Assembly: GCF_012290005.1 (NCBI RefSeq)
Contig: NZ_JAAXMS010000005.1
Coordinates: 620,001-684,000, forward strand
Reading direction: 5' to 3'
DNA: 64,000 nt
DNA from: Crateriforma spongiae
GTDB lineage: Bacteria > Planctomycetota > Planctomycetia > Pirellulales > Pirellulaceae
Positions 1 through 64,000 of the stretch are shown here, in pieces. A program made the position numbers and the translations under genes. Numbering within the stretch: the first letter of the stretch is position 1; each line of letters opens with the position of its first letter. The notes under the pieces were generated by a model that saw only the letters and a program-made list of their open reading frames with translations, was not told the DNA's origin and did no database searches.

Positions 1-89
1 CATCGAATGAGAAACTATCCGAGATGCCTGATGGCGGAAACGCCGTAAAAGCGGACAATCTGGATTTCGCCGCAACGGAGTGGATCGCG

Positions 90-705
90 ATGAATACCGA
101 ACGACGGGCTTATAAATCTGACATTTCCGACGAACAATGGCAATTCATTGGCCCCGAGCCTGTGCGATTGACACCGCCAAGTCATCTCGGCCAACCTCGT
201 CAAGTTGATCTGCGAGAGGGTGTATAACACGATTCAGTACCAAGCCCGCACCGGATGTCAGTGGGACATGCTGCCGCATGACCTGTTGCCCAAGAGCACG
301 GTCTACGATTACTTCAAACGGTGGTGAGACGAAGGCAGGTTGGATCGTTTGAACGCCCATGTCGTGAAGTTGGTCCGCCGAGCCGATTCGACTGAGCGAG
401 ATGAGTTCGCCAGTGCCGGTAGCCTCAATTCCAAAACGGTTCCCAGCACGCAGGCACGTGAAGGCCGCGGATACGACGGCGGCAAGAAAATCACGGGGCG
501 AAAGCGGAACATCGTGGTCGATACGCTTGGCCTGCTGATGGCTGTCAGCGTCACGCTTGCGAGCGTCGATGATGCCATGGCGGCGAGGTCGGTCATCCCG
601 CAACTTGACCGTTCGGCGCAGCCGCGTTTGCAGACGATTTGGGCAGACAATAAGTATCATAATCATTCGCTCAACGCGCACATCGATTCGCATCCGCTAC
701 CCTAA
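90..705 (+). pseudogene. IS5-family transposase remnant
   Basis: Broken DDE transposase of the IS5 type. Reading from the ATG at 90, the N-terminal part (residues such as SDISDEQWQFI) is the usual DUF4096-type head of IS5 transposases. A frameshift near 222 moves the homology to another frame, which continues with TGCQWDMLPHDLLPKSTVY. A TGA at 325-327 then interrupts this frame. After it comes the recognisable catalytic-core segment GYDGGKKITGRKRNIVVDT, then IWADNKYHN with the second acidic residue. The reading ends at 705, well short of the C-terminal glutamate region, so the gene is also truncated. No terminal inverted repeat or target duplication could be identified because the left end lies close to the window edge. 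It is inactive and marks the left border of an accessory stretch. Confidence 0.85.
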
Positions 706-956
706 AATTTCGCTGCACCAGAGCACTAAAGCGACTGTGCTGAAGAGGAGCCGCCAGCCTGGCACATTGTTTTTGCCTTGGCTGACAATGTTGGTGGTTT
801 CAACGAATCCGGACACATCGCGGATCAGGCTGCGAGCTGCGGCCGAACCGTCTTGGGGGAATCATGGGATTGATAGGTATTAGTATTGTCCGGACCGGTT
901 GCTTTGGATCACGGCCGATCAGGAAACGCTATCCCCACTCTTCAATTTTCGAAACG

Positions 957-3950
957 ATGAGCTACACCACCAAGGCCGCCGTACTTCTTGGAATTGCATG
1001 GACTTTTGCCGGGCAGGCGTGGGCAGAGATCGTGCTTGTCCGGGATCATGCCAGCGATTACGAGATTGTGCAGGGGCCGAACCCCGGCCCGGTCGTTCGG
1101 TTAGCCGCCAGTGAGTTGCAAGAGTTTATTCGGAAGTCCACGGGGGTCGCTTTGCCGATCGTGAAGGCAGCTAGCCCGGAGAAAGGGCGCGTCTTTGTCG
1201 GCGCGAACCCGGCTTCGAAGGCGTTGGGGATCACGCCTGACGATCTCCAGCCCGAAGGCTTTCATCTAAGAACCGTTGGGCGGGACATCCACATCGTCGG
1301 CGCGGATACTCACGGGACCCCTCAGATCATCAGCAGCAACTACCCGGTTCAATGTGGCACGATAAACGGGGTCTATGAGTTGCTAGAAAGGCATGTCGGC
1401 GTGTTGTTCGCGTGGCACAGCGAGTTGGGCACCGTGGTCCCGCACCGGGACGAGATTGTCCTTCCGGATCTGGATATCACGGACGCGCCGGATTGGCACT
1501 ACCGAAAGCTAGCCTACGGCCCCGAAGGCCATGAGTACAAACTGTTCGGACGACACTTGCGTCTGGGCTCCATTCGTGACACGAGATACGGACATGCGTG
1601 GTTCAGAATTTTGCCCGTCGAAAAATACGCAGCGGAGCATCCGGAGTATTTTGCTCTAGTGGACGGTAAGCGGCAGACAAGCCACTACCTGGGGCACAAC
1701 GGCGGGCAGGTCTGCACGAGTAACGAGCAGGTCATTGAGATCTTTGCCAACGCGGCGATTGAATATTTCAATAAGAATCCGACCAAGACGATGTTTTCTA
1801 TCTCGCCCAATGACGGGGGCGGGTTTTGTGAGTGTGAGGCGTGCCGGGCGCTTGATGGTGGAGAGATGCTGGCCGACGATCCGGAGAAGCCTGTGTTGAC
1901 GGATCGCTTGCTGGTGTTTTTCAATGCGATCGCGGAGCGTGTTGCGAGGGTGCACCCTGATAAGTTGCTGGCAACGCATGTGTACAGTTACTACAAGCAT
2001 TCGCCGCAGAGAGAAAAAGTACACCCCAATCTCTGGCTGTCCCACGCCACCAACAGCGCCGAAAATCAGGGGCGGGGCTGGGAGGCAGAGCATGAGCACG
2101 AGAAGCGATGGCTGGCCTTGACCAAGAACTTCGTTAAGTATGACATCCCCTACTATTCACGTTCCTCCTTGAACTTGATAGCTCCGGTGACAGCCCACCT
2201 TGGCGAGAAACTCAAAGCCGAACACGCGATTGGCCTGTACGGCGCATATGAGTACATGGGGCAAAGCTATGAGCAACTCGGAGCCGGGCATTATGTAATG
2301 GCCAAACTGATGTGGGACAAAGATGCTGACGTTCCGACATTGGAGCGGACGTATTACCATGGTCTCTATGGCCCGGCGGGCCCCGATGTTGTTCAATACT
2401 ATCATCTTTTGGAACGACGTCTGCGCAAGGTCCACTTGGAGGGCATCGACACCGACGAGCCCGTGGTGACTCAGCAGAAGCCTCGAGGCTATCGAATATT
2501 CGCCGCGTATTGGCCGATTTTGGACCAAGCGAGTGCACTTATCGATCAGGCGAAACAGCGGAAGCTCTCTGATCTGCAGCGTCGACGGCTGGAACGGCTC
2601 GTCGCTCAGCATGACTTGCTCTTGGGCACGGTGCGGGGGTTCGTGGCAGCGGGCCGTATGAGTGTGCAGGGCCAATTCAATCCTGCGGATGTGCAAATGC
2701 TCAAGCAAGCGGTGGAGTTGCGGGAGTCGGCCAAGACCAGAATTGCGGAATTTGCCCCAACGCTGTCGAGATCTATCGAGGCGCGTGACCAAGACCAGAC
2801 CGCCATCGTCACCCCTGGGGGAGCATACTTTCAACTCACGCAGGCGCAAAAGCCGTTGCGGTTCATCTCTATCAGGGCGAAAGAAACTCCGACGGTCGAT
2901 GGGGTGGGTGATGATGCCGTGTGGCAGCAGGCACCGCTGCACTATTTTTTGATGACCGAGAACGCCGCGTCCACCGACCTAGGCGCAAGAGCCCGGGTCG
3001 CGTTCGATGACACGCACCTTTTCGTGTTCGTGGACGGACGAGAAGAAGATTGCAAAAAGCTATTGGCAGACAGCACTGAACGTGATTCGGGCGACGTGTT
3101 TGATGGCGATACGGTCGAAGTGTTCCTGCAACCTCCAGGCGGCGAGACGTACTACCAATTAACATTGGGAGCTGGCGGGGGTGTGTTTGACGCAAGGTAT
3201 CCCGAGGGTAATTCCGGTGAGTCCGATCTGGCTTGGGATTCTCAAGCGAAGGCCGAGGTTGGCATCACAGACAAAGCGTGGTCGGCTGAGTTTGCGATCC
3301 CCCTGGAAGCATTGGGGGCGGGCCGGCAGGACGGTACTTGGCGTATGAACATTTGCCGGACGCGTCGGGGCAATGTTCATCCCGACCAGTACACTGCCGT
3401 CTGTCCAACGTTCGGAGGTTATCATGTTCGCAGTCGGTTTGCGCCGTTGGACTTCGCTGAAGCGTCTAGCGTTCCGGCGTTCGCCTACGGCACCATGGAC
3501 GACGTCCGCGGCGAAAAAACTCATCAGACATTGAATGCCAGCGGGAACGTAGAAATTGTCAAAGACCGTGTTTATGCCGGGAACAAGGCGGCGCACATCA
3601 CGGTGCCTGAGGGCAGCCTTGGATCGGTGACTCTGCGGGCGGATGTCACGGGCGAGACGGGGTATCGGGCGCTGATCACGCACTACAACCACGTCACCGG
3701 TCATGGTCCCGGGGCCACAGACAAGGCGCCTCGCACGCGAGTCATCTTTGAAGACGAATCCGGAAAATCCGTCACGCCAACAACCGGCTATTCGTGGGAC
3801 GGCACCGCGGCACTTCAGGATCCGGATCAATGGCGTGTGACGCCTCACGTGTTCACGACGCCGCCCGAGACCGCTCGCGTACGCCTGACGATATTTTTTG
3901 GCCGAGCGGGCGAATATTGGTTGGACGAAGTGCGATTGGAGGATTTGTAG
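957..3950 (+). CDS. Secreted DUF4838 protein with C-terminal CBM9-like domain
   Basis: A 997-residue exported protein. I start it at the ATG at 957 rather than the upstream in-frame codon at 864, because 957 opens directly into a signal peptide (MSYTTKAAVLLGIAWTFAG, cleavage near AWA-E). Residues about 25-190 resemble the N-terminal alpha-glucuronidase-like domain that precedes DUF4838, and about 190-480 match the DUF4838 core, a TIM-barrel fold related to GH20/GH67. Near residue 640 a carbohydrate-binding family 9-like module begins (PTVDGVGDDAVW) and runs to about 850, followed by a beta-sandwich-like tail. DUF4838 proteins are common in planctomycetes and Bacteroidetes that degrade polysaccharides; the substrate here is unknown. 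The neighbours are an IS5 remnant upstream and an ISL3 remnant downstream, so it may be a cargo-like accessory gene. Family assignment is firm, function is not. Confidence 0.85.
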   Translation: MSYTTKAAVLLGIAWTFAGQAWAEIVLVRDHASDYEIVQGPNPGPVVRLAASELQEFIRKSTGVALPIVKAASPEKGRVFVGANPASKALGITPDDLQPEGFHLRTVGRDIHIVGADTHGTPQIISSNYPVQCGTINGVYELLERHVGVLFAWHSELGTVVPHRDEIVLPDLDITDAPDWHYRKLAYGPEGHEYKLFGRHLRLGSIRDTRYGHAWFRILPVEKYAAEHPEYFALVDGKRQTSHYLGHNGGQVCTSNEQVIEIFANAAIEYFNKNPTKTMFSISPNDGGGFCECEACRALDGGEMLADDPEKPVLTDRLLVFFNAIAERVARVHPDKLLATHVYSYYKHSPQREKVHPNLWLSHATNSAENQGRGWEAEHEHEKRWLALTKNFVKYDIPYYSRSSLNLIAPVTAHLGEKLKAEHAIGLYGAYEYMGQSYEQLGAGHYVMAKLMWDKDADVPTLERTYYHGLYGPAGPDVVQYYHLLERRLRKVHLEGIDTDEPVVTQQKPRGYRIFAAYWPILDQASALIDQAKQRKLSDLQRRRLERLVAQHDLLLGTVRGFVAAGRMSVQGQFNPADVQMLKQAVELRESAKTRIAEFAPTLSRSIEARDQDQTAIVTPGGAYFQLTQAQKPLRFISIRAKETPTVDGVGDDAVWQQAPLHYFLMTENAASTDLGARARVAFDDTHLFVFVDGREEDCKKLLADSTERDSGDVFDGDTVEVFLQPPGGETYYQLTLGAGGGVFDARYPEGNSGESDLAWDSQAKAEVGITDKAWSAEFAIPLEALGAGRQDGTWRMNICRTRRGNVHPDQYTAVCPTFGGYHVRSRFAPLDFAEASSVPAFAYGTMDDVRGEKTHQTLNASGNVEIVKDRVYAGNKAAHITVPEGSLGSVTLRADVTGETGYRALITHYNHVTGHGPGATDKAPRTRVIFEDESGKSVTPTTGYSWDGTAALQDPDQWRVTPHVFTTPPETARVRLTIFFGRAGEYWLDEVRLEDL

Positions 3951-4027
3951 AGGGGCGCGCGATCGCGGGAGCCTACCTGCACTTCGCCGGATGGCAGGCA
4001 GATCGCGATTGGCAGACCGACTGCCAT

Positions 4028-4048
4028 GGGAGAAGAAAAGGTCCATCC
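4028..4048 (+). repeat. ISL3 left terminal inverted repeat
   Basis: A 21-bp sequence whose exact reverse complement lies at 5334-5354. It marks the left boundary of the ISL3 element upstream of the transposase start. Confidence 0.9.
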
Positions 4049-4094
4049 GGGAAGTCTGTGGGGTCGGTAGAATTTTCCGGCAAGGAAAACACCG

Positions 4095-5329
4095 ATGCGG
4101 GAAACAGAATTCTACCGCCAGATTCTCGGTCTTGAAGAACCGTGGTTCGTCGCGAACGTCAAGCAGGACACCGAATCCCAGCAAGTTGATGTGTTTGTCG
4201 AGCATCCGGAAAGCACGACACGACCTTTGAGTGCCCCGAATGCGGAAAGCCATGTGCAGTGTATGACCACACGGGGACGCGTCGTTGGAGACATCTGGAC
4301 ACAATGCAATTCCGGACAATCCTGCATGCCCAACCTCCTCGCATGAAATACTCCGAACACGGAGTCAAACAACCGCGCTTACCTTGGGCAGAGAAATACA
4401 GTCGATTTACAATCGTTCTTTGAACGATTCGCGATTGATGTCCGCTTGGCTAGCCGAACCGTCAAGGGCGCGCAGAGCATCCTGCGAACGAGTTGGGACG
4501 AAACGTGGCACATCCTTGAAAAGGCGGTCGCTCGTGGCAAGGCACGCAAGACGCGAGAGCCGATGCCACGAATCGGGATCGACGAGAAAGCATTCCGCAA
4601 AGGATAGAACTACATCACACTGATCTACGATCTCGACCGCAGCACCGTCGAGGTAATCTCCGATGGAAATGACACCGAGATCGGAAACGCCTGTTTTTCT
4701 CAGCTTTCTCCACAGCAAGCGAGTCGGTCGAGGCGATCGCGATGGACATGAGTGCGGCCTTCGTCAAAAGTGCCAAGCAGAATATTCCTCTGGCCTAGAC
4801 CAAGATCGTTCACGATCGCTTCCATGTCATGAAGTTGGCAAGTGAAGCAGTCGACAAGGTTCGTCGTGGCGATCACCGTCAGCTAAAACAAGAAGGTGAC
4901 GGTCGTTTGACCGGTACTCGCTATCTTTGGCTGACCAGCCAGGAGAATCTGACCGAGGACCAAAAAGTACGATTAAATCGGGTCTACAAGCAAGAACTCG
5001 AGACTGGCAAGGCCTGGTCATACAAAGAAATGCTTCGCGACCTTTGGCACCACGGAGACGCCGGAACTGCAACGGAGTTTTTCCATGATTGGTATCGACG
5101 CGTCATTCCTACAAAATTGGATCCGCTGAAGAAGGTTGCCCGAATCATCAAGGAGCGATAAGCCAACGTCGTGAGCTACTGCACGCACGAAATCACCAAC
5201 GCCGTCGCCGAAGGAATCAACAGCAAGATCATGTCGATCAAACGCCGCGTTGGCGGTTACCGCAATCGTGAGAATTTCAAAACAGCAATCTATTTCTACT
5301 GCGGCGGACTCGATCTCTACCCACAATAA
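4095..5329 (+). pseudogene. ISL3-family transposase, multiply disrupted
   Basis: The coding potential jumps frame several times but reads as one ISL3 transposase of about 410 residues. It begins at the ATG at 4095 (METEFYRQ-like start). After a frameshift near 4215 it gives the N-terminal zinc finger CPECGKPC and then RRWRHLDTMQFRTIL. Further on come the segments KAREP, IGIDEKAFRKG with a TAG at 4606-4608, VHDRFHVMKLASEAVDKV and LWLTSQENLTEDQKV. A TAA near 5159 precedes the C-terminal INSKIMSIKRRVGGYRN. At least two frameshifts and several stops make it inactive. The remnant lies between the DUF4838 gene and the thioredoxin gene. Confidence 0.9.
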
Positions 5330-5333
5330 ACTC

Positions 5334-5354
5334 GGATGGACCTTTTCTTCTCCC
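5334..5354 (-). repeat. ISL3 right terminal inverted repeat
   Basis: A 21-bp exact reverse complement of 4028-4048. It closes the ISL3 element. Confidence 0.9.
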
Positions 5355-5360
5355 TCCCAG

Positions 5361-5852
5361 CTAATGCGACGAATCAAGCAATTCGAGGAAGACCGGTTTG
5401 CTGATTCGTCCTGCTCGCCAATCCAACGCTTTCCCTTGTGAGTCGCAAACGATGGTGACCGGCGGACCTTGAATGGCGTAAGCCGCCATGACCTCAGCGT
5501 TTTCCGGATCGCCCACGTCGATCGCCACGGGGACGAACTCCGCATTGACCAATTCCTTCACCTGCGAATCGGCCCAAACTTGACGCTTCATGACGCGGCA
5601 GGGAACACACCAGTTGGCAGTGAAATAGAGAAGAATCGGTTTGTCAGCCTTGGCCGCTTGCTGCTTCGCCGAGGCGTAGTCAGTTGCCCAAGCGATCTCG
5701 TTCGCGGGAACGTAGAAGCAATGCCAAGCATAGCCCAGCGACGCCACAAGAAATGTCAGCCAGAAGCAACGCCAAAAATGAAACAGCGGCTTTGGCTGCG
5801 GGCGCGGGGCCATCGTCTCAACGGATGGAAGGTCAGGTTCGGTATCGCTCAT
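5361..5852 (-). CDS. Membrane-anchored thioredoxin-family protein
   Basis: A 163-residue protein with a short cytoplasmic N-terminus, one membrane span at about residues 27-45 (FWLTFLVASLGYAWHCFYV) and a thioredoxin domain carrying the redox pair WCVPC, followed by a cis-proline-like GPPVT segment. The layout matches DsbD C-terminal/thioredoxin_7-type periplasmic thioredoxins that reduce or oxidise disulfides or accept electrons outside the cytoplasm. The start at 5852 is chosen because it begins just before the acidic/proline-rich leader; the frame stays open upstream but lacks thioredoxin-like sequence there. The start overlaps the end of the upstream hypothetical gene by 20 bp, suggesting co-transcription. 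The 3' end abuts the ISL3 element, but the domain looks complete. The redox partner is unknown. Confidence 0.8.
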   Translation of the reverse strand: MSDTEPDLPSVETMAPRPQPKPLFHFWRCFWLTFLVASLGYAWHCFYVPANEIAWATDYASAKQQAAKADKPILLYFTANWCVPCRVMKRQVWADSQVKELVNAEFVPVAIDVGDPENAEVMAAYAIQGPPVTIVCDSQGKALDWRAGRISKPVFLELLDSSH

Positions 5853-6378
5853 GAATGTTCTCGATTGACGGTCGGGTAAGTCCTCTACCTGACACCCGCG
5901 ATTTCTCTTCGCAGCCCGACACCGATTTGCAAAAAAAATCTTTCGTCCACTGCGGGTCCATATTCGCCCGCAGTTCAGCGACCAAAGCTTTGCCGCACTC
6001 CACCCATTTGCGAGGGAGAATGGCGGGCGAATCGGAAGCAGGCAACGAGACTTGGAGCATCGTTCCGCCGTGGCTGTCCAAAACTGGGGACACCGGTGTC
6101 GGCCACCGGAGCATGATACTGCCGTCCAAGACACGCAAAAACTCCGCGTACATTTTCTCGCCCATATTCTTCTTAGCGTCTATAGGCAACATCGGCGCCG
6201 GTATCCACGACGGTAGCGACAGAGGCGTCAACAAAGACCAAAGCCGCTGGACGCGCTCACCGAAGCTAAATGAGTACTTCAGGCAACTTGCTGATCGAAA
6301 ACCATGGTGCGTTCTCAAAGTCCTCCAGGCTTCGTTGGGGTTAGCCAGCTTGAGCGAAATAATCCTAGTTGTCGTCAT
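5833..6378 (-). CDS. Hypothetical protein
   Basis: A 181-residue reading frame starting with ATG at 6378. No family is recognised. The middle part (residues about 70-150) has normal protein-like composition, with EKMYAEFLRVLDGSIMLRW and the helix-like RKWVECGKALVAELRANM. I therefore favour this strand over the opposing frame through the same bases, which looks random. It overlaps the downstream thioredoxin start by 20 bp, consistent with a small operon. It is divergent from the HEPN gene to the right, leaving at most about 240 bp for promoters. It could be spurious. Confidence 0.5.
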   Translation of the reverse strand: MTTTRIISLKLANPNEAWRTLRTHHGFRSASCLKYSFSFGERVQRLWSLLTPLSLPSWIPAPMLPIDAKKNMGEKMYAEFLRVLDGSIMLRWPTPVSPVLDSHGGTMLQVSLPASDSPAILPRKWVECGKALVAELRANMDPQWTKDFFCKSVSGCEEKSRVSGRGLTRPSIENIHERYRT

Positions 6379-6621
6379 AGGGCAGTGATGCCTGTGTCAC
6401 TCGTACCTCAATCTGCTGGCGCTGGCCTCGGCTTCCGCAAGTGGCATGCACCAGGCAAAATGGATGAACCAAACATCGACTTGGATGATCTGTCCATTGC
6501 TGTGACATGTCGTGCTTCAATGCAGCTTTCGTCGGCGCGTTTCAGTGCGAACCTCAACTTGGCGCACGATGTCTTTTTCAGTCAACCAATCGCCTGCAGG
6601 ACTTTGAAACCAAATCCACAA

Positions 6622-8016
6622 ATGCACGACAACCAGTTCAAAGATTATCCCGACGCTGTTGAAGCCCTCGTTCCAACGCGTACCGTTAATGCAGCCGTGA
6701 CGTTGTATGAGGGAAAGCTGCACTTTCGCTCTCATGGAAAGGTTATGGATGGAGAAGGCCGAGTTGAAATGAGTTGGTTACCCTATCCAGCGATTCGGTT
6801 TCATACAACGGTCGTCGCGCGGTCCGGATTCGACTTTCTGGATAACGATGCTGCAATCGAAATGGTAGACTGCTGGCCTGGAGTTTTTGTGGATGTCCAT
6901 CCAGAGTCAACCGCCGTTATGTCAATGGAGGATCGCATTCCTGTATCAGGGAGCGTCTCGGAATGGAGTTGTGGCGATGAAATTCCGGTCACGAGTGCAA
7001 TTGCGCACTTGGTCAACTTCTGTTTTTTCAAAGGCGACGTCATCAAGAACGATTTGGCTGCATTCTGCGGCCGGGCGGAGTTGCTTTCACGGGAGTGGAC
7101 GGTGCATCTCGATGAGGTTTACGCCGGAGATTCAAAAAAACAGCTCAAAGCGACTAGAGGGCACGCGATAACCCATGTGGCTCGTATCTCGAGGAATGAT
7201 GCGGCACCATTCAAATTGAAGGACACCAAAGACCTGATTGAGGCGTTGGACAATTTTGCTTCATTTGCGCGTGGTCAGCGTTGTGGCGTGTCGATTGTCG
7301 TTGGCTTGGACGACGAGGGTTCCCAGGTCTCGCACATCTGGAAAATGCCGAAGGTTGACGGATATCGTGATATCCGAAATTGGTTTAGCGATGCAGTCGA
7401 CAACAATCTGTCCGACTGCTTTCCCGGTTTCATGCAGAGATTCGAGGATGTTGTTTGGCAAAAGTCGATTCGCGATGTCATCTATTGGTATCTAACTGCC
7501 ACCTCATCCGGTGTATCTATCGAGAACGGCGTGGTGCTGGCCCACATTGCGTTTGAAACTCTCGGATGGACGCTCCTCGTTGAAGATTTGAAGTCGCTGT
7601 CGTCGAACGGTTACGACAAAATCAATGCTTCAGACAAACTGCGTCTCTTGCTTTCTCAAGCCAAAATACCGTTGCAGATTCCAACCGAACTGGCTTCGTT
7701 CAAATCGTTTGCGAAGGGTGAGAACTGTCAGGACGCGTCGGATGCACTGGCCTTATTGCGTAATGCCTACGTTCATCCAAGTCCCAACAGTCGGAAACGG
7801 CTCGACCGGACGGATCCCCAAGCTCAATATCAGGCATGGGTTCTAGCCATGTACTACTTGGAGCTGATTTTGCTATACCTGTTTGATTTCAATGGTGAGT
7901 TTTCAAGCCGACTTGTCAGTGGTGGATGGAAAGGTGGCGAAGTAAGACATGTGCCCTGGTCAATGCCATCTGCGCCGACCAGCGGTTCGTCAGCAACGCC
8001 GGGCACAGAGTCATGA
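6622..8016 (+). CDS. ApeA-like HEPN-domain protein (putative RNase)
   Basis: A 464-residue protein if started at the ATG at 6622. In-frame ATGs at 6388, 6460 and 6520 would lengthen it, but the added sequence is not protein-like. No strong ribosome binding site decides the matter. Residues about 190-330 (AITHVARISR, LIEALDNFASFARGQR, IYWYLTA) and the C-terminal helical bundle match, from memory, a family with an ApeA-type N-terminal domain plus an Apea-like HEPN domain. The HEPN signature R-X4-H is present as R380-N-A-Y-V-H385, in the context LALLRNAYVHPS; this motif forms the RNase active site in HEPN toxins and defence proteins. A conserved-looking tail YYLELILLYLFDFNG follows. The stop codon overlaps the start of the PD-(D/E)XK gene (ATGA), so the two are translationally coupled. 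I infer a phage-defence or abortive-infection role. RNase activity is predicted, not shown. Confidence 0.75.
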   Translation: MHDNQFKDYPDAVEALVPTRTVNAAVTLYEGKLHFRSHGKVMDGEGRVEMSWLPYPAIRFHTTVVARSGFDFLDNDAAIEMVDCWPGVFVDVHPESTAVMSMEDRIPVSGSVSEWSCGDEIPVTSAIAHLVNFCFFKGDVIKNDLAAFCGRAELLSREWTVHLDEVYAGDSKKQLKATRGHAITHVARISRNDAAPFKLKDTKDLIEALDNFASFARGQRCGVSIVVGLDDEGSQVSHIWKMPKVDGYRDIRNWFSDAVDNNLSDCFPGFMQRFEDVVWQKSIRDVIYWYLTATSSGVSIENGVVLAHIAFETLGWTLLVEDLKSLSSNGYDKINASDKLRLLLSQAKIPLQIPTELASFKSFAKGENCQDASDALALLRNAYVHPSPNSRKRLDRTDPQAQYQAWVLAMYYLELILLYLFDFNGEFSSRLVSGGWKGGEVRHVPWSMPSAPTSGSSATPGTES

Positions 8017-9653
8017 GTCGAATTGAACTTGATCCGGAGGTCGCACTCATCGAAGAAACGATTGATTCTGCGTGCCTGAGCAATCCACTGATGAAATGCA
8101 GTCGCGACCTCGCGATTTGGACGTATCTGGCATTCTGTGAGGACATGCTGTTCAAGGAGCTTAACCAAAACCCGCAAGGGCCGAAACGATCTGCAATGTT
8201 TGCAGATCGGCTCGTCAATACAATGAAATACCCAATCAGATGGATTTGGGAGAATTGCAATCCGAATGGTCACCTGAGCCGTGAACACAACGAACAACGA
8301 TACGCGGCAGCTTGGGATTTATCAAAGCTGGCTGACGAATACGAACCGTTTGAAACCGTCTACATTTTTGCGAGGGCCGGTTTCCTCAACCTCTCCGCAA
8401 ACGGAGCCGAACTCGTCCACAGCGGCTGGACTGAGAATATGCAATGTGAAGCCTACGATCATCTGACCGATGAAGGTACGCTCTGTGAGCAAACTGATCC
8501 GCAAAGCCTGTTTGATCGCATTGCCGTAATGGTTCGAGTTAAACGCGATCGGTTTTCTTATTCGCTCACACCGGGATTAGTTGAATTCGCACGTGAGACG
8601 ATGTTGCCCATCACTTCATCCGCAACGAAACTACCGCAAGGATGGAAGTTTCCTAGATTCACATTAGGGCAATTTTATGATGTCACGTCATGCATTCGTG
8701 CTATCGCAATGATTCATCAAATGGCGAGATCAGCTGCGGCATACAAGGGTTGCGAAGTGCTTGGATTACGTGATTCCGTTTTTGTCGAGGGTAGGGATGA
8801 TCTTGTCTCGCGACTCTGCCGCTATACGGCGTTTGAAAGCGACACGGTCTATGACATTCTCGAAACGCTCACCTACGGTTCGTCTGGTCAGAAAAGTCTT
8901 GATCCGGCGTTGCAACCGTTGCTGTCGCTTAGCAACGAAAAACTGGCGATTTCACCAGCACTATGGATAAATTTGGATATCGAACGCAACTTCTGTGTAC
9001 TTGCCAATCGCGTACCGTCTGCGCGGGATGCCTATAGCGGAATGAGCGAAGACCGTTCCAAGCTACTTGACCGTATGCTCCGAGATGAACTCAGTTCGTT
9101 GTTCTTGCGTTTCTGGAGTGGAAACGTGCCAGGTCGTCCTGACCTACCGGACTTCGATCTTGTGCTTGTCGATTCAGCATCGAAGATCGCTTTGATTTTG
9201 GAACTCAAGTCGTTCATCCAGCCCGCAGAGCCACGAGAAATCATTGATCGTTCCAGCGAGATCGCGAAAGGCGTGAGCCAAATCAAAATTCTGCGAGAGT
9301 ATGCGGCCAGTCACGAGAGTGAGTTCTGTCAACTGCTCGATATTGATGCTGAGTATCGAATCAGCTTCGCCGTGGTCAGCCAAAACTCAATCGGCACCGG
9401 GAACGTCCAAGATGTGTCAACTCCCGTTGTCAGAGCCTCGCATTTGATTGACTCTCTCCGGACACGCGGAATCGCGCCGACCTGCGACTGGCTGGAATCG
9501 CGAGCCTATCTTCCAATCGAGGGCAAGCACTTCGACACTGTTCCAACGCAACACGAAGTCGCAGGGAAAACCTTGACTTGGTATGGCATTCGACCACTGG
9601 TTGACAGCTTGGCGGTGCAAGACTCGCGAGATACAACGAGCTGGCATCACTGA
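8013..9653 (+). CDS. PD-(D/E)XK nuclease-like protein coupled to HEPN protein
   Basis: A 546-residue protein starting at the ATG at 8013, which overlaps the HEPN stop by 4 bp (ATGA). An upstream in-frame start at 7926 would lie entirely inside the HEPN gene and is less likely. The N-terminal 350 residues are mostly helical with no domain I recognise. The C-terminal third carries a PD-(D/E)XK nuclease core: PDFDLVLVD with D380 and D382, then E397-L-K399 in ALILELKSF, then Q423 in GVSQIKIL, in the expected order and spacing. The helix before it (LLDRMLRDELSSL) could supply the upstream acidic residue. The protein could cut DNA or RNA, or use the fold only for binding. Together with its partner and the flanking IS remnants it looks like a two-gene defence module on mobile DNA. 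Confidence 0.75.
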   Translation: MSRIELDPEVALIEETIDSACLSNPLMKCSRDLAIWTYLAFCEDMLFKELNQNPQGPKRSAMFADRLVNTMKYPIRWIWENCNPNGHLSREHNEQRYAAAWDLSKLADEYEPFETVYIFARAGFLNLSANGAELVHSGWTENMQCEAYDHLTDEGTLCEQTDPQSLFDRIAVMVRVKRDRFSYSLTPGLVEFARETMLPITSSATKLPQGWKFPRFTLGQFYDVTSCIRAIAMIHQMARSAAAYKGCEVLGLRDSVFVEGRDDLVSRLCRYTAFESDTVYDILETLTYGSSGQKSLDPALQPLLSLSNEKLAISPALWINLDIERNFCVLANRVPSARDAYSGMSEDRSKLLDRMLRDELSSLFLRFWSGNVPGRPDLPDFDLVLVDSASKIALILELKSFIQPAEPREIIDRSSEIAKGVSQIKILREYAASHESEFCQLLDIDAEYRISFAVVSQNSIGTGNVQDVSTPVVRASHLIDSLRTRGIAPTCDWLESRAYLPIEGKHFDTVPTQHEVAGKTLTWYGIRPLVDSLAVQDSRDTTSWHH

Positions 9654-9863
9654 ATCTACGACAGCTTCCATTGTCATTTTTCTTTGAATTCGGATTTACC
9701 AAGAACGCCGCAAGGGCGGACTCCACCGTCTATTGAGTGCATCCGGTTTCATCGGCCGACGCTTCTTGCGATCACTCGAACTATCATTAAGTCTTAAAGC
9801 GTTCTGTATTCTCAGATTCGGACGTCGAGCAGGAATGGAATGCCCCCATTTCCTGATCCACGG

Positions 9864-10311
9864 TTATGCGAGTACGGGTTGGTTAAAAGATTCCACAGTG
9901 GGCTGCTTCCGCGAAGGGAGCGCAGCGAACGAAGCGGAAGTAGCCCACTGTGAAGCAAAATCCGCTGGGGCCATGCCACCGATGCCGCTGTGCGGACGTC
10001 GATGGTTGTACGTTTGACGCCATGACTCAATGATCGACTGTGCCTCGGACAAGCAGCTGAACAGCTCGCACGATAAACACTCATCGCGAAGCCTGCTGTG
10101 GAAGCTTTCGACGTAGCCGTTCTGCCAGGGACTGCCCGGTTCGATGTAGGAAGTCCCCACCTCAATGAAGTCCAGAAAGGAGCGGACCGCCTTGCTGATG
10201 AACTCCGGGCCATTGTCGCTGCGGATGAACGACGGGATGCCGCGGCTGACGAATAGGTCGCTCAACAGCGCCACCAAATCGTCGCCGGTGAACTTTCGAC
10301 CTGGAATGCTC
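9864..10311 (-). pseudogene. IS3-family transposase OrfB, C-terminal fragment
   Basis: The minus-strand reading contains the integrase-core signature of IS3 OrfB: IRSDNGPEFISKAVRSFLDF, then IEPGSPWQNGYVESFHSRLR with the catalytic glutamate, then TYNHRRPHSGIGGMAPADFA. The first catalytic aspartate and the whole N-terminal half are missing on this strand. The normal C-terminus is replaced by sequence from a palindromic repeat (9894-9952). Non-functional. Confidence 0.85.
9894..9952. repeat. Long imperfect hairpin repeat
   Basis: The arms read CACAGTGGGCTGCTTCCGC and GCGGAAGTAGCCCACTGTG, pairing over about 18 positions with one mismatch and enclosing a 21-base loop. It lies at the 3' end of the minus-strand IS3 fragment and replaces its normal C-terminus, so it may be a mobile palindromic element inserted there. 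Confidence 0.75.
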
Positions 10312-10372
10312 CCTAAAAGCTGTACCAGGCGTTACGAAAGCTCATCAGCCATGATTGGCGAAAGGACTTTCA

Positions 10373-10651
10373 ATGAAGAAGCGAAAACGACACTCACCCG
10401 AATAGATCGTCAAGAAGCTGCGCGATGCCGATGCGATGCTGGCGGCCGGCAGGACTGTCGGCGAGGTTCTGCAATCGCTGGAGGTAAGCGAGGCGACGTT
10501 GTCACGCTGGCGCAGCCAGAACGGTGGGATCAACAGCGAGGAAGCCAGGCGACTCAAGAAGCTTGAAGAAGAGAACCGTTGACTCAAGAAGATCAGCGGC
10601 GATCAGGCGTTGGATATCCAAATGCTCAAGGAAATCACCCAGGGAAATTGA
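10373..10651 (+). pseudogene. IS3-family OrfA, two nonsense mutations
   Basis: Reading from the ATG at 10373 gives a typical IS3 OrfA of 92 codons. It has a helix-turn-helix part (AAGRTVGEVLQSLEVSEATL, then SRWR) and a leucine-zipper-like tail (RRLKKLEEENR). The frame is interrupted by TAG at 10403-10405 and TGA at 10580-10582 and ends with TGA at 10649-10651. It faces the opposite way to the OrfB C-terminal fragment at 9864-10311, so the element is rearranged. Confidence 0.8.
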
Positions 10652-11001
10652 CCAGCCCTCAATCGCGTCGCGATGCTGTGCAGACGCTCTAGCGGAAGTT
10701 CTCCGTCTCGGAGCGTCGTGCGTGCAACGTGCTCGATCAGCCGCGATCGAGCCAGCGATAGGTAGGGCAACCCAAGGATGAAGGCGCGCGGTTGACGAAA
10801 AGAATTCTTGAGTTGGTCGGATTTGTGTCGGCGGGAGGTGAGACATTCGATAAGTTCGAATCGGCGGACAACGCGATCGTTGACAAGGCAAACGATCGGG
10901 AGTTTCCCGCGGCGGAAGAGATCGTGCTCGGTCCGATGGTCGGCGGTGCCGTCGCGGTGGACGTTGGGTTCTGGCAGGCCCCTCGTCGCATCGCGGTCTA
11001 A
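10652..11001 (+). pseudogene. IS3-family OrfB N-terminal remnant and decayed tail
   Basis: Directly after OrfA, the plus strand reads SPQSRRDAVQTL, a stop, RKFSVSERRACNVLDQPRSS, a stop, then RLTKRILELV. This is the conserved start of IS3 OrfB with two nonsense codons. After about 10815 the homology is lost. The remaining bases to 11001 are open in one frame (FVSAGGETFDKFE onward), but I recognise nothing there. The OrfB core is missing here and is found only as the inverted fragment at 9864-10311. Confidence 0.65.
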
Positions 11002-11014
11002 GACGCATCGCGGC

Positions 11015-11617
11015 TTATGATTCGGGCAGTGCCGCACCGGCGATTTCCAGCAATTGGATCGCGGGTTCACCGTTGTAGAAGATCAACGCGGTGCGACCGT
11101 ACATGGTGTCGCCCACTTGGGTCCGCATCATCGTTGAAAGGCACGGGCCCGCTTGGACTTTCCACAGTTGGCACAATTGGACGTCACGGTGCACGTTGTG
11201 TTCGATCAGCACCTTGCCCAGCGGCGTGGACTGTTCTTCGATACGACGCCAGCATTCTGGTTGCAACGCATCGATCCGCAGACGAACGATTCCGTACAGC
11301 GCGATGCGATGGCTTTGACGCGTGGCCAACAGGATCTCGCGGCAATACCAATTGTCGCGTTTGTGGCAACGCTGCACATGAACATCGACGGGTTCGCCGT
11401 GATAGGCCTCCACCGTCTCGGTCATGTGTTCGCAGTGATTCAGGATCCCGTTGTAGGGTTCGGGAATCGTGTCGGCATTGCTGAAGTCGCCCAGCTGTGA
11501 ACCCACAGCATCCAAGTCGTAGAACTCCGCCAGTAACTCGGTCAGCTCGATGGTCGGGCAAGCGGACCGACCCGCGGAATTGGAATCGTCGTCCGGTGTG
11601 GCGGTACCGTTGGTCAT
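11015..11617 (-). CDS. Chorismate-lyase-like protein
   Basis: A 200-residue protein starting at the ATG at 11617; a TTG 12 bp upstream, abutting the previous stop, is less likely. It resembles the chorismate pyruvate-lyase/DUF98-type fold: REILLATRQSHRIALYGIVR, then TPLGKVLIEHNV, then the C-terminal RTALIFYNGEPAIQLLEI with the typical R-T-x-x-I and glutamate. Family members release 4-hydroxybenzoate and pyruvate from chorismate, but several relatives of this type have unknown roles. The gene starts 12 bp after the DUF116-polyprenyl synthetase gene and is probably in the same operon. A ligand-binding or aromatic-acid-forming role linked to a prenyl product would fit this context, but is inference. 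Confidence 0.6.
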   Translation of the reverse strand: MTNGTATPDDDSNSAGRSACPTIELTELLAEFYDLDAVGSQLGDFSNADTIPEPYNGILNHCEHMTETVEAYHGEPVDVHVQRCHKRDNWYCREILLATRQSHRIALYGIVRLRIDALQPECWRRIEEQSTPLGKVLIEHNVHRDVQLCQLWKVQAGPCLSTMMRTQVGDTMYGRTALIFYNGEPAIQLLEIAGAALPES

Positions 11618-11629
11618 GCAAACACCCAA

Positions 11630-13783
11630 TCAGGTCGTGGAAACGTTTCCGGATGCGGTGACGGGCAGCGAGCCCAACGATACGACGTCGGGTGACGGCA
11701 AATCGGGCCGCTGCAAAACCGTATCGACCAAGAAATACAACAAACGGCGTAACGAGTCAGGGCTGATTTCATCGGCGACCTGTTCGGCACGTGCTTGGTG
11801 CTTGTCGACCAGCGTCATCGCAGTACTGAAAACGTCACCGCGATGGTAAAGCCGCCGGATTTCGGCAAGACGTTCGGAATTTTCTTTCTCCGTCGCGTCT
11901 TCCCGCGGAGTGGCCAGTTCCATCAGCCGCCGCGAATCGCGGTCATCCAGTGATTGCAGTGCCAATGCGTACAGCAACGTCGGGCGGCCGCCCAACACGT
12001 CGCCGCCACCGACGACCTTGTTGTCCGGGTCGCTGAAATCGCCGATGTCATTCAGAATCTGAAAAGCGACGCCCAGGTTTCGGCAAAACCTGCGGATTGG
12101 TTCGACATACTCGGTGGCATCGCCGGCCAAGCGGATTCCGCTGAACAGGGCGGCTTCGAACGCGGGTGAAGTCTTCAGGGCATAAACCTTCAACGCATCG
12201 ATCGGTTCCAGGCTGCGGTCCATCGTGTCCCGCCACAGCAATTCGGCACCCTGGCCTTCGGACAACCGCGTGTGTGCGGCGGCCAAGTTGTCCAGCACGT
12301 CCAATCGTGCCGCGTCATCGATCGATGCATCGGAGTCATCGTTGCCGCGTCGGCTGAGCAGTCGATAGCCCAAGCCGATCAGATAGTCGCCGACGTTGAT
12401 TGCCGTCGACAGTCCGAACCGTCGGTGCACGGCCAACTGGCCGTATCGATACGCATCATCGTCTTCGATGTCGTCGTGGACCAAGCTGGCTTTGTGAAAG
12501 GTTTCGATACATAGTGCGGCGCGTCGAACGGCTTCGGGGATCGAATTCAGCGTTCGCTGCGCATCGCTTGGCAAATCATCGGCATCGACGTCATCGTGGT
12601 CGGCGGCCTCGGTCAATTTGCCGCCGGTCATCGCGTCGTAGGAAGCCAACGTGATGAAGGGACGCGAGTGTTTACCGCCGCGATGCAAAAAGTCGTACGC
12701 GATGTGTTCGGTCGCGGCGATCGGGTCGATCGTTTGAACTTGTTCACGGCTGACCGCCTGTTCGCCCAGGCTCAAGTCGCCGCGCAAGCGGGGGGCCAAC
12801 TGGTTCAACGATTCGGGACCACACAATTCGCTGGCCGCACGCATCAAGTGCACATAGCTGCGTGTCTTTGCCTTGGCCGGTTGATAGGGCGTGCGAATCA
12901 TCGCATCGACCCACGGTTCGTCGACTTTGGTGTTCCGGCAATCGCTGGACAACAGCGGAACCGCCATGCACGGGATCCCGGCCAACAAGACTTTATCGAT
13001 CGCCTTTTCCAAAACGTTCAAGCAGGCCACACCGATGACCGCGTCGACATAGCCGCCGACGATGATTTTCATCACCACCGGTGAACCTTCGGCGACCAAC
13101 ACACGATAGCCCATGTCTTCGGCAAGTCCGCGGAAATCCGCGATGCTGCAGGCCCCACATTCTTTACAATTCATGCCGAACTGGTCGTAATCCGCCGGAC
13201 AGCCTTCGGCGTGTTTCAAGCAGTGCGGCAGCAGAAACAGTCGGCGTTCCGGTGGGACCGATGCCAACTGGTCCCGCCAAAATTCGCTGCTAAGCATGAC
13301 CATCATCCAGCCGACGTAGGATTCCGGCAGGTCGGCTTCTAGCAACGTTTGTCGGGCGACGCGTTCCATTTCGTCTTTGGACAGCGGCACGTCGCGTGGC
13401 AACCGGGCAGCAACCTCCGCACAGCGCGCACGCAAGCTTTCCCGCAATTCCAACGTCGGCGGGACTTCTTTCAAATGACTGGTTTTTCGCCGGCCTTTGG
13501 GCTCGTTCGACGGAGCAACCGGACTGGTCGTCGCGGCTCCAGATACTTCGCTGGGGCGGAGTCCTGTGGACAAACCGATTTCCTTTTGTTGGTGAACTCT
13601 GGAAGCGAAAACCAAATGATCATCGGGGCGAATCGTCTGCCAACCCGATGGCGGGCGATCCGGTGGTGCGCCGACCGCGTCCGACGTGGACAAACCGCGG
13701 ATGTTGATCGGTGCGGTGATCGTGGGTGACAGGCGGGCGGTCGAAGATTCGGGAACCTTGGCCGGTGTTTGATGGCGGGTCAT
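11630..13783 (-). CDS. DUF116-polyprenyl synthetase fusion protein
   Basis: A 717-residue two-domain protein. The first roughly 110 residues are proline/serine-rich and probably disordered. Residues about 120-310 are a DUF116 domain with a cysteine cluster (HCLKHAEGCPADYDQFGMNC, then KECGAC) that could bind a metal. From about residue 340 to the end is an isoprenyl diphosphate synthase fold, with GGKHSRP and the first aspartate-rich motif HDDIEDDD. In the second motif the usual DDxxD reads NDIGD (FQILNDIGDFSDPD), so one metal ligand is changed, which may alter chain length or activity. Known homologues make polyprenyl diphosphates from IPP and allylic diphosphates. The gene lies 54 bp after the squalene-hopene-cyclase-like gene and directly before the chorismate-lyase-like gene, suggesting one pathway. 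Confidence 0.85.
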   Translation of the reverse strand: MTRHQTPAKVPESSTARLSPTITAPINIRGLSTSDAVGAPPDRPPSGWQTIRPDDHLVFASRVHQQKEIGLSTGLRPSEVSGAATTSPVAPSNEPKGRRKTSHLKEVPPTLELRESLRARCAEVAARLPRDVPLSKDEMERVARQTLLEADLPESYVGWMMVMLSSEFWRDQLASVPPERRLFLLPHCLKHAEGCPADYDQFGMNCKECGACSIADFRGLAEDMGYRVLVAEGSPVVMKIIVGGYVDAVIGVACLNVLEKAIDKVLLAGIPCMAVPLLSSDCRNTKVDEPWVDAMIRTPYQPAKAKTRSYVHLMRAASELCGPESLNQLAPRLRGDLSLGEQAVSREQVQTIDPIAATEHIAYDFLHRGGKHSRPFITLASYDAMTGGKLTEAADHDDVDADDLPSDAQRTLNSIPEAVRRAALCIETFHKASLVHDDIEDDDAYRYGQLAVHRRFGLSTAINVGDYLIGLGYRLLSRRGNDDSDASIDDAARLDVLDNLAAAHTRLSEGQGAELLWRDTMDRSLEPIDALKVYALKTSPAFEAALFSGIRLAGDATEYVEPIRRFCRNLGVAFQILNDIGDFSDPDNKVVGGGDVLGGRPTLLYALALQSLDDRDSRRLMELATPREDATEKENSERLAEIRRLYHRGDVFSTAMTLVDKHQARAEQVADEISPDSLRRLLYFLVDTVLQRPDLPSPDVVSLGSLPVTASGNVSTT

Positions 13784-13837
13784 TCATGTACGGCGACCTG
13801 AAACAGGCTTCGCCGGGTGCGACCATTCTATCGAGGC

Positions 13838-15970
13838 CTAGCCCGGCTTGCGGCCCATTTCCGATGAATCCGGGGCAATTGATCGCAGGAAAGTCGCCAA
13901 CGCCGCGATGCTGAAAACGATCGGATACAGTCGCTCGTGGTACCAAAGCTTTGCAAAATAGAAGCCGATCGGCCAGGGCTCCGGCGTCGTGTCGGCCCGC
14001 CATCGGTCCACCAGGAAACCGGCGCCGCGGGTGATCGCGGCCAGGCAAGCTTTGCGGTCAATTCCAGCGGATTGCCGTGGTTCGCCGTCTTGACCGATTT
14101 CGGCGGTCTGCATCAGCACCCGTCCGAGGGCTTCGACGGCCTGGGCGGTTTCCTCGACCGAACTTTCGACGGCCCCCGGCACGGTCGAATCGGTGACGTC
14201 ACGCCGGACCGATCTCCCGTCGCCGCGATGGTTCCAATCGGTTGCGTTATAACGGCCGACGGATTTGCCGCCCCCCCAGCCTCCATCGGCGTTCTGGTGG
14301 TCGATCAGCCAACGGGTGCCTTTGGCAAGCATCGACGTCAATTCTTTCAGCCCCATCCGCGGCGTCGTGGGCCGGTTCGGTTCGGCCGCTTGTTCCGATT
14401 GGCGTTTCCACTGGTCCGCGATGCAGACCAATACGCGAGCGGTCCCGTAAACCGGATTTTCTTCGTCGTCGCGGTCTTGGTTACCGAACCACAGGGGCGT
14501 CCAAGATCCGTCGTCGCGGTGTTGGCGTCGCAAGAAGCGAAACCCAAAAGCCACGGCCGCGTCGATGGCGCGGATCAAGTTTTCGTCCCTGATCGATCCG
14601 GTGGCCACCGCCGCCTGCAACGCGCGAATCGCATGGGCGGTCAAGTCGGTGCTGCTGCGGTCGAACGGCAGTTTGCCCCAGCCTCGGCAAAACGTCGGCC
14701 AGCCACCGTTGCGGTTCTGCAGACGGATCAGCCAAAGGACACCGTCCATCACCGCGCGGTCGATGTCTTGCTGCTTCGCCAGAGCGACCGATTCACGGGC
14801 ACGGCACAACGCCAGAATCGCCGCCGGGGTGTCATCGCTGTCGGGCACTGCACCCGACAGATCCGTCCATCCCCAGCCGCCGGGCTCGGCACCTGTGAAC
14901 GGATGACGCTTGCGGTGTTGGCATGCCAGATGCCAATCGACCCAAGCCTCGTCGCACCAACGTTGGTCGTCCGAATCATCGGTCGACAAAGCCAACACTG
15001 ATAGCGACGTGACCCATGTGGCCAGATTCGTATCGATCGGCCAACTGCCTTCGTCGGTCATCGAACGCAACAGAAACAACAGCCCCTGTCGCGCGACCGT
15101 CACATTGCTGCGTCCGGTCGCCGCCAGACTCATCACCACGAATGCGGTCAAGGGTGTTGCTTCTAAATAGCCACCGCTTTCGGGCTGCATGTCTCGCAAA
15201 ACTTCCATCGTACGGTCCACGCTGGCCGAACGAATCCAACGCACCGGAGGCAACGGCTTGGGCCCCAGCAGAAAACGCGCCTGTCCCATCGCCACCAACG
15301 CCGGGACCGCATAGCTGACCACCGGCACTTGTAAGAAACGATACATCGACTGTGGGAACACCGCCGCTTCGAACGGTAACGCCGGAATGTGCCCCCAATC
15401 CAGCAAGCCAGCGATGGCCAGATTCGTCATGATCGGGACGACGAACGTCTTGTCCTTTCCGTAACGTCGCCGAAGTGCATCCAATCCACCGGTGCGATCG
15501 ATGTAGCCCTGCAGTCCTTTCAAAACACCACTGGATAGACCGTTTCCCGGCCCGAGAGCTTGGGCTGCCAATTCCGATGCCGCTAGAACCAGATAGCTGG
15601 TCGCGATGTTGGACAGGCTGCGGTCGGTGTCGCCGAATCCTCCGTCGCTGTTCTGCTGCGTTGCCAAATAGGCGATGCCCCGCTCGATCGACTCGGTCAC
15701 GTTGGCCGCCGTCATCTCCGGTGCAACGTGCTGTAAGCCGAACAGCGGTCCTGTGGCGTCCAGTGATTGGTTCTGGCGATCCATCAACAATGCGGACATC
15801 GCGCTGACCGCGGTCGCCGTTCCCAAAGCCGACGGCGACAAGGTTCCGGTCCAATGCGACTGCATGCCCCGATCTTGCATCAATTGATCGCGCAGCGTAT
15901 CCAGCGTCGCTCGGGCTTGGCGTCGCAGCGTCGTAACGGCGTCGGCGGCAATCGGATCCGGACTGGACAT
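13838..15970 (-). CDS. Squalene-hopene cyclase family protein
   Basis: A 710-residue alpha/alpha-barrel terpene cyclase-like protein. The start at 15970 gives MSSPDPIAADAVTT and a normal length for the family (about 630-720). Several QW-type repeats are visible: QQNSDGGFGD, QNRNGGWPTFCRGWG, QHRDDGSWTPLWFG and QNADGGWGGG. The catalytic DxDD motif is present as D377-S-D-D380 followed by TPA, close to its position in bacterial squalene-hopene cyclases, so protonation-initiated (class II) cyclisation is plausible. The typical aromatic-rich cyclase-core residues cannot be checked by eye. Because it pairs with a polyprenyl synthetase fusion rather than squalene synthase genes, the substrate may be a polyprenyl chain other than squalene. 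First gene of a three-gene minus-strand operon. Confidence 0.85.
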   Translation of the reverse strand: MSSPDPIAADAVTTLRRQARATLDTLRDQLMQDRGMQSHWTGTLSPSALGTATAVSAMSALLMDRQNQSLDATGPLFGLQHVAPEMTAANVTESIERGIAYLATQQNSDGGFGDTDRSLSNIATSYLVLAASELAAQALGPGNGLSSGVLKGLQGYIDRTGGLDALRRRYGKDKTFVVPIMTNLAIAGLLDWGHIPALPFEAAVFPQSMYRFLQVPVVSYAVPALVAMGQARFLLGPKPLPPVRWIRSASVDRTMEVLRDMQPESGGYLEATPLTAFVVMSLAATGRSNVTVARQGLLFLLRSMTDEGSWPIDTNLATWVTSLSVLALSTDDSDDQRWCDEAWVDWHLACQHRKRHPFTGAEPGGWGWTDLSGAVPDSDDTPAAILALCRARESVALAKQQDIDRAVMDGVLWLIRLQNRNGGWPTFCRGWGKLPFDRSSTDLTAHAIRALQAAVATGSIRDENLIRAIDAAVAFGFRFLRRQHRDDGSWTPLWFGNQDRDDEENPVYGTARVLVCIADQWKRQSEQAAEPNRPTTPRMGLKELTSMLAKGTRWLIDHQNADGGWGGGKSVGRYNATDWNHRGDGRSVRRDVTDSTVPGAVESSVEETAQAVEALGRVLMQTAEIGQDGEPRQSAGIDRKACLAAITRGAGFLVDRWRADTTPEPWPIGFYFAKLWYHERLYPIVFSIAALATFLRSIAPDSSEMGRKPG

Positions 15971-16253
15971 GAAAATTCTTGTTTTCGTTGCTTTTTTTGA
16001 GCGCCCCGCATGGGCGAATTCAGTGCCATGGCTGGGGAAGACTCGGGTGCGGCAAATGCCCCGGGAACATCCGAAAACTGGTAAATTTTTGCCGCGTTTC
16101 GGGTTCGCCCAACAGGACATCCATCGTATCCGACGCGACTTTTCCATCCAGCCGCCGCGCCGACATCAGCCGATGGCGGTTCACGATCATGTTCCGCCCG
16201 GATGATCCGGCGGCACGACCGATCCGGCGGCCCATTGAATGAAGGGAATTCAG

Positions 16254-17132
16254 ATGCAGCGACCAGTCACGACCGGACCCGCCAGCGAATCATCACCGTT
16301 GTGGGGGCGGATCCGCGAGTTTTCGTTCGATCACGGCGACGAACAACTGACCTTTGCGGCGCGTCTGGCCAGAGAGAACGGATGGAGCCAAGTCTTTGCC
16401 AACCGTGCCATCCAAGAATACAAACGGTTCATCTACTTGGCCGTTTGTTCGGGGCACAGCGTGACCCCGTCCGATGAAGTCGATCAGGTTTGGCATCTGC
16501 ACCTGACCTACACCCGTTCGTACTGGCACGATTGGTGCCGTGACACATTGGGCAAAGAGATTCACCACGGTCCGACCAAGGGTGGACGCAGCGAAGGCGA
16601 AAAATTTGACCAGTGGTACCGCCGCACCAAGGACAGCTATCGCGAACACTTTGGCGAAGACCCACCGTCGGATTTATGGCCGGCGCCCGACGTTCGATTC
16701 GGACCGGACACTCAGTGCCGCCGGATCAACACGAATCGAAATTGGGTGTTGCCAAAGCCGACGTTCATGACAGGCCTTCGCACCGGAGCCGGTGTTGCAC
16801 TGCCCGCCGTCGCAGGTGGTGGCCTGTGGTTGATGCTGGCCGACGAAAATCCCTTCGTCGAAAAGAACGATTCGTTCAGCCTGGCAACCGACGGCTGGAT
16901 CCTGTTTGTCGGGTTCGTCCTGGTCGTTTTCGCGCTGAAGACAATTGGTCTTGTTGTGTTCGGCGGCAAGAAGCGACGTCGTGGCGGCCGCGGTGGAAAG
17001 TCCGGCGGATCATCGGGGTGTGCGTCTGACGGCGGCGGCGGATTCTTTTTCGGCGGCGACTCGTCGTGCGGATCCGATTCGGGATGCAGCTCCGGGTGCG
17101 GTGCCGGATGTGGCGGCGGTTGCGGTTCGTGA
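16254..17132 (+). CDS. Glycine-rich domain (GRDP-like) membrane protein
   Basis: A 292-residue protein. I prefer the ATG at 16254, preceded by AAGGGA, over the in-frame ATG at 16239. The N-terminal half matches the glycine-rich domain-containing-protein-like family: IQEYKRFIYLA and the signature EVDQVWHLHLTYTRSYW. Two probable membrane segments follow (around residues 178-195 and 215-240), then a basic patch (GGKKRRRGGRGGK) and a C-terminal tail of almost only Gly, Ser and Cys (SCGSDSGCSSGCGAGC and on). Its function is unknown; the Cys/Gly tail could bind metal or be exposed at the envelope. It is transcribed away from the isoprenoid operon, with about 280 bp between their starts. Confidence 0.75.
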   Translation: MQRPVTTGPASESSPLWGRIREFSFDHGDEQLTFAARLARENGWSQVFANRAIQEYKRFIYLAVCSGHSVTPSDEVDQVWHLHLTYTRSYWHDWCRDTLGKEIHHGPTKGGRSEGEKFDQWYRRTKDSYREHFGEDPPSDLWPAPDVRFGPDTQCRRINTNRNWVLPKPTFMTGLRTGAGVALPAVAGGGLWLMLADENPFVEKNDSFSLATDGWILFVGFVLVVFALKTIGLVVFGGKKRRRGGRGGKSGGSSGCASDGGGGFFFGGDSSCGSDSGCSSGCGAGCGGGCGS

Positions 17133-17271
17133 CCGGTCGACCGGAGAAAGCCTGCGTTCAAAGCGGCTGCCGAACTTCGTCCTGAGGCTCGGCGGCCAAT
17201 TGCGCGACAACCCGTGAACTGTCTCTATCCTTGAGCCGATGATCACAGTTAGCGCAAAGATGTGGCCCGGA

Positions 17272-18024
17272 TCAGGCTGCGGTTCCTCCCGCAGCAGCCG
17301 ACTGTAGCTCACGCACCAGTCGGTCCGGATTCAAGGGCTTGCTGAACCATTCGCGGATGCCCGTCTCTCCGCCATCTTCCAGGCCCATTTCCGATGGGCT
17401 GGAACCGCTGACCGCGAACACCGGAAGTGTTTTGCCTTGTGCTTTGATCCGCTGAAGGAACGTCGGTCCGTCGCAGTGCGGCAGGTTCATGTCCAACAAA
17501 ACGAAATCCGGTTTCAAGCCGTCTTCAATGGCATGAAGTGCCTGATCACCGTCGTTCGCGGTCGTCACGGCAAAACCGTAATGCCGCAGAAGCCCCGCCA
17601 ACAACTCGCGCTCATTCGCGTCGTCTTCGATTAAGAGGATCGCTTCTTCACGCTCGGCCGGTTCTTCTGGTCGGAGAACACTTTCCAGGTTGGTGAAGCT
17701 ATTCATCAGACGACCGAGAGTTTCTTCGATCTCATCGTATCGCTCGAGCTGAATCTGGCGGCGAAGCAAGCTTAAACCGATCGTTGCGCCATTCAGAAGA
17801 TTCTTGATCGCGTGTCGATGCTCGGCATCCAAGGTCTGCGAACGAGCTTCGATTGCCGCCACATAATCTTGGTCATCTGCCAATTCCGATCGCACGATCG
17901 GCACATTGGCCGGAGCATCCAAACCGACGCTGACCACCTTCCCGCGTACCCGCAAAACCTTGACGGTGATGCCTAGCGAAGGGAAGAGTACGTTCTCGTT
18001 CTCACGACGGGACAAAACGAGCAT
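17272..18024 (-). CDS. CsrA domain-H-box helix-response regulator fusion
   Basis: A 250-residue hybrid. The ATG at 18024, with GGAG 6 nt upstream, gives the canonical CsrA opening MLVLSRRENENVLF; another ATG lies 12 bp upstream. Residues 1-50 are a CsrA/RsmA RNA-binding domain with the critical arginine at R45 (IVRSEL). Residues 60-125 form a helical region containing H71-A-I-K-N75, an H-x-x-x-N pattern like the histidine-kinase dimerisation/phosphotransfer helix, without an ATPase domain. Residues about 130-245 are a REC domain: the acidic pair in LLIEDD, phospho-acceptor D178 in VLLDMNLPH, and the conserved lysine in SKPL. This suggests phosphorylation-controlled mRNA binding. The neighbouring histidine kinase (18382-22020) is a likely signalling partner. 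The architecture is unusual; the domain calls are firm, the mechanism is inferred. Confidence 0.85.
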   Translation of the reverse strand: MLVLSRRENENVLFPSLGITVKVLRVRGKVVSVGLDAPANVPIVRSELADDQDYVAAIEARSQTLDAEHRHAIKNLLNGATIGLSLLRRQIQLERYDEIEETLGRLMNSFTNLESVLRPEEPAEREEAILLIEDDANERELLAGLLRHYGFAVTTANDGDQALHAIEDGLKPDFVLLDMNLPHCDGPTFLQRIKAQGKTLPVFAVSGSSPSEMGLEDGGETGIREWFSKPLNPDRLVRELQSAAAGGTAA

Positions 18025-18381
18025 GGCGGTCTCCATTCCATACTTGGATTGATCATGCCTAAAGCCCTTTGATAGCCATCCAAAGGCTACCAGATGACGT
18101 CCTGCCAAAACCGAACCAGATCGGGGGTATCGACACCATTCCATGGCGACTTACCGACGCACAAAGGTGTATCAGTTTGAGCACTGTCGGTCAACAACTT
18201 TTCAACAAATCTTTGTTGCGACTTTCCGCAATCGCGCCCGTTTAGCAATTTGAGCGGTGTTCGAGGATGCACTGACGTGTTCGCAGGAATGCTCGGACGC
18301 TCTGACGTTGCGCATCTGCCATGGCCCTTCAAAGTGCGCGCGAGCGCATGGATTAAGTGCGGTGCCATCGTCACTTTTGGA
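18025..18381. other. Intergenic region upstream of CsrA-REC gene
   Basis: A 357-bp stretch between two minus-strand genes. I see no reading frame worth calling and no clear terminator. It probably carries the promoter of the CsrA-REC gene. A GGAG ribosome binding site for that gene lies at its left edge on the minus strand. Confidence 0.5.
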
Positions 18382-21300
18382 TCAGTCGCGTAGCCGGACG
18401 AAAGGTCGCAAGACATCGAACAGCCGATCGGGTTCGATCGGTTTGACCAAGTGATCATCGAATCCCGATTCAAGCGCCTTCTTCCGGTCCTCCGATTGCC
18501 CGTATCCGGTCAGTGCAATCATGCGCGTTCCGCCCAACTGCTGGTCGGATCTTGTCACCCGCGCGATTTCATAGCCATCAAGTTCGGGCAGTCCGATGTC
18601 GACCAACGCGACGTCAGGCTGATACTGTCGAATTTGTTCCAATCCCGCGCAACCGTTGTCGGCGGTCACGACCTCCAACCCCTCCAGTTCCAGCAACGAA
18701 GCCAGCATCTCAGCGGCATCCGGATTGTCTTCGATCAAGACGACACGATTGCCCACCGGACGTGGCCCCGGCTGTGGGGCAGGTTGCAGAGGTTTCTGTA
18801 GTTGATTCTTGGCAAGCGGCAGTCGGACGACAAACTCACTGCCTTGACCGGTTCCATCGCTGTGGACGCTGACCTTTCCATCGTGAAGATCGACCAAAGA
18901 CTTCACCAACGTCAAACCAACACCCATGCCGCCTTGGGCGCGATCAAGCGTGGCTTCGGATTGCACGAACAATTCAAAGATGCTTTCCAGCAGTTCCGGC
19001 GGGATTCCGACACCGTTGTCCGACACCCGGATGATCGCGTTGTCGTCTTCCTTGCCAACCGACAACCGAATTTCGCCGCCGTCGTGCGTGTATTTGGAGG
19101 CATTGGTCAACAGATTGACTTGAATCTGTTGAATCCGTGCTTGGCTGCCCCAAATCAGGATGGGCTCGTCCGCAACGTTGCAAACCAACGTTTGTTGATG
19201 CTGCTTGATATAGCCATCGATGGTTTCCAGGGTTGGTGGGATCGTATCACGCAGATCAACCAAGTCGTTCTGCAGTTCAATCTTACCCTGCGTGACGCGT
19301 GCCACGTCCAGTAAGTCGTTCATCAACGTCGCCATTTGCTTGGTTTGTCTTTGAACGACTTGATAGGCATTGGATTGGTCCATCGTCGTCGTATCGGACT
19401 GATCCATCAGGTAAGTGGCGTTCAGGATGGCCGCCAACGGATTTCGAAGCTCATGCGACAGCATGGCCAAAAACTCATCGCGTCGCCGAACCGATTCTTT
19501 CAGCGCCGAATTGGCATCCTTCAGCGAACAAATGTCGGTCAACGTCAAGACAACGCCGTCGATATCAGCACCACTGCGGTAGGGCAAAATCCGCAGCATG
19601 AACCAAGTCCCGTTCAGGTCTTGGGTTTCGAAGCTAAGCGGTTGCTGAGTTTTTAGAACTTGCTCGGCATGTTCCACTAAGTTTTCATGCTGAAGTTTGT
19701 AGGTAAAGCTATCGATTCGACGACCAATGTCTTGCTTTAGAAAACTAAAGGTCTCGCCGATTTTCGGAGTGAATTTCCGAATGCATAGATTCCGGTCCAG
19801 GAAGATCGTGTGAAGATCCGTGCTGAGCAGCAGGTTGTCCATATCGCGAGTGATCTCGGTCAACTCGCTGATCTTGGTTTGGTGTTCAGCGTTGACGGTG
19901 TAAAGCTCTTCGTTGACGCTGTGAAGCTCCTCGTTGGTGCTCTGCAATTCTTCGTTCGACGCCACCAATTCTTCGTTGGTCGCCTGCAATTCCTCGTTGC
20001 TGGTTTCCAGTTCTTCGATGGTTGCTTGCAGATTCTCGCGAGCGTATCGCAGTTCCGTTTCCAAGCGTGCCACCTGTTCGGACGACGCGCTGGCCATGTC
20101 CAAGTTACTGTCGGGTTCGACAATCACCGCAGGCTGGTTTTCGGAAACCTCGACGGAAATCAGGTAGGCAGGTGGGCGTTTCTGTGCTGTTTCGATGGGA
20201 CGAATGACGACGGTGGCTAAACGATCTTCACCATCAGGCAAGGTGACGGGGACTCCGCGGAACGTGATCGGGTTGTTCTCGCGGGTAGCGCGGTGGAATG
20301 CTGCCGACACCGCGGTACGTAATTCTGGCGGCAGCGAATCCAGCACGTCCCGTGAAGGCCGCCCCGGGCGATACCGCATGAAGTCGCCGCCGTTTCCAAA
20401 AACGTGCAGCAACCGACGAGACTCATCCACCAGAATTCCGTGAGGAATGTAGTGGTTCAGCAAGTTGTCATAGATGCCGATCAGGCTTTCATCGGTGCCG
20501 CGCATTCGGGGTGTGGCCGATACGCCGGCATTCGGATTGCGAAAGCCTTCGGTCGACCCCAGCGGTAGTGCACCTTCGGTCGGCAAGCGTACGTCACGCC
20601 GTTTTCGGTACAGCTTCCAATAGGATTCCAATGTGTCAAATTCATCGGCCAGTTCGCCGATCGATTCGCTGGGCCCCAAGAATAGGACTCCGCCCGTTTT
20701 CAAGGCGAAGTGAAACATCGAGATGGCTTTTTTCTGCGCCGGATTCTGAAAATAGATCAGCAGATTGCGGCAAGTGACCAAATCGATTTTGGTAAACGGG
20801 GCGTCTTTAATCAGATTGTGCGGCGCAAAGACGACCCACTGGCGAATTTCGGGAATGATCTGGTATCCGTCACGAGTCTTGACGAAATATTCATCCCGAT
20901 GTTCGGCAAACATGTCGGCCAAAGCCGATTCGTGGTAGATCCCCTGGCTGGCATGGTGTAGTGAATCCTGGTGAACATCGGTTGCAAAAATTTTGACGTT
21001 CAGGTTGCGGTCGATCGCTTTGAGTTGCTGATGGATCAAGATCGCAAGTGAGTAGGCTTCTTCGCCCGTGCCACATCCGGACACCCAAACACGAAATTCT
21101 TCACCCGGATTGAGGTTTTCTAGAAGCGGTGTGATTTGATCCGATAGCCTTTCGAACGCTTCACCGTCACGGAAAAACTGGGTGACACCGATCAGCAGGT
21201 CTTTGTAAAGGGCGTTCAGCTCCCCGGGATCTTCCATCAACCATTTGACGTAGTCCGACAAACTGTTGACGCTCTTTAATGCCAGGCGGCGTTCGATCCG

Positions 21301-22020
21301 TCGGGTGACCGTGGAAACTTTGTAGTATGAAAAGTCGATGCCATAAGCGTCACGCAATAGTTTGAACAGACCGCCAATGTCGTCATCTTGCACGGCTGTT
21401 TCCTTCAGCATGCTTCTGGCGACTTCGGCCGGATCAGGATTCTCGATGTAGTGTTGCAACGCCTGTGGAATTTCATCGGGTGGCAACACGAGGTCGACCA
21501 GTCCCGTGTCCAGCGCGCTGCGTGGCATACCATCAAACTTGGCCGAATCTTCCGATTGGCAGATCACCATACCCCCGCAGTTGTGAATTTCTTCGATACC
21601 GCGTGATCCATCGCTGCCCGTGCCGCTTAAGATCACCGCGACCGCCCGGTGCCCCATTTCGTGAGCCAACGAACGCATGAAGTGATCGATCGGAAGCGTC
21701 AGTGACTGGGATGGATCCTTGTCGGTTAGCAGCAGTTTGCCATCGGAAATGATCATTTCCTTTTTGGGCGGAATCAGATAAATCGAATTGGGGCGTACCT
21801 CCATTCGATCTTCCACTCGATTGATCGACATGCTGGTCCATCGTGCCAGCAATTCGTCCATCAAACTCTTGAAGTCGGGCGATAGGTGTTGGACGACGAC
21901 GAACGCCATCCCGGTGTCCGGCTTCATCAAGCCGAAAAACCGCTCCAGAGCTTCAAGGCCTCCGGCGGATGCTCCGATTCCCACGACGTAGGTAGGGCTG
22001 TCGGCTGATCTTGCGTTCAT
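18382..22020 (-). CDS. CheB-CheR-PAS-histidine kinase-REC hybrid sensor
   Basis: A 1212-residue signalling protein. It opens with a CheB methylesterase domain ([32 protein letters not shown] supplying Ser, His and Asp). A CheR methyltransferase domain with the SAM motif [16 protein letters not shown] follows. Next is a heptad-rich coiled coil of repeated [12 protein letters not shown] units around residues 650-720, then a PAS domain. After that come a HisKA domain with H box ([15 protein letters not shown]) and an HATPase domain ([29 protein letters not shown]). A C-terminal REC domain has its phospho-acceptor in [14 protein letters not shown] start at the ATG at 22020 rather than a TTG 15 bp upstream. 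Such CheB/CheR-kinase hybrids do not belong to a classical chemotaxis operon, and none is seen here. It lies upstream of the CsrA-REC gene on the same strand and may phosphorylate it. Confidence 0.92.
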
Positions 22021-22271
22021 CTGTTTTCTCGTCAATGAGAGCCCCGGTCTGCTTCAGATTCCTGCAGATCCGTGTGAGGTCACATTGATCCCATGTAGGA
22101 AGTTCTCCTTCAAGTGAATTGTCACATGAATCCCACGTGTGCGTCGATGCGCACCATGGAGCGACCGGTGTGCTGCTTCGCTACAGCGAACTCTGCTTCG
22201 CAAGACACAACGTTTTATGGCCGCCTGAACTCAAACGCCTCGATTTCATCGACGATGCACTTGTGGTGAAT

Positions 22272-22952
22272 TCAGTGCTCGCGTCCGGTGACCAGGCGAG
22301 CGGGCATGTGGCTGACCGAGTTCAGCCAATCCAAATGCCAAGCCTCATTCGCCCAGCGCAGACGACTGATGCCGACATTGACGATCGGTCCCAGACGTTG
22401 CATGTCCACGACGTCACCGATCATTTGGGCCAGCAACGCGCGAATGAAATCGGCGTGGATGACGGCGACAACCGTCATGTCGGAATCACCAAATTCATCA
22501 ATGAAGCGCCCAACAACACTGGCAGCACGTCGAACCGTTTCGTCTTCCGCTTCGCGGTCCGGTCGATCCCACCAACCTTGGTCGCCGATGGTGTCGTCGA
22601 TGACGCATTGTTCGCGGTCGGAATGAGCCAGTTTGATGATTTGCCTTCGCGATAATCCCGGCGCGCCGCTGTAGGTCGCGTCGTTGTACCCGTTGAAGCA
22701 GCCGCCACGTTCAAACACGTTGTGCCAAACGCAAACCGGTCGTGGCGATTGATCCAGATAGATCCGCGTGGTTTCCAACGTGCGTCGGAAAGGGCTGGTG
22801 ATCAGCACGTCATGACGAAAGGTCGTCATCCACTGGGCCAGGTGCTGTGCCTGCAGGCGGCCGCGCGCCGTCAGCGGCGGATCACAAACCCGCTGGTGTG
22901 TCGGCCGGGCGTTGTTTTGGCTTTCGGCGTGACGGATCAGGTACAGCTTCAT
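22272..22952 (-). CDS. Histidine phosphatase family protein
   Basis: A 226-residue phosphoglycerate mutase-like protein. The start at 22952 gives MKLYLIRHAESQNN with the RHG-type catalytic motif (R-H-A). A second conserved arginine lies in TSPFRRTLET, and the second catalytic histidine probably in VVAVIHADFIRALLA. It lacks the extra segments of true phosphoglycerate mutases, so it is a phosphatase of unknown substrate (sugar phosphate, nucleotide or protein). Its ATG overlaps the stop of the upstream small membrane protein by 4 bp (ATGA), making it the last gene of a coupled three-gene operon with a GntP-type permease. This suggests a role in handling the imported sugar acid. Confidence 0.85.
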   Translation of the reverse strand: MKLYLIRHAESQNNARPTHQRVCDPPLTARGRLQAQHLAQWMTTFRHDVLITSPFRRTLETTRIYLDQSPRPVCVWHNVFERGGCFNGYNDATYSGAPGLSRRQIIKLAHSDREQCVIDDTIGDQGWWDRPDREAEDETVRRAASVVGRFIDEFGDSDMTVVAVIHADFIRALLAQMIGDVVDMQRLGPIVNVGISRLRWANEAWHLDWLNSVSHMPARLVTGREH

Positions 22953-23359
22953 TGCATCGATGGGTCGAAAGACGTCGACGGATTCTGTCGACGCCTTGCC
23001 GGGTCGAACAAACGTGTACGCACGTAATCGATCATCATCCACTGTAAAAACACCAGGGCCACCGGCAGGGCGAACAACAAGAACTGCATCAATGCTTGTT
23101 GCTGCATCCACGCGGGCGCAAACCGCATCATCATGACCAAAATTGCCATCACCAGCGAACCGTTGACGAACAACAGCAAACAGGTGACCAATGACGACGC
23201 GATCGTGAACAGACATCCGGTCGCCAGCGCACCGCTGTGACCAATCGAAACCTCCGCAGGTTCCGGTTCGGTCGCCAAGGAGCGTGCCCGCTGGCCGATT
23301 GCGGCCGAAGTGGCCGGTCCAGGTGCGTTATTGGGTTGTGGTCGACGTTCGGTGGTCAT
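22949..23359 (-). CDS. Small hypothetical membrane protein
   Basis: A 136-residue protein with a proline/alanine-rich hydrophilic N-terminus (about 45 residues) and two or three hydrophobic segments (CLFTIASSLVTCLLLFVNGS, then MAILVMMM and QFLLFALPVALVFLQWMMI). No family is recognised. It is coupled on both sides by 4-bp ATGA overlaps: to the permease gene upstream and the histidine phosphatase downstream. The tight packing is the main evidence that it is real. It may be an accessory subunit of the permease; this is inference. Confidence 0.7.
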   Translation of the reverse strand: MTTERRPQPNNAPGPATSAAIGQRARSLATEPEPAEVSIGHSGALATGCLFTIASSLVTCLLLFVNGSLVMAILVMMMRFAPAWMQQQALMQFLLFALPVALVFLQWMMIDYVRTRLFDPARRRQNPSTSFDPSMQ

Positions 23360-25245
23360 TGGCCGACCAGGGGCAACACCTGGCTCATCAAAAGTGTCAT
23401 CGTCAGCCCACCGAGTGAAAGGACGGCCAGCAACGGCGTCCAGCTGCGTAGCGATTCGGCTTCGGTCAGACCACCCATCTTGGCGAAGATCCAGAATCCG
23501 CTGTCGTTCATCCAGCTGCCCATCAGAGATCCCGAACCGACCGCGGTGGCGACGTAGACCATGTGGTATTCCGGTTTGGTGTCACCGATGATCGCCGACA
23601 TCATGGCCGATCCGATGATCATGGCCACGGTGCTGCTGCCTTGGGCGACCTTCAGCACCGCTGCAATGGCCCAGCCCAACAGCAACAGTGTGACACCGCT
23701 GGCGTCGGAACCGGCGAACAATTGCCGAATCGATTCGCTGACTTTGGTGTCAGTCAGCATCGCACCGAACGCGCCACCGGCGGCGGTGATCAGGATAATG
23801 ACACCGCCGGACATCAAGGCTTCTTCGACGTCGGTCCCCAGGGCACGCCAGGAAAGACTGCGGACGGCCTTCAACGTCAGCATCGCAACGATGGCGGCCA
23901 ACAGAAGGGCGAAGTTCGCATTGCTCCACAGCGACAGCCGGTTGGCCATCTTTCGCGACGGCGAATCCCAGTCCAGCGTGCGGAACTGATCGGGAAAGGC
24001 ATCTTGCAGCAGCACGCGGTTCATCCGCCGACGATCGACCGGCTTCATCCGAGTCTGGTTGGCTGACAATCCGTTCTTGACAACGTCCGACAGCGGCACG
24101 CCCAAGAACGCTTGTTCGTCGTACAGATCGGGGTCCAGCAAGACATCGTTCAAGGCATCGACATAGGCTTGCTTGGCGTCGTCGTGCGACGGCACGGTGG
24201 AAAGCAACGCACGGTCGTCATCGTCCAGACGTTGGCTTCCGACGACTCGCGCGGCCGGCGTGCCGGGCCGGGCGTCTTGGATCAACGAGACAAATTCGGA
24301 GTAGTCACGAACGTCTTCGACAGCCAACCGCGCGCGGTCTTCTTTGTCCGCCATGGTCGTCGCCAAAGTTCCGGCACCGATCAATAGGACGGGAATTGCC
24401 ACCGGCAAGAACGACAGCCAAAGCGAAGGCAGCTGATCCGGCATCAACGCTTGATGTTTGTTTTCCCCGGCGGCAAGCGGCCGCATCGCGATCGGCATGC
24501 GAGTGTCAACGAACGCGGAAAAGGCCAGGCCGATGACGGCGGACGGTATTGCCACGATGACGCCGACGATCATCATCATTCCGATGTCCACGCCCAGTGT
24601 CGCGGCGACCAATAGAGGACCCGGCGTCGGCGGCACCAGTGTGTGAGTGATGCATCCACCGGTGGCGATGGCCATCAGGTAGCGTAGATAATTCTTGTTC
24701 GTGCGGCGGTAAAGGCTGCGAGCCAACGGCACCAACAAATAAAAGACGGTGTCAAAGAAGACGGGTACGGCCAGGATAAAGCCGCTAATCATCAAACCGA
24801 TCGAAGCCTTCCTTTCACCGGTGATGCGAATCGCGGCGCGGACGATGCGATCAGCGGCCCCGCTGTCCAGCATGCACTTGCCAATGATCGCCGCCATGGC
24901 GATGACGATACCGACACCGCCGGCGCTGTCACCGAACGCCGAGACGACCTTTGCCATCCGCGCGCCCATGTCTTGATCGTATTGAAAGCCGACCAGCAGG
25001 CTGACGATGATCGCCGAGATGATCAGCGCCAGAAAGGCGTTCAATTTCAAACCGATGATCATGCCCAGGACGGCCACGATCCCGACGCCCACCAAAATCA
25101 TCGGCGTCGCGTTCCAGTCGCTCGCCGCGGCGGTATCGGTGACGCCGGGCGTCGATGCGGCTTCCTGTGCGATCAACGCCGGCAGGCAGCCAAAGGCCAT
25201 GGCGACCAGAAAGACGGCAAACAGAATTTTTGGGGATCGCATCAT
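23356..25245 (-). CDS. GntP-family gluconate/sugar-acid permease
   Basis: A 629-residue polytopic membrane protein starting at the first of two adjacent ATGs (25245). An N-terminal signal-like span is followed by GntP-type segments: GVGIVIAMAAIIGKCMLDSG, AVPVFFDTVFYLLVPLARSL, and the C-terminal VAQGSSTVAMIIGSAMM and GSGSLMGSWMNDSGFWI, which are hallmarks of gluconate:H+ symporters. Usual GntP proteins have about 440-450 residues. Here a hydrophilic insert of about 130 residues (MADKEDRARLAVEDVRD to SRKMANRLSLW) separates the two halves. It contains no recognised domain and could be a large loop or a regulatory element. First gene of a three-gene overlapped operon. The substrate is probably gluconate, glycerate or a related acid. 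Confidence 0.85.
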   Translation of the reverse strand: MMRSPKILFAVFLVAMAFGCLPALIAQEAASTPGVTDTAAASDWNATPMILVGVGIVAVLGMIIGLKLNAFLALIISAIIVSLLVGFQYDQDMGARMAKVVSAFGDSAGGVGIVIAMAAIIGKCMLDSGAADRIVRAAIRITGERKASIGLMISGFILAVPVFFDTVFYLLVPLARSLYRRTNKNYLRYLMAIATGGCITHTLVPPTPGPLLVAATLGVDIGMMMIVGVIVAIPSAVIGLAFSAFVDTRMPIAMRPLAAGENKHQALMPDQLPSLWLSFLPVAIPVLLIGAGTLATTMADKEDRARLAVEDVRDYSEFVSLIQDARPGTPAARVVGSQRLDDDDRALLSTVPSHDDAKQAYVDALNDVLLDPDLYDEQAFLGVPLSDVVKNGLSANQTRMKPVDRRRMNRVLLQDAFPDQFRTLDWDSPSRKMANRLSLWSNANFALLLAAIVAMLTLKAVRSLSWRALGTDVEEALMSGGVIILITAAGGAFGAMLTDTKVSESIRQLFAGSDASGVTLLLLGWAIAAVLKVAQGSSTVAMIIGSAMMSAIIGDTKPEYHMVYVATAVGSGSLMGSWMNDSGFWIFAKMGGLTEAESLRSWTPLLAVLSLGGLTMTLLMSQVLPLVGQ

Positions 25246-25354
25246 GCGAAAGTCTCGAAACAGGGGTGGGGAGAAGCTTGTCGGGGTGGGCAATTCCGGC
25301 GGACCGCCTGGGAAACGCCACAGTTTAACCGCCGGGGCCACCTTCGTGGTCGGG

Positions 25355-26113
25355 TCAGCCCCCGGACCCTGGCGAAGCGATCAAGACTTCGCGTTTGCCT
25401 CCGACGGGACCGCGGACGCGATCGACCGACCAGCCGGCGGCGGCCATGCAATCGCGGACTTGCCGGTTGACACAATACGTCACCAAACGTCCCTCCGGTG
25501 CAATGTGACGTCGCATCTTGGCGAATACGGATTCGGTCCACAGTTGCGGGTCCGTCGCCGGTGCGAATGGATCGAAATAGATCGCGTCAAACGGTTTCAG
25601 GTCATTCGCGGTTCCTGCGGGCGGCCAGTCCAGCAGGCTGATCAAATCCACGGTCAACCGCACGGTATCACTGACCGTCCAATCGACGCGGCCCGGCGCA
25701 GTTGCCGAGCGCGTGTTGGATCTCCACTGTAAAAAACGCTCGGCCAATGTTGCGTCGTCGATCCAAGATTCTGGATTCAATTGACGCAGCGTTTCCGCAT
25801 CGGGAATCCGCAGATCAACCGCGTGATAATCCAATGGTGTTTGAAACCTCTGTGCCAAGTCGATCGTTGCCAGTGCGGCCATGGCGGTGCCCAAGCCGAC
25901 TTCGAACACGCGTGTGGCCAAGCCCTGTTGCAAGCGGTCCGCAACACCGCTGTTGTTCAAATAGACATGACGGCTTTCGGAAATCGCACCACAGCCGCTG
26001 TGATAGGCATCGCCGAGATCGGTGCGGACCAAGGTGCGGCTGCCGTCATCGGTGATTTGAATCTGTAGATCCGCCTCGTTGGTGTTCAGGTGCGTGCGTT
26101 TGGGAATGGGCAT
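25355..26113 (-). CDS. mnmD: tRNA 5-methylaminomethyl-2-thiouridine methyltransferase
   Basis: A 252-residue SAM-dependent methyltransferase of the MnmD/DUF752 family. It shows the family N-terminus (a GDAYHSGCGAISESRHVYL region, corresponding to the usual EHYHS-type motif), the SAM-binding RVFEVGLGTAMAALATIDLA and the hallmark FDAIYFDPFAPATDPQLWT. MnmD completes mnm5s2U34 in the wobble position of some tRNAs; in enterobacteria the domain is fused to an oxidase (MnmC), while here it stands alone. The start at 26113 gives MPIPKRTHLNTN. It lies about 40 bp downstream of the kinase gene and may be co-transcribed. The permease operon begins about 110 bp further on. Confidence 0.85.
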   Translation of the reverse strand: MPIPKRTHLNTNEADLQIQITDDGSRTLVRTDLGDAYHSGCGAISESRHVYLNNSGVADRLQQGLATRVFEVGLGTAMAALATIDLAQRFQTPLDYHAVDLRIPDAETLRQLNPESWIDDATLAERFLQWRSNTRSATAPGRVDWTVSDTVRLTVDLISLLDWPPAGTANDLKPFDAIYFDPFAPATDPQLWTESVFAKMRRHIAPEGRLVTYCVNRQVRDCMAAAGWSVDRVRGPVGGKREVLIASPGSGG

Positions 26114-26155
26114 AAGGTCACAACGGTTCGATCTGGCAAACGGCCGGGCGAAGGT

Positions 26156-27688
26156 TCAAAATTGCCAGTATTCATGAGCCAAGAATCCCAGCACGGCACC
26201 GATCAAAAGGCTGACCGGAACGGCCAAGGCAAGCGTGATGGCAATGGCCAGAGTGTGACTGGGACGCGGAGCCGTTTGCAGTGAACTCAACGAATTTCCG
26301 ACCATCGGATCATCCGCGTCGATCGCCGCATCGCCGCCGGGAACCGGTGGTGGTGTGTCGGTGGATCCTTGGCTTTCGGCCGACGCGGAACCGGCCACCG
26401 AGTCTTCTTCGACATTGGGCCCGGATCTTCCGTCCAACCCGACGTGGTCTTCATCGACGCCGTTTTCCATCGGTGGTGGCGGGGCGGTCCAGGCTTGTCG
26501 TCGGATCGGCGGGTCGATCGCTGCATCACTGATTCGGGCGAACGGTTCCAAACGATCCGCGACGTCGGCGGCGGAGGCGACCCGGCGTTCGGGATCCTTT
26601 TCCATCATGTCGGCGATGGCGTCGACAAATTCTTCGGGCAACTCCGGTGCAAACTTTCGTGGATGCCATGGCGTCTGTTCACAGTGGCGTCGACACTTGC
26701 TGCGCGAATCGCCGCCAGGGAACGGGACTTTGCCGGTAACGACGTAATAGGTCGTGCAGCCCAGCGAATAGATATCGCTGGCCGGGCCGATCATCAGCGG
26801 GCTGCGGATTTGTTCCGGCGAAAGGTAATCCGCCGTTCCCACGATCTTTCCGGCTCGCGGATCTTCGTGAATCCCCATGCTCCAAGCCGCCAAGCCCACG
26901 TCGGATACTTTGGCAACGCCATCGGGTGTGACCAGGATATTGCCCGGTTTGACGTCACGGTGAATCAGTCCCAGTTCGTGCGCGTACTGCAACCCGCGAG
27001 CGGCCTGTGAAATGATCGATGCGGCTTGATGAACGGGCAACGGACCATGACGGCGAACGTATTTTCGCAGATCCGTTCCCGGGACATATTCGGTCACCAG
27101 GTAGTGCACGTTCCCGTCACGGCCGGCATCAAATGCGCGGACCAATTGCGGGTGGTCCAAACCGGCCTGCAACCGGATTTCACGCATGAAGCTGGCGCGT
27201 GATTCTTCGGTCGATTTTTCCAGCGGCAACACTTTTACCGCGCACTCGCGCCCCATCACACGGTGGACCGCTTTGAAGACTTGGCCCATGCCACCTTGGC
27301 CGATCCAGTCGGTGATCAAGTACGGCCCGAGCGTCAGCTTGCTGCGACCGCTGCGAAGCTGTTGGGCTTGGTACGACGTGATCACGCCGCTTTGGATCAG
27401 TGCCGCGGCCACCGCTTCGGCGTCGACCGGGCCATCGGATCCACCAGCCTTCAACCGACGCTTGGCAATGTCCACCGCGCGTGCGAACACTTGTTCGCTG
27501 ATCAGTTCGCTGTGCAGTGCCGCGGTGTGAAAGAGCGTCAGCTTTTCATCAATTGATTCGCCCGCCTCGGTCGACGCCGGCTTGGGCAGCGGTCGTTCCT
27601 TGGACTGTTCGATCACCGATTTCAACTGGTCGGCGATTCGACGTGCATCAGTGGTCGGCGACGTTGCGGCTGGCGGTTCCTTTTTCAT
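26156..27688 (-). CDS. Membrane serine/threonine protein kinase
   Basis: A 510-residue Hanks-type kinase. The ATG at 27688 overlaps the stop of the upstream GH38-like gene (ATGA). An N-terminal extension of about 115 residues includes a planctomycete-typical segment (AALIQSGVITSYQAQQLRSG). The kinase domain follows, with glycine loop WIGQGGMGQVF, the VAIK-type lysine in ECAVKVLP, catalytic HRDVKPGNILV and GTADYLSPEQI. The DFG motif reads DVG (KVSDVGLAAW); the metal-binding aspartate is kept. After a proline/acidic linker, one membrane span lies near the C-terminus (LAIAITLALAVPVSLLIGAV), leaving a short outer tail. The protein is therefore probably anchored with its kinase domain in the cytoplasm. 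Its target is unknown. Confidence 0.9.
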   Translation of the reverse strand: MKKEPPAATSPTTDARRIADQLKSVIEQSKERPLPKPASTEAGESIDEKLTLFHTAALHSELISEQVFARAVDIAKRRLKAGGSDGPVDAEAVAAALIQSGVITSYQAQQLRSGRSKLTLGPYLITDWIGQGGMGQVFKAVHRVMGRECAVKVLPLEKSTEESRASFMREIRLQAGLDHPQLVRAFDAGRDGNVHYLVTEYVPGTDLRKYVRRHGPLPVHQAASIISQAARGLQYAHELGLIHRDVKPGNILVTPDGVAKVSDVGLAAWSMGIHEDPRAGKIVGTADYLSPEQIRSPLMIGPASDIYSLGCTTYYVVTGKVPFPGGDSRSKCRRHCEQTPWHPRKFAPELPEEFVDAIADMMEKDPERRVASAADVADRLEPFARISDAAIDPPIRRQAWTAPPPPMENGVDEDHVGLDGRSGPNVEEDSVAGSASAESQGSTDTPPPVPGGDAAIDADDPMVGNSLSSLQTAPRPSHTLAIAITLALAVPVSLLIGAVLGFLAHEYWQF

Positions 27689-30600
27689 CAAGCCTGCTCC
27701 GGTGCATCCGCCTGCGTTTGATCAGAGCGTTGAAACACGACCAACAAATCAAGCACCGCATGCCCCGCGATCGAAAACTTGATCGCATCGCCATCGACGT
27801 CCAGCTTTTGTCGCAGCGCGTCCAGCGGTGCATCGATGGTTGCCTGGTCGCCGTCGAAGCGACAAGCCACAGCAACCGTGCGACAGAATCGCAGCTTGGC
27901 TTTGACCGATTGGCCGGATGTCTGCATCACACGGATGATCCCCGCCAGATGGCCGTCGTCGCGACGAAAAATGGTGACGTCCGACAATTCGATGGTCGAC
28001 GGGCGACGGTGAATCAGCCATCCCTGCGGCTCCGATGCAACGGCCTGGTCGGACGGTGAAATTGGCAATGCGACAGGCGGTGCGATCACGGATTTTGCCA
28101 TCGACACGGGCGCGGGGATGTCAAACCCATAGTCTATTTGAAATTCGGTCGACGTTTCACCTTGGCAACACAGCAGCGTGTCGACAAATCGCTCACCGAC
28201 GCGCCGGTGATAGGCCAACCCGTGCGAGGCGACGAGTGTTTGCCGTTCGGCCTCATCCAGCACGACGCCCAGCGGCGCGACCATTCGGCGGCTGGGGGCA
28301 CGGTGCAATTTGTCGCGGACGATGACCCGATCGATGGCCGATTCGGTAGCGGTGGCGATCCGCAGGGCAAAGTAGTTCTTCCAAGGTTCGCCATTGCAGG
28401 CGATCGCCGGTCGGAGCGATCCGGTGACACGCAGGTTTCGGCTGCCTCGAAGCAACGAGTATCGGAAATCAAACTCGGCCAGCATCGTCTGATCGTCGTC
28501 GACCAAACGTCCGGTCGCTTGAATCGTCCCCAGGTCGTTGCCGTTGCGAACCGTGACGACTTTGTCCGCAATCATCTGGCACTTGGTTCCCGGTTTTCCT
28601 TCGGCCACACGGATCAATCGCATGGAAAAGCGGTTGCCGCGAATCGGACCGCTGAAAACCGAAGAGATTCCGCCGGAGGACATCGAGATCTGAGCTTCCA
28701 AGAACTGGTTGCCCAGGAAATCGCCGCGAGCGATGCGTCCGTCGCCGAACCACTTGCGTCCCAGCCATCCGTGACGGCTGAACGGGCCGCCCTCCGATGC
28801 AACCTTTGGATTGCCGCGAAGAACCGAAAAACCGTGACCCGGTGCGTCGGTGGTGGCGGACCAAAAACTGCCTGTGATTGGTGTGAGATCCCAGTCTGTG
28901 TCATGTTCGCTGCCACTTTCGCGGCTGACGCCATAAACGTGCTTGATCTTCCGCGAAACCGGCTGGCTGAACCGGACCTCTCGACGGCCACCCGATGACG
29001 ATGGGTTCAAGACGATTGCCGCATCGGCCGGTGAATCACTGGATGAACTTGACGTGACAACGTTGTATCCCATCGCGGCGGCCAGCCGTTCGGCCGATTC
29101 CGCCAGCCCATCGACGGCGCTCGCGGCCGGTTGCTCTTGGGGGCCGCCGTGTTGACTGGCCGACACGTCGGACGATTCCAGCCGAGCCTTGCCGCTGGCC
29201 AGATCGGCCATGGCGTGCAAACGCAGCGTTGCTTGACGGATCACCGCATCACGGGTGTCGGTGGCCACCGTGGAAATCGGATCGGCGGCGGCGTCTTCGT
29301 TGACTGCTTGGCTGAGGCTTTGCGATGCGCTGTTGCTGACGTGCGTGGGTGTTCCGTGATGGTAAGGGTGTTCGCCGTCGACGAAGTAGTCCTGTAAACG
29401 CCAGAACTTTCCCAACGCCAACGACCATGACGCCGCACGTCGCAGGTCTTGAAAACTGTCGCAGGTCTTGCCCGGCCAGTGGACCAACAGCGCGGTGGCG
29501 ATTTCACCACTGTCGATTGATTCGCCCAGCTTTGCCGCCAAGTCCAAGAACGACGCGTCGCTGGTGGCATCGATCGGCTTGGCCGTCAGAGCTTCCAATT
29601 CCGTGCCGCCGGATTGCAGCACCACTTTGGCCTCTTCGCCATGTCCGGTCCCGCGACGAAAATCGATCGGGATCACGCCCACGTATCCCAGACGCCCCAG
29701 GGTGGGAGTGAAGTCCGACGGGGTGCCGCCGCAAAACCGGCCATAGACCTTGGGCGGTTCACCGATCGTCTGGACCGCCAGCGAATGTCCGTCGATCAGC
29801 GCGCGACGACCGTCGTCGAAGGACATCAAATCAAACTCGACGTCGCCGGGGCTTCCGCCGGCCCAGCCGATCTTGCCGTCTCGGATGGCAGACACCAATG
29901 TGGCGAAACGTCCGGATGAATCGTCGTGAATCGCCTGGCAAACGTCACGGTCCAGCAAGACGTTCCGTGGCGCCGCGTGAATGGTTTCCGGTGACGTTCC
30001 GGTTTCGGATTCAATTTCCGACTGCAAGCGGTTGTCGGGCATGACCTCGTGTTCGGCGGGGATGTCCGCACCGCTTGGCGGTGAAGTTGGCGCCGCGTTG
30101 ACGGCGTTCGATTCGTGGGAATCCTCGACCCACGATTCCATGGCGTCTTGGCACAGGGTCGCCGGGGTCAGCAGGACCAAATCGATCAGCGACGGATCGG
30201 ACGCAAAGTAGTGGTCACGTTCTTCGGCAATTGAATCGAAAGCATCGTGCATCGCGGCAACACAGGTTTCCCCGTCGCGGGCCACGAACGCTTCGGCCGC
30301 CGCGGTGGCGTGACGACGCAGCTGCATTTCGTCCAGGTTGCTGGAATACCGCAGCCGCCGGGTCATCACCTGGATTTGCAGATTGGCATAGGCCAGCGCA
30401 AAGAAATCGTCCGGCACCACCGTGCGATGGCCCGCGCGGACCGATTCGGGAAAGTCGGGCCACTGGATCGGCGACGGCGTCGTCGAATCGGTCTGTCGAT
30501 TCAAACCCAGCAAGGTCAGCATCGCGTTGCGGTCCGCACCGGTCACGCCATAAGCCTGGCCGACGGCGGGCGCGGATTCGCCCGATGCCGCGACGTCTGA

Positions 30601-30900
30601 CTGCCAATCAATGGGGGGGCAGGAAAGACCAGCCAGATCGATCAGCCCTAGCCGCTGGTCTTCGGGCATCATCTCCCGCGAATCGTCGGGGACGGCGATC
30701 AGCCGGCGGCCATCGCTGCCGGGGATCGAATCGGCACGGTACCACAGCGGGGCACCGTTGCAGGCAACCACGACGGCGGGGTGCCATAGCACGGACCAAG
30801 CCGCCAGCAGGTTGCGAGCATTCGCGTCGCTACCCCCCTTGGGAAAGTCTTCCAGGGTGGAAACGGGGACCAGAACGCAGGACTCATCAAAAAAGGGCAT
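27688..30900 (-). CDS. GH38-like glycosidase-fold protein
   Basis: A 1070-residue protein. The start at 30900 gives MPFFDESCVLVPVSTLEDF; the frame extends upstream to 31023 but that part is not protein-like. I read it as a distant alpha-mannosidase (GH38/GH57-type) architecture: an N-terminal catalytic-like region, a helical middle and a C-terminal beta-sandwich half with RNLRVTGSLRPAI, HRAPSRRMVAPLG and YHRRVGERFVDTLL. Catalytic residues cannot be assigned by eye, and no signal peptide is present, so it is predicted to be cytoplasmic. The family is widely conserved in planctomycetes as a large unknown protein. The stop overlaps the kinase start by 4 bp. Function uncertain. Confidence 0.6.
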   Translation of the reverse strand: MPFFDESCVLVPVSTLEDFPKGGSDANARNLLAAWSVLWHPAVVVACNGAPLWYRADSIPGSDGRRLIAVPDDSREMMPEDQRLGLIDLAGLSCPPIDWQSDVAASGESAPAVGQAYGVTGADRNAMLTLLGLNRQTDSTTPSPIQWPDFPESVRAGHRTVVPDDFFALAYANLQIQVMTRRLRYSSNLDEMQLRRHATAAAEAFVARDGETCVAAMHDAFDSIAEERDHYFASDPSLIDLVLLTPATLCQDAMESWVEDSHESNAVNAAPTSPPSGADIPAEHEVMPDNRLQSEIESETGTSPETIHAAPRNVLLDRDVCQAIHDDSSGRFATLVSAIRDGKIGWAGGSPGDVEFDLMSFDDGRRALIDGHSLAVQTIGEPPKVYGRFCGGTPSDFTPTLGRLGYVGVIPIDFRRGTGHGEEAKVVLQSGGTELEALTAKPIDATSDASFLDLAAKLGESIDSGEIATALLVHWPGKTCDSFQDLRRAASWSLALGKFWRLQDYFVDGEHPYHHGTPTHVSNSASQSLSQAVNEDAAADPISTVATDTRDAVIRQATLRLHAMADLASGKARLESSDVSASQHGGPQEQPAASAVDGLAESAERLAAAMGYNVVTSSSSSDSPADAAIVLNPSSSGGRREVRFSQPVSRKIKHVYGVSRESGSEHDTDWDLTPITGSFWSATTDAPGHGFSVLRGNPKVASEGGPFSRHGWLGRKWFGDGRIARGDFLGNQFLEAQISMSSGGISSVFSGPIRGNRFSMRLIRVAEGKPGTKCQMIADKVVTVRNGNDLGTIQATGRLVDDDQTMLAEFDFRYSLLRGSRNLRVTGSLRPAIACNGEPWKNYFALRIATATESAIDRVIVRDKLHRAPSRRMVAPLGVVLDEAERQTLVASHGLAYHRRVGERFVDTLLCCQGETSTEFQIDYGFDIPAPVSMAKSVIAPPVALPISPSDQAVASEPQGWLIHRRPSTIELSDVTIFRRDDGHLAGIIRVMQTSGQSVKAKLRFCRTVAVACRFDGDQATIDAPLDALRQKLDVDGDAIKFSIAGHAVLDLLVVFQRSDQTQADAPEQA

Positions 30901-31237
30901 GCCGGTTGCAGAAATCAGGGAGAAATTTGACGATTGGCGGCGGAAATCATTACACTGGCAGGCGGTTCGAGGTGACAAGCCGGCCCTTCGGACTCTTCCA
31001 TTCTTTTCAAACCTTTTCACCACTGGGACCGTGGGTCGTGGCTTTGTTGTCCAGAACGCACCCGATCTGTCCCACCGACGTACATAAGATCGTTACAACC
31101 GTCGCATCAGCACGACGTGTGCGAAGCGGTACGCGACGATCGCCCCGTTCTTTGCGATGCCGACGGGCGAATCGCCCGGGGACTGAGTAGTCTAAGGCGA
31201 CAAAGACCATTCCCGTATTCCAAAGCGAAAGATTGAC
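30901..31237. promoter_or_regulatory. Divergent promoter region, GH38-like and PilM-like genes
   Basis: A 337-bp gap between the minus-strand GH38-like gene and the plus-strand PilM-like gene; it must carry both promoters. No clear -35/-10 pair, operator or riboswitch was recognised. A short open frame in the middle does not look coding. Confidence 0.5.
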
Positions 31238-33355
31238 ATGGCCGGAAGCGGCAGCGTTTGGGGAATCGAAATCGGGCAATCAGCGCTCAAGGCGCTGCGT
31301 TGCTCCAAGACCAGTGACGGAATCGTTGCGGAAGCATTCGACTATATCGAGTACCCCAAAATCCTGAGCCAGCCTGACGCGGACGCCGACGCGTTGGTCG
31401 CCGATGCGCTGGAACAGTTGCTCGAACGCAACGACATCCAGGGGTCAGAAATCTGCATCAGCGTGCCTGGGCAAAGCGGTTTGGCGAAGTTTTTCAAACC
31501 GCCACCGGTCGAGGTCAAAAAGATCGCCGACATTGTCCGCTACGAGGCGCGGCAACAAATCCCGTTCGATCTGGCCGACGTCGTCTGGGATCACCAGATG
31601 ATGCCCGGCAGTATGATCGAAGAAGGCTTCGCCCTGGACAGTGAAGTCGGGCTGTTCGCGATGAAGCGTGAACAGGCCTATCGCCAACTGAAGCCGTTCG
31701 ACAATGCCAATCTGGAAGTCGACGTCGTCCAATTGGCTCCGATTTCGCTGTACAACACGATCGCCTATGACCGGATGCACGAGCGTGTCGATGGCGGCGT
31801 CTTCGATCCGGATGATCCGCCCAAGTCGACCGTGGTGTTGTCGATCGGGACGGATTCCAGCGACCTGATCGTGACCAACGGTTTCCGCATCTGGCAACGT
31901 AGCATGCCGATCGGCGGTAACCATTTCACCCGCCAGCTGACCAAAGACCTGAAGCTGACCTTTGCCAAGGCGGAACATCTGAAGCGGAACGCCAAGGACG
32001 CGGCCGACCCGAAGATGGTCTTTCAGACGATGCGTCCGGTCTTCAACGACTTGGTCACCGAAGTCCAGCGATCCATCGGGTTCTTCCGCAGCATCGATCG
32101 CAAGGCGGAGATCGACGAACTGTTGATCACCGGTAACACGGTCAAAATGCCCGGCTTGGCGGCCTACCTTGGCAAGAACCTGGGGATGGAAGTCCACGTC
32201 CTGGATCGCTTCGAACGGCTGACCGGCGACGACGTGATGTCGATCCCGCAATTCCGTGACAACGCGTCGACGTTCTCGGTTTGTTACGGGCTGTGTTTGC
32301 AAGGCTTGGGGCTGGGCCAGATTCACGCCAGCCTGGTGCCGCATGAAATCTTGCGGGAACGCATGATTCGGGCCAAGAAGCCTTGGACGCTGGCGGGATT
32401 GGCGGTGCTGATGCTGGGCCTGGGTGCCCACTATTGGTTCACCGAACAGACTTGGGCGTCCACCCACGAAAACTTGTGGGGACAAGCCAGCAGCGAAGTC
32501 GCGTTGATGGACAGCTACAGCAGTGATCACTTCGGCAAAGACGAAGAGCTCAACAACAAGCTGAACTTTTTGAACGCGGTCGGCAAGGAATTGTCGGGCA
32601 ACGTGGAACGTCGGCTGACTTGGCTGGAAATCATGCGTGTCATCAACGCCGGCATCCCGCGGGAAACCGAGGAAGACGCCAAGAAGACGCGCAAAGAATT
32701 GCCGCTGGACCAGCGCAAGGATATCCACGTCACGAAGGTCGAAACGAAGTTTTACGAAGACCTGGAAGAATGGTACGACGAGGACCGCGCCCGACGTTTC
32801 GAGGAAGAAATGCGGAACTGGACGCGTCTGATGGACCGTACCGATGTGCCGTATCTGGAAGAATTTGAAACCGGGCCGACCGAATCGGGCTGGGTGATCC
32901 AGATCAACGGATACCACTACTTCAACAGCGACAAATCCAAACGCTATGCCGGCAACGCCCACGTCCGAAAGTATCTGACGACGTACTTCTTGGAAGGCGA
33001 ATACGAATTGCCCGCCGGTGATGGCCAGACGATGAAATTCACGCCCGCGGAAATGGGCCTGAGCTATCCGTTGCTGCTGGACGAAGCCCGGATGAAGGAG
33101 GAAACGATTCCCAACCCGGACTTTGACCGCAGCAAAGCCATGGCGGACCCTGAATACATGGAAGAAGAACCGCCGGAACTGACGGTTCAGCGATTGGACT
33201 TTACGTTCCAAGTGGTTTGGAAACCGAACCTGATCACCGATCGGGTGGAAGCCAAATTGCAAGCCGAGGCGGAGGCCGCAGAAGCGGCGGCCGCGGAGGC
33301 GGGTTTGACCGAACCGGAAGTCCCGGTGGGTGATCAGACCGCGATGACGCCGTAA
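31238..33355 (+). CDS. pilM: PilM-like actin-fold protein with C-terminal extension
   Basis: A 705-residue protein whose first about 360 residues match the type IV pilus assembly ATPase-like PilM: WGIEIGQSALKALR (phosphate-1 loop), KIADIVRYEARQQIPFDL, VVLSIGTDSSDLIV, and ELLITGNTVKMPGLAAYLG near the adenosine site. PilM (about 350 residues elsewhere) is an FtsA/actin-like inner-membrane-associated scaffold that binds PilN. Here one membrane span follows at about 375-395 (LAGLAVLMLGLGAHYWF), then a 300-residue charged region that may do the job of a fused PilN/PilO-like domain. The tail is alanine/glutamate-rich. Two single-span acidic proteins follow on the same strand, consistent with a pilus or secretion inner-membrane platform. 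The PilM call is good; the extension is unassigned. Confidence 0.85.
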   Translation: MAGSGSVWGIEIGQSALKALRCSKTSDGIVAEAFDYIEYPKILSQPDADADALVADALEQLLERNDIQGSEICISVPGQSGLAKFFKPPPVEVKKIADIVRYEARQQIPFDLADVVWDHQMMPGSMIEEGFALDSEVGLFAMKREQAYRQLKPFDNANLEVDVVQLAPISLYNTIAYDRMHERVDGGVFDPDDPPKSTVVLSIGTDSSDLIVTNGFRIWQRSMPIGGNHFTRQLTKDLKLTFAKAEHLKRNAKDAADPKMVFQTMRPVFNDLVTEVQRSIGFFRSIDRKAEIDELLITGNTVKMPGLAAYLGKNLGMEVHVLDRFERLTGDDVMSIPQFRDNASTFSVCYGLCLQGLGLGQIHASLVPHEILRERMIRAKKPWTLAGLAVLMLGLGAHYWFTEQTWASTHENLWGQASSEVALMDSYSSDHFGKDEELNNKLNFLNAVGKELSGNVERRLTWLEIMRVINAGIPRETEEDAKKTRKELPLDQRKDIHVTKVETKFYEDLEEWYDEDRARRFEEEMRNWTRLMDRTDVPYLEEFETGPTESGWVIQINGYHYFNSDKSKRYAGNAHVRKYLTTYFLEGEYELPAGDGQTMKFTPAEMGLSYPLLLDEARMKEETIPNPDFDRSKAMADPEYMEEEPPELTVQRLDFTFQVVWKPNLITDRVEAKLQAEAEAAEAAAAEAGLTEPEVPVGDQTAMTP

Positions 33356-33452
33356 GCGTTTGAGACGATGTTTGCGTGACGCACCCGACCCGGTGCTCGA
33401 CGCGCCCCATGCGACGAACTTCACTTTTCTTATCCTTCCAAAGCCAACCACC

Positions 33453-35195
33453 ATGGATGCCTTGAAAGCCAAGCTGCAGCCGCTGATCAAGAACGGGTTC
33501 TGGGTCAGTGCCGCGGTCATCTTTATCGGCGCAATCGCCGTTTGGGTGATGTCGTGGATGCGTCTGTCCAGCGAACACGCCGACCGCGTCGCCAAACTGG
33601 ACAGCGAAGTCAGCAGCGTTAGCAATGTTCGCAATCAATTGTCGGTGCACCCCAACGACGATTCGCATGAACAGATGCAAACACTGATTGATGCCCGGAC
33701 GGCCGAAGTGCTGCAGGCGTGGCAAAGCGTCTACGAACGTCAACAAAACATTTTGACGTGGCCCCAGAACTTGGAAGACGACTTCTTGATGGAGTTTGAA
33801 AACAAGATTCCGGTCGAACGTTACATCGAATATCCGATCCCGGTCGAACAGCAGGTCACCACGGACCTTCGCCAACGGTACCGAAACTACATCAAAGAGA
33901 TTCTGCCCAGCGTGGCAGCTTTGGCCGGTGCGAAATGGACCGCCGACTTTGATGCCGTGTCCTCGGGCGATGGTTATGGCGAAGGCGGTGGCGGTGGCGG
34001 CAGCTACGGCAGCAGCGTCATCGACAGCATCACCGGAACGGTCGAAGAACCGATCGTCGAATGGCCCTCGTCCAGCCAGGAACAGACACTGAGCGACCTG
34101 TTCCCCTGGCGGGGCACACGACCGACCACGCTGCAAGTTCACTATTCACAAGAAAACTTGTGGATCCTGAAACAGCTTTGCCAGTTGGTCGGCGACATGA
34201 ACGGTGACGCCAAGCAAGCCTTCCAGGCCAAGATCCGCAGCATCGCAAAGATCGCGATCGGTGAATCGGTCGATTTCGAAGCCGGGGACATTTCCGATCC
34301 GGGTGACGATTCGACCGCCATGGGCATGGCCGGTGACTATGGCTATGACGACATGGAAGAAGGCTACGGCGGGGGCGACTACGGCGACAGCTATGGTTCG
34401 TCGTCCTACGGTTCGTCGACCTCGACAACCGAGGTCGCGCCCGACCCGGCGGAAAACCGCTATGTCGATCTTCAAAACCAACCGCTGCCCGCGTCGCGTC
34501 TGCGATCCGCATTGGTCAGTGAAGACCCCGCCGACGCCGGCTTGGCCGTTGCCAAACGGGTGCCGGTTCAAATGTCGGTCGTCATGGACCAGCGTTACAT
34601 CCCGAATCTGTTGGCCATGTGCGGCAGCATTCCTTTGATGGTCGAAGTCAAGCAAGTTCGCGTCTTGCCCGAAGACGCCGGCGCCGCGGCGGCATCGGCC
34701 GGTGGCGGCTACGGCAGCGACAGCGGCGAAGAAATGGACGAGGGTTACGGCGAAAGTAGCGATGAAGGCTATGGATACGGCGAAGACGGCGGCTATGGAT
34801 CGTCCGGACCGTCACTGGCGAACATTCCAGAAGTCGAAGTCGATGAAACGCCTTTCGACGTCACCGTCGAGATCTATGGCATCATCCACATCTACAACCC
34901 GCCGAACAAAGACGCCTTGGGCTTGAACAAAGTCACCGACGAAGAAGTCGTGATCGACGGATCCGATCAAGAAACCGAGACGCCGGTCACACCGCCGGCC
35001 GACACGCCGGAACAACCCGGGACACCGGATCAGCCGGCGGCCCAAACGCCCGCCGGTACCGACCCGGATGAAGACGCGGCCGGTGGCGACACACCCGATT
35101 CCAGTACGCCGGACGGCGATGCCCCCGCCGCGCCAGCGGCCGACGACAATACCGCACCGCCGGCAGCACCGCCGACGGCGATCCTTTCCAACTGA
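33453..35195 (+). CDS. Single-span acidic protein with Gly/Tyr-rich segments
   Basis: A 580-residue protein, second gene of the PilM-like operon. The ATG at 33453 is used; an upstream TTG at 33360 would overlap the gap after pilM and adds non-protein-like sequence. A short cytoplasmic N-terminus precedes one membrane span (FWVSAAVIFIGAIAVWVMSW, about 13-32) and a coiled-coil-like stretch, which suggests a PilN/PilO-like position. Two low-complexity segments rich in Gly, Tyr, Ser and Asp occur around residues 170-185 and 290-330, and a third near 410-445 (EGYGESSDEGYGYGEDGGYG). The C-terminal 100 residues are Pro/Ala/Thr/Asp-rich, probably disordered. No established family could be named. Confidence 0.75.
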   Translation: MDALKAKLQPLIKNGFWVSAAVIFIGAIAVWVMSWMRLSSEHADRVAKLDSEVSSVSNVRNQLSVHPNDDSHEQMQTLIDARTAEVLQAWQSVYERQQNILTWPQNLEDDFLMEFENKIPVERYIEYPIPVEQQVTTDLRQRYRNYIKEILPSVAALAGAKWTADFDAVSSGDGYGEGGGGGGSYGSSVIDSITGTVEEPIVEWPSSSQEQTLSDLFPWRGTRPTTLQVHYSQENLWILKQLCQLVGDMNGDAKQAFQAKIRSIAKIAIGESVDFEAGDISDPGDDSTAMGMAGDYGYDDMEEGYGGGDYGDSYGSSSYGSSTSTTEVAPDPAENRYVDLQNQPLPASRLRSALVSEDPADAGLAVAKRVPVQMSVVMDQRYIPNLLAMCGSIPLMVEVKQVRVLPEDAGAAAASAGGGYGSDSGEEMDEGYGESSDEGYGYGEDGGYGSSGPSLANIPEVEVDETPFDVTVEIYGIIHIYNPPNKDALGLNKVTDEEVVIDGSDQETETPVTPPADTPEQPGTPDQPAAQTPAGTDPDEDAAGGDTPDSSTPDGDAPAAPAADDNTAPPAAPPTAILSN

Positions 35196-35216
35196 CTTCT
35201 GTACGGGTAACCAATC

Positions 35217-37178
35217 ATGGATACAGACGCAATCAAACAGTTTTTCGTCAAGCACGGCGAAAAGGTCGTGTTGGGTGTGGTTGCCGCTTTTTCCGCGGTG
35301 CTGATTTATCTGGGAATTGCCCAGGAACCCTACGACGCAAAGACGCCTGAGCAACTGCAGACCGAAGCGCAACAGGTTCGCACCCAGATCGATGACGATC
35401 ACACCGCCGCGATTCTGGATGAACGCCAACCGACGTTCGACATCGTCAGCCGGACGGAAAAGGCACAATCGCCGGTCAACGACCTGCCCTACAAGTTGGT
35501 CAACACTTGGATCCGAACGGAAGAAGACAGTTCGATTCGTCGCCAAGATCCGAAACTGCTGGCGCCTGAAAACTTGATCGCCCAGGGCATGACGTCCATC
35601 CTGGCTCGCCGCAGCTTCGAAGAAGAATACGCGATGCTAGAATTGGAACCGGCCGACGAATTGGAAAAGGTCGAAGAGAAACCGAAACGTCGTCCGCGCG
35701 GACGCCGCAACCAAATGATGATGGGCGGTGGCGATGGATACGGCGGCGGTGATGGCTATGGCGGCGGTGACGGCTATGGCGAGGACATGGGCATGATGGA
35801 TGAATCCATGATGGCCAGTTCATCGTCGGCCAATCGTAAATTCCCGACCGCGGCAGACTTTGGAATGAAGCCGCAGAATACGACCAGTATCCGAAACGAG
35901 TTGACCCAGTATCCCGTCCCGCAAACGACGCGTTACATCTGTGGCACCGCTGCCATGCCACACGAAGCGGTCTATCGAGCGTTCGAAGCGGCACTGAAGG
36001 ACGCGACCGGTTACGAGCCTCGTCGCGACGTGCCCCAATACATCGATTTTGAAGTCCAGCGGGCCGACGTGACCGAGAAGCCCGTCGATCAATTGACCGA
36101 CGAAGACTGGGTTTTGGTGACCAACCGTGAACAGTCGACGATGACGTACGGAACGGTCTGGTCGGGATTCGCACCGGAAATCGTTCCTGAGGAATACCGT
36201 GACATCGCGTTCACCACGTGGATGCCACCGGTCTTGCTGGATGACTATTCCAAGTTCGGAATGCACCCTCAAATTCCCCTGGTCGTCGACGACAGCGAGA
36301 ATGAAAAATCGATCGAGGAACAGATCGCCGAAGAGCAAGAAGCCCAGTTGAAGCTGAAGATCGGCGGGGCGGGAGCAGCCGCCGGGTATGACGAAATGTC
36401 GATGGAAGACGGCTATTCCAGCAGCTCCTACGGCAGCTTTGGTGTCGTCGAAGAAGATCCTGCGGAATTCAAGCTGGTTCGCTTCTTCGATTTCGAAAAC
36501 GGCCGCAATGAAAAGTCACCCAAGCCGGGTCGCAAATACGTTTACCGTGTTCGCGTCGGGCTGCAGGATCCGAACTTCCCGATCCGTGCTTCGTTGCAAC
36601 CCGAATTGAAAACGCTTTCGCCCGACGTCTTCGCGCGTGTTTCGGTGTTGCTGGACAAGGCCGAACAGTCCGGCGAACGTGTTTCCAAGATCTGGACCGA
36701 TTGGAGCGAACCCAGCAATCCGGCGATGCTCGCGGATCTGAACAGCATCTATGCGGGACCGGTTCCGGAAAAACGGATGCAGAAATTCCAGCTCGGTGGC
36801 CGTACGGTCAGCGTCGCGCGTGACGCGGCAAAGACCAAGATGGTGATTCGCGGTATCGATCCACGCTACAACGGCTTCATCCCCGTTTGGCAAGACGTTA
36901 GCGAAGGCACCGTGGTTGCACTGAAGCAGGAAACCGGCGAAATCGTCGACCCGATCACCGGGGACGTGATGAAGTTGCCGGAAGCAACGATCAGCACGCA
37001 GACGACCGTGATCGGAATCGATGGTGGCGAGAAACTGTCGATCGTCGACGACGACGAAATGGTTCGTCCCAGCCAGGTGCTGTACTTCGACGGCGACGGG
37101 CAATTGCGCGTCGGTGGTGAAGTCAGCGACCAAGAAGAATATCGCGCTTGGTCCTTTGCCGAAGACCGTGATCTGTAG
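35217..37178 (+). CDS. Single-span protein with DGYGGG repeats, PilM-like operon
   Basis: A 653-residue protein starting 21 bp after the previous gene. Residues about 17-38 are one membrane span (KVVLGVVAAFSAVLIYLGIA). A basic patch (KPKRRPRGRRN) is followed by a short tandem repeat GGGDGYGGGDGYGGGDGYGE. The C-terminal two thirds look globular, with RYICGTAAMPHEAVYRAFEA and a beta-rich tail (TVIGIDGGEKLSIVDDDE). The overall shape mirrors the preceding gene, so the pair may be paralogous structural partners of the PilM-like protein, in the place of PilO/PilP. A direct family match is not recognised. Confidence 0.75.
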   Translation: MDTDAIKQFFVKHGEKVVLGVVAAFSAVLIYLGIAQEPYDAKTPEQLQTEAQQVRTQIDDDHTAAILDERQPTFDIVSRTEKAQSPVNDLPYKLVNTWIRTEEDSSIRRQDPKLLAPENLIAQGMTSILARRSFEEEYAMLELEPADELEKVEEKPKRRPRGRRNQMMMGGGDGYGGGDGYGGGDGYGEDMGMMDESMMASSSSANRKFPTAADFGMKPQNTTSIRNELTQYPVPQTTRYICGTAAMPHEAVYRAFEAALKDATGYEPRRDVPQYIDFEVQRADVTEKPVDQLTDEDWVLVTNREQSTMTYGTVWSGFAPEIVPEEYRDIAFTTWMPPVLLDDYSKFGMHPQIPLVVDDSENEKSIEEQIAEEQEAQLKLKIGGAGAAAGYDEMSMEDGYSSSSYGSFGVVEEDPAEFKLVRFFDFENGRNEKSPKPGRKYVYRVRVGLQDPNFPIRASLQPELKTLSPDVFARVSVLLDKAEQSGERVSKIWTDWSEPSNPAMLADLNSIYAGPVPEKRMQKFQLGGRTVSVARDAAKTKMVIRGIDPRYNGFIPVWQDVSEGTVVALKQETGEIVDPITGDVMKLPEATISTQTTVIGIDGGEKLSIVDDDEMVRPSQVLYFDGDGQLRVGGEVSDQEEYRAWSFAEDRDL

Positions 37179-37227
37179 GCGGCAGAACCCTTCACACAGC
37201 ATGCTTCGGCGTCGCCGCGCTCCACCT

Positions 37228-37360
37228 GAGCCGACGGCGCTAGCCGCGGGTGTGTGCCCCCGTGAGCCGACGGCGCTAACCGCGGGTGTGCCCCCCTTGA
37301 GCCGACGGCGCTAACCGCGGGTGTGCCCCCCTTGAGCCGACGGCGCTGTCCGCGGGTGTG
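37228..37360. repeat. Four tandem copies of a 35-bp GC-rich repeat
   Basis: The unit begins GAGCCGACGGCGCTAACCGC and ends with GGGTGTG plus a short C-rich spacer. Copies start at 37228, 37264, 37299 and 37334, spaced 36, 35 and 35 bp; the last copy diverges after GGCGCT. It lies in the convergent gap between the PilM-like operon and the Nramp-type gene. No cas genes or spacers are present. Confidence 0.9.
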
Positions 37361-37450
37361 TCCTGGAACGATTCCTGCGTGCCCCTGAGTGCTGGCGCAT
37401 CCAGCTACATGGCCGTCAGGAAACTGCGGCCCATCGTTCGGCCTACGACG

Positions 37451-39142
37451 TCAACCAAAATACGTCTCTAAAGCGGCGACCACCGTCCACGATCCCGTCA
37501 CCAACATGGCGATCCCGGATGTCCACAACAGGGCATCCCAAATCCGCGATGGTTGCAGTGCCGGGATCGAACGGCGGTATCGGAACCACAATGCCGCGCC
37601 GGCCAGCATCGGCAACATGATGCCTTGGGCAATCCCGCTGAGCAGAACCAATTGCGCCGGCGATGGAAACGCGACATAGATCAGCAAAGCGACCAACGGG
37701 AAAATGCCGCTGAGCCAGCGGATCCAAACCGCTCGATTCTCTTCGCTCGGGTCGATGAACCCCATCACACGCAACGCGTCGGAAAACACGCGTGCGTGGC
37801 TGGCGCAGGCGACAAAGTACGTCGAATACAACACCGCGATCGCACCGAACAGAAACAACGCGGCGGCCCAATCGGAAAAGACCGGGACGAACATCACGGC
37901 CAGCGTACGGACCATGTCGGATTTTTCGGGATTCAGTCCCACGCGATGCAGAACCGCCGCGCCCAATAGATAAAACGCGATGGTCGCAAAGGTGTAGACG
38001 ATCATCGCGCCCCAGGCGTCCGCTTTCATCACGCCCAGCCAACCCCGAGCACGATCCAGCCAAGCGTCGCTGTCGTCACGCGGACCGGTGAACTTGGCGT
38101 AACCCTTTTCCAAACACCAATACGGGTACATCACCAATTCGGCGGCCCCGACTCCGATGATCCCAAACGTCGCCAAAGCCGTGTGGATGGGTGATGACGA
38201 TCCATCAGACGTGTCAGGAAAGCCGAATTTCAATCCACTGACAAACTCCGTCCAACGCACGCGATAGTCGGGTTGGTCCTGCAGCAAGAACAGATTCACG
38301 ACGATCAACAGAGTGAACGATCCCACCAGAACGGTGCAAAACGTCTGGATCAGACCATAGCGACCAAAAAACAGCACAACGCTGGTCACGATCGCGATCA
38401 TCACTCCCCAAGCGGTCACGTCGATCGGCTGTGATTGGGCGCCGAACTGTTTTTCATAGGCCTCTCTCGCCTGTCGGGCCTCGGTGCGCAGCGGTGTCAG
38501 TTCGCTTTCAGACGTGACTTGGATTTCATCGCTGCGTTCGGCAAATTCCACGAATTTCAATTCATGTTCGGCACCAGCGGCCTCGTTGTACAAACGTCCT
38601 TGCTCGGTCAGCGGAAAACTGATCGACAGTGCTTGGCCGACCCCGCCGACAATGCCGCCTTGTTGGCTGATGCTGGCCACCCACATGACGACCCAGTACC
38701 AGACCAACCAATTGCCGCGTCCGGAAATTCGTGGCCCCGGGACTTCGCTGAGCGCCCGCAGCGTCGTTTTGCCCTGGACCATCGTGTATCGGCCCAGTTC
38801 GATTTGCGTGAAGACTTTGATCACGCACCCCAGCAGAATCAGCCACAGGAAACTGAATCCCGCTTCGGCCCCCGTTTTCGTCGTCGCGATCAGTTCGCCG
38901 CTGCCGACGATGGAACCGGCGACGATCAATCCTGGGCCCGCTGAACGCATCACTCCGGCGAACGATCGCGGCGGTTGCCGGACGTCGGCGTCGATGGATT
39001 CCGTTGCATGGGTCGGCGACGCCACGGGGGCATCGGACGGGTCCTGGGGCATCTGGTTTCCTGTCGAATCAGGCGGGAACGGAACGCCGAATGATCCGTT
39101 GGTCGGATCGCGGAGCGTCGATGAAAAGGTTGGTGTGGCCAT
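37451..39142 (-). CDS. Nramp-related membrane transporter
   Basis: A 563-residue polytopic protein with about 11 predicted spans after a hydrophilic, proline-rich N-terminus of about 60 residues. The first span region reads GPGLIVAGSIVGSGELIATT, which matches the Nramp TM1 position. The canonical metal-binding DPGN of true Nramp proteins is replaced by GSGE, so it belongs to the Nramp-related group whose substrate is not established (Mn2+, Mg2+ or other). An insertion of about 50 charged residues lies between spans (AEHELKFVEFAERSDEIQVT region). The gene is convergent with the PilM-like operon and divergent from the RDD operon. Confidence 0.75.
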   Translation of the reverse strand: MATPTFSSTLRDPTNGSFGVPFPPDSTGNQMPQDPSDAPVASPTHATESIDADVRQPPRSFAGVMRSAGPGLIVAGSIVGSGELIATTKTGAEAGFSFLWLILLGCVIKVFTQIELGRYTMVQGKTTLRALSEVPGPRISGRGNWLVWYWVVMWVASISQQGGIVGGVGQALSISFPLTEQGRLYNEAAGAEHELKFVEFAERSDEIQVTSESELTPLRTEARQAREAYEKQFGAQSQPIDVTAWGVMIAIVTSVVLFFGRYGLIQTFCTVLVGSFTLLIVVNLFLLQDQPDYRVRWTEFVSGLKFGFPDTSDGSSSPIHTALATFGIIGVGAAELVMYPYWCLEKGYAKFTGPRDDSDAWLDRARGWLGVMKADAWGAMIVYTFATIAFYLLGAAVLHRVGLNPEKSDMVRTLAVMFVPVFSDWAAALFLFGAIAVLYSTYFVACASHARVFSDALRVMGFIDPSEENRAVWIRWLSGIFPLVALLIYVAFPSPAQLVLLSGIAQGIMLPMLAGAALWFRYRRSIPALQPSRIWDALLWTSGIAMLVTGSWTVVAALETYFG

Positions 39143-39323
39143 CCCGGTGATGAACAGCCGGTGGGAATCGAGACAGTCTAGGCGATCGCCCCATCACGGT
39201 GGGCTTTGTCGTGCCGCTGCGGTTATCGATCCTTGACGTCGCACCGATGCATCGGTGTCATGCTGCGACGCCGGTTCGTATACTGGCGTTGGTCCATCCG
39301 TTCCCGTCCACGCGAAGTTACCG

Positions 39324-40307
39324 ATGCCCGCTGCCGCGGCTCTAGACACCACGATTGCGGTCGTCACGCCGGAGAACATCGCGTTCGAATATCAGTTGGC
39401 GGGGCCGTTCCGACGGTTGCCGGCCTATCTGATCGATGTGATCGCACGCTGGATCATCATGGCGGCGGTGATCCTGGGCATGTGGATCGTTGGTGGGATG
39501 ATCCGGATGTCCGCGTTGCAGGCGTACATGCTGGCGGCAACGTTTCTGTTGTACTTCGTGTTTACGAATTTCTACGGAACGTTGATGGAGAGCTACTTCA
39601 ATGGCAAGACCATCGGGAAATGGGCGTGCGGCATCCGCGTGGTCGGAACCGACGGCGGGCCGATCGACTTTCGCCAAGCGTTGCTTCGCAATCTGATTCG
39701 CATTGCGGATTTGGCACCGTATGTTGTGTTGAACGACGTCAACGAGGAAATCCCGCCCATCTTTTTCTTGCCCGTCGGGGTTGTCGGTCTGGTCACGATG
39801 TTGTGCACCCGACGAATGCAGCGGTTGGGCGACCTGGCATGCGGGACGATGGTGATCGTGGACGAACGAAACTGGGAACTGCCGGTCAGCAAGATCGAAG
39901 ACCCGCGTGTCGCGGCGCTGGCGTCTTACTTGCCGGCGGATTATCGGTTCAGCCGCAGCATGTCGCGGACGCTGGCCGTGTACGTGGAACGCCGTCAATA
40001 TTTGACCCCCGCACGGCGACGCGAAATCGCTCGGAAACTGACGACGCCACTGATGGACCAGTTTGATTTTCGACCTGACATCGATCCTGATCTGTTGATG
40101 CTGGCGTTGTACCATCGGAACTTTCTTTGGAACGAAGGCGATGATTCGGCGGATCTGTCGGCGTTGAACGGATTCAGTCCTCTGGCAAAGGATCAATCGG
40201 CCGAAGAACCACCCATTGCGGCCGCGGTGTCAGAATCGGTGACACCCGTATCGGCTCTTTCGCCAGCTGCGACCACACAGGATGCTGCATCGGAGCCCGC
40301 CGGATGA
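39324..40307 (+). CDS. RDD-family membrane protein
   Basis: A 327-residue protein starting at the ATG at 39324 (MPAAAALDTTIAVVTP). The N-terminal half is an RDD domain: RRLPAYLIDVIARWIIMAAV (Arg and paired Asp), then GKTIGKWACGIRVV and LRNLIRIADL, with several membrane spans. The C-terminal half is soluble (AERRQYLTPARRREIA region). RDD proteins often accompany the SpoIIM-like, DUF4129 and MoxR genes seen here. It is the first gene of the operon and its stop overlaps the next start by 4 bp (ATGA). RDD function in this setting is unknown; transport has been proposed for some members. Confidence 0.85.
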   Translation: MPAAAALDTTIAVVTPENIAFEYQLAGPFRRLPAYLIDVIARWIIMAAVILGMWIVGGMIRMSALQAYMLAATFLLYFVFTNFYGTLMESYFNGKTIGKWACGIRVVGTDGGPIDFRQALLRNLIRIADLAPYVVLNDVNEEIPPIFFLPVGVVGLVTMLCTRRMQRLGDLACGTMVIVDERNWELPVSKIEDPRVAALASYLPADYRFSRSMSRTLAVYVERRQYLTPARRREIARKLTTPLMDQFDFRPDIDPDLLMLALYHRNFLWNEGDDSADLSALNGFSPLAKDQSAEEPPIAAAVSESVTPVSALSPAATTQDAASEPAG

Positions 40308-41341
40308 ACGTTGCAAAGATTCTGGAACAGCGTCGGATCCAGTGGCAAGAACTGGAACAACTGTGCGACGCGATGGAAATGCGCGGTCGCACCGGACGCA
40401 CCAGCAAAGCCCAGCACCAGGGGGCGGCCGGCGTATCGCGTTTTGCCACGCTGTACCGTGCGGCTTGCGCCGACCTGGCGCTGGCCGACAGTTATCACCT
40501 ACCGCCGGGGACGGTGGCATACCTGCACCGTTTGGTGGCGCGTGCCCATAGCCAGCTGTACCGGTCCAATCGGTTTGATCCGTCGGTTTGGTTTGACATT
40601 CTGTTTTATCAAGCGCCCCAGCAGATCTTTGCCGACCCTTGTGTGCGTGTCGCAACGCTGTTGTTCTTCGGGTTGTTCACCTTGTCGATGGTGTTGGGCG
40701 CCAACGACGACTGGTTTCCCGGGTTTGCCGATGCCGTGGTCGGCAACCAGCAACTGGAAGCCATGGAACAGATGTATGACCAACCGCTGTTTTCGGTCGA
40801 CAACCAAACATCGTCGCTGGATCACTACATCAGCATGTCGGGGTTTTACATCATGCATAACACCGGCATCGGATTGCGGTGTTTTGCTTGGGGAATCTTG
40901 ATCATTCCCTGTTTGTTCACGCTGGCACAAAACGCGGTGATTCTGGGTGCGTCGTTCGGCTACATGGCACGCGATGGTGTCGGTGGCAGCGACAACTTTT
41001 TTCACTTCGTCACCGCCCACGGTCCCTTTGAATTGACGGCAATCGCATTGGCGGCCGCGGCCGGTTTGCGGATCGGCGTCGGCTGGTTTTCCACCGGCGG
41101 ATTGACGCGTTTGGATTCGATCAAGCGATCGGCCACCCGCTCGGTACCGATCATCACCGCATCGGTCACCCTGTTTGTGTTGGCGGCTTTCACCGAAGGA
41201 TTCATATCCCCCAGCCCCCTGCCCTATCTGTTCAAGGCCGGCTGGGCGATCGCGTCGTCGGCGCTGATCAGTTTTTACTTCGTGGTACTGGGATTCCCAC
41301 GCGCCGTCGCGGACCAGACTCTGGTAAGTGAACAGGATTAG
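40304..41341 (+). CDS. SpoIIM-like (stage II sporulation M family) membrane protein
   Basis: A 345-residue protein coupled to the RDD gene by an ATGA overlap. It has a soluble N-terminal about 115 residues (ILEQRRIQWQELEQLCDAM, ARAHSQLYR) and a membrane domain of five or six spans (LLFFGLFTLSMVLG, FAWGILIIPCLFTLAQN). The HGPFELTAIALAAAAGLRIG segment is the conserved SpoIIM/DUF95 motif. In sporulating bacteria SpoIIM supports engulfment. Planctomycetes do not form endospores, and here the family is part of the MoxR-associated operon of unknown role. Confidence 0.85.
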   Translation: MNVAKILEQRRIQWQELEQLCDAMEMRGRTGRTSKAQHQGAAGVSRFATLYRAACADLALADSYHLPPGTVAYLHRLVARAHSQLYRSNRFDPSVWFDILFYQAPQQIFADPCVRVATLLFFGLFTLSMVLGANDDWFPGFADAVVGNQQLEAMEQMYDQPLFSVDNQTSSLDHYISMSGFYIMHNTGIGLRCFAWGILIIPCLFTLAQNAVILGASFGYMARDGVGGSDNFFHFVTAHGPFELTAIALAAAAGLRIGVGWFSTGGLTRLDSIKRSATRSVPIITASVTLFVLAAFTEGFISPSPLPYLFKAGWAIASSALISFYFVVLGFPRAVADQTLVSEQD

Positions 41342-41347
41342 CGGCCG

Positions 41348-42283
41348 ATGGAACTGGATCAAACTCATGTCGTGATACGCAAGCGATTGCAAACGGAAAT
41401 CGCCGACTTGGCATTGGTGATGTTGCGTCGGTATCCGTCGGCCCTGTTGGTCGGATTTTCGCTGGGTGCCCTGCCCTGGATCATTGCCAACGGTTTGCTG
41501 CTGTACTGGATCCCGTGGCGGGAAGCCCAATACACGTTTGCCGATCAAGATGCCGCGAGCGAAATGTGGCGCTATATTGCTTGGATGACGCTGTTGGTCG
41601 TCGCGGAGGTTCCGGCGGCGGGGGTTTGGACAACCTATTATCTGGGCCAAGCGGTCTTTGAAGAACAGCCGACGTGGCAAAACGTTCGGCGTGAAATCAA
41701 TCGAAACTTTCTTCGCTGGTTCTGGTCATTGGGTGTCGTCCGTCTGCCCTTGCCGATCATGATCGTTTGCCTGTTTCGGATCGGACAAGCCGCCGACCCA
41801 TCGGTCGATCTGCTGTTGTATTTGGGGATTTGGTTGGTGCTGTTGGCGTTCCGTTCGGCACGCCCTTTTTTGCCGGAGATCCTGTTGTTGGAACAATGCC
41901 CACGACGTTCGAAGGATCCGAATGTGGTGACCCTTTCACGACGGATGACCGCGTTGCATCGCCCCATGGCGGGGGAATTGACCGCTCGCATGTTAACGGT
42001 GGGGGTGGGGGCCGGCGTGGCGGCGGTTGCGTTCTATTTTTCGCTGACCACGGCCCGTGGACTTTTCTTTGGACGCTGGCAACACGACGAATTCGCCTTG
42101 ATGGTGTTGTTCCCGCTTTCGCTATGGTTGGTCGGCGGATGGAGCGTCTTTTTCCGGTTGCTGAACTATTTGGACACGCGAATTCGATTGGAAGGCTGGG
42201 AAGTCGAATTGTCGGTTCGCGCCGAACGGTTGCGACAGTTCGGTGACGACGCACCGGTCATTGCAACGGGGGCGACGCGATGA
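41348..42283 (+). CDS. Hypothetical polytopic membrane protein
   Basis: A 311-residue protein with about six hydrophobic segments (LLVGFSLGALPWIIANGLLL, MTLLVVAEVPAAGVWTTYYL, LLLYLGIWLVLLAF, AGVAAVAFYF, ALMVLFPLSLWLVGGWSVFF). It starts 6 bp after the SpoIIM-like gene and overlaps the DUF4129 gene by 4 bp. I do not recognise the family; this position in MoxR-type operons of planctomycetes is often filled by an unnamed membrane protein. Its operon place is well supported, its function is not known. Confidence 0.75.
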   Translation: MELDQTHVVIRKRLQTEIADLALVMLRRYPSALLVGFSLGALPWIIANGLLLYWIPWREAQYTFADQDAASEMWRYIAWMTLLVVAEVPAAGVWTTYYLGQAVFEEQPTWQNVRREINRNFLRWFWSLGVVRLPLPIMIVCLFRIGQAADPSVDLLLYLGIWLVLLAFRSARPFLPEILLLEQCPRRSKDPNVVTLSRRMTALHRPMAGELTARMLTVGVGAGVAAVAFYFSLTTARGLFFGRWQHDEFALMVLFPLSLWLVGGWSVFFRLLNYLDTRIRLEGWEVELSVRAERLRQFGDDAPVIATGATR

Positions 42284-43065
42284 AACCTTGGCTTGTGATC
42301 CTGTCCCTGCTTTGGGGAATCGGAACGGCACAGGGAACCGCGACAGCCTGGGTGCCCGCGGTTGCCGTGGCCGATGATCCACTGCTGCGGGATACCGCTT
42401 GGTTCGACGCGGAAACACAAACGTTGCGTCCGGTCGACGTTGAAAGCGATGAACAAGACACGGTCAATCGGAACAGTCGTTGGTTGCCCGACGCACAGAA
42501 AATCAAGCAAGCGTCATCGACCACACCGACCACCACCACCGGAAACGGAACAGCGTCACAGGTGGTCGGCTGGGTGCTGATCACGGTGTTTTTCATTCTT
42601 GTGATCGTTGCGGTGTTGTACGCTTTGAAAAACAGTGAAGCCCGGTGGGCGGTCGGCAACCAATCGAAGCAACCCATGTTGCACGATGATTTTGTCCAGC
42701 AGCGAATCAAGGAATTGCCAGCCGAATTGCAGCATGCGGGATCCGATCCGTTGACCGCGGCGGACCGTTTCCGCTTGGCAGGTCAGTACGATCGCGCGAT
42801 CGTCATGCTGTACGGTCATCAATTGTTGTTTCTGGACCGGCACGGATTGTTGCGTCTTAGCCGTGGCAAAACGAACAAACGTTATGTGCGCGAAACCGCG
42901 GCGCATTCCATCGACGTGTCCGATTCATTGCGACGGACGGTGGAAGCGTTCGAACGGTCCTACTTCGGCCGCCATTCGATTCGGCGAGACGAGTTCGAGA
43001 CGCTCTGGGCGGACAATCAAACGTTGGAACAGTCGGTGAACCAGATCGGGGCTTCGGCGGCATGA
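42280..43065 (+). CDS. DUF4129-containing membrane protein
   Basis: A 261-residue protein with a signal peptide (MKPWLVILSLLWGIGTAQG), a hydrophilic outside part, one span (GWVLITVFFILVIVAVLYA, about 95-115) and a cytoplasmic DUF4129 domain. The latter shows RLAGQYDRAIVMLYGHQLLFLDRHG and EAFERSYFGRHSIRRDEFETLW. DUF4129 usually sits beside transglutaminase-like or MoxR/DUF58 genes in bacterial envelope operons. ATGA overlaps join it to the genes on both sides. Function unknown. Confidence 0.85.
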   Translation: MKPWLVILSLLWGIGTAQGTATAWVPAVAVADDPLLRDTAWFDAETQTLRPVDVESDEQDTVNRNSRWLPDAQKIKQASSTTPTTTTGNGTASQVVGWVLITVFFILVIVAVLYALKNSEARWAVGNQSKQPMLHDDFVQQRIKELPAELQHAGSDPLTAADRFRLAGQYDRAIVMLYGHQLLFLDRHGLLRLSRGKTNKRYVRETAAHSIDVSDSLRRTVEAFERSYFGRHSIRRDEFETLWADNQTLEQSVNQIGASAA

Positions 43066-44465
43066 GCACGATGGAAGCAAATCGTTTCGCATCGAGTCGA
43101 TTGCGGATGCGCTGGTCATGGGCGATGGCCACACTGTTTTTGCTGTCGACCGGTTGTGACTATTTCGACACGACGTATGGACCGGTCAAAGGATATTCCG
43201 GCGGCAATAGCATCAACGGTTTCGGCGGCTTTCGCAGTGCCATCGAATCCAAAGGCGCTTCGGCGCGAAAAGTCTATCGTTTAAGCCAACGCACCGGCGA
43301 AAACGATGTGCTGGTGTGGATTCCACAAACGATGTCCCAGGTCCCCTCCGATGCAACGACCTGGTTCAATCGGTGGCTGCGCAAAGGGAATCACACGCTG
43401 GTGTATGTCATCCCCGACAGCGGCAGCGAAGTGGAATATTGGCAACAGACGCGTCAGTTGTGCGCTCCGGCGGACCGTTTGACCTATCGACGCGAATTGG
43501 CCAAGGCGACCAATCGACGATTGGAATGGCGTCTGAATCGTCGGGATTTGCCATCCAACGGTTGGTTCCAGGCGTTCGCACTGGAAAGTCATCTGCCCTG
43601 TCGTGAATTGACCGGGCCATGGTCCGCGGATTTGGCAAAGCAATCCGCGAGCAATTCCGATTCAACACGAATCGATGCCTCGGAAGCGGCCAGCTTGGGT
43701 GTCGAGTTTCGCTTGGATGCTTTTGACGCCAAAGTTCACGACAAGATCCGCAAGAACGTTGACACGGACATCGGAGCAACCGGACCGTCCAGCCAGTATT
43801 GGACGACAGCATACGACCCCGGCGAAATCGATTCGGACACATCGTTTGAACCGCTGCTTCAGAATCAAGACGGCGTCCCTTTGGTCGGCCTGGTACAAAA
43901 ACGAGCCTGGGCGGATTCGAAGATCATCGTGGTCGCCGGCGGTTCACTGCTGACCAACTTTGCAATGACCTCGGAGTGGAATCGCCAGTTAGCGTACAAA
44001 ATCGTCGACGAGGCGTTGGCGTCGATCGATCCCGATGGCGCGGACGCACCCGGACGCGTCGGGATGCTGGTCAGCGAGACCTCGGACGTCATTGTCAGCG
44101 AATCATCCGACGGGCCACCGGTGATCGCGGGGATGCAATTGTTGTCGACGTGGCCGCTAAGTCTGATCACGATCCACGCGACCCTGTTGGGCGTCATCGC
44201 TTGTCTGGCTTTGTTGCCGATCTTTGGACGCCCGAGACGATTGCCACAAAAACCGATGACCGATTTCGGCGACCATTTGGATGCGGTCAGTGCCCTGATG
44301 ACCAAGACGCCGCAAGACGGTTATGCTTTGGACCGATTGGCCGAATATCAGCGTACCGTTCATGGCGAAACCAGCTTGGGCGAAACGAGCATGAAAGAAG
44401 GCAAACTTGCACAAGCGGGGCCGGTCGAACAAGCAAACCAGAACAATAAGAAACAGCATGTCTGA
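43062..44465 (+). CDS. DUF4350 lipoprotein-like membrane protein
   Basis: A 467-residue protein. A signal segment ends in LLSTGCDYF, a possible lipobox with lipidated cysteine. Next comes the typical DUF4350 opening (YGPVKGYSGGNSINGFGGFR, AIESKGASARKVYRL), a Rossmann-like domain related to GATase-type folds. A C-terminal span (LSLITIHATLLGVIACLALL) is followed by a cytoplasmic tail. The start overlaps the DUF4129 gene by 4 bp and the end overlaps the MoxR start by 8 bp, so it is deep in the operon. The role is unknown; family members often accompany MoxR ATPases. Confidence 0.85.
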   Translation: MSTMEANRFASSRLRMRWSWAMATLFLLSTGCDYFDTTYGPVKGYSGGNSINGFGGFRSAIESKGASARKVYRLSQRTGENDVLVWIPQTMSQVPSDATTWFNRWLRKGNHTLVYVIPDSGSEVEYWQQTRQLCAPADRLTYRRELAKATNRRLEWRLNRRDLPSNGWFQAFALESHLPCRELTGPWSADLAKQSASNSDSTRIDASEAASLGVEFRLDAFDAKVHDKIRKNVDTDIGATGPSSQYWTTAYDPGEIDSDTSFEPLLQNQDGVPLVGLVQKRAWADSKIIVVAGGSLLTNFAMTSEWNRQLAYKIVDEALASIDPDGADAPGRVGMLVSETSDVIVSESSDGPPVIAGMQLLSTWPLSLITIHATLLGVIACLALLPIFGRPRRLPQKPMTDFGDHLDAVSALMTKTPQDGYALDRLAEYQRTVHGETSLGETSMKEGKLAQAGPVEQANQNNKKQHV

Positions 44466-45432
44466 ATCGGATCCACGGTTTATCCAAATCAAAGATCTGT
44501 ACGAGCGGATCACTCGCGAAGTCAGCAAACTGTACGTGGGCCAAGATGAATTGGTCCTGGGGACGTTGACGGCTTTGTTTTCCGGCGGCCACGTCTTGAT
44601 CGAATCGGTTCCCGGCTTGGGCAAAACGTTGTTCGTGCGAACTCTGGGCCGTATTTTGGGATGCGAGTTTGGACGTGTGCAGTTCACCGCCGACCTGATG
44701 CCGTCGGACATCACCGGCGCGCCAGTGTTCGACATGCAGAACAACGAATTCCGCTTTCGCCCCGGACCGATTTTCACCCAGCTGTTGCTGGCCGACGAAA
44801 TCAACCGGTCGCCCGCCAAGACGCACGCGGCGCTGTTGGAAATCATGCAGGAATACCGCGTCACGGTGGACGGAACCAGCCACGTGGTGCCCCGGCCGTT
44901 CTTGGTTTTGGCCACGCAAAACCCGCTGGAGAGCGAAGGGACGTATAACCTGCCCGAGGCCCAGCTGGATCGTTTCATGTTCAAGCTGCGGGTGAATTAT
45001 CCGTCCGCCGCCGAAGAAGCCGATATCTTGCGGATGCACAGTCGGCAAATTGACCTGAACCAACGCTTGGAACAGGAAATCGAGGTGGTCACCAACCCGG
45101 ACGAGGTCCAACAGACGATCCAGCTGTGCGGACAAGTGCGTGTGGAAGACAAACTGGTCGACTACATCAACGAATTGGTCCGCGCCACACGTTCTTGGCC
45201 CGCTTTCCATATTGGTGCATCCCCGCGTGCGGGACTTTCGCTGATGCAGGCGGCTCGTACCTTGGCCGCGTTGGCGGGCCGTGACTTTGCCGTGCCCGAT
45301 GATGTCGCCGAGGTTATTCTGCCCACGCTTCGTCACCGTGTTCAGTTGACCGCGGAAGCCGAGATCGAGGGGCGAACGACCGACGAAGAATTGCAGGCGA
45401 TGACCCGTGGGATCGAAGTCCCCCGAGACTGA
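44458..45432 (+). CDS. MoxR-family AAA+ ATPase
   Basis: A 324-residue AAA+ protein. Start at the ATG at 44458, inside the end of the DUF4350 gene. It shows Walker A in ESVPGLGKTLFVRTLG, Walker B in LLLADEINRSPAKTHAALLE, sensor-1-like LATQNPLESEGTYNLPEAQL, and an arginine-finger/sensor-2 region toward the C-terminus (ASPRAGLSLMQAARTLAAL). MoxR ATPases act as chaperones that mature or regulate partner VWA-domain or membrane proteins. In many genomes the next gene is DUF58; here it is absent and the next gene is a radical SAM protein, so its partner is presumably one of the upstream membrane proteins. Confidence 0.95.
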   Translation: MSESDPRFIQIKDLYERITREVSKLYVGQDELVLGTLTALFSGGHVLIESVPGLGKTLFVRTLGRILGCEFGRVQFTADLMPSDITGAPVFDMQNNEFRFRPGPIFTQLLLADEINRSPAKTHAALLEIMQEYRVTVDGTSHVVPRPFLVLATQNPLESEGTYNLPEAQLDRFMFKLRVNYPSAAEEADILRMHSRQIDLNQRLEQEIEVVTNPDEVQQTIQLCGQVRVEDKLVDYINELVRATRSWPAFHIGASPRAGLSLMQAARTLAALAGRDFAVPDDVAEVILPTLRHRVQLTAEAEIEGRTTDEELQAMTRGIEVPRD

Positions 45433-45452
45433 CCCGCGGCCAGGGGATAACG

Positions 45453-46394
45453 ATGCACCGACAGGAAACGATCGGTCCGTTGATTCAGCGAAATCCCGTG
45501 TCGGCCGATTCAGCGTATCACGCATTCTGGGAATGCGAGGCGGCCGATTGCAGAAACTCCGCCGATGTGTTGACCATCATGTTGTCGGTTTCGGCCTGCC
45601 CGATACGATGCACCATGTGTGATCTATGGCGGAACACACTGGTTACGAAAACACCGCCGGGTGCCGTCCCACATCAAATACAGCATGCAATCGATCGGTT
45701 GCGTGTCGATGCACCGGAGTCGTCACGCAGCGGTTCGGTGGATCGTCCACGTTGGATCAAACTGTACAACAGTGGCTGTTTCTTCGATCCGTCCAGCATC
45801 CCGCCGGATGACTATGAATCGATCGGTCGCTTGGTCAGCGGGTTCGATCGCGTCATCGTGGAAAACCATCCGCGATTCGACCAAGGACGCCTGCAGAAAT
45901 TTGCACGACACATCGACGGGCAACTGGAGATCGCTGTCGGACTGGAAACGGTCCAGCCGCGATGGTTGAGCCGCATGAAAAAGCGGATGACGCGGGACAC
46001 CTTCGATGATTATGCGATGCGTTTACGATCAAACGACGTTGACCTGCGCGTCTTCTTGATATGGGGCGTGCCCGGAATATCGCATCAGGAGGCGTCAAAG
46101 TGGACGGTCATGTCGGCGCTTCATGCATCGCGAATGGGCGCAAGGCACATCAGCATTGTTCCGGCGCGACGTGGGAATGGATGGGGCGAATTCAAACAGC
46201 CGATTCCCGACGCAAATCCGATGGTCTTGGCCGGTCTGCAACAACAACTGATCCGAAGAATCGGTCACCATACCGTGGTAACCGTTGATTTGTGGGACAT
46301 GGATAGCGATCAGCCTGGGGACGAGCGCGAAGCCTTGGAACAAATCGGTGAATTGAATCAACGCCAAGATCGCTCGATGAATCAGAAGACATGA
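45453..46394 (+). CDS. Radical SAM protein
   Basis: A 313-residue radical SAM enzyme. The cluster-binding motif is CPIRCTMCDLW (C-x3-C-x2-C) near residue 50, and downstream segments fit the half-barrel (WIKLYNSGCFFDPSSIP, EIAVGLETVQPRWLSRMKK, RVFLIWGVPGIS). No auxiliary Fe-S cysteine cluster is obvious. It begins about 20 bp after the MoxR gene and its stop overlaps the next start by 4 bp, so it forms a two-gene unit with the flavoprotein. The reaction is not identifiable; the pair suggests biosynthesis or modification of a small molecule or peptide. Confidence 0.85.
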   Translation: MHRQETIGPLIQRNPVSADSAYHAFWECEAADCRNSADVLTIMLSVSACPIRCTMCDLWRNTLVTKTPPGAVPHQIQHAIDRLRVDAPESSRSGSVDRPRWIKLYNSGCFFDPSSIPPDDYESIGRLVSGFDRVIVENHPRFDQGRLQKFARHIDGQLEIAVGLETVQPRWLSRMKKRMTRDTFDDYAMRLRSNDVDLRVFLIWGVPGISHQEASKWTVMSALHASRMGARHISIVPARRGNGWGEFKQPIPDANPMVLAGLQQQLIRRIGHHTVVTVDLWDMDSDQPGDEREALEQIGELNQRQDRSMNQKT

Positions 46395-47839
46395 ATGCTG
46401 CCTATGACGTTGCCATCGTTGGTTCGGGATTCTCCGGCAGTTTGCTGGCAACGATTCTGGCAGAACGCGGTCGCCGGGTCGCGTTGATTGATCGCCAACG
46501 GCATCCACGCTTCGCCGTTGGTGAGTCTTCGACGCCGCTGGCCGACGCGATTCTGCGGCACTTGGGTGAACAATATGGTCGACCGGATTGGGTGAATCTA
46601 TCGGCTTATGGATCGTGGAAAGACACGATGCCCACGGTGTCATGCGGTTTGAAACGCGGGTTCGCTTACTACCGCCATCATCGAAGGCAACCCTACCGGG
46701 ACAGTCATGATCATGATTCATCCCTGTTAGTTTCCGCCAGCCGAAGTGACCAAGCCGGCGACACGCACTGGTACCGACCCGACGTGGATCACTACTTCCA
46801 TCAGCAAGCGATCAAGGCCGGCGTGGCGGACCTGACCGGTTGGCAGCTTTCGGGGCTAGACACCGCGTCGCCGCATCGGATTGGGCTACATCATGTCCAG
46901 CATGATCATCAACAGTCGATCACTGCGGACTGGTTGATCGATGCCAGCGGTCCGGCGGCGGCTGTTGCACGATTGCTAGGTCGTCGGCCGATTGGCCAGC
47001 CGATCAGGACACGCACCAGTTCGACGTGGATGCACGTCAAGGGACTGCCTGGTTGGTCCGATTGGCTGTGCCGTCATGACATTGGGTGTGACGACGATCC
47101 GTTTGATGCCGATGCCGCTGCGGTCCACCATGTTTTGGACCAGGGTTGGATTTGGTGTCTGCGGTTCGACAACGGGATCACGTCGGTCGGATGGACTTCG
47201 CCGACGCAGACATTGTGTGGCACCCTGGAATCGACCATCGACGACTATCCAAGCTTGCGCCAGTTGTTCTCCGGTGCAAACCGGTGTACCGACATCTATC
47301 AAGCAGAATCGTTTCAACGGCGGTTTGATCCTGTTCTGGGGACGCGATGTTTGATGACACCCACGGCGGCGTTCACGCTGGATCCATTGCACAGTACGGG
47401 CATCGCAGTCGGTTTGGCCGGGGTGGCACGATTGGCTGATTTGATGCTGAACCATGGCGACGAAGAATCGGCTCTCGACCAATACCGGCGGTTGATTCAA
47501 ACCGAGTTTCTGTGGCTGGACGACTTTGTCGGTACGTCCTATTCAGCGATGCCCGATTTTTCGCGTTTCTCCGCCGCCTGTCAGTGGTTCATGTTGGCCG
47601 CCATTGCCTGTGAAGAACAGATTCAGCGAAGCGGATTTGATTGCCGCCGGTGCCTGTACAGTGCTGACAACACGGCGATGCGGGACGTGATGCGTGGTGG
47701 CAATCGCGACTTGCGTGGGCCACGGATGACCGCGGAAGTCACCAAATCACTGCGTAAGTCAGCCATGCCCTTCAACACCGCTGGCCTTTTTAATCCCGAC
47801 GTGGCCAATCGGTTTGCCTACACCGCAACGAAATCCTAG
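46391..47839 (+). CDS. FAD-dependent oxidoreductase (halogenase-like flavoprotein)
   Basis: A 482-residue flavoprotein with an N-terminal FAD fold: YDVAIVGSGFSGSLLATILA (GxGxxG), DRQRHPRFAVGESSTPLADA, and later WLIDASGPAAAVARLL and LDPLHSTGIAVGLAG. The GESSTP segment and overall layout are typical of tryptophan-halogenase-like and geranylgeranyl reductase-like monooxygenases. The strict halogenase WxWxIP motif is not seen; the corresponding area may be QGWIWCLRFDNG. An ATGA overlap joins it to the radical SAM gene. It is probably a hydroxylase or reductase on an unknown, perhaps lipid or aromatic, substrate. Confidence 0.8.
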   Translation: MNAAYDVAIVGSGFSGSLLATILAERGRRVALIDRQRHPRFAVGESSTPLADAILRHLGEQYGRPDWVNLSAYGSWKDTMPTVSCGLKRGFAYYRHHRRQPYRDSHDHDSSLLVSASRSDQAGDTHWYRPDVDHYFHQQAIKAGVADLTGWQLSGLDTASPHRIGLHHVQHDHQQSITADWLIDASGPAAAVARLLGRRPIGQPIRTRTSSTWMHVKGLPGWSDWLCRHDIGCDDDPFDADAAAVHHVLDQGWIWCLRFDNGITSVGWTSPTQTLCGTLESTIDDYPSLRQLFSGANRCTDIYQAESFQRRFDPVLGTRCLMTPTAAFTLDPLHSTGIAVGLAGVARLADLMLNHGDEESALDQYRRLIQTEFLWLDDFVGTSYSAMPDFSRFSAACQWFMLAAIACEEQIQRSGFDCRRCLYSADNTAMRDVMRGGNRDLRGPRMTAEVTKSLRKSAMPFNTAGLFNPDVANRFAYTATKS

Positions 47840-47929
47840 GCACGGTGATCGTTCAGCGGATACGATGTCTTTCGTTGAAACAATTTCGCTGGGGCAACAA
47901 ACGACAACGATCAAGTGGATTGCATTGCG

Positions 47930-48571
47930 ATGGGTTGTAGATTTTGTGTCGCCGCATGTGGGCTTGCCATCATCAGTTTCCTGAATTCCACCGCGATTGC
48001 GGAGGATCCCGTTTTTTCTGGGCCGCAGGCGGGTGAAGCTTTGCCAGGGTTTGAGGTCAAGGTGGTCGCTGGACCGCACCAGGGTGAAACCGTGGACCCG
48101 ATCAAGCTGGCCGATGGTGGACCCGTGATGCTGAGTTTTCTGCATAAGAAGACTCGGCCCGCCTTTGGCATGTTGCGAACGCTGTCGAAGTATGCTGTGA
48201 CTCGCAAAGATCGGGGGCTGACCACCATGATCGTCTTTTTGGCCGATGATCGGTCCGATGCGGAGCGTTGGTTGGGCCAGGTGCGTCGGTATTTTGCCGA
48301 CGACGTGATGCTGGCAGTTTCTGTCGACGGGGCGGATGGCCCGGGCAATTACGGTCTCAATCGGTTGGTCCAGACCACGGTCTTGGTCGGCGATGATGGC
48401 AAGACGGTGGCGAATTTTGCCATCACGGATCCACAGCTTCAGGCCGACGGGCCGGGAATCTTGAAAGCGATCGTCGGCGTCACCGGTGGAGGTGATGTTC
48501 CCGACGTGAAATCGTTGCAAGAAGCAGGCATGCAGATGCGTCGTCGCGCGCCACGGAATACGAATCCGTAG
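47930..48571 (+). CDS. Secreted thioredoxin-fold protein lacking CXXC
   Basis: A 213-residue exported protein. The ATG at 47930 gives a short cysteine-containing leader (MGCRFCVAACGLAIISFL) and a cleavage site near IAE; a GTG at 47915 is an alternative. The mature part has a thioredoxin/peroxiredoxin-like course (AGEALPGFEVKVV, GGPVMLSFLHKKTRPAF, TTVLVGDDGKTVANF). The redox position has no CXXC, so it is probably not a disulfide oxidoreductase. Function unknown. It lies between the flavoprotein and the sulfatase on the same strand. Confidence 0.7.
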   Translation: MGCRFCVAACGLAIISFLNSTAIAEDPVFSGPQAGEALPGFEVKVVAGPHQGETVDPIKLADGGPVMLSFLHKKTRPAFGMLRTLSKYAVTRKDRGLTTMIVFLADDRSDAERWLGQVRRYFADDVMLAVSVDGADGPGNYGLNRLVQTTVLVGDDGKTVANFAITDPQLQADGPGILKAIVGVTGGGDVPDVKSLQEAGMQMRRRAPRNTNP

Positions 48572-48711
48572 GCAAAGTTGCTCTGTAAGAACCACGCTGT
48601 TTTAGCGCTGGTCCGATTTATTTCCCGCTTTTGACGCTTTCCCCATTTAGATCTGCTGTTGGTCTTTCTGTATTTCAATTTTTCACAACTGATTTCAAAA
48701 CTGAATTGATC

Positions 48712-50256
48712 GTGCAACGTTTCCTCTTTCCACACAACTTGTTTTTGATTTTTGGTCTTTGCCTGGTTGCCACGCAAGCGGTTCGCGCCGGCGACGCACC
48801 CAACGTCGTATTTGTGATGGCGGACGATTTGGGGATCGGTGATCTTTCACCGACGAATCCGGATTGCAAGATCGACACTCCCAATCTGCAAACCATGGCC
48901 GATCAGGGAATCACGTTCCTTGATGCGCACTCGTCCAGCGCCGTTTGCACGCCGACGCGATATGGCGTGATCACCGGTCGCTACAACTGGCGATCGCGCT
49001 TGGCAAAGGGCGTGTTGAGTGGAACCAGCGAGCACCTGATTCCGGCGGATCGTCCGACCGTGGCGCATCTGCTTCGCAAAGCGGGTTATCACACCCAGAT
49101 GATCGGCAAGTGGCACCTGGGCTGGGACTGGCAAAAATCCTCTGAAGGCAAAAAGGGCGCGATCGACTTTAGCCGGCCGGTCAAGAACGGTCCGGACATC
49201 AATGGTTTTGATGGGTATTACGGCCACTGTGGCTCGCTGGACATGCCACCCTATGTCTGGGTCGATACGGGCAAGTGCACCGCCATCCCCGTTCGCGAAG
49301 AAGGCGTGACTCGATCGCAGGATGCTTATGGCTGGTATCGAAAGGGACCGATCAGCCCTGATTTTGACGTCCCCCAGGTGTTGCCGCACTTGTTCGACAA
49401 AGCGGTCACCCATATCAACGAGCGTGCGGCGGATGCGAAAGCGGGCAATCCGTTTTTTCTGTATCTGCCGTTACCGGCTCCCCACACACCGATCGTTCCC
49501 TTGCCGCCGTTCGAAGGTGCCAGCGGTATCAATCCTTATGGCGATTTTGTGATGCAAGTCGATCATCATATGGGTGACCTGCTTGCGGCGATCAAGAAGG
49601 CTGGCATTGATGACAACACGCTCGTGTTTTTCACCAGCGACAACGGTTGTTCACCGCAAGCGAACTTTGATGTTTTGAAAGAACACGGCCATGACCCGAG
49701 CGCTGGTTACCGGGGGCACAAGGCCGATATCTACGAAGGCGGGCACCGGGTGCCGATGATCGCTCGTTGGCCCAACGGGATTCGACCGGGCCAAACCACC
49801 GACGCGACCTGCTGTTTGACCGATCTGTATTCGACGCTTCGTGAATTGACTCAGCAGCCCGCCGAAGATCTTGGCGGCGAAGATTCTTATAGCCTGGTTC
49901 CGGTTTTCAACGGCGCCGCATCCACCGGCCGAGAAACGCTGATCAGTCATTCCATCGGCGGATCGTTTTCCATCCGCAAAGGCGATTGGAAACTCTGCTT
50001 GTCGGCAGGCAGTGGTGGTTGGAGTGATCCGCGTGAACCCGCGGCCAAGAAGCAGAACTTGCCGCCAATGCAGCTATTCAACCTGAAACAGGATCGCGGC
50101 GAACAGCACAACTTGATTGACCAGAATCCCGACAAGGTCAAAGAACTTTTGGAGCAGTTGGCGACCGAAGTCCACCAAGGACGCAGCACACCGGGCAATC
50201 CCGTCGACAACGATCGACAGATCACATTTCTACCCGCCGGGGTTACGATGCCCTGA
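48712..50256 (+). CDS. Cys-type formylglycine-dependent sulfatase
   Basis: A 514-residue secreted sulfatase. No ATG fits, so I use the GTG at 48712 (a TTG at 48706 is alternative); it opens a signal peptide (QRFLFPHNLFLIFGLCLVAT, cleaved near VRA). The metal-binding motif NVVFVMADDLGIGDL is followed by the sulfatase signature AVCTPTRYGVITGR, in which the C-x-P-x-R cysteine is converted to formylglycine by an FGE enzyme. IGKWHLG and FFTSDNGCSPQ supply further active-site residues. It hydrolyses sulfate esters, most likely on algal polysaccharides. Planctomycetes carry many such genes. Confidence 0.93.
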   Translation: MQRFLFPHNLFLIFGLCLVATQAVRAGDAPNVVFVMADDLGIGDLSPTNPDCKIDTPNLQTMADQGITFLDAHSSSAVCTPTRYGVITGRYNWRSRLAKGVLSGTSEHLIPADRPTVAHLLRKAGYHTQMIGKWHLGWDWQKSSEGKKGAIDFSRPVKNGPDINGFDGYYGHCGSLDMPPYVWVDTGKCTAIPVREEGVTRSQDAYGWYRKGPISPDFDVPQVLPHLFDKAVTHINERAADAKAGNPFFLYLPLPAPHTPIVPLPPFEGASGINPYGDFVMQVDHHMGDLLAAIKKAGIDDNTLVFFTSDNGCSPQANFDVLKEHGHDPSAGYRGHKADIYEGGHRVPMIARWPNGIRPGQTTDATCCLTDLYSTLRELTQQPAEDLGGEDSYSLVPVFNGAASTGRETLISHSIGGSFSIRKGDWKLCLSAGSGGWSDPREPAAKKQNLPPMQLFNLKQDRGEQHNLIDQNPDKVKELLEQLATEVHQGRSTPGNPVDNDRQITFLPAGVTMP

Positions 50257-50335
50257 TCGTCATTCACGCATCGTGCCGACGGTTACTGTCGATTGCATCC
50301 ACTGCGGGCTGTGGGGATCGCTTGCCGCAAAGCAC

Positions 50336-53062
50336 CTACTCGTCGTAATCGACGTACTCTCCGTCGGCAGCGTGTTCGTAGGTTCCTTCAAGGGTTTCGT
50401 CATCGCCATCGGACTCGGACTCTTCGACTTCGATCCCTTGCATCTGCTGCCATTGTTCAGGGGAAATGATGACTTCGCGTGACTTCTGGCCGTTGTACGC
50501 GCTGACGATCCCGTCCTCTTCCATGTAGTCGATCAACCGTGCGGCGCGACCGTATCCGATTCCCAGGCAGCGCTGGATCAGCGAGATGGAGCCGCGTTGT
50601 TCACGGACCACCACTTCGATCGCGCTTTCGTACAACTCGTCTTTCTTCCGCAGGTTGTTGACGTCCAGATCGCCGCCTTCTTCCCCGTCCTCGGTGACTT
50701 TCAGGTTCATCAGTTCGCCAACGAAATTCTGTTCGCCGCGACTACAGTGGGCACAAACATCGTCAATTTCTTTGTCCGATAGATAGGTGCCCTGACCACG
50801 GATCAGTGTGCTGGTGCCGGGCCACAGGAACAGCATGTCACCATTGCCCAGCAGCTTGTCCGCACCGTTTTCGTCCAACACGACCCGGCTGTCGGTCTTA
50901 CTGGCAACCTGGAAGCTTAGGCGAGCCGGCAGGTTGCTCTTGATCAAACCGGTGATGACATCGACGGTCGGTTTCTGCGTCGCGAGGATCAAGTGGATAC
51001 CGACTGCACGGCTCTTTTGTGCCAGGCGAATGATGTGTTGTTCGACGTCTTTGCCGGCCGTCATCATCAAGTCCGCCATCTCGTCGGCGACGATCACGAT
51101 GAACGGCAATTGGTCAGGAACGTTATCGCCACCATCTTCTTCTTCCACCTCCAACCGTCGCAGCACTTCTTCGCGGCCCAGGTCGTTGAAGCTGTTGATG
51201 TGACGCACACCCACCTTGGCAAGCAAGGAGTATCGTTCTTCCATCTTTTCAACGGCCCAAGCCAGAATCGCTTCGGCCTTTTTCATGTCGGTGATGACCG
51301 GGTGCATCAAGTGTGGCAGTTGTCCGTAACCGCTCAATTCGACCATCTTTGGGTCGATCATCAGCATGCGGACTTCATCCGGGCGACAACACATCAGCAC
51401 GCTGCTGATGATCGCGTTCAAACAAACGGATTTACCCGTACCGGTACGACCCGCGATCAACAGGTGAGGCATTTTGGCCAAGTCGACGACCATCGGGTTC
51501 CCGCTGACGTCTTGTCCCAAGAACACCGGGATGTTCATCTTCGCGGCCTGGTCCCCCGATTCTTCGATCACATCGCGCAGACGCACGACTTGGCGAGTTT
51601 CGTTGGGGACTTCGATGCCGACAGTATTTTTGCCGGGAATGGGCGCGACGATTCGAACGCTGGGGACACGCAACGCGATCGCGATGTCATCCGCCAAACC
51701 GGTGATCTTGCTCAGCCGTAAACCTGCTTCCAATTCGATCTCGTATTGGGCAATGACGGGGCCCGTTTCAATTTCCACGACGCGGACGTTCAGGTTGAAA
51801 TTGCGAAACGCTTCTTCCAACAACTGGGCCTTTCGGCGGACCTCGATCAGTTGTTCGTCGTAGCAAACGTCTTCGCTGGGGTTCAGCAATTCCAGTGGCG
51901 GCAGGACATAGTCTTCGGAGCCCGCCGGGGCGTCTTCTTCCATCGCGTCGTAAAGTTCCGCGCGATCATCACGCTTTTCTTTCGCGCGATTTGGCACCTT
52001 GACCTTCGGGGCCGGCGTCGGAGCTTTGACGGCTTCGTGAGGTTCATCCTGACGAAGCGTGACTTGTTCGCCGTCCACATCTAATTCACGAGTGACCGAG
52101 TCGGCGTCATCGTCCGATTCGTCCCAATCACCCTCGTCGTATTGGTCGGTGTAGTCGTCGTCGGCAACATCCACTGTTTGAACGTCGCTCTGCGATGCGT
52201 CTTCGGCTTCGTCGGTGTTGGTTGCGGGAGAGTTCTTCGGTTTCTTGCGGACCTTAATGCGGGGCGATCGAGGCGCATCGGGATCATCGATCACTTGAAC
52301 GCCCGATTCATCGGCCGATTCGCCGACGTTTTCATCCGCCAATTGGACGGCGGTTTCCGGATCGGCGAAGGGTTCATGAACGCGACGCGGCCGTACAGGC
52401 AACACGCGTGCGGCACCGGCCAGCGTTTTGTTCTTCATCCTCGCCGCGCCGCCGACGACTTTTTGACCGGCGTACAACAAGGCGTAGTCGGTGGTCATCA
52501 AAACGCCGGTGGTCAGCACGGTCAGTGTCAAAATCCAAGCACCCGCCGGGGCAAAATGAGCCAACAGGTATTCCGAAGTCATCGCACCCAAATAGCCACC
52601 GGCGCCAACCACCGGCATGCCATAAATCTGAGCCCCGCTGAGTGCCGCGGCCGCCGTGACGGCCACCAAGACGATGCATCCGCCAAGCGAACGCAGCACC
52701 GGCGCGTTCATCCGCCCGCGGATCATCAGTGCCGTGGCGATACCACCGCCGTAGGCCACCACCAACGCGGCGCCGATGCCGACCGCGTCCATGACCATGG
52801 CCGAAAGCAATGCGCCCCAGTATCCGCACGCGTTGGTGATTGTCGCGTTTCCGGGATAGGCCAGGTTGTCGGGCTGATAGATCGCGTTGATCGGCCAGAC
52901 CGGAGATTCCACAGGGTCCGCCGGGTCACGTGTGATTAACGACACGGTCAAAATCAGTGTCGCAGCGATCAGCCCGATCGCCGACAGATCCCGCTTCATG
53001 TCGGGCTGGCGCTTGGGCGTTTCTTCAGTCGGTTTGATGATCTCGACGGTGGCTTCGGACAT
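50336..53062 (-). CDS. ftsK: DNA translocase FtsK/SpoIIIE
   Basis: A 908-residue septal DNA translocase. The start at 53062 gives MSEATVEIIKPTEE; the frame upstream is not protein-like. Four to five membrane spans occupy residues about 25-200. An acidic/proline-rich linker (TDEAEDASQSDVQTVDVADD and on) extends to about 430. The motor follows with Walker A AGRTGTGKSVCLNAIISSVL, Walker B IVIVADEMADLMM and the HLILATQKPTVDVITGLIK segment. The C-terminal winged-helix gamma domain (AARLIDYMEEDGIV) recognises KOPS-like sites. It pumps chromosome ends across the division septum and activates XerCD. The C-terminus is unusually acidic. It lies upstream of the convergent sulfatase. Confidence 0.95.
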   Translation of the reverse strand: MSEATVEIIKPTEETPKRQPDMKRDLSAIGLIAATLILTVSLITRDPADPVESPVWPINAIYQPDNLAYPGNATITNACGYWGALLSAMVMDAVGIGAALVVAYGGGIATALMIRGRMNAPVLRSLGGCIVLVAVTAAAALSGAQIYGMPVVGAGGYLGAMTSEYLLAHFAPAGAWILTLTVLTTGVLMTTDYALLYAGQKVVGGAARMKNKTLAGAARVLPVRPRRVHEPFADPETAVQLADENVGESADESGVQVIDDPDAPRSPRIKVRKKPKNSPATNTDEAEDASQSDVQTVDVADDDYTDQYDEGDWDESDDDADSVTRELDVDGEQVTLRQDEPHEAVKAPTPAPKVKVPNRAKEKRDDRAELYDAMEEDAPAGSEDYVLPPLELLNPSEDVCYDEQLIEVRRKAQLLEEAFRNFNLNVRVVEIETGPVIAQYEIELEAGLRLSKITGLADDIAIALRVPSVRIVAPIPGKNTVGIEVPNETRQVVRLRDVIEESGDQAAKMNIPVFLGQDVSGNPMVVDLAKMPHLLIAGRTGTGKSVCLNAIISSVLMCCRPDEVRMLMIDPKMVELSGYGQLPHLMHPVITDMKKAEAILAWAVEKMEERYSLLAKVGVRHINSFNDLGREEVLRRLEVEEEDGGDNVPDQLPFIVIVADEMADLMMTAGKDVEQHIIRLAQKSRAVGIHLILATQKPTVDVITGLIKSNLPARLSFQVASKTDSRVVLDENGADKLLGNGDMLFLWPGTSTLIRGQGTYLSDKEIDDVCAHCSRGEQNFVGELMNLKVTEDGEEGGDLDVNNLRKKDELYESAIEVVVREQRGSISLIQRCLGIGYGRAARLIDYMEEDGIVSAYNGQKSREVIISPEQWQQMQGIEVEESESDGDDETLEGTYEHAADGEYVDYDE

Positions 53063-53335
53063 CCGACTTTCAATCCTGGGCGTTTGACAATCGCGCGTTC
53101 GGATTCGGTGACGATTCTCCGACGCGTGGCACACGGTGATGTGTCGTCGCTTGGCTTGTGCGACGACACTTTGGACCTTGTCGTCATAGATCGGAACTGT
53201 GGACGCCGGACCGCTACTGGCGTTACGACTGTTGGCACACCCAGAATCGATGCACCTCGGATGATCCGTACAACCGGTACAGTTTGTCACCGGAACGATC
53301 GAGGGCAGGATTGGTGGCGTGCCGATTGAAAGTGG

Positions 53336-54337
53336 CTAGAGCGTGAAAAGCCGCTTGTGAAACACCCGCGTGGGGCGCCAATGATCGCTGCGCCGCTGTG
53401 CAATCGCGCAAACATCGCCTGAGGGATCGATCGCTGCCGCATCGCGAACCTCTTTGTCGCCCGCCGCGGTCGTCCGAGTTCGCGAAACATGAAGTGACAG
53501 ACCATTGGTGATTCGCCAGGTCTGTTCGTCATCCAGGTGCAGCGTTGTCAGATGGGCCAAACCTTCGTTGGCAGGCCGAAGCAGTGACATGCACCGGCCC
53601 TCACGAATCTGTTGGACGGACATCGCGTCGGTCAATTCAAACTGACCCACACGAGTCCGCACCAAATGGTGCATCACTGATTCGGTTCCGCACCGCCGTG
53701 CCAGGTCCATGCCCAACGTCCGAATGTAAGTGCCGCTGCCACAGCAAATGTCCAGCCAAATGTTGGGGTATTCGTATCGCTGGATGGTCAATTCGTGAAT
53801 GTCGACGGCGCGGGCGGGCATCGGCACTTCGACGCCTTTGCGAGCCATCTTGTAGGCACGGCGTCCGTTGATTTTGATCGCCGAATGGCTGGGCGGAACT
53901 TGCCGGATGCGGCCGGTCAATTGGCGGGCAGCGGATTGAAGCTCGTCCAGCGTCGGGATAGGAGCGTCGTCGATGGTCTGGACTGGTTGTTCCAGATCGC
54001 CCGATTCGCTCCGCTGACCCAAGACGAAGCGGGCTTGATACTGTTTGGACGCCAGTTGCAAATAACTGGTCAGCTTCGCCGCCGGGCCGACGCCCATGAC
54101 CAGCACCCCTTCGGCCAACGGATCGAGCGTTCCGGCGTGTCCGACCTTGGGAGGTTTCCGGCGGGGCGTCGGGGCGTCAGACTGTTCGGGCGAACCGTCC
54201 GTGTCGGAAACGACAACGGCCAAACGTTCGCGATACGATTTGCGTATTGCTCCCGTTCCCAGGTTGACCAAGTCACGCGAGGTCATTCCCGGGGGTTTGT
54301 GGCAGTTCAGGAAACCGAAGAACTTCATCGCTTCCAT
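53336..54337 (-). CDS. truB: tRNA pseudouridine(55) synthase
   Basis: A 333-residue TruB. It opens with MKFFGFLNCHKPPGMTSRD, and the catalytic aspartate lies in KVGHAGTLDPLAEGVLVMG. Further family segments are YQARFVLGQRSESGDLE, YKMARKGVEVPMPARAVDIH and CGSGTYIRTLGMDLAR. An insertion of about 20 residues (VVVSDTDGSPEQSDAPTP) precedes the catalytic loop. It makes pseudouridine at tRNA position 55. The ATG at 54337 is 5 bp from the start codon of the divergent NUDIX gene; a second ATG at 54328 is possible. Upstream genes ftsK and truB run the same way but are probably separate units. Confidence 0.95.
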   Translation of the reverse strand: MEAMKFFGFLNCHKPPGMTSRDLVNLGTGAIRKSYRERLAVVVSDTDGSPEQSDAPTPRRKPPKVGHAGTLDPLAEGVLVMGVGPAAKLTSYLQLASKQYQARFVLGQRSESGDLEQPVQTIDDAPIPTLDELQSAARQLTGRIRQVPPSHSAIKINGRRAYKMARKGVEVPMPARAVDIHELTIQRYEYPNIWLDICCGSGTYIRTLGMDLARRCGTESVMHHLVRTRVGQFELTDAMSVQQIREGRCMSLLRPANEGLAHLTTLHLDDEQTWRITNGLSLHVSRTRTTAAGDKEVRDAAAIDPSGDVCAIAQRRSDHWRPTRVFHKRLFTL

Positions 54338-54342
54338 AATCG

Positions 54343-54873
54343 ATGCAAAAAAAATCCGACGAAAAGCAATTGTTGGCGGGAAACCGTTTTGATGTCCATG
54401 CGATGGAGCTTGTCGGCAGCGACGGCAAGACCTACATCCGCGAAGTCGTCCGGCACCCCGGTGCGGTCCTGCTGTTGCCGATTCTGGACAACGGCGACGT
54501 GGTCATGATTGAAAACTATCGACCGACGATCGACCAGACGTTGTTGGAATTGCCTGCCGGCACACGTGAACCGGGGGAGCCGCCGGAAATCACCGCCGAG
54601 CGTGAATTGGTGGAAGAAACCGGATACGCCGCGGGCAAACTTCAGCACTTGCACACGTACTTTTCCGCACCCGGGATTTGCGACGAACAGATGTTCTTGT
54701 TCTTGGCGACCGATCTGACCGCGGGCGACGCACAGCGTGAAGCCGTCGAACAAATCGAGAACCGGATCGTGCCGATCGACCAAGCGATGCAGATGATCCG
54801 CGACGGAAAAATCCTGGACGCCAAGACCATCGTCGGCCTCAGCCTGTACCAAATGATGTCTCCCACCACCTAA
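54343..54873 (+). CDS. NUDIX hydrolase, ADP-ribose pyrophosphatase-like
   Basis: A 176-residue NUDIX enzyme. The start at 54343 is preferred to 54403 because the N-terminal strand (LLAGNRFDVHAMELVG) belongs to the fold. NUDIX box: GEPPEITAERELVEETGYAAG, with the typical E-x7-REUxEE pattern split over PPEITAERELVEETG. ENYRPTIDQTLLELPAGTRE resembles the ADP-ribose/sugar-nucleotide pyrophosphatase subgroup. The start codon is only 5 bp from that of truB on the other strand, so the promoters must overlap the neighbouring coding sequence. Confidence 0.9.
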   Translation: MQKKSDEKQLLAGNRFDVHAMELVGSDGKTYIREVVRHPGAVLLLPILDNGDVVMIENYRPTIDQTLLELPAGTREPGEPPEITAERELVEETGYAAGKLQHLHTYFSAPGICDEQMFLFLATDLTAGDAQREAVEQIENRIVPIDQAMQMIRDGKILDAKTIVGLSLYQMMSPTT

Positions 54874-55418
54874 AAGGGGACGGGGTTCTTTTTCGGAGTT
54901 CGGCCAGTCCTTTGCGACGGCAAAGAACCATTGCACTGGTCCACGGCCGCGCGCTGAAAGCTAAAAACGCTAAACAATGCACCGGAGATGACTTTCGTTT
55001 CGACGGTGCCATCAAAGCTTGCCACCTTCGACATAATCAAGGCGGCATAGACCAGTAGGTCGCGCCGTGCGTGACGGAATCTATATTGCCTATCGCGATC
55101 AGGTTGTCCTTGCTACTCGGAGCATGCCCAACAGGACTAGGTTCGTGCCATCGGACCCTGTCCCTGTTGGTCTTTGCCGGCGACCGGATTGGATCATGCG
55201 ACCTTCCTTCAATTGGCCGTACGGAAGCTAGCAGCCCACGGCCGTCGGTTTCAAGCAATCGATTTGGTCCGTCTTGTCCACCGCAGTCCTGGTGTGGCGG
55301 AGGTCCTCTATGGGGATGCTGGAGGTTTTCGTCGCAGCGTCATCTCGGTCGACCGGTGCTGGTTGGACTAAATTATGAGTCGACCTTCCGTCCTTCATCT
55401 CTGGGCCTTGCCACGATC
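54874..55418. other. Non-coding stretch with REP-like motif
   Basis: A 545-bp gap between the NUDIX and sigma-factor genes. At 54870-54895 is a CTAAAAGGGGACGGGG sequence, a variant of the motif near 63899. The frame leading into the sigma factor is open from 55071 but its sequence does not look like protein. No terminator was clear. The right part presumably holds the sigma-factor promoter. Confidence 0.5.
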
Positions 55419-56282
55419 ATGTCCGCCAACACGTCGCCAAAGTTTGCTACGACACGATGGTCGATGGTTGTGGCCGCATCGCGAAACGTTTCTCAGCGAT
55501 CTCGCCGCGACGCCGGTGACGTGCCGTCGAGTTCCATTAGGTCGGCCGGCGACAAGCCTGTTTCGGAAGACCAGTCCTTCGGCCGATCCGCGTATGACGT
55601 CCAGTGTCCAACCGACGAAGCGAACGCAGCCCTGGAATCATTGTGCGAAACGTATTGGCCGCCCCTGTATGCCTTTGCGATTCGCCGCGGCTACAGCGTC
55701 GCGGATGCGCAAGACCTGACACAGGACTTCTTTGCACATCTAATGCAGAGCGATTTTCTGACCAAGGCCGATGCCGATCGCGGTCGATTCCGCACGTTCC
55801 TGTTGACGGTGTTCGAACGATTCGCTGCGTCGCAATGGCGCAAAGCGTCCGCTCAAAAACGCGGCGGCGATCACGCGACGTTGCAGTTGGATTTCGGAGC
55901 GGCCGACGAAGGGGCGCGTTTAGCCGGCGAGCCTACCGCGAAGGGCATGTCCCCCGACCGGTTCTTCCAACAGCAATGGGCACTGACGTTGTTGTCGAAA
56001 GTGATCGATCAGTTGCGTCAGGAATATTCTCATCGGAAATCTCTCGAATTGTTCGAGGCCCTGGAGTCGCAGTGGAATCCGGGCGCGGCGCCTGGCGAAT
56101 CGTACGAGATCGTGGCCCAGCGTCTTGGCATGACCAGCGGGGCTGTCAAAGTGGCCGCTCATCGTATAAGGGCCCGGTATCGCACAGTCTTGCGAGAACT
56201 GGTCGCCGAAACCGTTGCCGACGAAGCCGAAGTGGAAGACGAAATCCGCGATCTGATGAATTCTTTTTCCGATTCGGTGTAA
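55419..56282 (+). CDS. ECF-type RNA polymerase sigma factor
   Basis: A 287-residue planctomycete-type ECF sigma factor. The start at 55419 (MSANTSPKFATTRWSMVVAA) is chosen because the ATTRWSMV opening is typical of this group; the frame extends upstream without protein character. Sigma region 2 (ESLCETYWPPLYAFAIRRGY, AQDLTQDFFAHLM) and region 4 (ESYEIVAQRLGMTSGAVKVA, HRIRARYRTVLREL) are clear. The linker is longer than in standard ECF factors. It lies 47 bp before a serine/threonine kinase gene; in planctomycetes such pairs suggest that kinase signalling replaces an anti-sigma factor. Confidence 0.92.
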   Translation: MSANTSPKFATTRWSMVVAASRNVSQRSRRDAGDVPSSSIRSAGDKPVSEDQSFGRSAYDVQCPTDEANAALESLCETYWPPLYAFAIRRGYSVADAQDLTQDFFAHLMQSDFLTKADADRGRFRTFLLTVFERFAASQWRKASAQKRGGDHATLQLDFGAADEGARLAGEPTAKGMSPDRFFQQQWALTLLSKVIDQLRQEYSHRKSLELFEALESQWNPGAAPGESYEIVAQRLGMTSGAVKVAAHRIRARYRTVLRELVAETVADEAEVEDEIRDLMNSFSDSV

Positions 56283-56328
56283 CCCTTGCTGCGGAAACTG
56301 CGAACCGATGGGCAAGGAGAACCCGAAT

Positions 56329-57966
56329 ATGACAACTGAAGAAATCCGTTGCCCGTCGTGTGGTAAATCACTGCCCGCTTCCTCGCCGCTGGGTCAGCAG
56401 TGCCCGAGCTGCATGTTGGCGGCCGGGCTTGGTGGCCAAACGCAATCCTTTGGCAACGACGACGCTTTCTCGAATTCCATCGCCGAGACTTCCGCCAGCG
56501 GCACCTGGACACCGCAATCGGCAGAATCCATCGATCAGCTGTTTGACGCGGTTGATGTGGTGGAGCTGATCGGTCACGGCGGCATGGGAGCGGTGTACCG
56601 GGCACGCCAGTCGATGCTGGGACGCGACGTCGCGCTGAAAGTGCTATCACCGGCACTCAGTGGCGACGCTCGTTTCGCCGACCGGTTCATGCGTGAAGCT
56701 CGCGCGCTGGCCCAGCTTTCGCACCCGGGCATCGTCACCGTGTATGACTTCGGCCGACGCGGTGACGTGCTGTATCTAATCATGGAATTCGTCGACGGTG
56801 TGAACCTTCGCGAAGCCATGCGTGCCGAAGCGATGTCGCCCGATGCGGCGATCGAAGTCGTGCTTCAGATCAGCGCTGCCCTGCAGTACGCTCATGCCGC
56901 TGGCGTCGTGCACCGCGACATCAAACCTGAAAACATCCTGCTTGAACGTAGCGGTCGAGTGCGGTTGGTCGATTTCGGATTGGCTAAGCTGACTTCGCAA
57001 GGCGAACGAGACGCAACATTGACCGGGACGAACCAAGTCATCGGTACGATGCACTACATGGCGCCAGAGCAATGGGAACGACCCGGCGAGGTCGATCACC
57101 GCGCGGACATCTATTCCCTAGGCGTCGTGTTCTACGAATTGCTGACCGGGCAGCTGCCGTTGGGACGATTCAAGTTGCCGTCTGAATCGGGTTTGAACGC
57201 AATCGGGTTGGACGACGTCGTTTTGAAAACGCTCGAACGCGCGCCGCAGGATCGCTACCAAAGCGTCGGCGAAATGAGCGAAGATGTCAGCCGTATGTCC
57301 GAATCCTCGTCGACGGGCAACGAACGGGCGTCTGGCATTATCCCACCGCCAAGTCCGCCGGATGCGTCTTCGTCCGATGTGTTGCATGGAACTGCACCGG
57401 AGGGGTTGTCTAACTTTCATCGTGGGCGTTTGCTGACGGGCGTTGTATTGGTTTGTATTGGCATGGGGTTGCTGTTGCACGGGCTGATCAATGGATTCGT
57501 TACAATGTGGATCGGGCCGGGAATTGCGATCAACGGCTTTGTGTTCATGGGAATCGCGTTCGCCGGGGCGGACGAGGACGTGAGCGACCAGGACGTGAGC
57601 TTCGTTCGGTCCCCAAATGTGGGCCTGTTGGTGTTCGGTACGTCTATGTTGTGGGGCGGCGCGATCATTTGTCCGGGCGGTTTCGACAGTCCGTTCGGAT
57701 GGACCGGCATGGGGCTAATGATCGGCGGCGCGTATGTCATGGGCACAGCGTGGGAACAGCCCAAAAACACGATTCTGCGTCCTTGGAATCGGCCCAAACC
57801 GGCGCCGTTATTCTTGTCGTTGGGCATGGTCCTGATCGGGGCGATTGTGCTGATCGGAGGAATCATGTCCGGACGCCACGAACTCATTTGGTCCGGGTTA
57901 GGGCTGACGATTGGCGGCGGTGCCATTTCGATCGCTGCGTGGACCGACAAGGTCAAAAAACCGTGA
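56329..57966 (+). CDS. Zinc-ribbon serine/threonine kinase with membrane C-terminus
   Basis: A 545-residue Hanks-type kinase. The ATG at 56329 follows AAGGAG with a 9-nt spacer; the in-frame ATG at 56308 has no such site. It begins with a zinc-ribbon-like CPSCGKSLPASSPLGQQCPS (two CxxC pairs). The kinase domain follows: GHGGMGAVYRARQ, DVALKVLS, HRDIKPENILLE, DFGLAKL and APEQW. After a proline/serine linker come about six membrane spans arranged as a repeat-like block (GIGMGLLLHGLINGFVTMWI to GAIVLIGGIMSG). Its membrane location and the adjacent ECF sigma factor suggest it senses an envelope or environmental signal. Confidence 0.92.
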   Translation: MTTEEIRCPSCGKSLPASSPLGQQCPSCMLAAGLGGQTQSFGNDDAFSNSIAETSASGTWTPQSAESIDQLFDAVDVVELIGHGGMGAVYRARQSMLGRDVALKVLSPALSGDARFADRFMREARALAQLSHPGIVTVYDFGRRGDVLYLIMEFVDGVNLREAMRAEAMSPDAAIEVVLQISAALQYAHAAGVVHRDIKPENILLERSGRVRLVDFGLAKLTSQGERDATLTGTNQVIGTMHYMAPEQWERPGEVDHRADIYSLGVVFYELLTGQLPLGRFKLPSESGLNAIGLDDVVLKTLERAPQDRYQSVGEMSEDVSRMSESSSTGNERASGIIPPPSPPDASSSDVLHGTAPEGLSNFHRGRLLTGVVLVCIGMGLLLHGLINGFVTMWIGPGIAINGFVFMGIAFAGADEDVSDQDVSFVRSPNVGLLVFGTSMLWGGAIICPGGFDSPFGWTGMGLMIGGAYVMGTAWEQPKNTILRPWNRPKPAPLFLSLGMVLIGAIVLIGGIMSGRHELIWSGLGLTIGGGAISIAAWTDKVKKP

Positions 57967-58930
57967 TGTCGCCAATCTCTTGGAGGACGTCGTGACGAAC
58001 GAGAGGGCCGACCAAGATTTACCGGTCCGTTCCCGGGCACTTCCGTAGCCTTGGGTCGCATGGTGTGCCACCGCGGCGGCCGTTCTCGCATCGAGCGAAA
58101 CAAAAGGGGCAGGCGTCCTTAATGAGTGCTCCTGCCGCGAAACCAATGAAGGCAGGCGACGCTGATAAGTGTTCTCGCTGATGCGTTCGAGAAAAAGGAA
58201 GCTTGATAAGGTTGCTGCGAAGCGGCATTGTTAGTGGACTGCCAGGATGCCCGCTTCACTCTCGGGAAGACACCAGCCACACGTCACGTGGAGATTTTTG
58301 TGGCCAGACCAAACGCGGCAGAGTTTCGGCGGGGCCGCCGGGGTTTGTGGTTCGGCAGTTGTGGGTGGAGCTTCTTCACTTCGCTCCGCTCCGCGATCCG
58401 CCCTGCATTGGGATTTGGCATTGCGAGCAATATCGGTGGTGCTTCGTCCGGTAGCTGGATGCGACAGCATGCAGGCTCCGCCCTCTCCCGTTGGTCCCGC
58501 ACATCAGGTCCTGTCTCCACCAGCACGATCGTCAATCATTGAGCAATCGACTTTGGTGTCTTCCATGTCCATTACGTCCTTCCGGACGTGCCAACCGCAG
58601 GCGTTACCGAAACAAAGACGCCTGACCCCTTTGTCTTATCCAGATGACCGTGCGATGCATCGTCGAACCACTCGTAGCGGATCGCATCAGTCGCCCAGGG
58701 CGATTTCGGAGATTCTGATGCCTTTTGGCGATTTTTCTGGCGGGTAGCGAGCCGAAATCGTGCTCTTCCCAAGTAGAGCCAACTTCAAACGGCTTCATCG
58801 CTACATGAACTGTTTTGCCGAATGCGTGGACTGATGTCGAGACTCGCATGCCCGGGCAAACCCGGGGTGGTTGGTCAAATCGTCGTTGGCAATCCCGTAT
58901 CGGACGCACACAAACGAAAGAGGAAGTAGA
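57967..58930. other. Non-coding stretch with repeat copies
   Basis: A 964-bp region with only short, unconvincing frames. It holds a degenerate REP-like motif at 58101-58120 (CAAAAGGGGCAGGCGTCCTT) and the minus-orientation copy of a 56-bp repeat at 58582-58637. The right end carries the AGAGGAAG ribosome binding site of the next gene. This marks the left side of an accessory block. Confidence 0.6.
58582..58637 (-). repeat. 56-bp dispersed repeat, copy A
   Basis: An exact reverse complement of 63837-63892, 56 of 56 bases. In plus orientation it starts CCGGACGTGCCAACCGCAGG. It includes the core GACAAAGGGGTCAGGCGT that is also seen at 62684. See copy B. Confidence 0.95.
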
Positions 58931-59638
58931 ATGTTGAACGGAAGCAGCTTGGATCTGGATGAATCCAAGCTCTTAAGGATCGCTGAAGTCTTCTCGCATT
59001 GTCTCCACGACGACGCGGACCGGTGGCAGTACTCACTTCCGATGAATCAGTTGCATGAGCAGGGCTTTTCATCTGACCAGTTGAGCAAACTAGTTTCTTC
59101 AAACTGGATCGAACACGCGTTGGAGATCGTATCTGACAACGCTTCGCAGCGACGTTTTTCCTTCGATGGTTCGATGTCGTTCTCCGAGTCAAGTTGCTTC
59201 GCTTTGAGCGTCGAGGGTCGACGGATACTCAGCGGGCTCGTTACGCTCACTGGCGAGATCGCAAGGCCTGGTTCTTCAATGCACCCGTTTGCAAAGCCAG
59301 TCTGGGACGATGAGGGAAATCGCTTGACTTTCGCGGGCGTCCTGGTGAAACGTTACAGGCAACCAGCCGAAACGCAAAAGTGTGTGCTGCGTGCTTTTCA
59401 ATCGCAACAATGGTCGAAGCAAATTGAGAATCCACTGCCCGACGAAGGATTTGTCGATCGCGTCGACCAACTCTATGAAACCGTTCGGTCGTTGAATCGT
59501 TGTCGCATCGTCAAGCTTATTCGATTCGAGACGATCGAGAGTCCTCACTTCATCGGATGGATCCTCGAACCTCAAGAACAGCCAAACAAGGTACAAAACG
59601 AAAAGCCGAAGAAGCACCCGGAAAGCACCCCGAGGTGA
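58931..59638 (+). CDS. Hypothetical protein
   Basis: A 235-residue soluble protein with no signal peptide or membrane span. The ATG at 58931 follows AGAGGAAG with a 5-nt spacer, so the start is well supported. No family is recognised. It has an N-terminal helical stretch (SKLLRIAEVFSHCLHDDADR) and a C-terminal Lys/Glu/Gln-rich tail. It lies at the head of a four-gene plus-strand cluster inside the 56-bp repeat pair. Function unknown. Confidence 0.7.
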   Translation: MLNGSSLDLDESKLLRIAEVFSHCLHDDADRWQYSLPMNQLHEQGFSSDQLSKLVSSNWIEHALEIVSDNASQRRFSFDGSMSFSESSCFALSVEGRRILSGLVTLTGEIARPGSSMHPFAKPVWDDEGNRLTFAGVLVKRYRQPAETQKCVLRAFQSQQWSKQIENPLPDEGFVDRVDQLYETVRSLNRCRIVKLIRFETIESPHFIGWILEPQEQPNKVQNEKPKKHPESTPR

Positions 59639-59699
59639 TTCGGCAGGTGTGTGCATAATTCTGGACGTTCCAAGCCAGTTCCGAGGGAAGGAAGTTACC

Positions 59700-60773
59700 G
59701 TGCAAACAAAAAACACCGCAGCAACCGATGCAAAGCTGTCAATCCTCGTAGCCATTATTGTGCTCGCTGCAACACCCCTAAAAGCTCAGGCTCAGGAAGA
59801 CGCTCCCAGCGCGACTCGACGCCCCACCGCCCTGAACGCCACTCAGGTCCACCAAGTTGACTCGCAGGCCCGTTTTCACCAAATCGACTTAGGCAAACTT
59901 GATCCTGCGGAGCCAGTTTCCCTCGGCATCACGCTTTCGAACACGGAAACGATCGCTCGTCCGTTGAAAGAAGTGTTGGTTTCGTGCGGATGTGTTGCGG
60001 TCACGAAGGATGCGTTGTCGCTAGATCCCGGAAACACGCGTCTTGAGTTTAAGGTCACGCCATCAACGAAAGCTGGGACTCACCGCGAGAGCATTCAGTT
60101 CGTCTACCGTGACACCGACGAAACTTCGAGCGAGGAAACGACCGTCCTGCTTACCTACCTATCCAAGCCACGCGTCGTTGTCGAGTTTGAGCGAGATGCA
60201 TGGGAAGTCGATGCGACCGACAGGGGAACTTTGACCAGGGTGATCGTGCTGCGTAGCGATGTACGTGACGACTTGTCGTCCATCGTGGCGGCGACCTCAC
60301 GAACGGATATCGCCCTAACTGTAAAGGATGTCAGACGCGAAGGTGAATCCTTTGTTCGAGAAGTGGTTGTTACGCTGACGAGTGGTGGCAAACGCTCAAT
60401 ACAATTACCCCGACATTTCTCGATCCATTTAAAGGACAAGCAACGTGATAAAGCCATAGCGAGCGTTCCGATGGTCGCCGTTGCAGCTGTTGAGGTTGAT
60501 ATCACGGCAATAAGGCAAGGAGGTGTCCTTAAAATCTATAGTCGCTTTTCGAAACCTCAGTCTGCCGCCCCGAAAACAGAGATCGATTTCGTTGACAGGT
60601 CGGCAGGGCGGAAAAAGGCGATAAAGGCAGTGCGGCTGAACTCCCGTTTGTATCGTTCCGAGCTTCCGGGTGGTTTGAACGACGCTTTGGCCAACGCCCT
60701 GTTCCGGGTCTCGACGGGAGCAAACAGAGAATCCACATATGAGTTTCCTCTCGCGCGGTATGCCGAGGATTGA
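59700..60773 (+). CDS. Secreted DUF1573-like protein
   Basis: A 357-residue exported protein. The start is GTG at 59700, preceded by GGAAGGAAG. It has a signal peptide (AKLSILVAIIVLAATPLKAQ). The mature protein resembles DUF1573, an immunoglobulin-like beta fold: FHQIDLGKLDPAEPVSLGIT and then the conserved VSCGCVAVTKDALSLDPGN. A less conserved second half is also beta-rich. DUF1573 proteins in planctomycetes are often secreted and of unknown role. The next gene begins about 40 bp downstream. Confidence 0.75.
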   Translation: MQTKNTAATDAKLSILVAIIVLAATPLKAQAQEDAPSATRRPTALNATQVHQVDSQARFHQIDLGKLDPAEPVSLGITLSNTETIARPLKEVLVSCGCVAVTKDALSLDPGNTRLEFKVTPSTKAGTHRESIQFVYRDTDETSSEETTVLLTYLSKPRVVVEFERDAWEVDATDRGTLTRVIVLRSDVRDDLSSIVAATSRTDIALTVKDVRREGESFVREVVVTLTSGGKRSIQLPRHFSIHLKDKQRDKAIASVPMVAVAAVEVDITAIRQGGVLKIYSRFSKPQSAAPKTEIDFVDRSAGRKKAIKAVRLNSRLYRSELPGGLNDALANALFRVSTGANRESTYEFPLARYAED

Positions 60774-60811
60774 TTCTTGTCCCTCGCACGTAAGTGCCCA
60801 AGCTCTAATTA

Positions 60812-61921
60812 ATGCACGTTCGTCCTCTCACTCAAGCAATCCTGGCAATGAACCTAAAAAAGCAAATGCCCTCCTGCCGAGAAACACCAAGTAAAGTTGT
60901 GAAAACAAGCGTTGCACGAAGGTGGTGCCGTTTCTTTTGGCGAGCTTCTTCGGTTGCCGTGGCTTTGTCGATGCTGACTACCTCGGGAACCGTTGTGGCT
61001 CAAGATCGGCCGATCAAAGTTTCGGCAAACCGGGACTTCGAAAACATTCTGTTTCATGCGATGGAGCAGCGGGGGAAGTTGATCTCCGTGAGCTTCAAGT
61101 ACCAAATGAACTACACAGAGGCTGGCGAAGACTCGATCACTTGGCGACAAACAGGCGAATTAAGTGTTGACGAAAGGACAGACGCTTTCGCACACCTGTT
61201 TCAACGAATTGAAAAACCAAGCCCGGTGGAAGCGAAAGCACTGAGGGGAAACAAAGAAACGGCATCGGAGGGATCGCGTCGCTGGCAGCCCGGCGGTGTT
61301 GTGAAAACCGACCAGGGCCTCTGGATTTGCAGCCCTGAGATGCCGCGTGTTCGTCTCGTTCGAAATGGGGAACCCAGCGGCTTTTCATACTCGGTACCAT
61401 TCGCCGTTCGCGGCTTGGGGTTTTCGTTCTATGGGAACTTCCTGCGAAAAGATGACCTGGATCTCGCCATCCTGCCGTACCTGACTTATCCGTCCATTAA
61501 AACGCTTTCATCAGAAGCGGGGATCGATGTGTTGAAGAAGACCAAACTGAACGGGGGAGTTGATTCCCTGAAAAACAATGCGGTCGAGTTTTTCAATGCA
61601 GGAGGATACGTGCTGGCAATCGATACGAATCGAGACTACTGGCCGATCGCCGGGCTCTACGAGCGAACGCGTTATGTGAAAAAGAAAGACGGAAGTTTCC
61701 GAGAAAATGGGACGCAGGTGGTTACTAAATACGAATGTGACCTAGAGCTATTCAATGGCCGATGGGTGCCCAAAGATTTTCGTTATTCAGGAACGTCTGG
61801 ATCGCACGTCGTTTCCTTGCAGTGGTCCCAGTGCAACCCTGCCGAGCCTTTCGAACCATTCAATCATCTTACCCTGGCCAATCACGTTGCCGACGTAATG
61901 GGCCGTATCAATTCGAAGTAG
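60812..61921 (+). CDS. Hypothetical exported protein
   Basis: A 369-residue protein (357 if started at the second ATG, 60848; no ribosome binding site decides). A basic N-terminus and one hydrophobic segment (SSVAVALSMLTTSGTVVAQ) suggest export. The rest is soluble with an aromatic-rich middle (RGLGFSFYGNFLRKDDLD, LAILPYLTYPSIKTL). No family is recognised. It follows the DUF1573 gene by 38 bp and precedes the Cys-rich gene by 36 bp, so the three may be one unit. Confidence 0.65.
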   Translation: MHVRPLTQAILAMNLKKQMPSCRETPSKVVKTSVARRWCRFFWRASSVAVALSMLTTSGTVVAQDRPIKVSANRDFENILFHAMEQRGKLISVSFKYQMNYTEAGEDSITWRQTGELSVDERTDAFAHLFQRIEKPSPVEAKALRGNKETASEGSRRWQPGGVVKTDQGLWICSPEMPRVRLVRNGEPSGFSYSVPFAVRGLGFSFYGNFLRKDDLDLAILPYLTYPSIKTLSSEAGIDVLKKTKLNGGVDSLKNNAVEFFNAGGYVLAIDTNRDYWPIAGLYERTRYVKKKDGSFRENGTQVVTKYECDLELFNGRWVPKDFRYSGTSGSHVVSLQWSQCNPAEPFEPFNHLTLANHVADVMGRINSK

Positions 61922-61957
61922 CTGTTTTTTGTTCCTCTACTGAAGGAAAGATTTGTT

Positions 61958-62491
61958 ATGTTGAAGTTGAATTTGAAGATGCTATGCTGCGTGTGGGCGG
62001 CTGCCTGCGGTCCTTGGGCCATTGGGCAAAACTGCTTTATCGATGCCGGTGCGACGTGCGAGGATCAGATCGGACTTGAATTTCTGTTCGCGTGCAATGC
62101 GACGCCTTGTTTGTATGAACATGTGATGGAGGGCGCGAACAGGAAGGTTCAGAACGGATTTTATGTTTTGAACTATGATTGCCCTGGGGATCATATTGAG
62201 GGTGTCGTCCAAGACGACGAAACCTACGACTGCATGGTTGATAACGATGACGGAACATATAACGGCATTGCGCCCGTTGAGACGGTGCAGTGTGTCAAGT
62301 TTCGTGTTTGCAAAGCGGGTTGCGAGGAAACCAACCAGACAGACCCAAATAACCCCATGATTCGCCTTGCTTACTGTCAGTCGTCGACGGTCCCCACCTT
62401 CTCGCATCCTGACGGGGAATTCGAGTCGACACCGTGCTTTGGTGAGTGTCAGCAAGGTGGTGATGATGACGTCGGGGACGATTACCAATGA
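61958..62491 (+). CDS. Small cysteine-rich secreted protein
   Basis: A 177-residue protein with a short signal peptide (MLKLNLKMLCCVWAAACG, cleaved near IGQ). AAGGAAA lies 10 nt before the ATG at 61958. The mature part has about twelve cysteines (CFIDAGATC, CNATPCLY, CMVDNDDG, CVKFRVCKAGCEETN, CFGEC) and an acidic C-terminus. It looks like a disulfide-stabilised extracellular protein. No homologue was recognised. Last gene of the cluster. Confidence 0.7.
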   Translation: MLKLNLKMLCCVWAAACGPWAIGQNCFIDAGATCEDQIGLEFLFACNATPCLYEHVMEGANRKVQNGFYVLNYDCPGDHIEGVVQDDETYDCMVDNDDGTYNGIAPVETVQCVKFRVCKAGCEETNQTDPNNPMIRLAYCQSSTVPTFSHPDGEFESTPCFGECQQGGDDDVGDDYQ

Positions 62492-62896
62492 TCCGTCATA
62501 CCATGGCAACGCCATTTTTGTCGATTTTGGGTTGTCACATTGGGCGAACTTCGTAGCGATGCCCACGCGCCCACCTCGTGACCACTCTCTGCGTGGTCAC
62601 GCAGTGTTCGACGCTCCGCGTCATCTCCCAGGATCGTGCCGCGGGAGCGGCGGGGATTGCGAACACGACAAAGGGGTCAACACGACAAAGGGGTCAGGCG
62701 TGAATGCCGCGTCGTTAAAGGGCATTGCACGACAGGTAGTTAATTTTGGGTTTCGCTAGCACGACCGGTAGTGCTAGCGAACGTGATCTGCATTTACTGT
62801 GCCGAGGGATTCGCTGCCAGCGGCACAAAACACGACGGAGCCTTGTTGTAATGTGATGAACGTCTAAACCCATCACACAAAACAAAAGGCCCCGCC
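62492..62896. other. Repeat-bearing gap before IS4 element
   Basis: A 405-bp region without a gene. It contains GACAAAGGGGTCAA at 62667, GACAAAGGGGTCAGGCGTGA from 62684, and a perfect 11-bp hairpin at 62752-62781. The right part is the leader of the IS4 transposase and may include the IS end. Confidence 0.6.
62752..62781. repeat. Perfect 11-bp inverted repeat hairpin
   Basis: The arms TTCGCTAGCAC and GTGCTAGCGAA are separated by an 8-base loop (gaccggta). It lies 115 bp before the IS4 transposase. No T-run follows, so it is unlikely to be a simple terminator; it could be a repeat or an IS-end structure. Confidence 0.8.
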
Positions 62897-64000
62897 GTGT
62901 CACACAAGGCTATCAGTTCATTGTCCCGTTTGGCAAGCAAGTTGGAGTCTGATCCCGAGCAGTCTCTCGTCTTTGAACGGTTCCTGCCTGCGGTCGAAGT
63001 GCGTGAAGTGTGCGCGGAATTCGGGCACTGTTTTCGCGATCGGATTTACACACCCGTCATCACGTTGTGGATGTTTCTCGGGCAGACGCTTTCACCGGAC
63101 CATTCTTGTCGTGACGCGGTCCATCGGCTGAACGCTTGGCGGGTCAGTCGTCGAAAGGAAAGGGCGGTTACCAACACCACAGCATACTGTCAAGCAAGAC
63201 AGCGATTACCAGAGGATGTTGTCCAAGAACTTGCCAAACGAAGCGGCCAAAGGTGTCAGCAACACGCGGCCGGTCGATGGCGGTGGAAGGGGCACGACGT
63301 TAAGGTTGCCGACGGCTTTACGTTGACGATGCCCGATACGCTGGAGAACCAAAAAGAGTACCCTCAGCAACGGAGCCAGAAGAAGGGATGCGGCTTCCCT
63401 GTCATGCGTTGCGTGATGCTGTTCTGCCTTTCCACTGGAGCTGCGTTGGACATTGCAATGGGGCCGTACCGGGGGAAACAATCCGGTGAGAACAGTCTGT
63501 TTCAGGCAATCAATAAGCTGCTTTTTCCGGGAGATATCCTGTTGGCTGATCGCTATTACGCGACTTTTGAAAACATCTACCAGGCGATCAAGGGTGGCTA
63601 CGACGTCGTGATGCGATCTCACCACAATCGGCAGATCGACTTTCGTCGCGGCTTCAAACAAGGCAGCTACGATCAAATTGTTGCCTATCAAAAACCTGCT
63701 CGCCGTCCGGTCTGGATGTCAAAGCAAGAATACCGCGAGTGCGACCCATTCATTCTGGTTCGGCACGTGAGTTACGAAGTAAAACGCAAAGGTTTCCAAG
63801 TTCGTCGAATCGTCTTGGCAACAACGATGCTTCGACAAGACAAAGGGGTCAGGCGTCTTTGTTTCGGTAACGCCTGCGGTTGGCACGTCCGGGGAAAGCT
63901 AAAGGGGACGGGGGTGAATGGCACGAACTTAGGACCTAAGCTGCCGTGGCGTAACGGTTTCGGTTCGGATCACGGGGGTTTTTGCATGAGCTTGTATTGT
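62897..64000 (+). pseudogene. IS4-family transposase interrupted by REP-like insertion
   Basis: From the GTG at 62897 (VSHKAISSLSRLASKLESDP) the plus strand is open to the window edge. It reads as an IS4-type DDE transposase to about 63836: FLGQTLSPDHSCRDAVHRLN, the first aspartate in VKVADGFTLTMPDT and the second in DILLADRYYATFENIY, with the strand VRRIVLATTMLRQ. At 63837 the sequence changes to the 56-bp repeat and then to a GGGGACGGGGG motif. The C-terminal YREK/E catalytic segment is therefore absent and the gene must be inactive even though the frame stays open. The stop codon lies beyond the window. Confidence 0.85.
63837..63892 (+). repeat. 56-bp dispersed repeat, copy B, inside IS4 transposase
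   Basis: It starts AAGACAAAGGGGTCAGGCGT and is the exact reverse complement of 58582-58637. It falls directly after the transposase residues ATTMLRQ, where homology stops, so it appears to be an insertion. A second REP-like motif (CTAAAGGGGACGGGGG) begins at 63899, a few bases downstream. Confidence 0.95.

Follow-up and report, generated by a model that had tools for sequence, protein, structure and literature searches.

A 56-bp inverted pair and a tip-bounded four-gene block in a planctomycete, probably linked to a TIRYT-type family of Y1/HUH elements

How the short repeats that accompany RAYT and TIRYT transposases spread is unsettled. The closest described systems are the TIRtrons/TIRYTs, which in the accessible part of their description consist of a Y1 gene between inverted TIRs with the consensus GGGGWSAS (Di Nocera et al. 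2013, PMC3733652), and R. baltica is named there; their transposases belong mostly to TnpA-Y1 subclass 2.1, according to an excerpt of a second source (PMC6006769). Related to these are the REPtrons of the GTAG-type REP/RAYT kind, whose clusters are described, in the available portions of the literature, as reiterated together with flanking DNA segments. REPs also serve as targets for insertion, the accessible part of one survey (Tobes and Pareja 2006, PMC1525189) placing 9 of 9 copies of the IS4-family element ISRm22 and 2 of 9 copies of a P. putida group II intron within REPs.

The window analysed here, a stretch of 64,000 nucleotides, contains an inverted pair in which positions 58582–58637 are the reverse complement of 63837–63892 over all 56 nt, exactly as the earlier note had it, and which grows to 59 nt when one mismatch is allowed. 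No other exact inverted match in the 64 kb is as long, the runner-up measuring only 22 nt, which puts the pair beyond chance. Genome-wide, the full 56-mer occurs exactly twice in 6.87 Mb with up to three mismatches tolerated, and the core of the tip AAAGGGGTCAGGCGTC, which is present in the left arm as well as the right, is far commoner. An 18-mer core is found at 17 places with at most two mismatches (reversed control, 1), and the exact 12-mer AAAGGGGTCAGG has 28 copies (reversed control, 1), exact tip 12-mers numbering 28 in each of two genomes with a reversed control of 1 each.

Judged by an alignment of five copies drawn from this genome and the sister species G011, the left arm (58582–58637, plus strand) is the right end of a putative non-autonomous element of ~490 bp, a MITE candidate (58143–58632, plus strand), and the right arm (63837–63892, minus strand; tip 63842–63853) is a solo piece of the same right end. 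The element is present in several copies, with further matches on C4 and C6 of this genome and left-type ends of 93% identity in G011. The left end of the window copy is degenerate, and a degenerate extra copy of the tip, with two mismatches to ACAAAGGGGTCAGGCGTC, lies at 58100–58117 (plus strand). Long single-strand structure in the element is unremarkable (z −1.29, 8 of 100 shuffles being equally good). Inspection by eye of C4:615206-615690 and of the Y1 element described below revealed no target-site duplication; to our knowledge, Y1 elements are not expected to leave one. Tips of a second family are also present, with AAAGGGGACGGGG at 54873–54885 (plus strand), where left-flank homology with G011 stops at 54885, and with 8 nt followed by AAAGGGGACGGGGG (63901–63914) bounding the right arm at 63893–63914 (plus strand). 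Synteny with G011 often breaks at tips in the selected stretches of that genome covered by the flank comparisons.

The identity of the arms had been taken to argue for recent copying. The right arm is, however, identical in 56 of 56 positions at the orthologous G011 site, so that a recent duplication within the genome becomes unnecessary, and the right arm is most simply read from this comparison as older than the split of the two species. Positions 58621–58637 (17 of the 56 nt) fall on the block's side of the left junction and match the right arm because of the common tip motif. Perfection over 56 nt would also suit a switch that inverts the four-gene block, a role that the earlier note had entertained, but a single orientation is seen in the one assembly, the orthologous G011 site is without the block and has its element pieces in the same orientation, and the 9 nt outside the tip, beyond the right arm, are equal to those of the G011 right arm, which supports the orientation as assembled. 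We consider such a switch highly improbable.

A Y1-type transposase, for which a search had been proposed, is encoded elsewhere in the genome by a RAYT-type gene, C6:201025, that has inverted AAAAGGGGTCAGGCCTCTTT on both sides. The tip of this Y1/HUH gene, AAAGGGGTCAGGCCTC, is closely related to AAAGGGGTCAGGCGTC, the two forms differing as GGCCTC at the gene and GGCGTC in the window, which contains ends only; the ~490-bp element shares with the Y1 element the tip alone, in this variant form. In this genome no Y1 gene was found that bears exactly the GGCGTC form, five of the seven Y1 matches being without an exact tip nearby, and that form is located upstream of two Y1 relatives (L201 and L203). 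The association extends to other genomes, as among 37 usable relatives, full length and with flanks, a tip lies upstream in 30 (control stretches, 1 of 37) and on both sides in 21 (control stretches, 0 of 37), while 7 have no tip within reach; these 37 derive from 59 relatives in named genomes, from which 22 with partial sequence or a short flank were set aside. R. baltica (L222), one of those 22, shows no tip. The own Y1 protein reaches 50 of the 80 bits of the NCBIfam cut-off, and a comparison with solved structures returned two matches at chance level (E 0.1 and 0.2). Folding of the window tip relative to shuffles is moderate (z −3.25; other strand −2.48), and for the tips of the own Y1 gene (z −0.95 and 0.20) no advantage is seen. 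We suggest that the arms are probably the ends of small non-autonomous elements, with the tip AAAGGGGTCAGGCGTCTTT, a short imperfect hairpin, as the TIR of a Y1/HUH (TIRYT/RAYT-type) family that has a member encoded elsewhere in the genome, and with the block having moved, bounded by tips, between old ends.

Tips are also repeated in tandem, as at 62663–62698 (plus strand), where two copies are separated by a copied 7-nt flank, ACACGAC. Among 149 family genomes, 20 have tandemly repeated tips, the reversed control giving none, and the repeats mostly come with 7–10 nt of copied local flank. Of 75 arrays found, 74 were kept (14 upstream bases were required and duplicates by outer sequence removed), and once 8 with spacers below 7 nt had been excluded, the 7-nt flank equalled the spacer in 51 of 66, a level reached in 0 of 2000 permutations. 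This copying suggests a cut placed at a constant distance beyond the hairpin. Tandem tips could likewise be produced without any enzyme, by replication slippage at the hairpin, given that hairpins can stall polymerases and that the array units are short and derived from the flank. Yet unit length stays at 17–20 nt in 69 of 90 despite flanks that vary by locus, and the complete TIR is found on the inner side, in 55 of 74 innermost copies against 4 of 74 outermost ones, as scored with a motif list compiled after the arrays had been inspected. Moreover, the base preceding the copied flank (G 24, A 23, C 17 and T 10 of 74) shows no marked preference and hence no clear microhomology, and we regard slippage as possible but doubtful.

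The four-gene block spans from tip to tip (58621–62700, plus strand) and is 99.19% identical over 4080 bp to a second copy at another G011 locus, as found in a DNA-level search of 148 genomes; its edges are tips in both species, and from its two locations we read it as a separately mobile unit. A plasmid-borne copy was considered and rejected, the matches being two short stretches, of 61 bp and 64 bp, in the part of the query that precedes the left arm. All four genes lie on the plus strand. Gene 1 (58871–59638), gene 3 (60812–61921) and the cysteine-rich gene 4 (61958–62491) are of unknown kind, each without an NCBIfam match and without a Pfam match at E 0.1. In gene 2 (59649–60773) a HYDIN/CFA65-type Ig domain exceeds the Pfam cut-off, and DUF1573 falls slightly short, with 24.2 of the 26.1 bits needed. 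The arms were also said to enclose most of an IS4 transposase, and 3' of the block a piece of an IS4-family element lacking its right end (62699–63832, plus strand) indeed matches NF033592 with 157.6 bits over profile positions 1–271 of 332; a second partial copy aligns with this region at 96% identity from about 62682 onward. For structured RNA, a search at the Rfam gathering score of L058 (the window from 54000 on plus 9.9 kb), L162 and L177 yielded only a group II intron in L162, one hairpin match in the IS4 leader being sub-threshold.

Tips are themselves entered by IS4-family ISs and by a group II intron, and some tip junctions are accounted for by such insertion alone. Two copies of the element IS-b lie in tips and show the 9-bp duplication GGTCAGGCG, and a further copy has two sides mismatched in origin, as expected after IS-IS recombination; the group II intron has three copies at AAAGGGG(T/G)CAGG^CGT, and an IS4-like element sits inside the tip of the Y1 element in G011, figures that are not genome-wide rates because the G011 stretches were chosen for containing tips or matches. 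These insertions, together with a group II intron at the block's left junction in G011, would fit tips that are passive targets, all shuffling, that of the block included, being due to IS-IS recombination or recombination at tip microhomology with no involvement of Y1. However, the left junction of the block in this genome contains neither IS nor intron, tips are the only edges that its two locations have in common, the adjoining ISs differ, and the arrays of tip plus flank are left unexplained. Purely passive tips seem unlikely to us.

The reading that we favour, of tips as TIRs of a Y1/HUH family, would proceed through putative Y1 action on single-stranded tips, with cuts in the tip loop or 7–10 nt beyond the hairpin and a rejoining of cut ends that could account for solo ends, hybrid junctions and arrays alike. 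The block, moving whole from tip to tip, would then have inserted with an old element end on one side and an old solo end on the other, and the present inverted pair would result without any switching role. A further-reaching version, in which the Y1/HUH enzyme cuts after GGGGTCA within the tip loop and also at the measured 7–10 nt outside the hairpin whatever the sequence, and joins ends freely, would turn tandem tip-and-flank copies, hybrid tips and blocks moved across loci and species between two outward-facing tips into a tip-addressed cassette system and not a classical transposon; this we hold to be quite unlikely. Each array resembles a natural record of joining at its own locus, with the copied flank marking the position of the break, and in vitro work and strain comparisons can use such records to test where the cut falls. 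The tip-bounded block suggests that repeats of the TIRYT kind can delimit moves of gene size.

Compared with known systems, the earlier note's proposal of REP-type mobile repeats holds in substance, a related tip flanking a Y1 gene here and in other planctomycetes, but TIR of a TIRYT is the better-fitting name than GTAG-type REP. The GTAG-type REPtrons are similar in linking short hairpin-like repeats to a Y1 tyrosine transposase, and distinct in that only 28 exact tips per genome are present here. Direct reading of the sequence reveals no GTAG foot beside either tip. Compared with the REP-targeting ISs, the target here is a TIRYT-type tip in planctomycetes, and the invaders are IS4-family elements and a group II intron. 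A literature search with the tip letters returned no title on bacterial repeats; flank-copying arrays may already have been published elsewhere. The likeness to TIRtrons/TIRYTs is seen in the Y1 gene with inverted flanking TIRs at C6:201025 and in relatives, in GGGGTCAG, which agrees with the consensus GGGGWSAS in both arms, and in TIR copies scattered away from the gene, those known being single, paired or grouped in the accessible descriptions. Arrays that copy 7–10 nt of flank and a 4-kb block ended by tips, which do not appear in the available parts of those descriptions, set this locus apart. The kind of element is already known, and the interesting parts are the flank-copying tip arrays and the tip-bounded block.

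The two arms of the inverted pair (58582–58637 and 63837–63892) are exact reverse complements over 56 nt, at the coordinates that the earlier note had assigned to them, and form a 59-nt inverted match at 98% when the edges are included; the next-longest exact inverted match in the window spans only 22 nt. A genome-wide count of the 56-mer, proposed in that note, finds it at just two places with up to three mismatches, namely the arms themselves. A query of 741 nt, taking in the left arm and its surroundings, retrieves a ~440-bp relative from the C. spongiae genome (C4:615256–615690, 76%), a partial second relative directly after it, and related pieces at C6:560683–561045. Alignment of five copies from C. 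spongiae and its sister species G011 delimits a ~490-bp element (window 58143–58632), the right end of which is AAAGACGCCTGACCCCTTT, while the left end is AAAGGGGTCAGGCGTCTTTG in the C4 copy and degenerate in the window copy. Because this alignment sets the bounds of the element, the left arm represents its right end, and the right arm is an isolated 56-nt fragment of that end. The right arm is bordered on one side by an IS4 junction, located 9 nt outside the tip of the arm (a short imperfect hairpin motif, GGCGTC in the window), and on the other by a tip of a second family, AAAGGGGACGGGGG, starting 8 nt past the end of homology. We note that an element end adjoins a long tandem array (C6:561020–561210) of about ten copies of the 18-nt unit TGACCCCTTTGTCTTGTC, some with one substitution.

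The orthologous site in G011, the sole other genus member compared, lies on the minus strand at C1:3794946–3807262, where it matches window positions 54000–54885 at 97% and positions 63833 onwards at 97.8% across the first 2 kb and 95% across 10 kb. The right-flank homology begins 9 nt outside the tip of the right arm, and the arm itself is identical at all 56 positions. Between the flanks, G011 carries two tandem right halves of the ~490-bp element (window 58379–58637, 93%) together with other DNA, and lacks the four-gene block, the IS4 piece and a pair of genes encoding a sigma factor and a serine/threonine kinase. This pair (55071–57966) adjoins a second-family tip in the window and is absent from the orthologous site, and so may constitute another mobile module.

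The block extends from a tip, CCTGACCCCTTTGTCTTATCC, to a tandem tip, ACACGACAAAGGGGTCAACACGACAAAGGGGTCAGG, in both species, and its match (window 58621–62690, tip to 62700, with G011 C1:3559447–3563526) reaches 99.19% over 4080 bp, compared with 89–98% for flanks compared between the two genomes. Among 148 family genomes searched at the DNA level, the block is found in these two, with a 32-bp match in a third. It is present in single copy in C. spongiae, in the window. On each side, different neighbours lie outside the tips in the two species, and the C. spongiae counterparts of the G011 block flanks reside on contigs C19/C16 (89–92%) and C11 (94%). Tip edges, differing flanks and flank counterparts elsewhere together indicate that the block, which ends at tips at a different locus in each species, has relocated or been transferred as one tip-ended unit. 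G011 additionally carries the block's end repeated over 256 bp, and this repeat, too, closes at the tip.

The search for a Y1 (HUH tyrosine) transposase suggested in the earlier note yields seven Y1_Tnp matches in C. spongiae. The genes at C6:201025 and C5:19370 are flanked by inverted AAAAGGGGTCAGGCCTCTTT and inverted AAAGGGGACGGGGGTCTTTT, respectively; the exact motif of either kind is absent within about 1.5 kb of the remaining five, two of which have a one-mismatch motif nearby. The C6:201025 protein contains HYH and YVERN motifs; against the model for REP-associated tyrosine transposases it has an E-value of 2e-13, but scores 50 bits, below the cut-off of 80. Its relatives occupy 59 loci in our scan, 58 planctomycetal by title and one from Acidobacteria. 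Among the 37 that are full length with enough flank, a tip lies within 300 nt upstream of the gene in 30, inverted tips lie on both sides in 21 and on neither side in 7, whereas control stretches further out yield 1/37 and 0/37. The usual tip form is GGCCTC, GGACTC or GGTCTC, and the GGCGTC form of the window is observed beside two relatives (L201 and L203). For GAAATCAAAGGGGTCAGGCCTCTTTGATTTC, folding gives a hairpin of 13 bp (z −5.9), and the window tip folds more weakly (z −3.25; opposite strand −2.48); the two tips of the C6:201025 gene fold no better than shuffles (z −0.95 and 0.20). The arms are TIR-type ends, linked by tip homology to a Y1 transposase family. In G011, the first 300 bp of the Y1 element are duplicated ahead of the full element (C1:2322767–2323088).

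Tips also occur in tandem. The pattern AAAGGGGTCAN{4,20}AAAGGGGTCA is present in 20 of 149 family genomes (0 for the reversed control), giving 74 distinct arrays, 66 of which are testable for flank against spacer. The outer flank equals the spacer over 7 nt in 51 of these 66 and over at least 6 of 7 nt in 58, whereas flank and spacer taken from different loci agree perfectly at a rate of 0.9% (10.5% if both come from one genome), and the observed flank–spacer sum is attained by 0 of 2000 permutations. Duplication of tips together with their local flank has occurred repeatedly. Unit length is 17–20 nt in 69 of 90 units and, by a motif list drawn up post hoc, the inner side holds the complete TIR in 55/74 arrays and the outermost copy holds it in 4/74. 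Arrays also adjoin Y1 genes (for example in stretches L194, L195, L197, L200 and L216), and the second tip family provides one tandem case.

Flanks of 28 C. spongiae and 28 G011 tips were compared, only against selected stretches of the other genome. At several sites homology breaks off, to one side, no more than 30 nt from the tip, for example at C4:61846, C4:613534, C5:678621, C5:682687, C5:683842, C11:946 and C19:4761, and is conserved on both sides at sites such as C4:164008, C4:688787 and C6:527515; at some sites, neither side matches these stretches. At C5:712564/713043, C. spongiae has tip, IS4 piece and tip where G011 has one tip. This locus (C5:712564–713054) holds a second partial copy, ~450 bp long and 96% identical, of the window's IS4-family element. 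The pattern is in part due to insertion into the tip. Other mobile elements land in tips, with figures that are not rates, the stretches having been selected for containing tips. Two copies of IS-b (IS4 family) show the 9-bp duplication GGTCAGGCG, one further copy has sides that do not match, and other tips carry single IS-b ends; a group II intron, the single scanned copy of which matches Rfam RF02005, has three copies at AAAGGGG(T/G)CAGG^CGT; and the right tip of the G011 Y1 element contains an IS4-like element. An IS-b-like end is also seen inside a second-family tip, within a two-copy tip array, at position 6308 of G055:C1:4336000–4346000. The IS4 leader in the window (62828–62902) forms a strong hairpin with a sub-threshold match (31.5 of 64 bits) to an animal microRNA family, surely chance as to family. 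Exact tips are confined to contigs C4, C5, C6, C11 and C19 in C. spongiae, and all 28 in G011 fall in C1:2321536–3897304, 1.58 Mb of a 7.18-Mb contig and possibly a variable chromosome region.

We infer that the solo ends and the duplications of tip plus flank arise from Y1 cutting and rejoining: Y1 would cut in the tip loop and 7–10 nt outside, after which the ends would be rejoined. A Y1 enzyme may act on GGCGTC tips and is a possible agent of block movement. The tip system is of a kind already known, the details of which deserve testing. Di Nocera et al. 2013 (PMC3733652) introduced the names TIRtron and TIRYT (for Y1 genes flanked by inverted TIRs), gave GGGGWSAS as the consensus and mentioned R. 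baltica; subclass 2.1 holds 20 of 26 TIRYTs, and TnpA-REP is capable of cleaving and rejoining REPs (PMC6006769); and REPs with inserted ISs and introns are described (PMC1525189). Since such elements, REP rejoining and IS/intron insertion have already been described, we assign the arms and tips to the known TIRtron/TIRYT kind.
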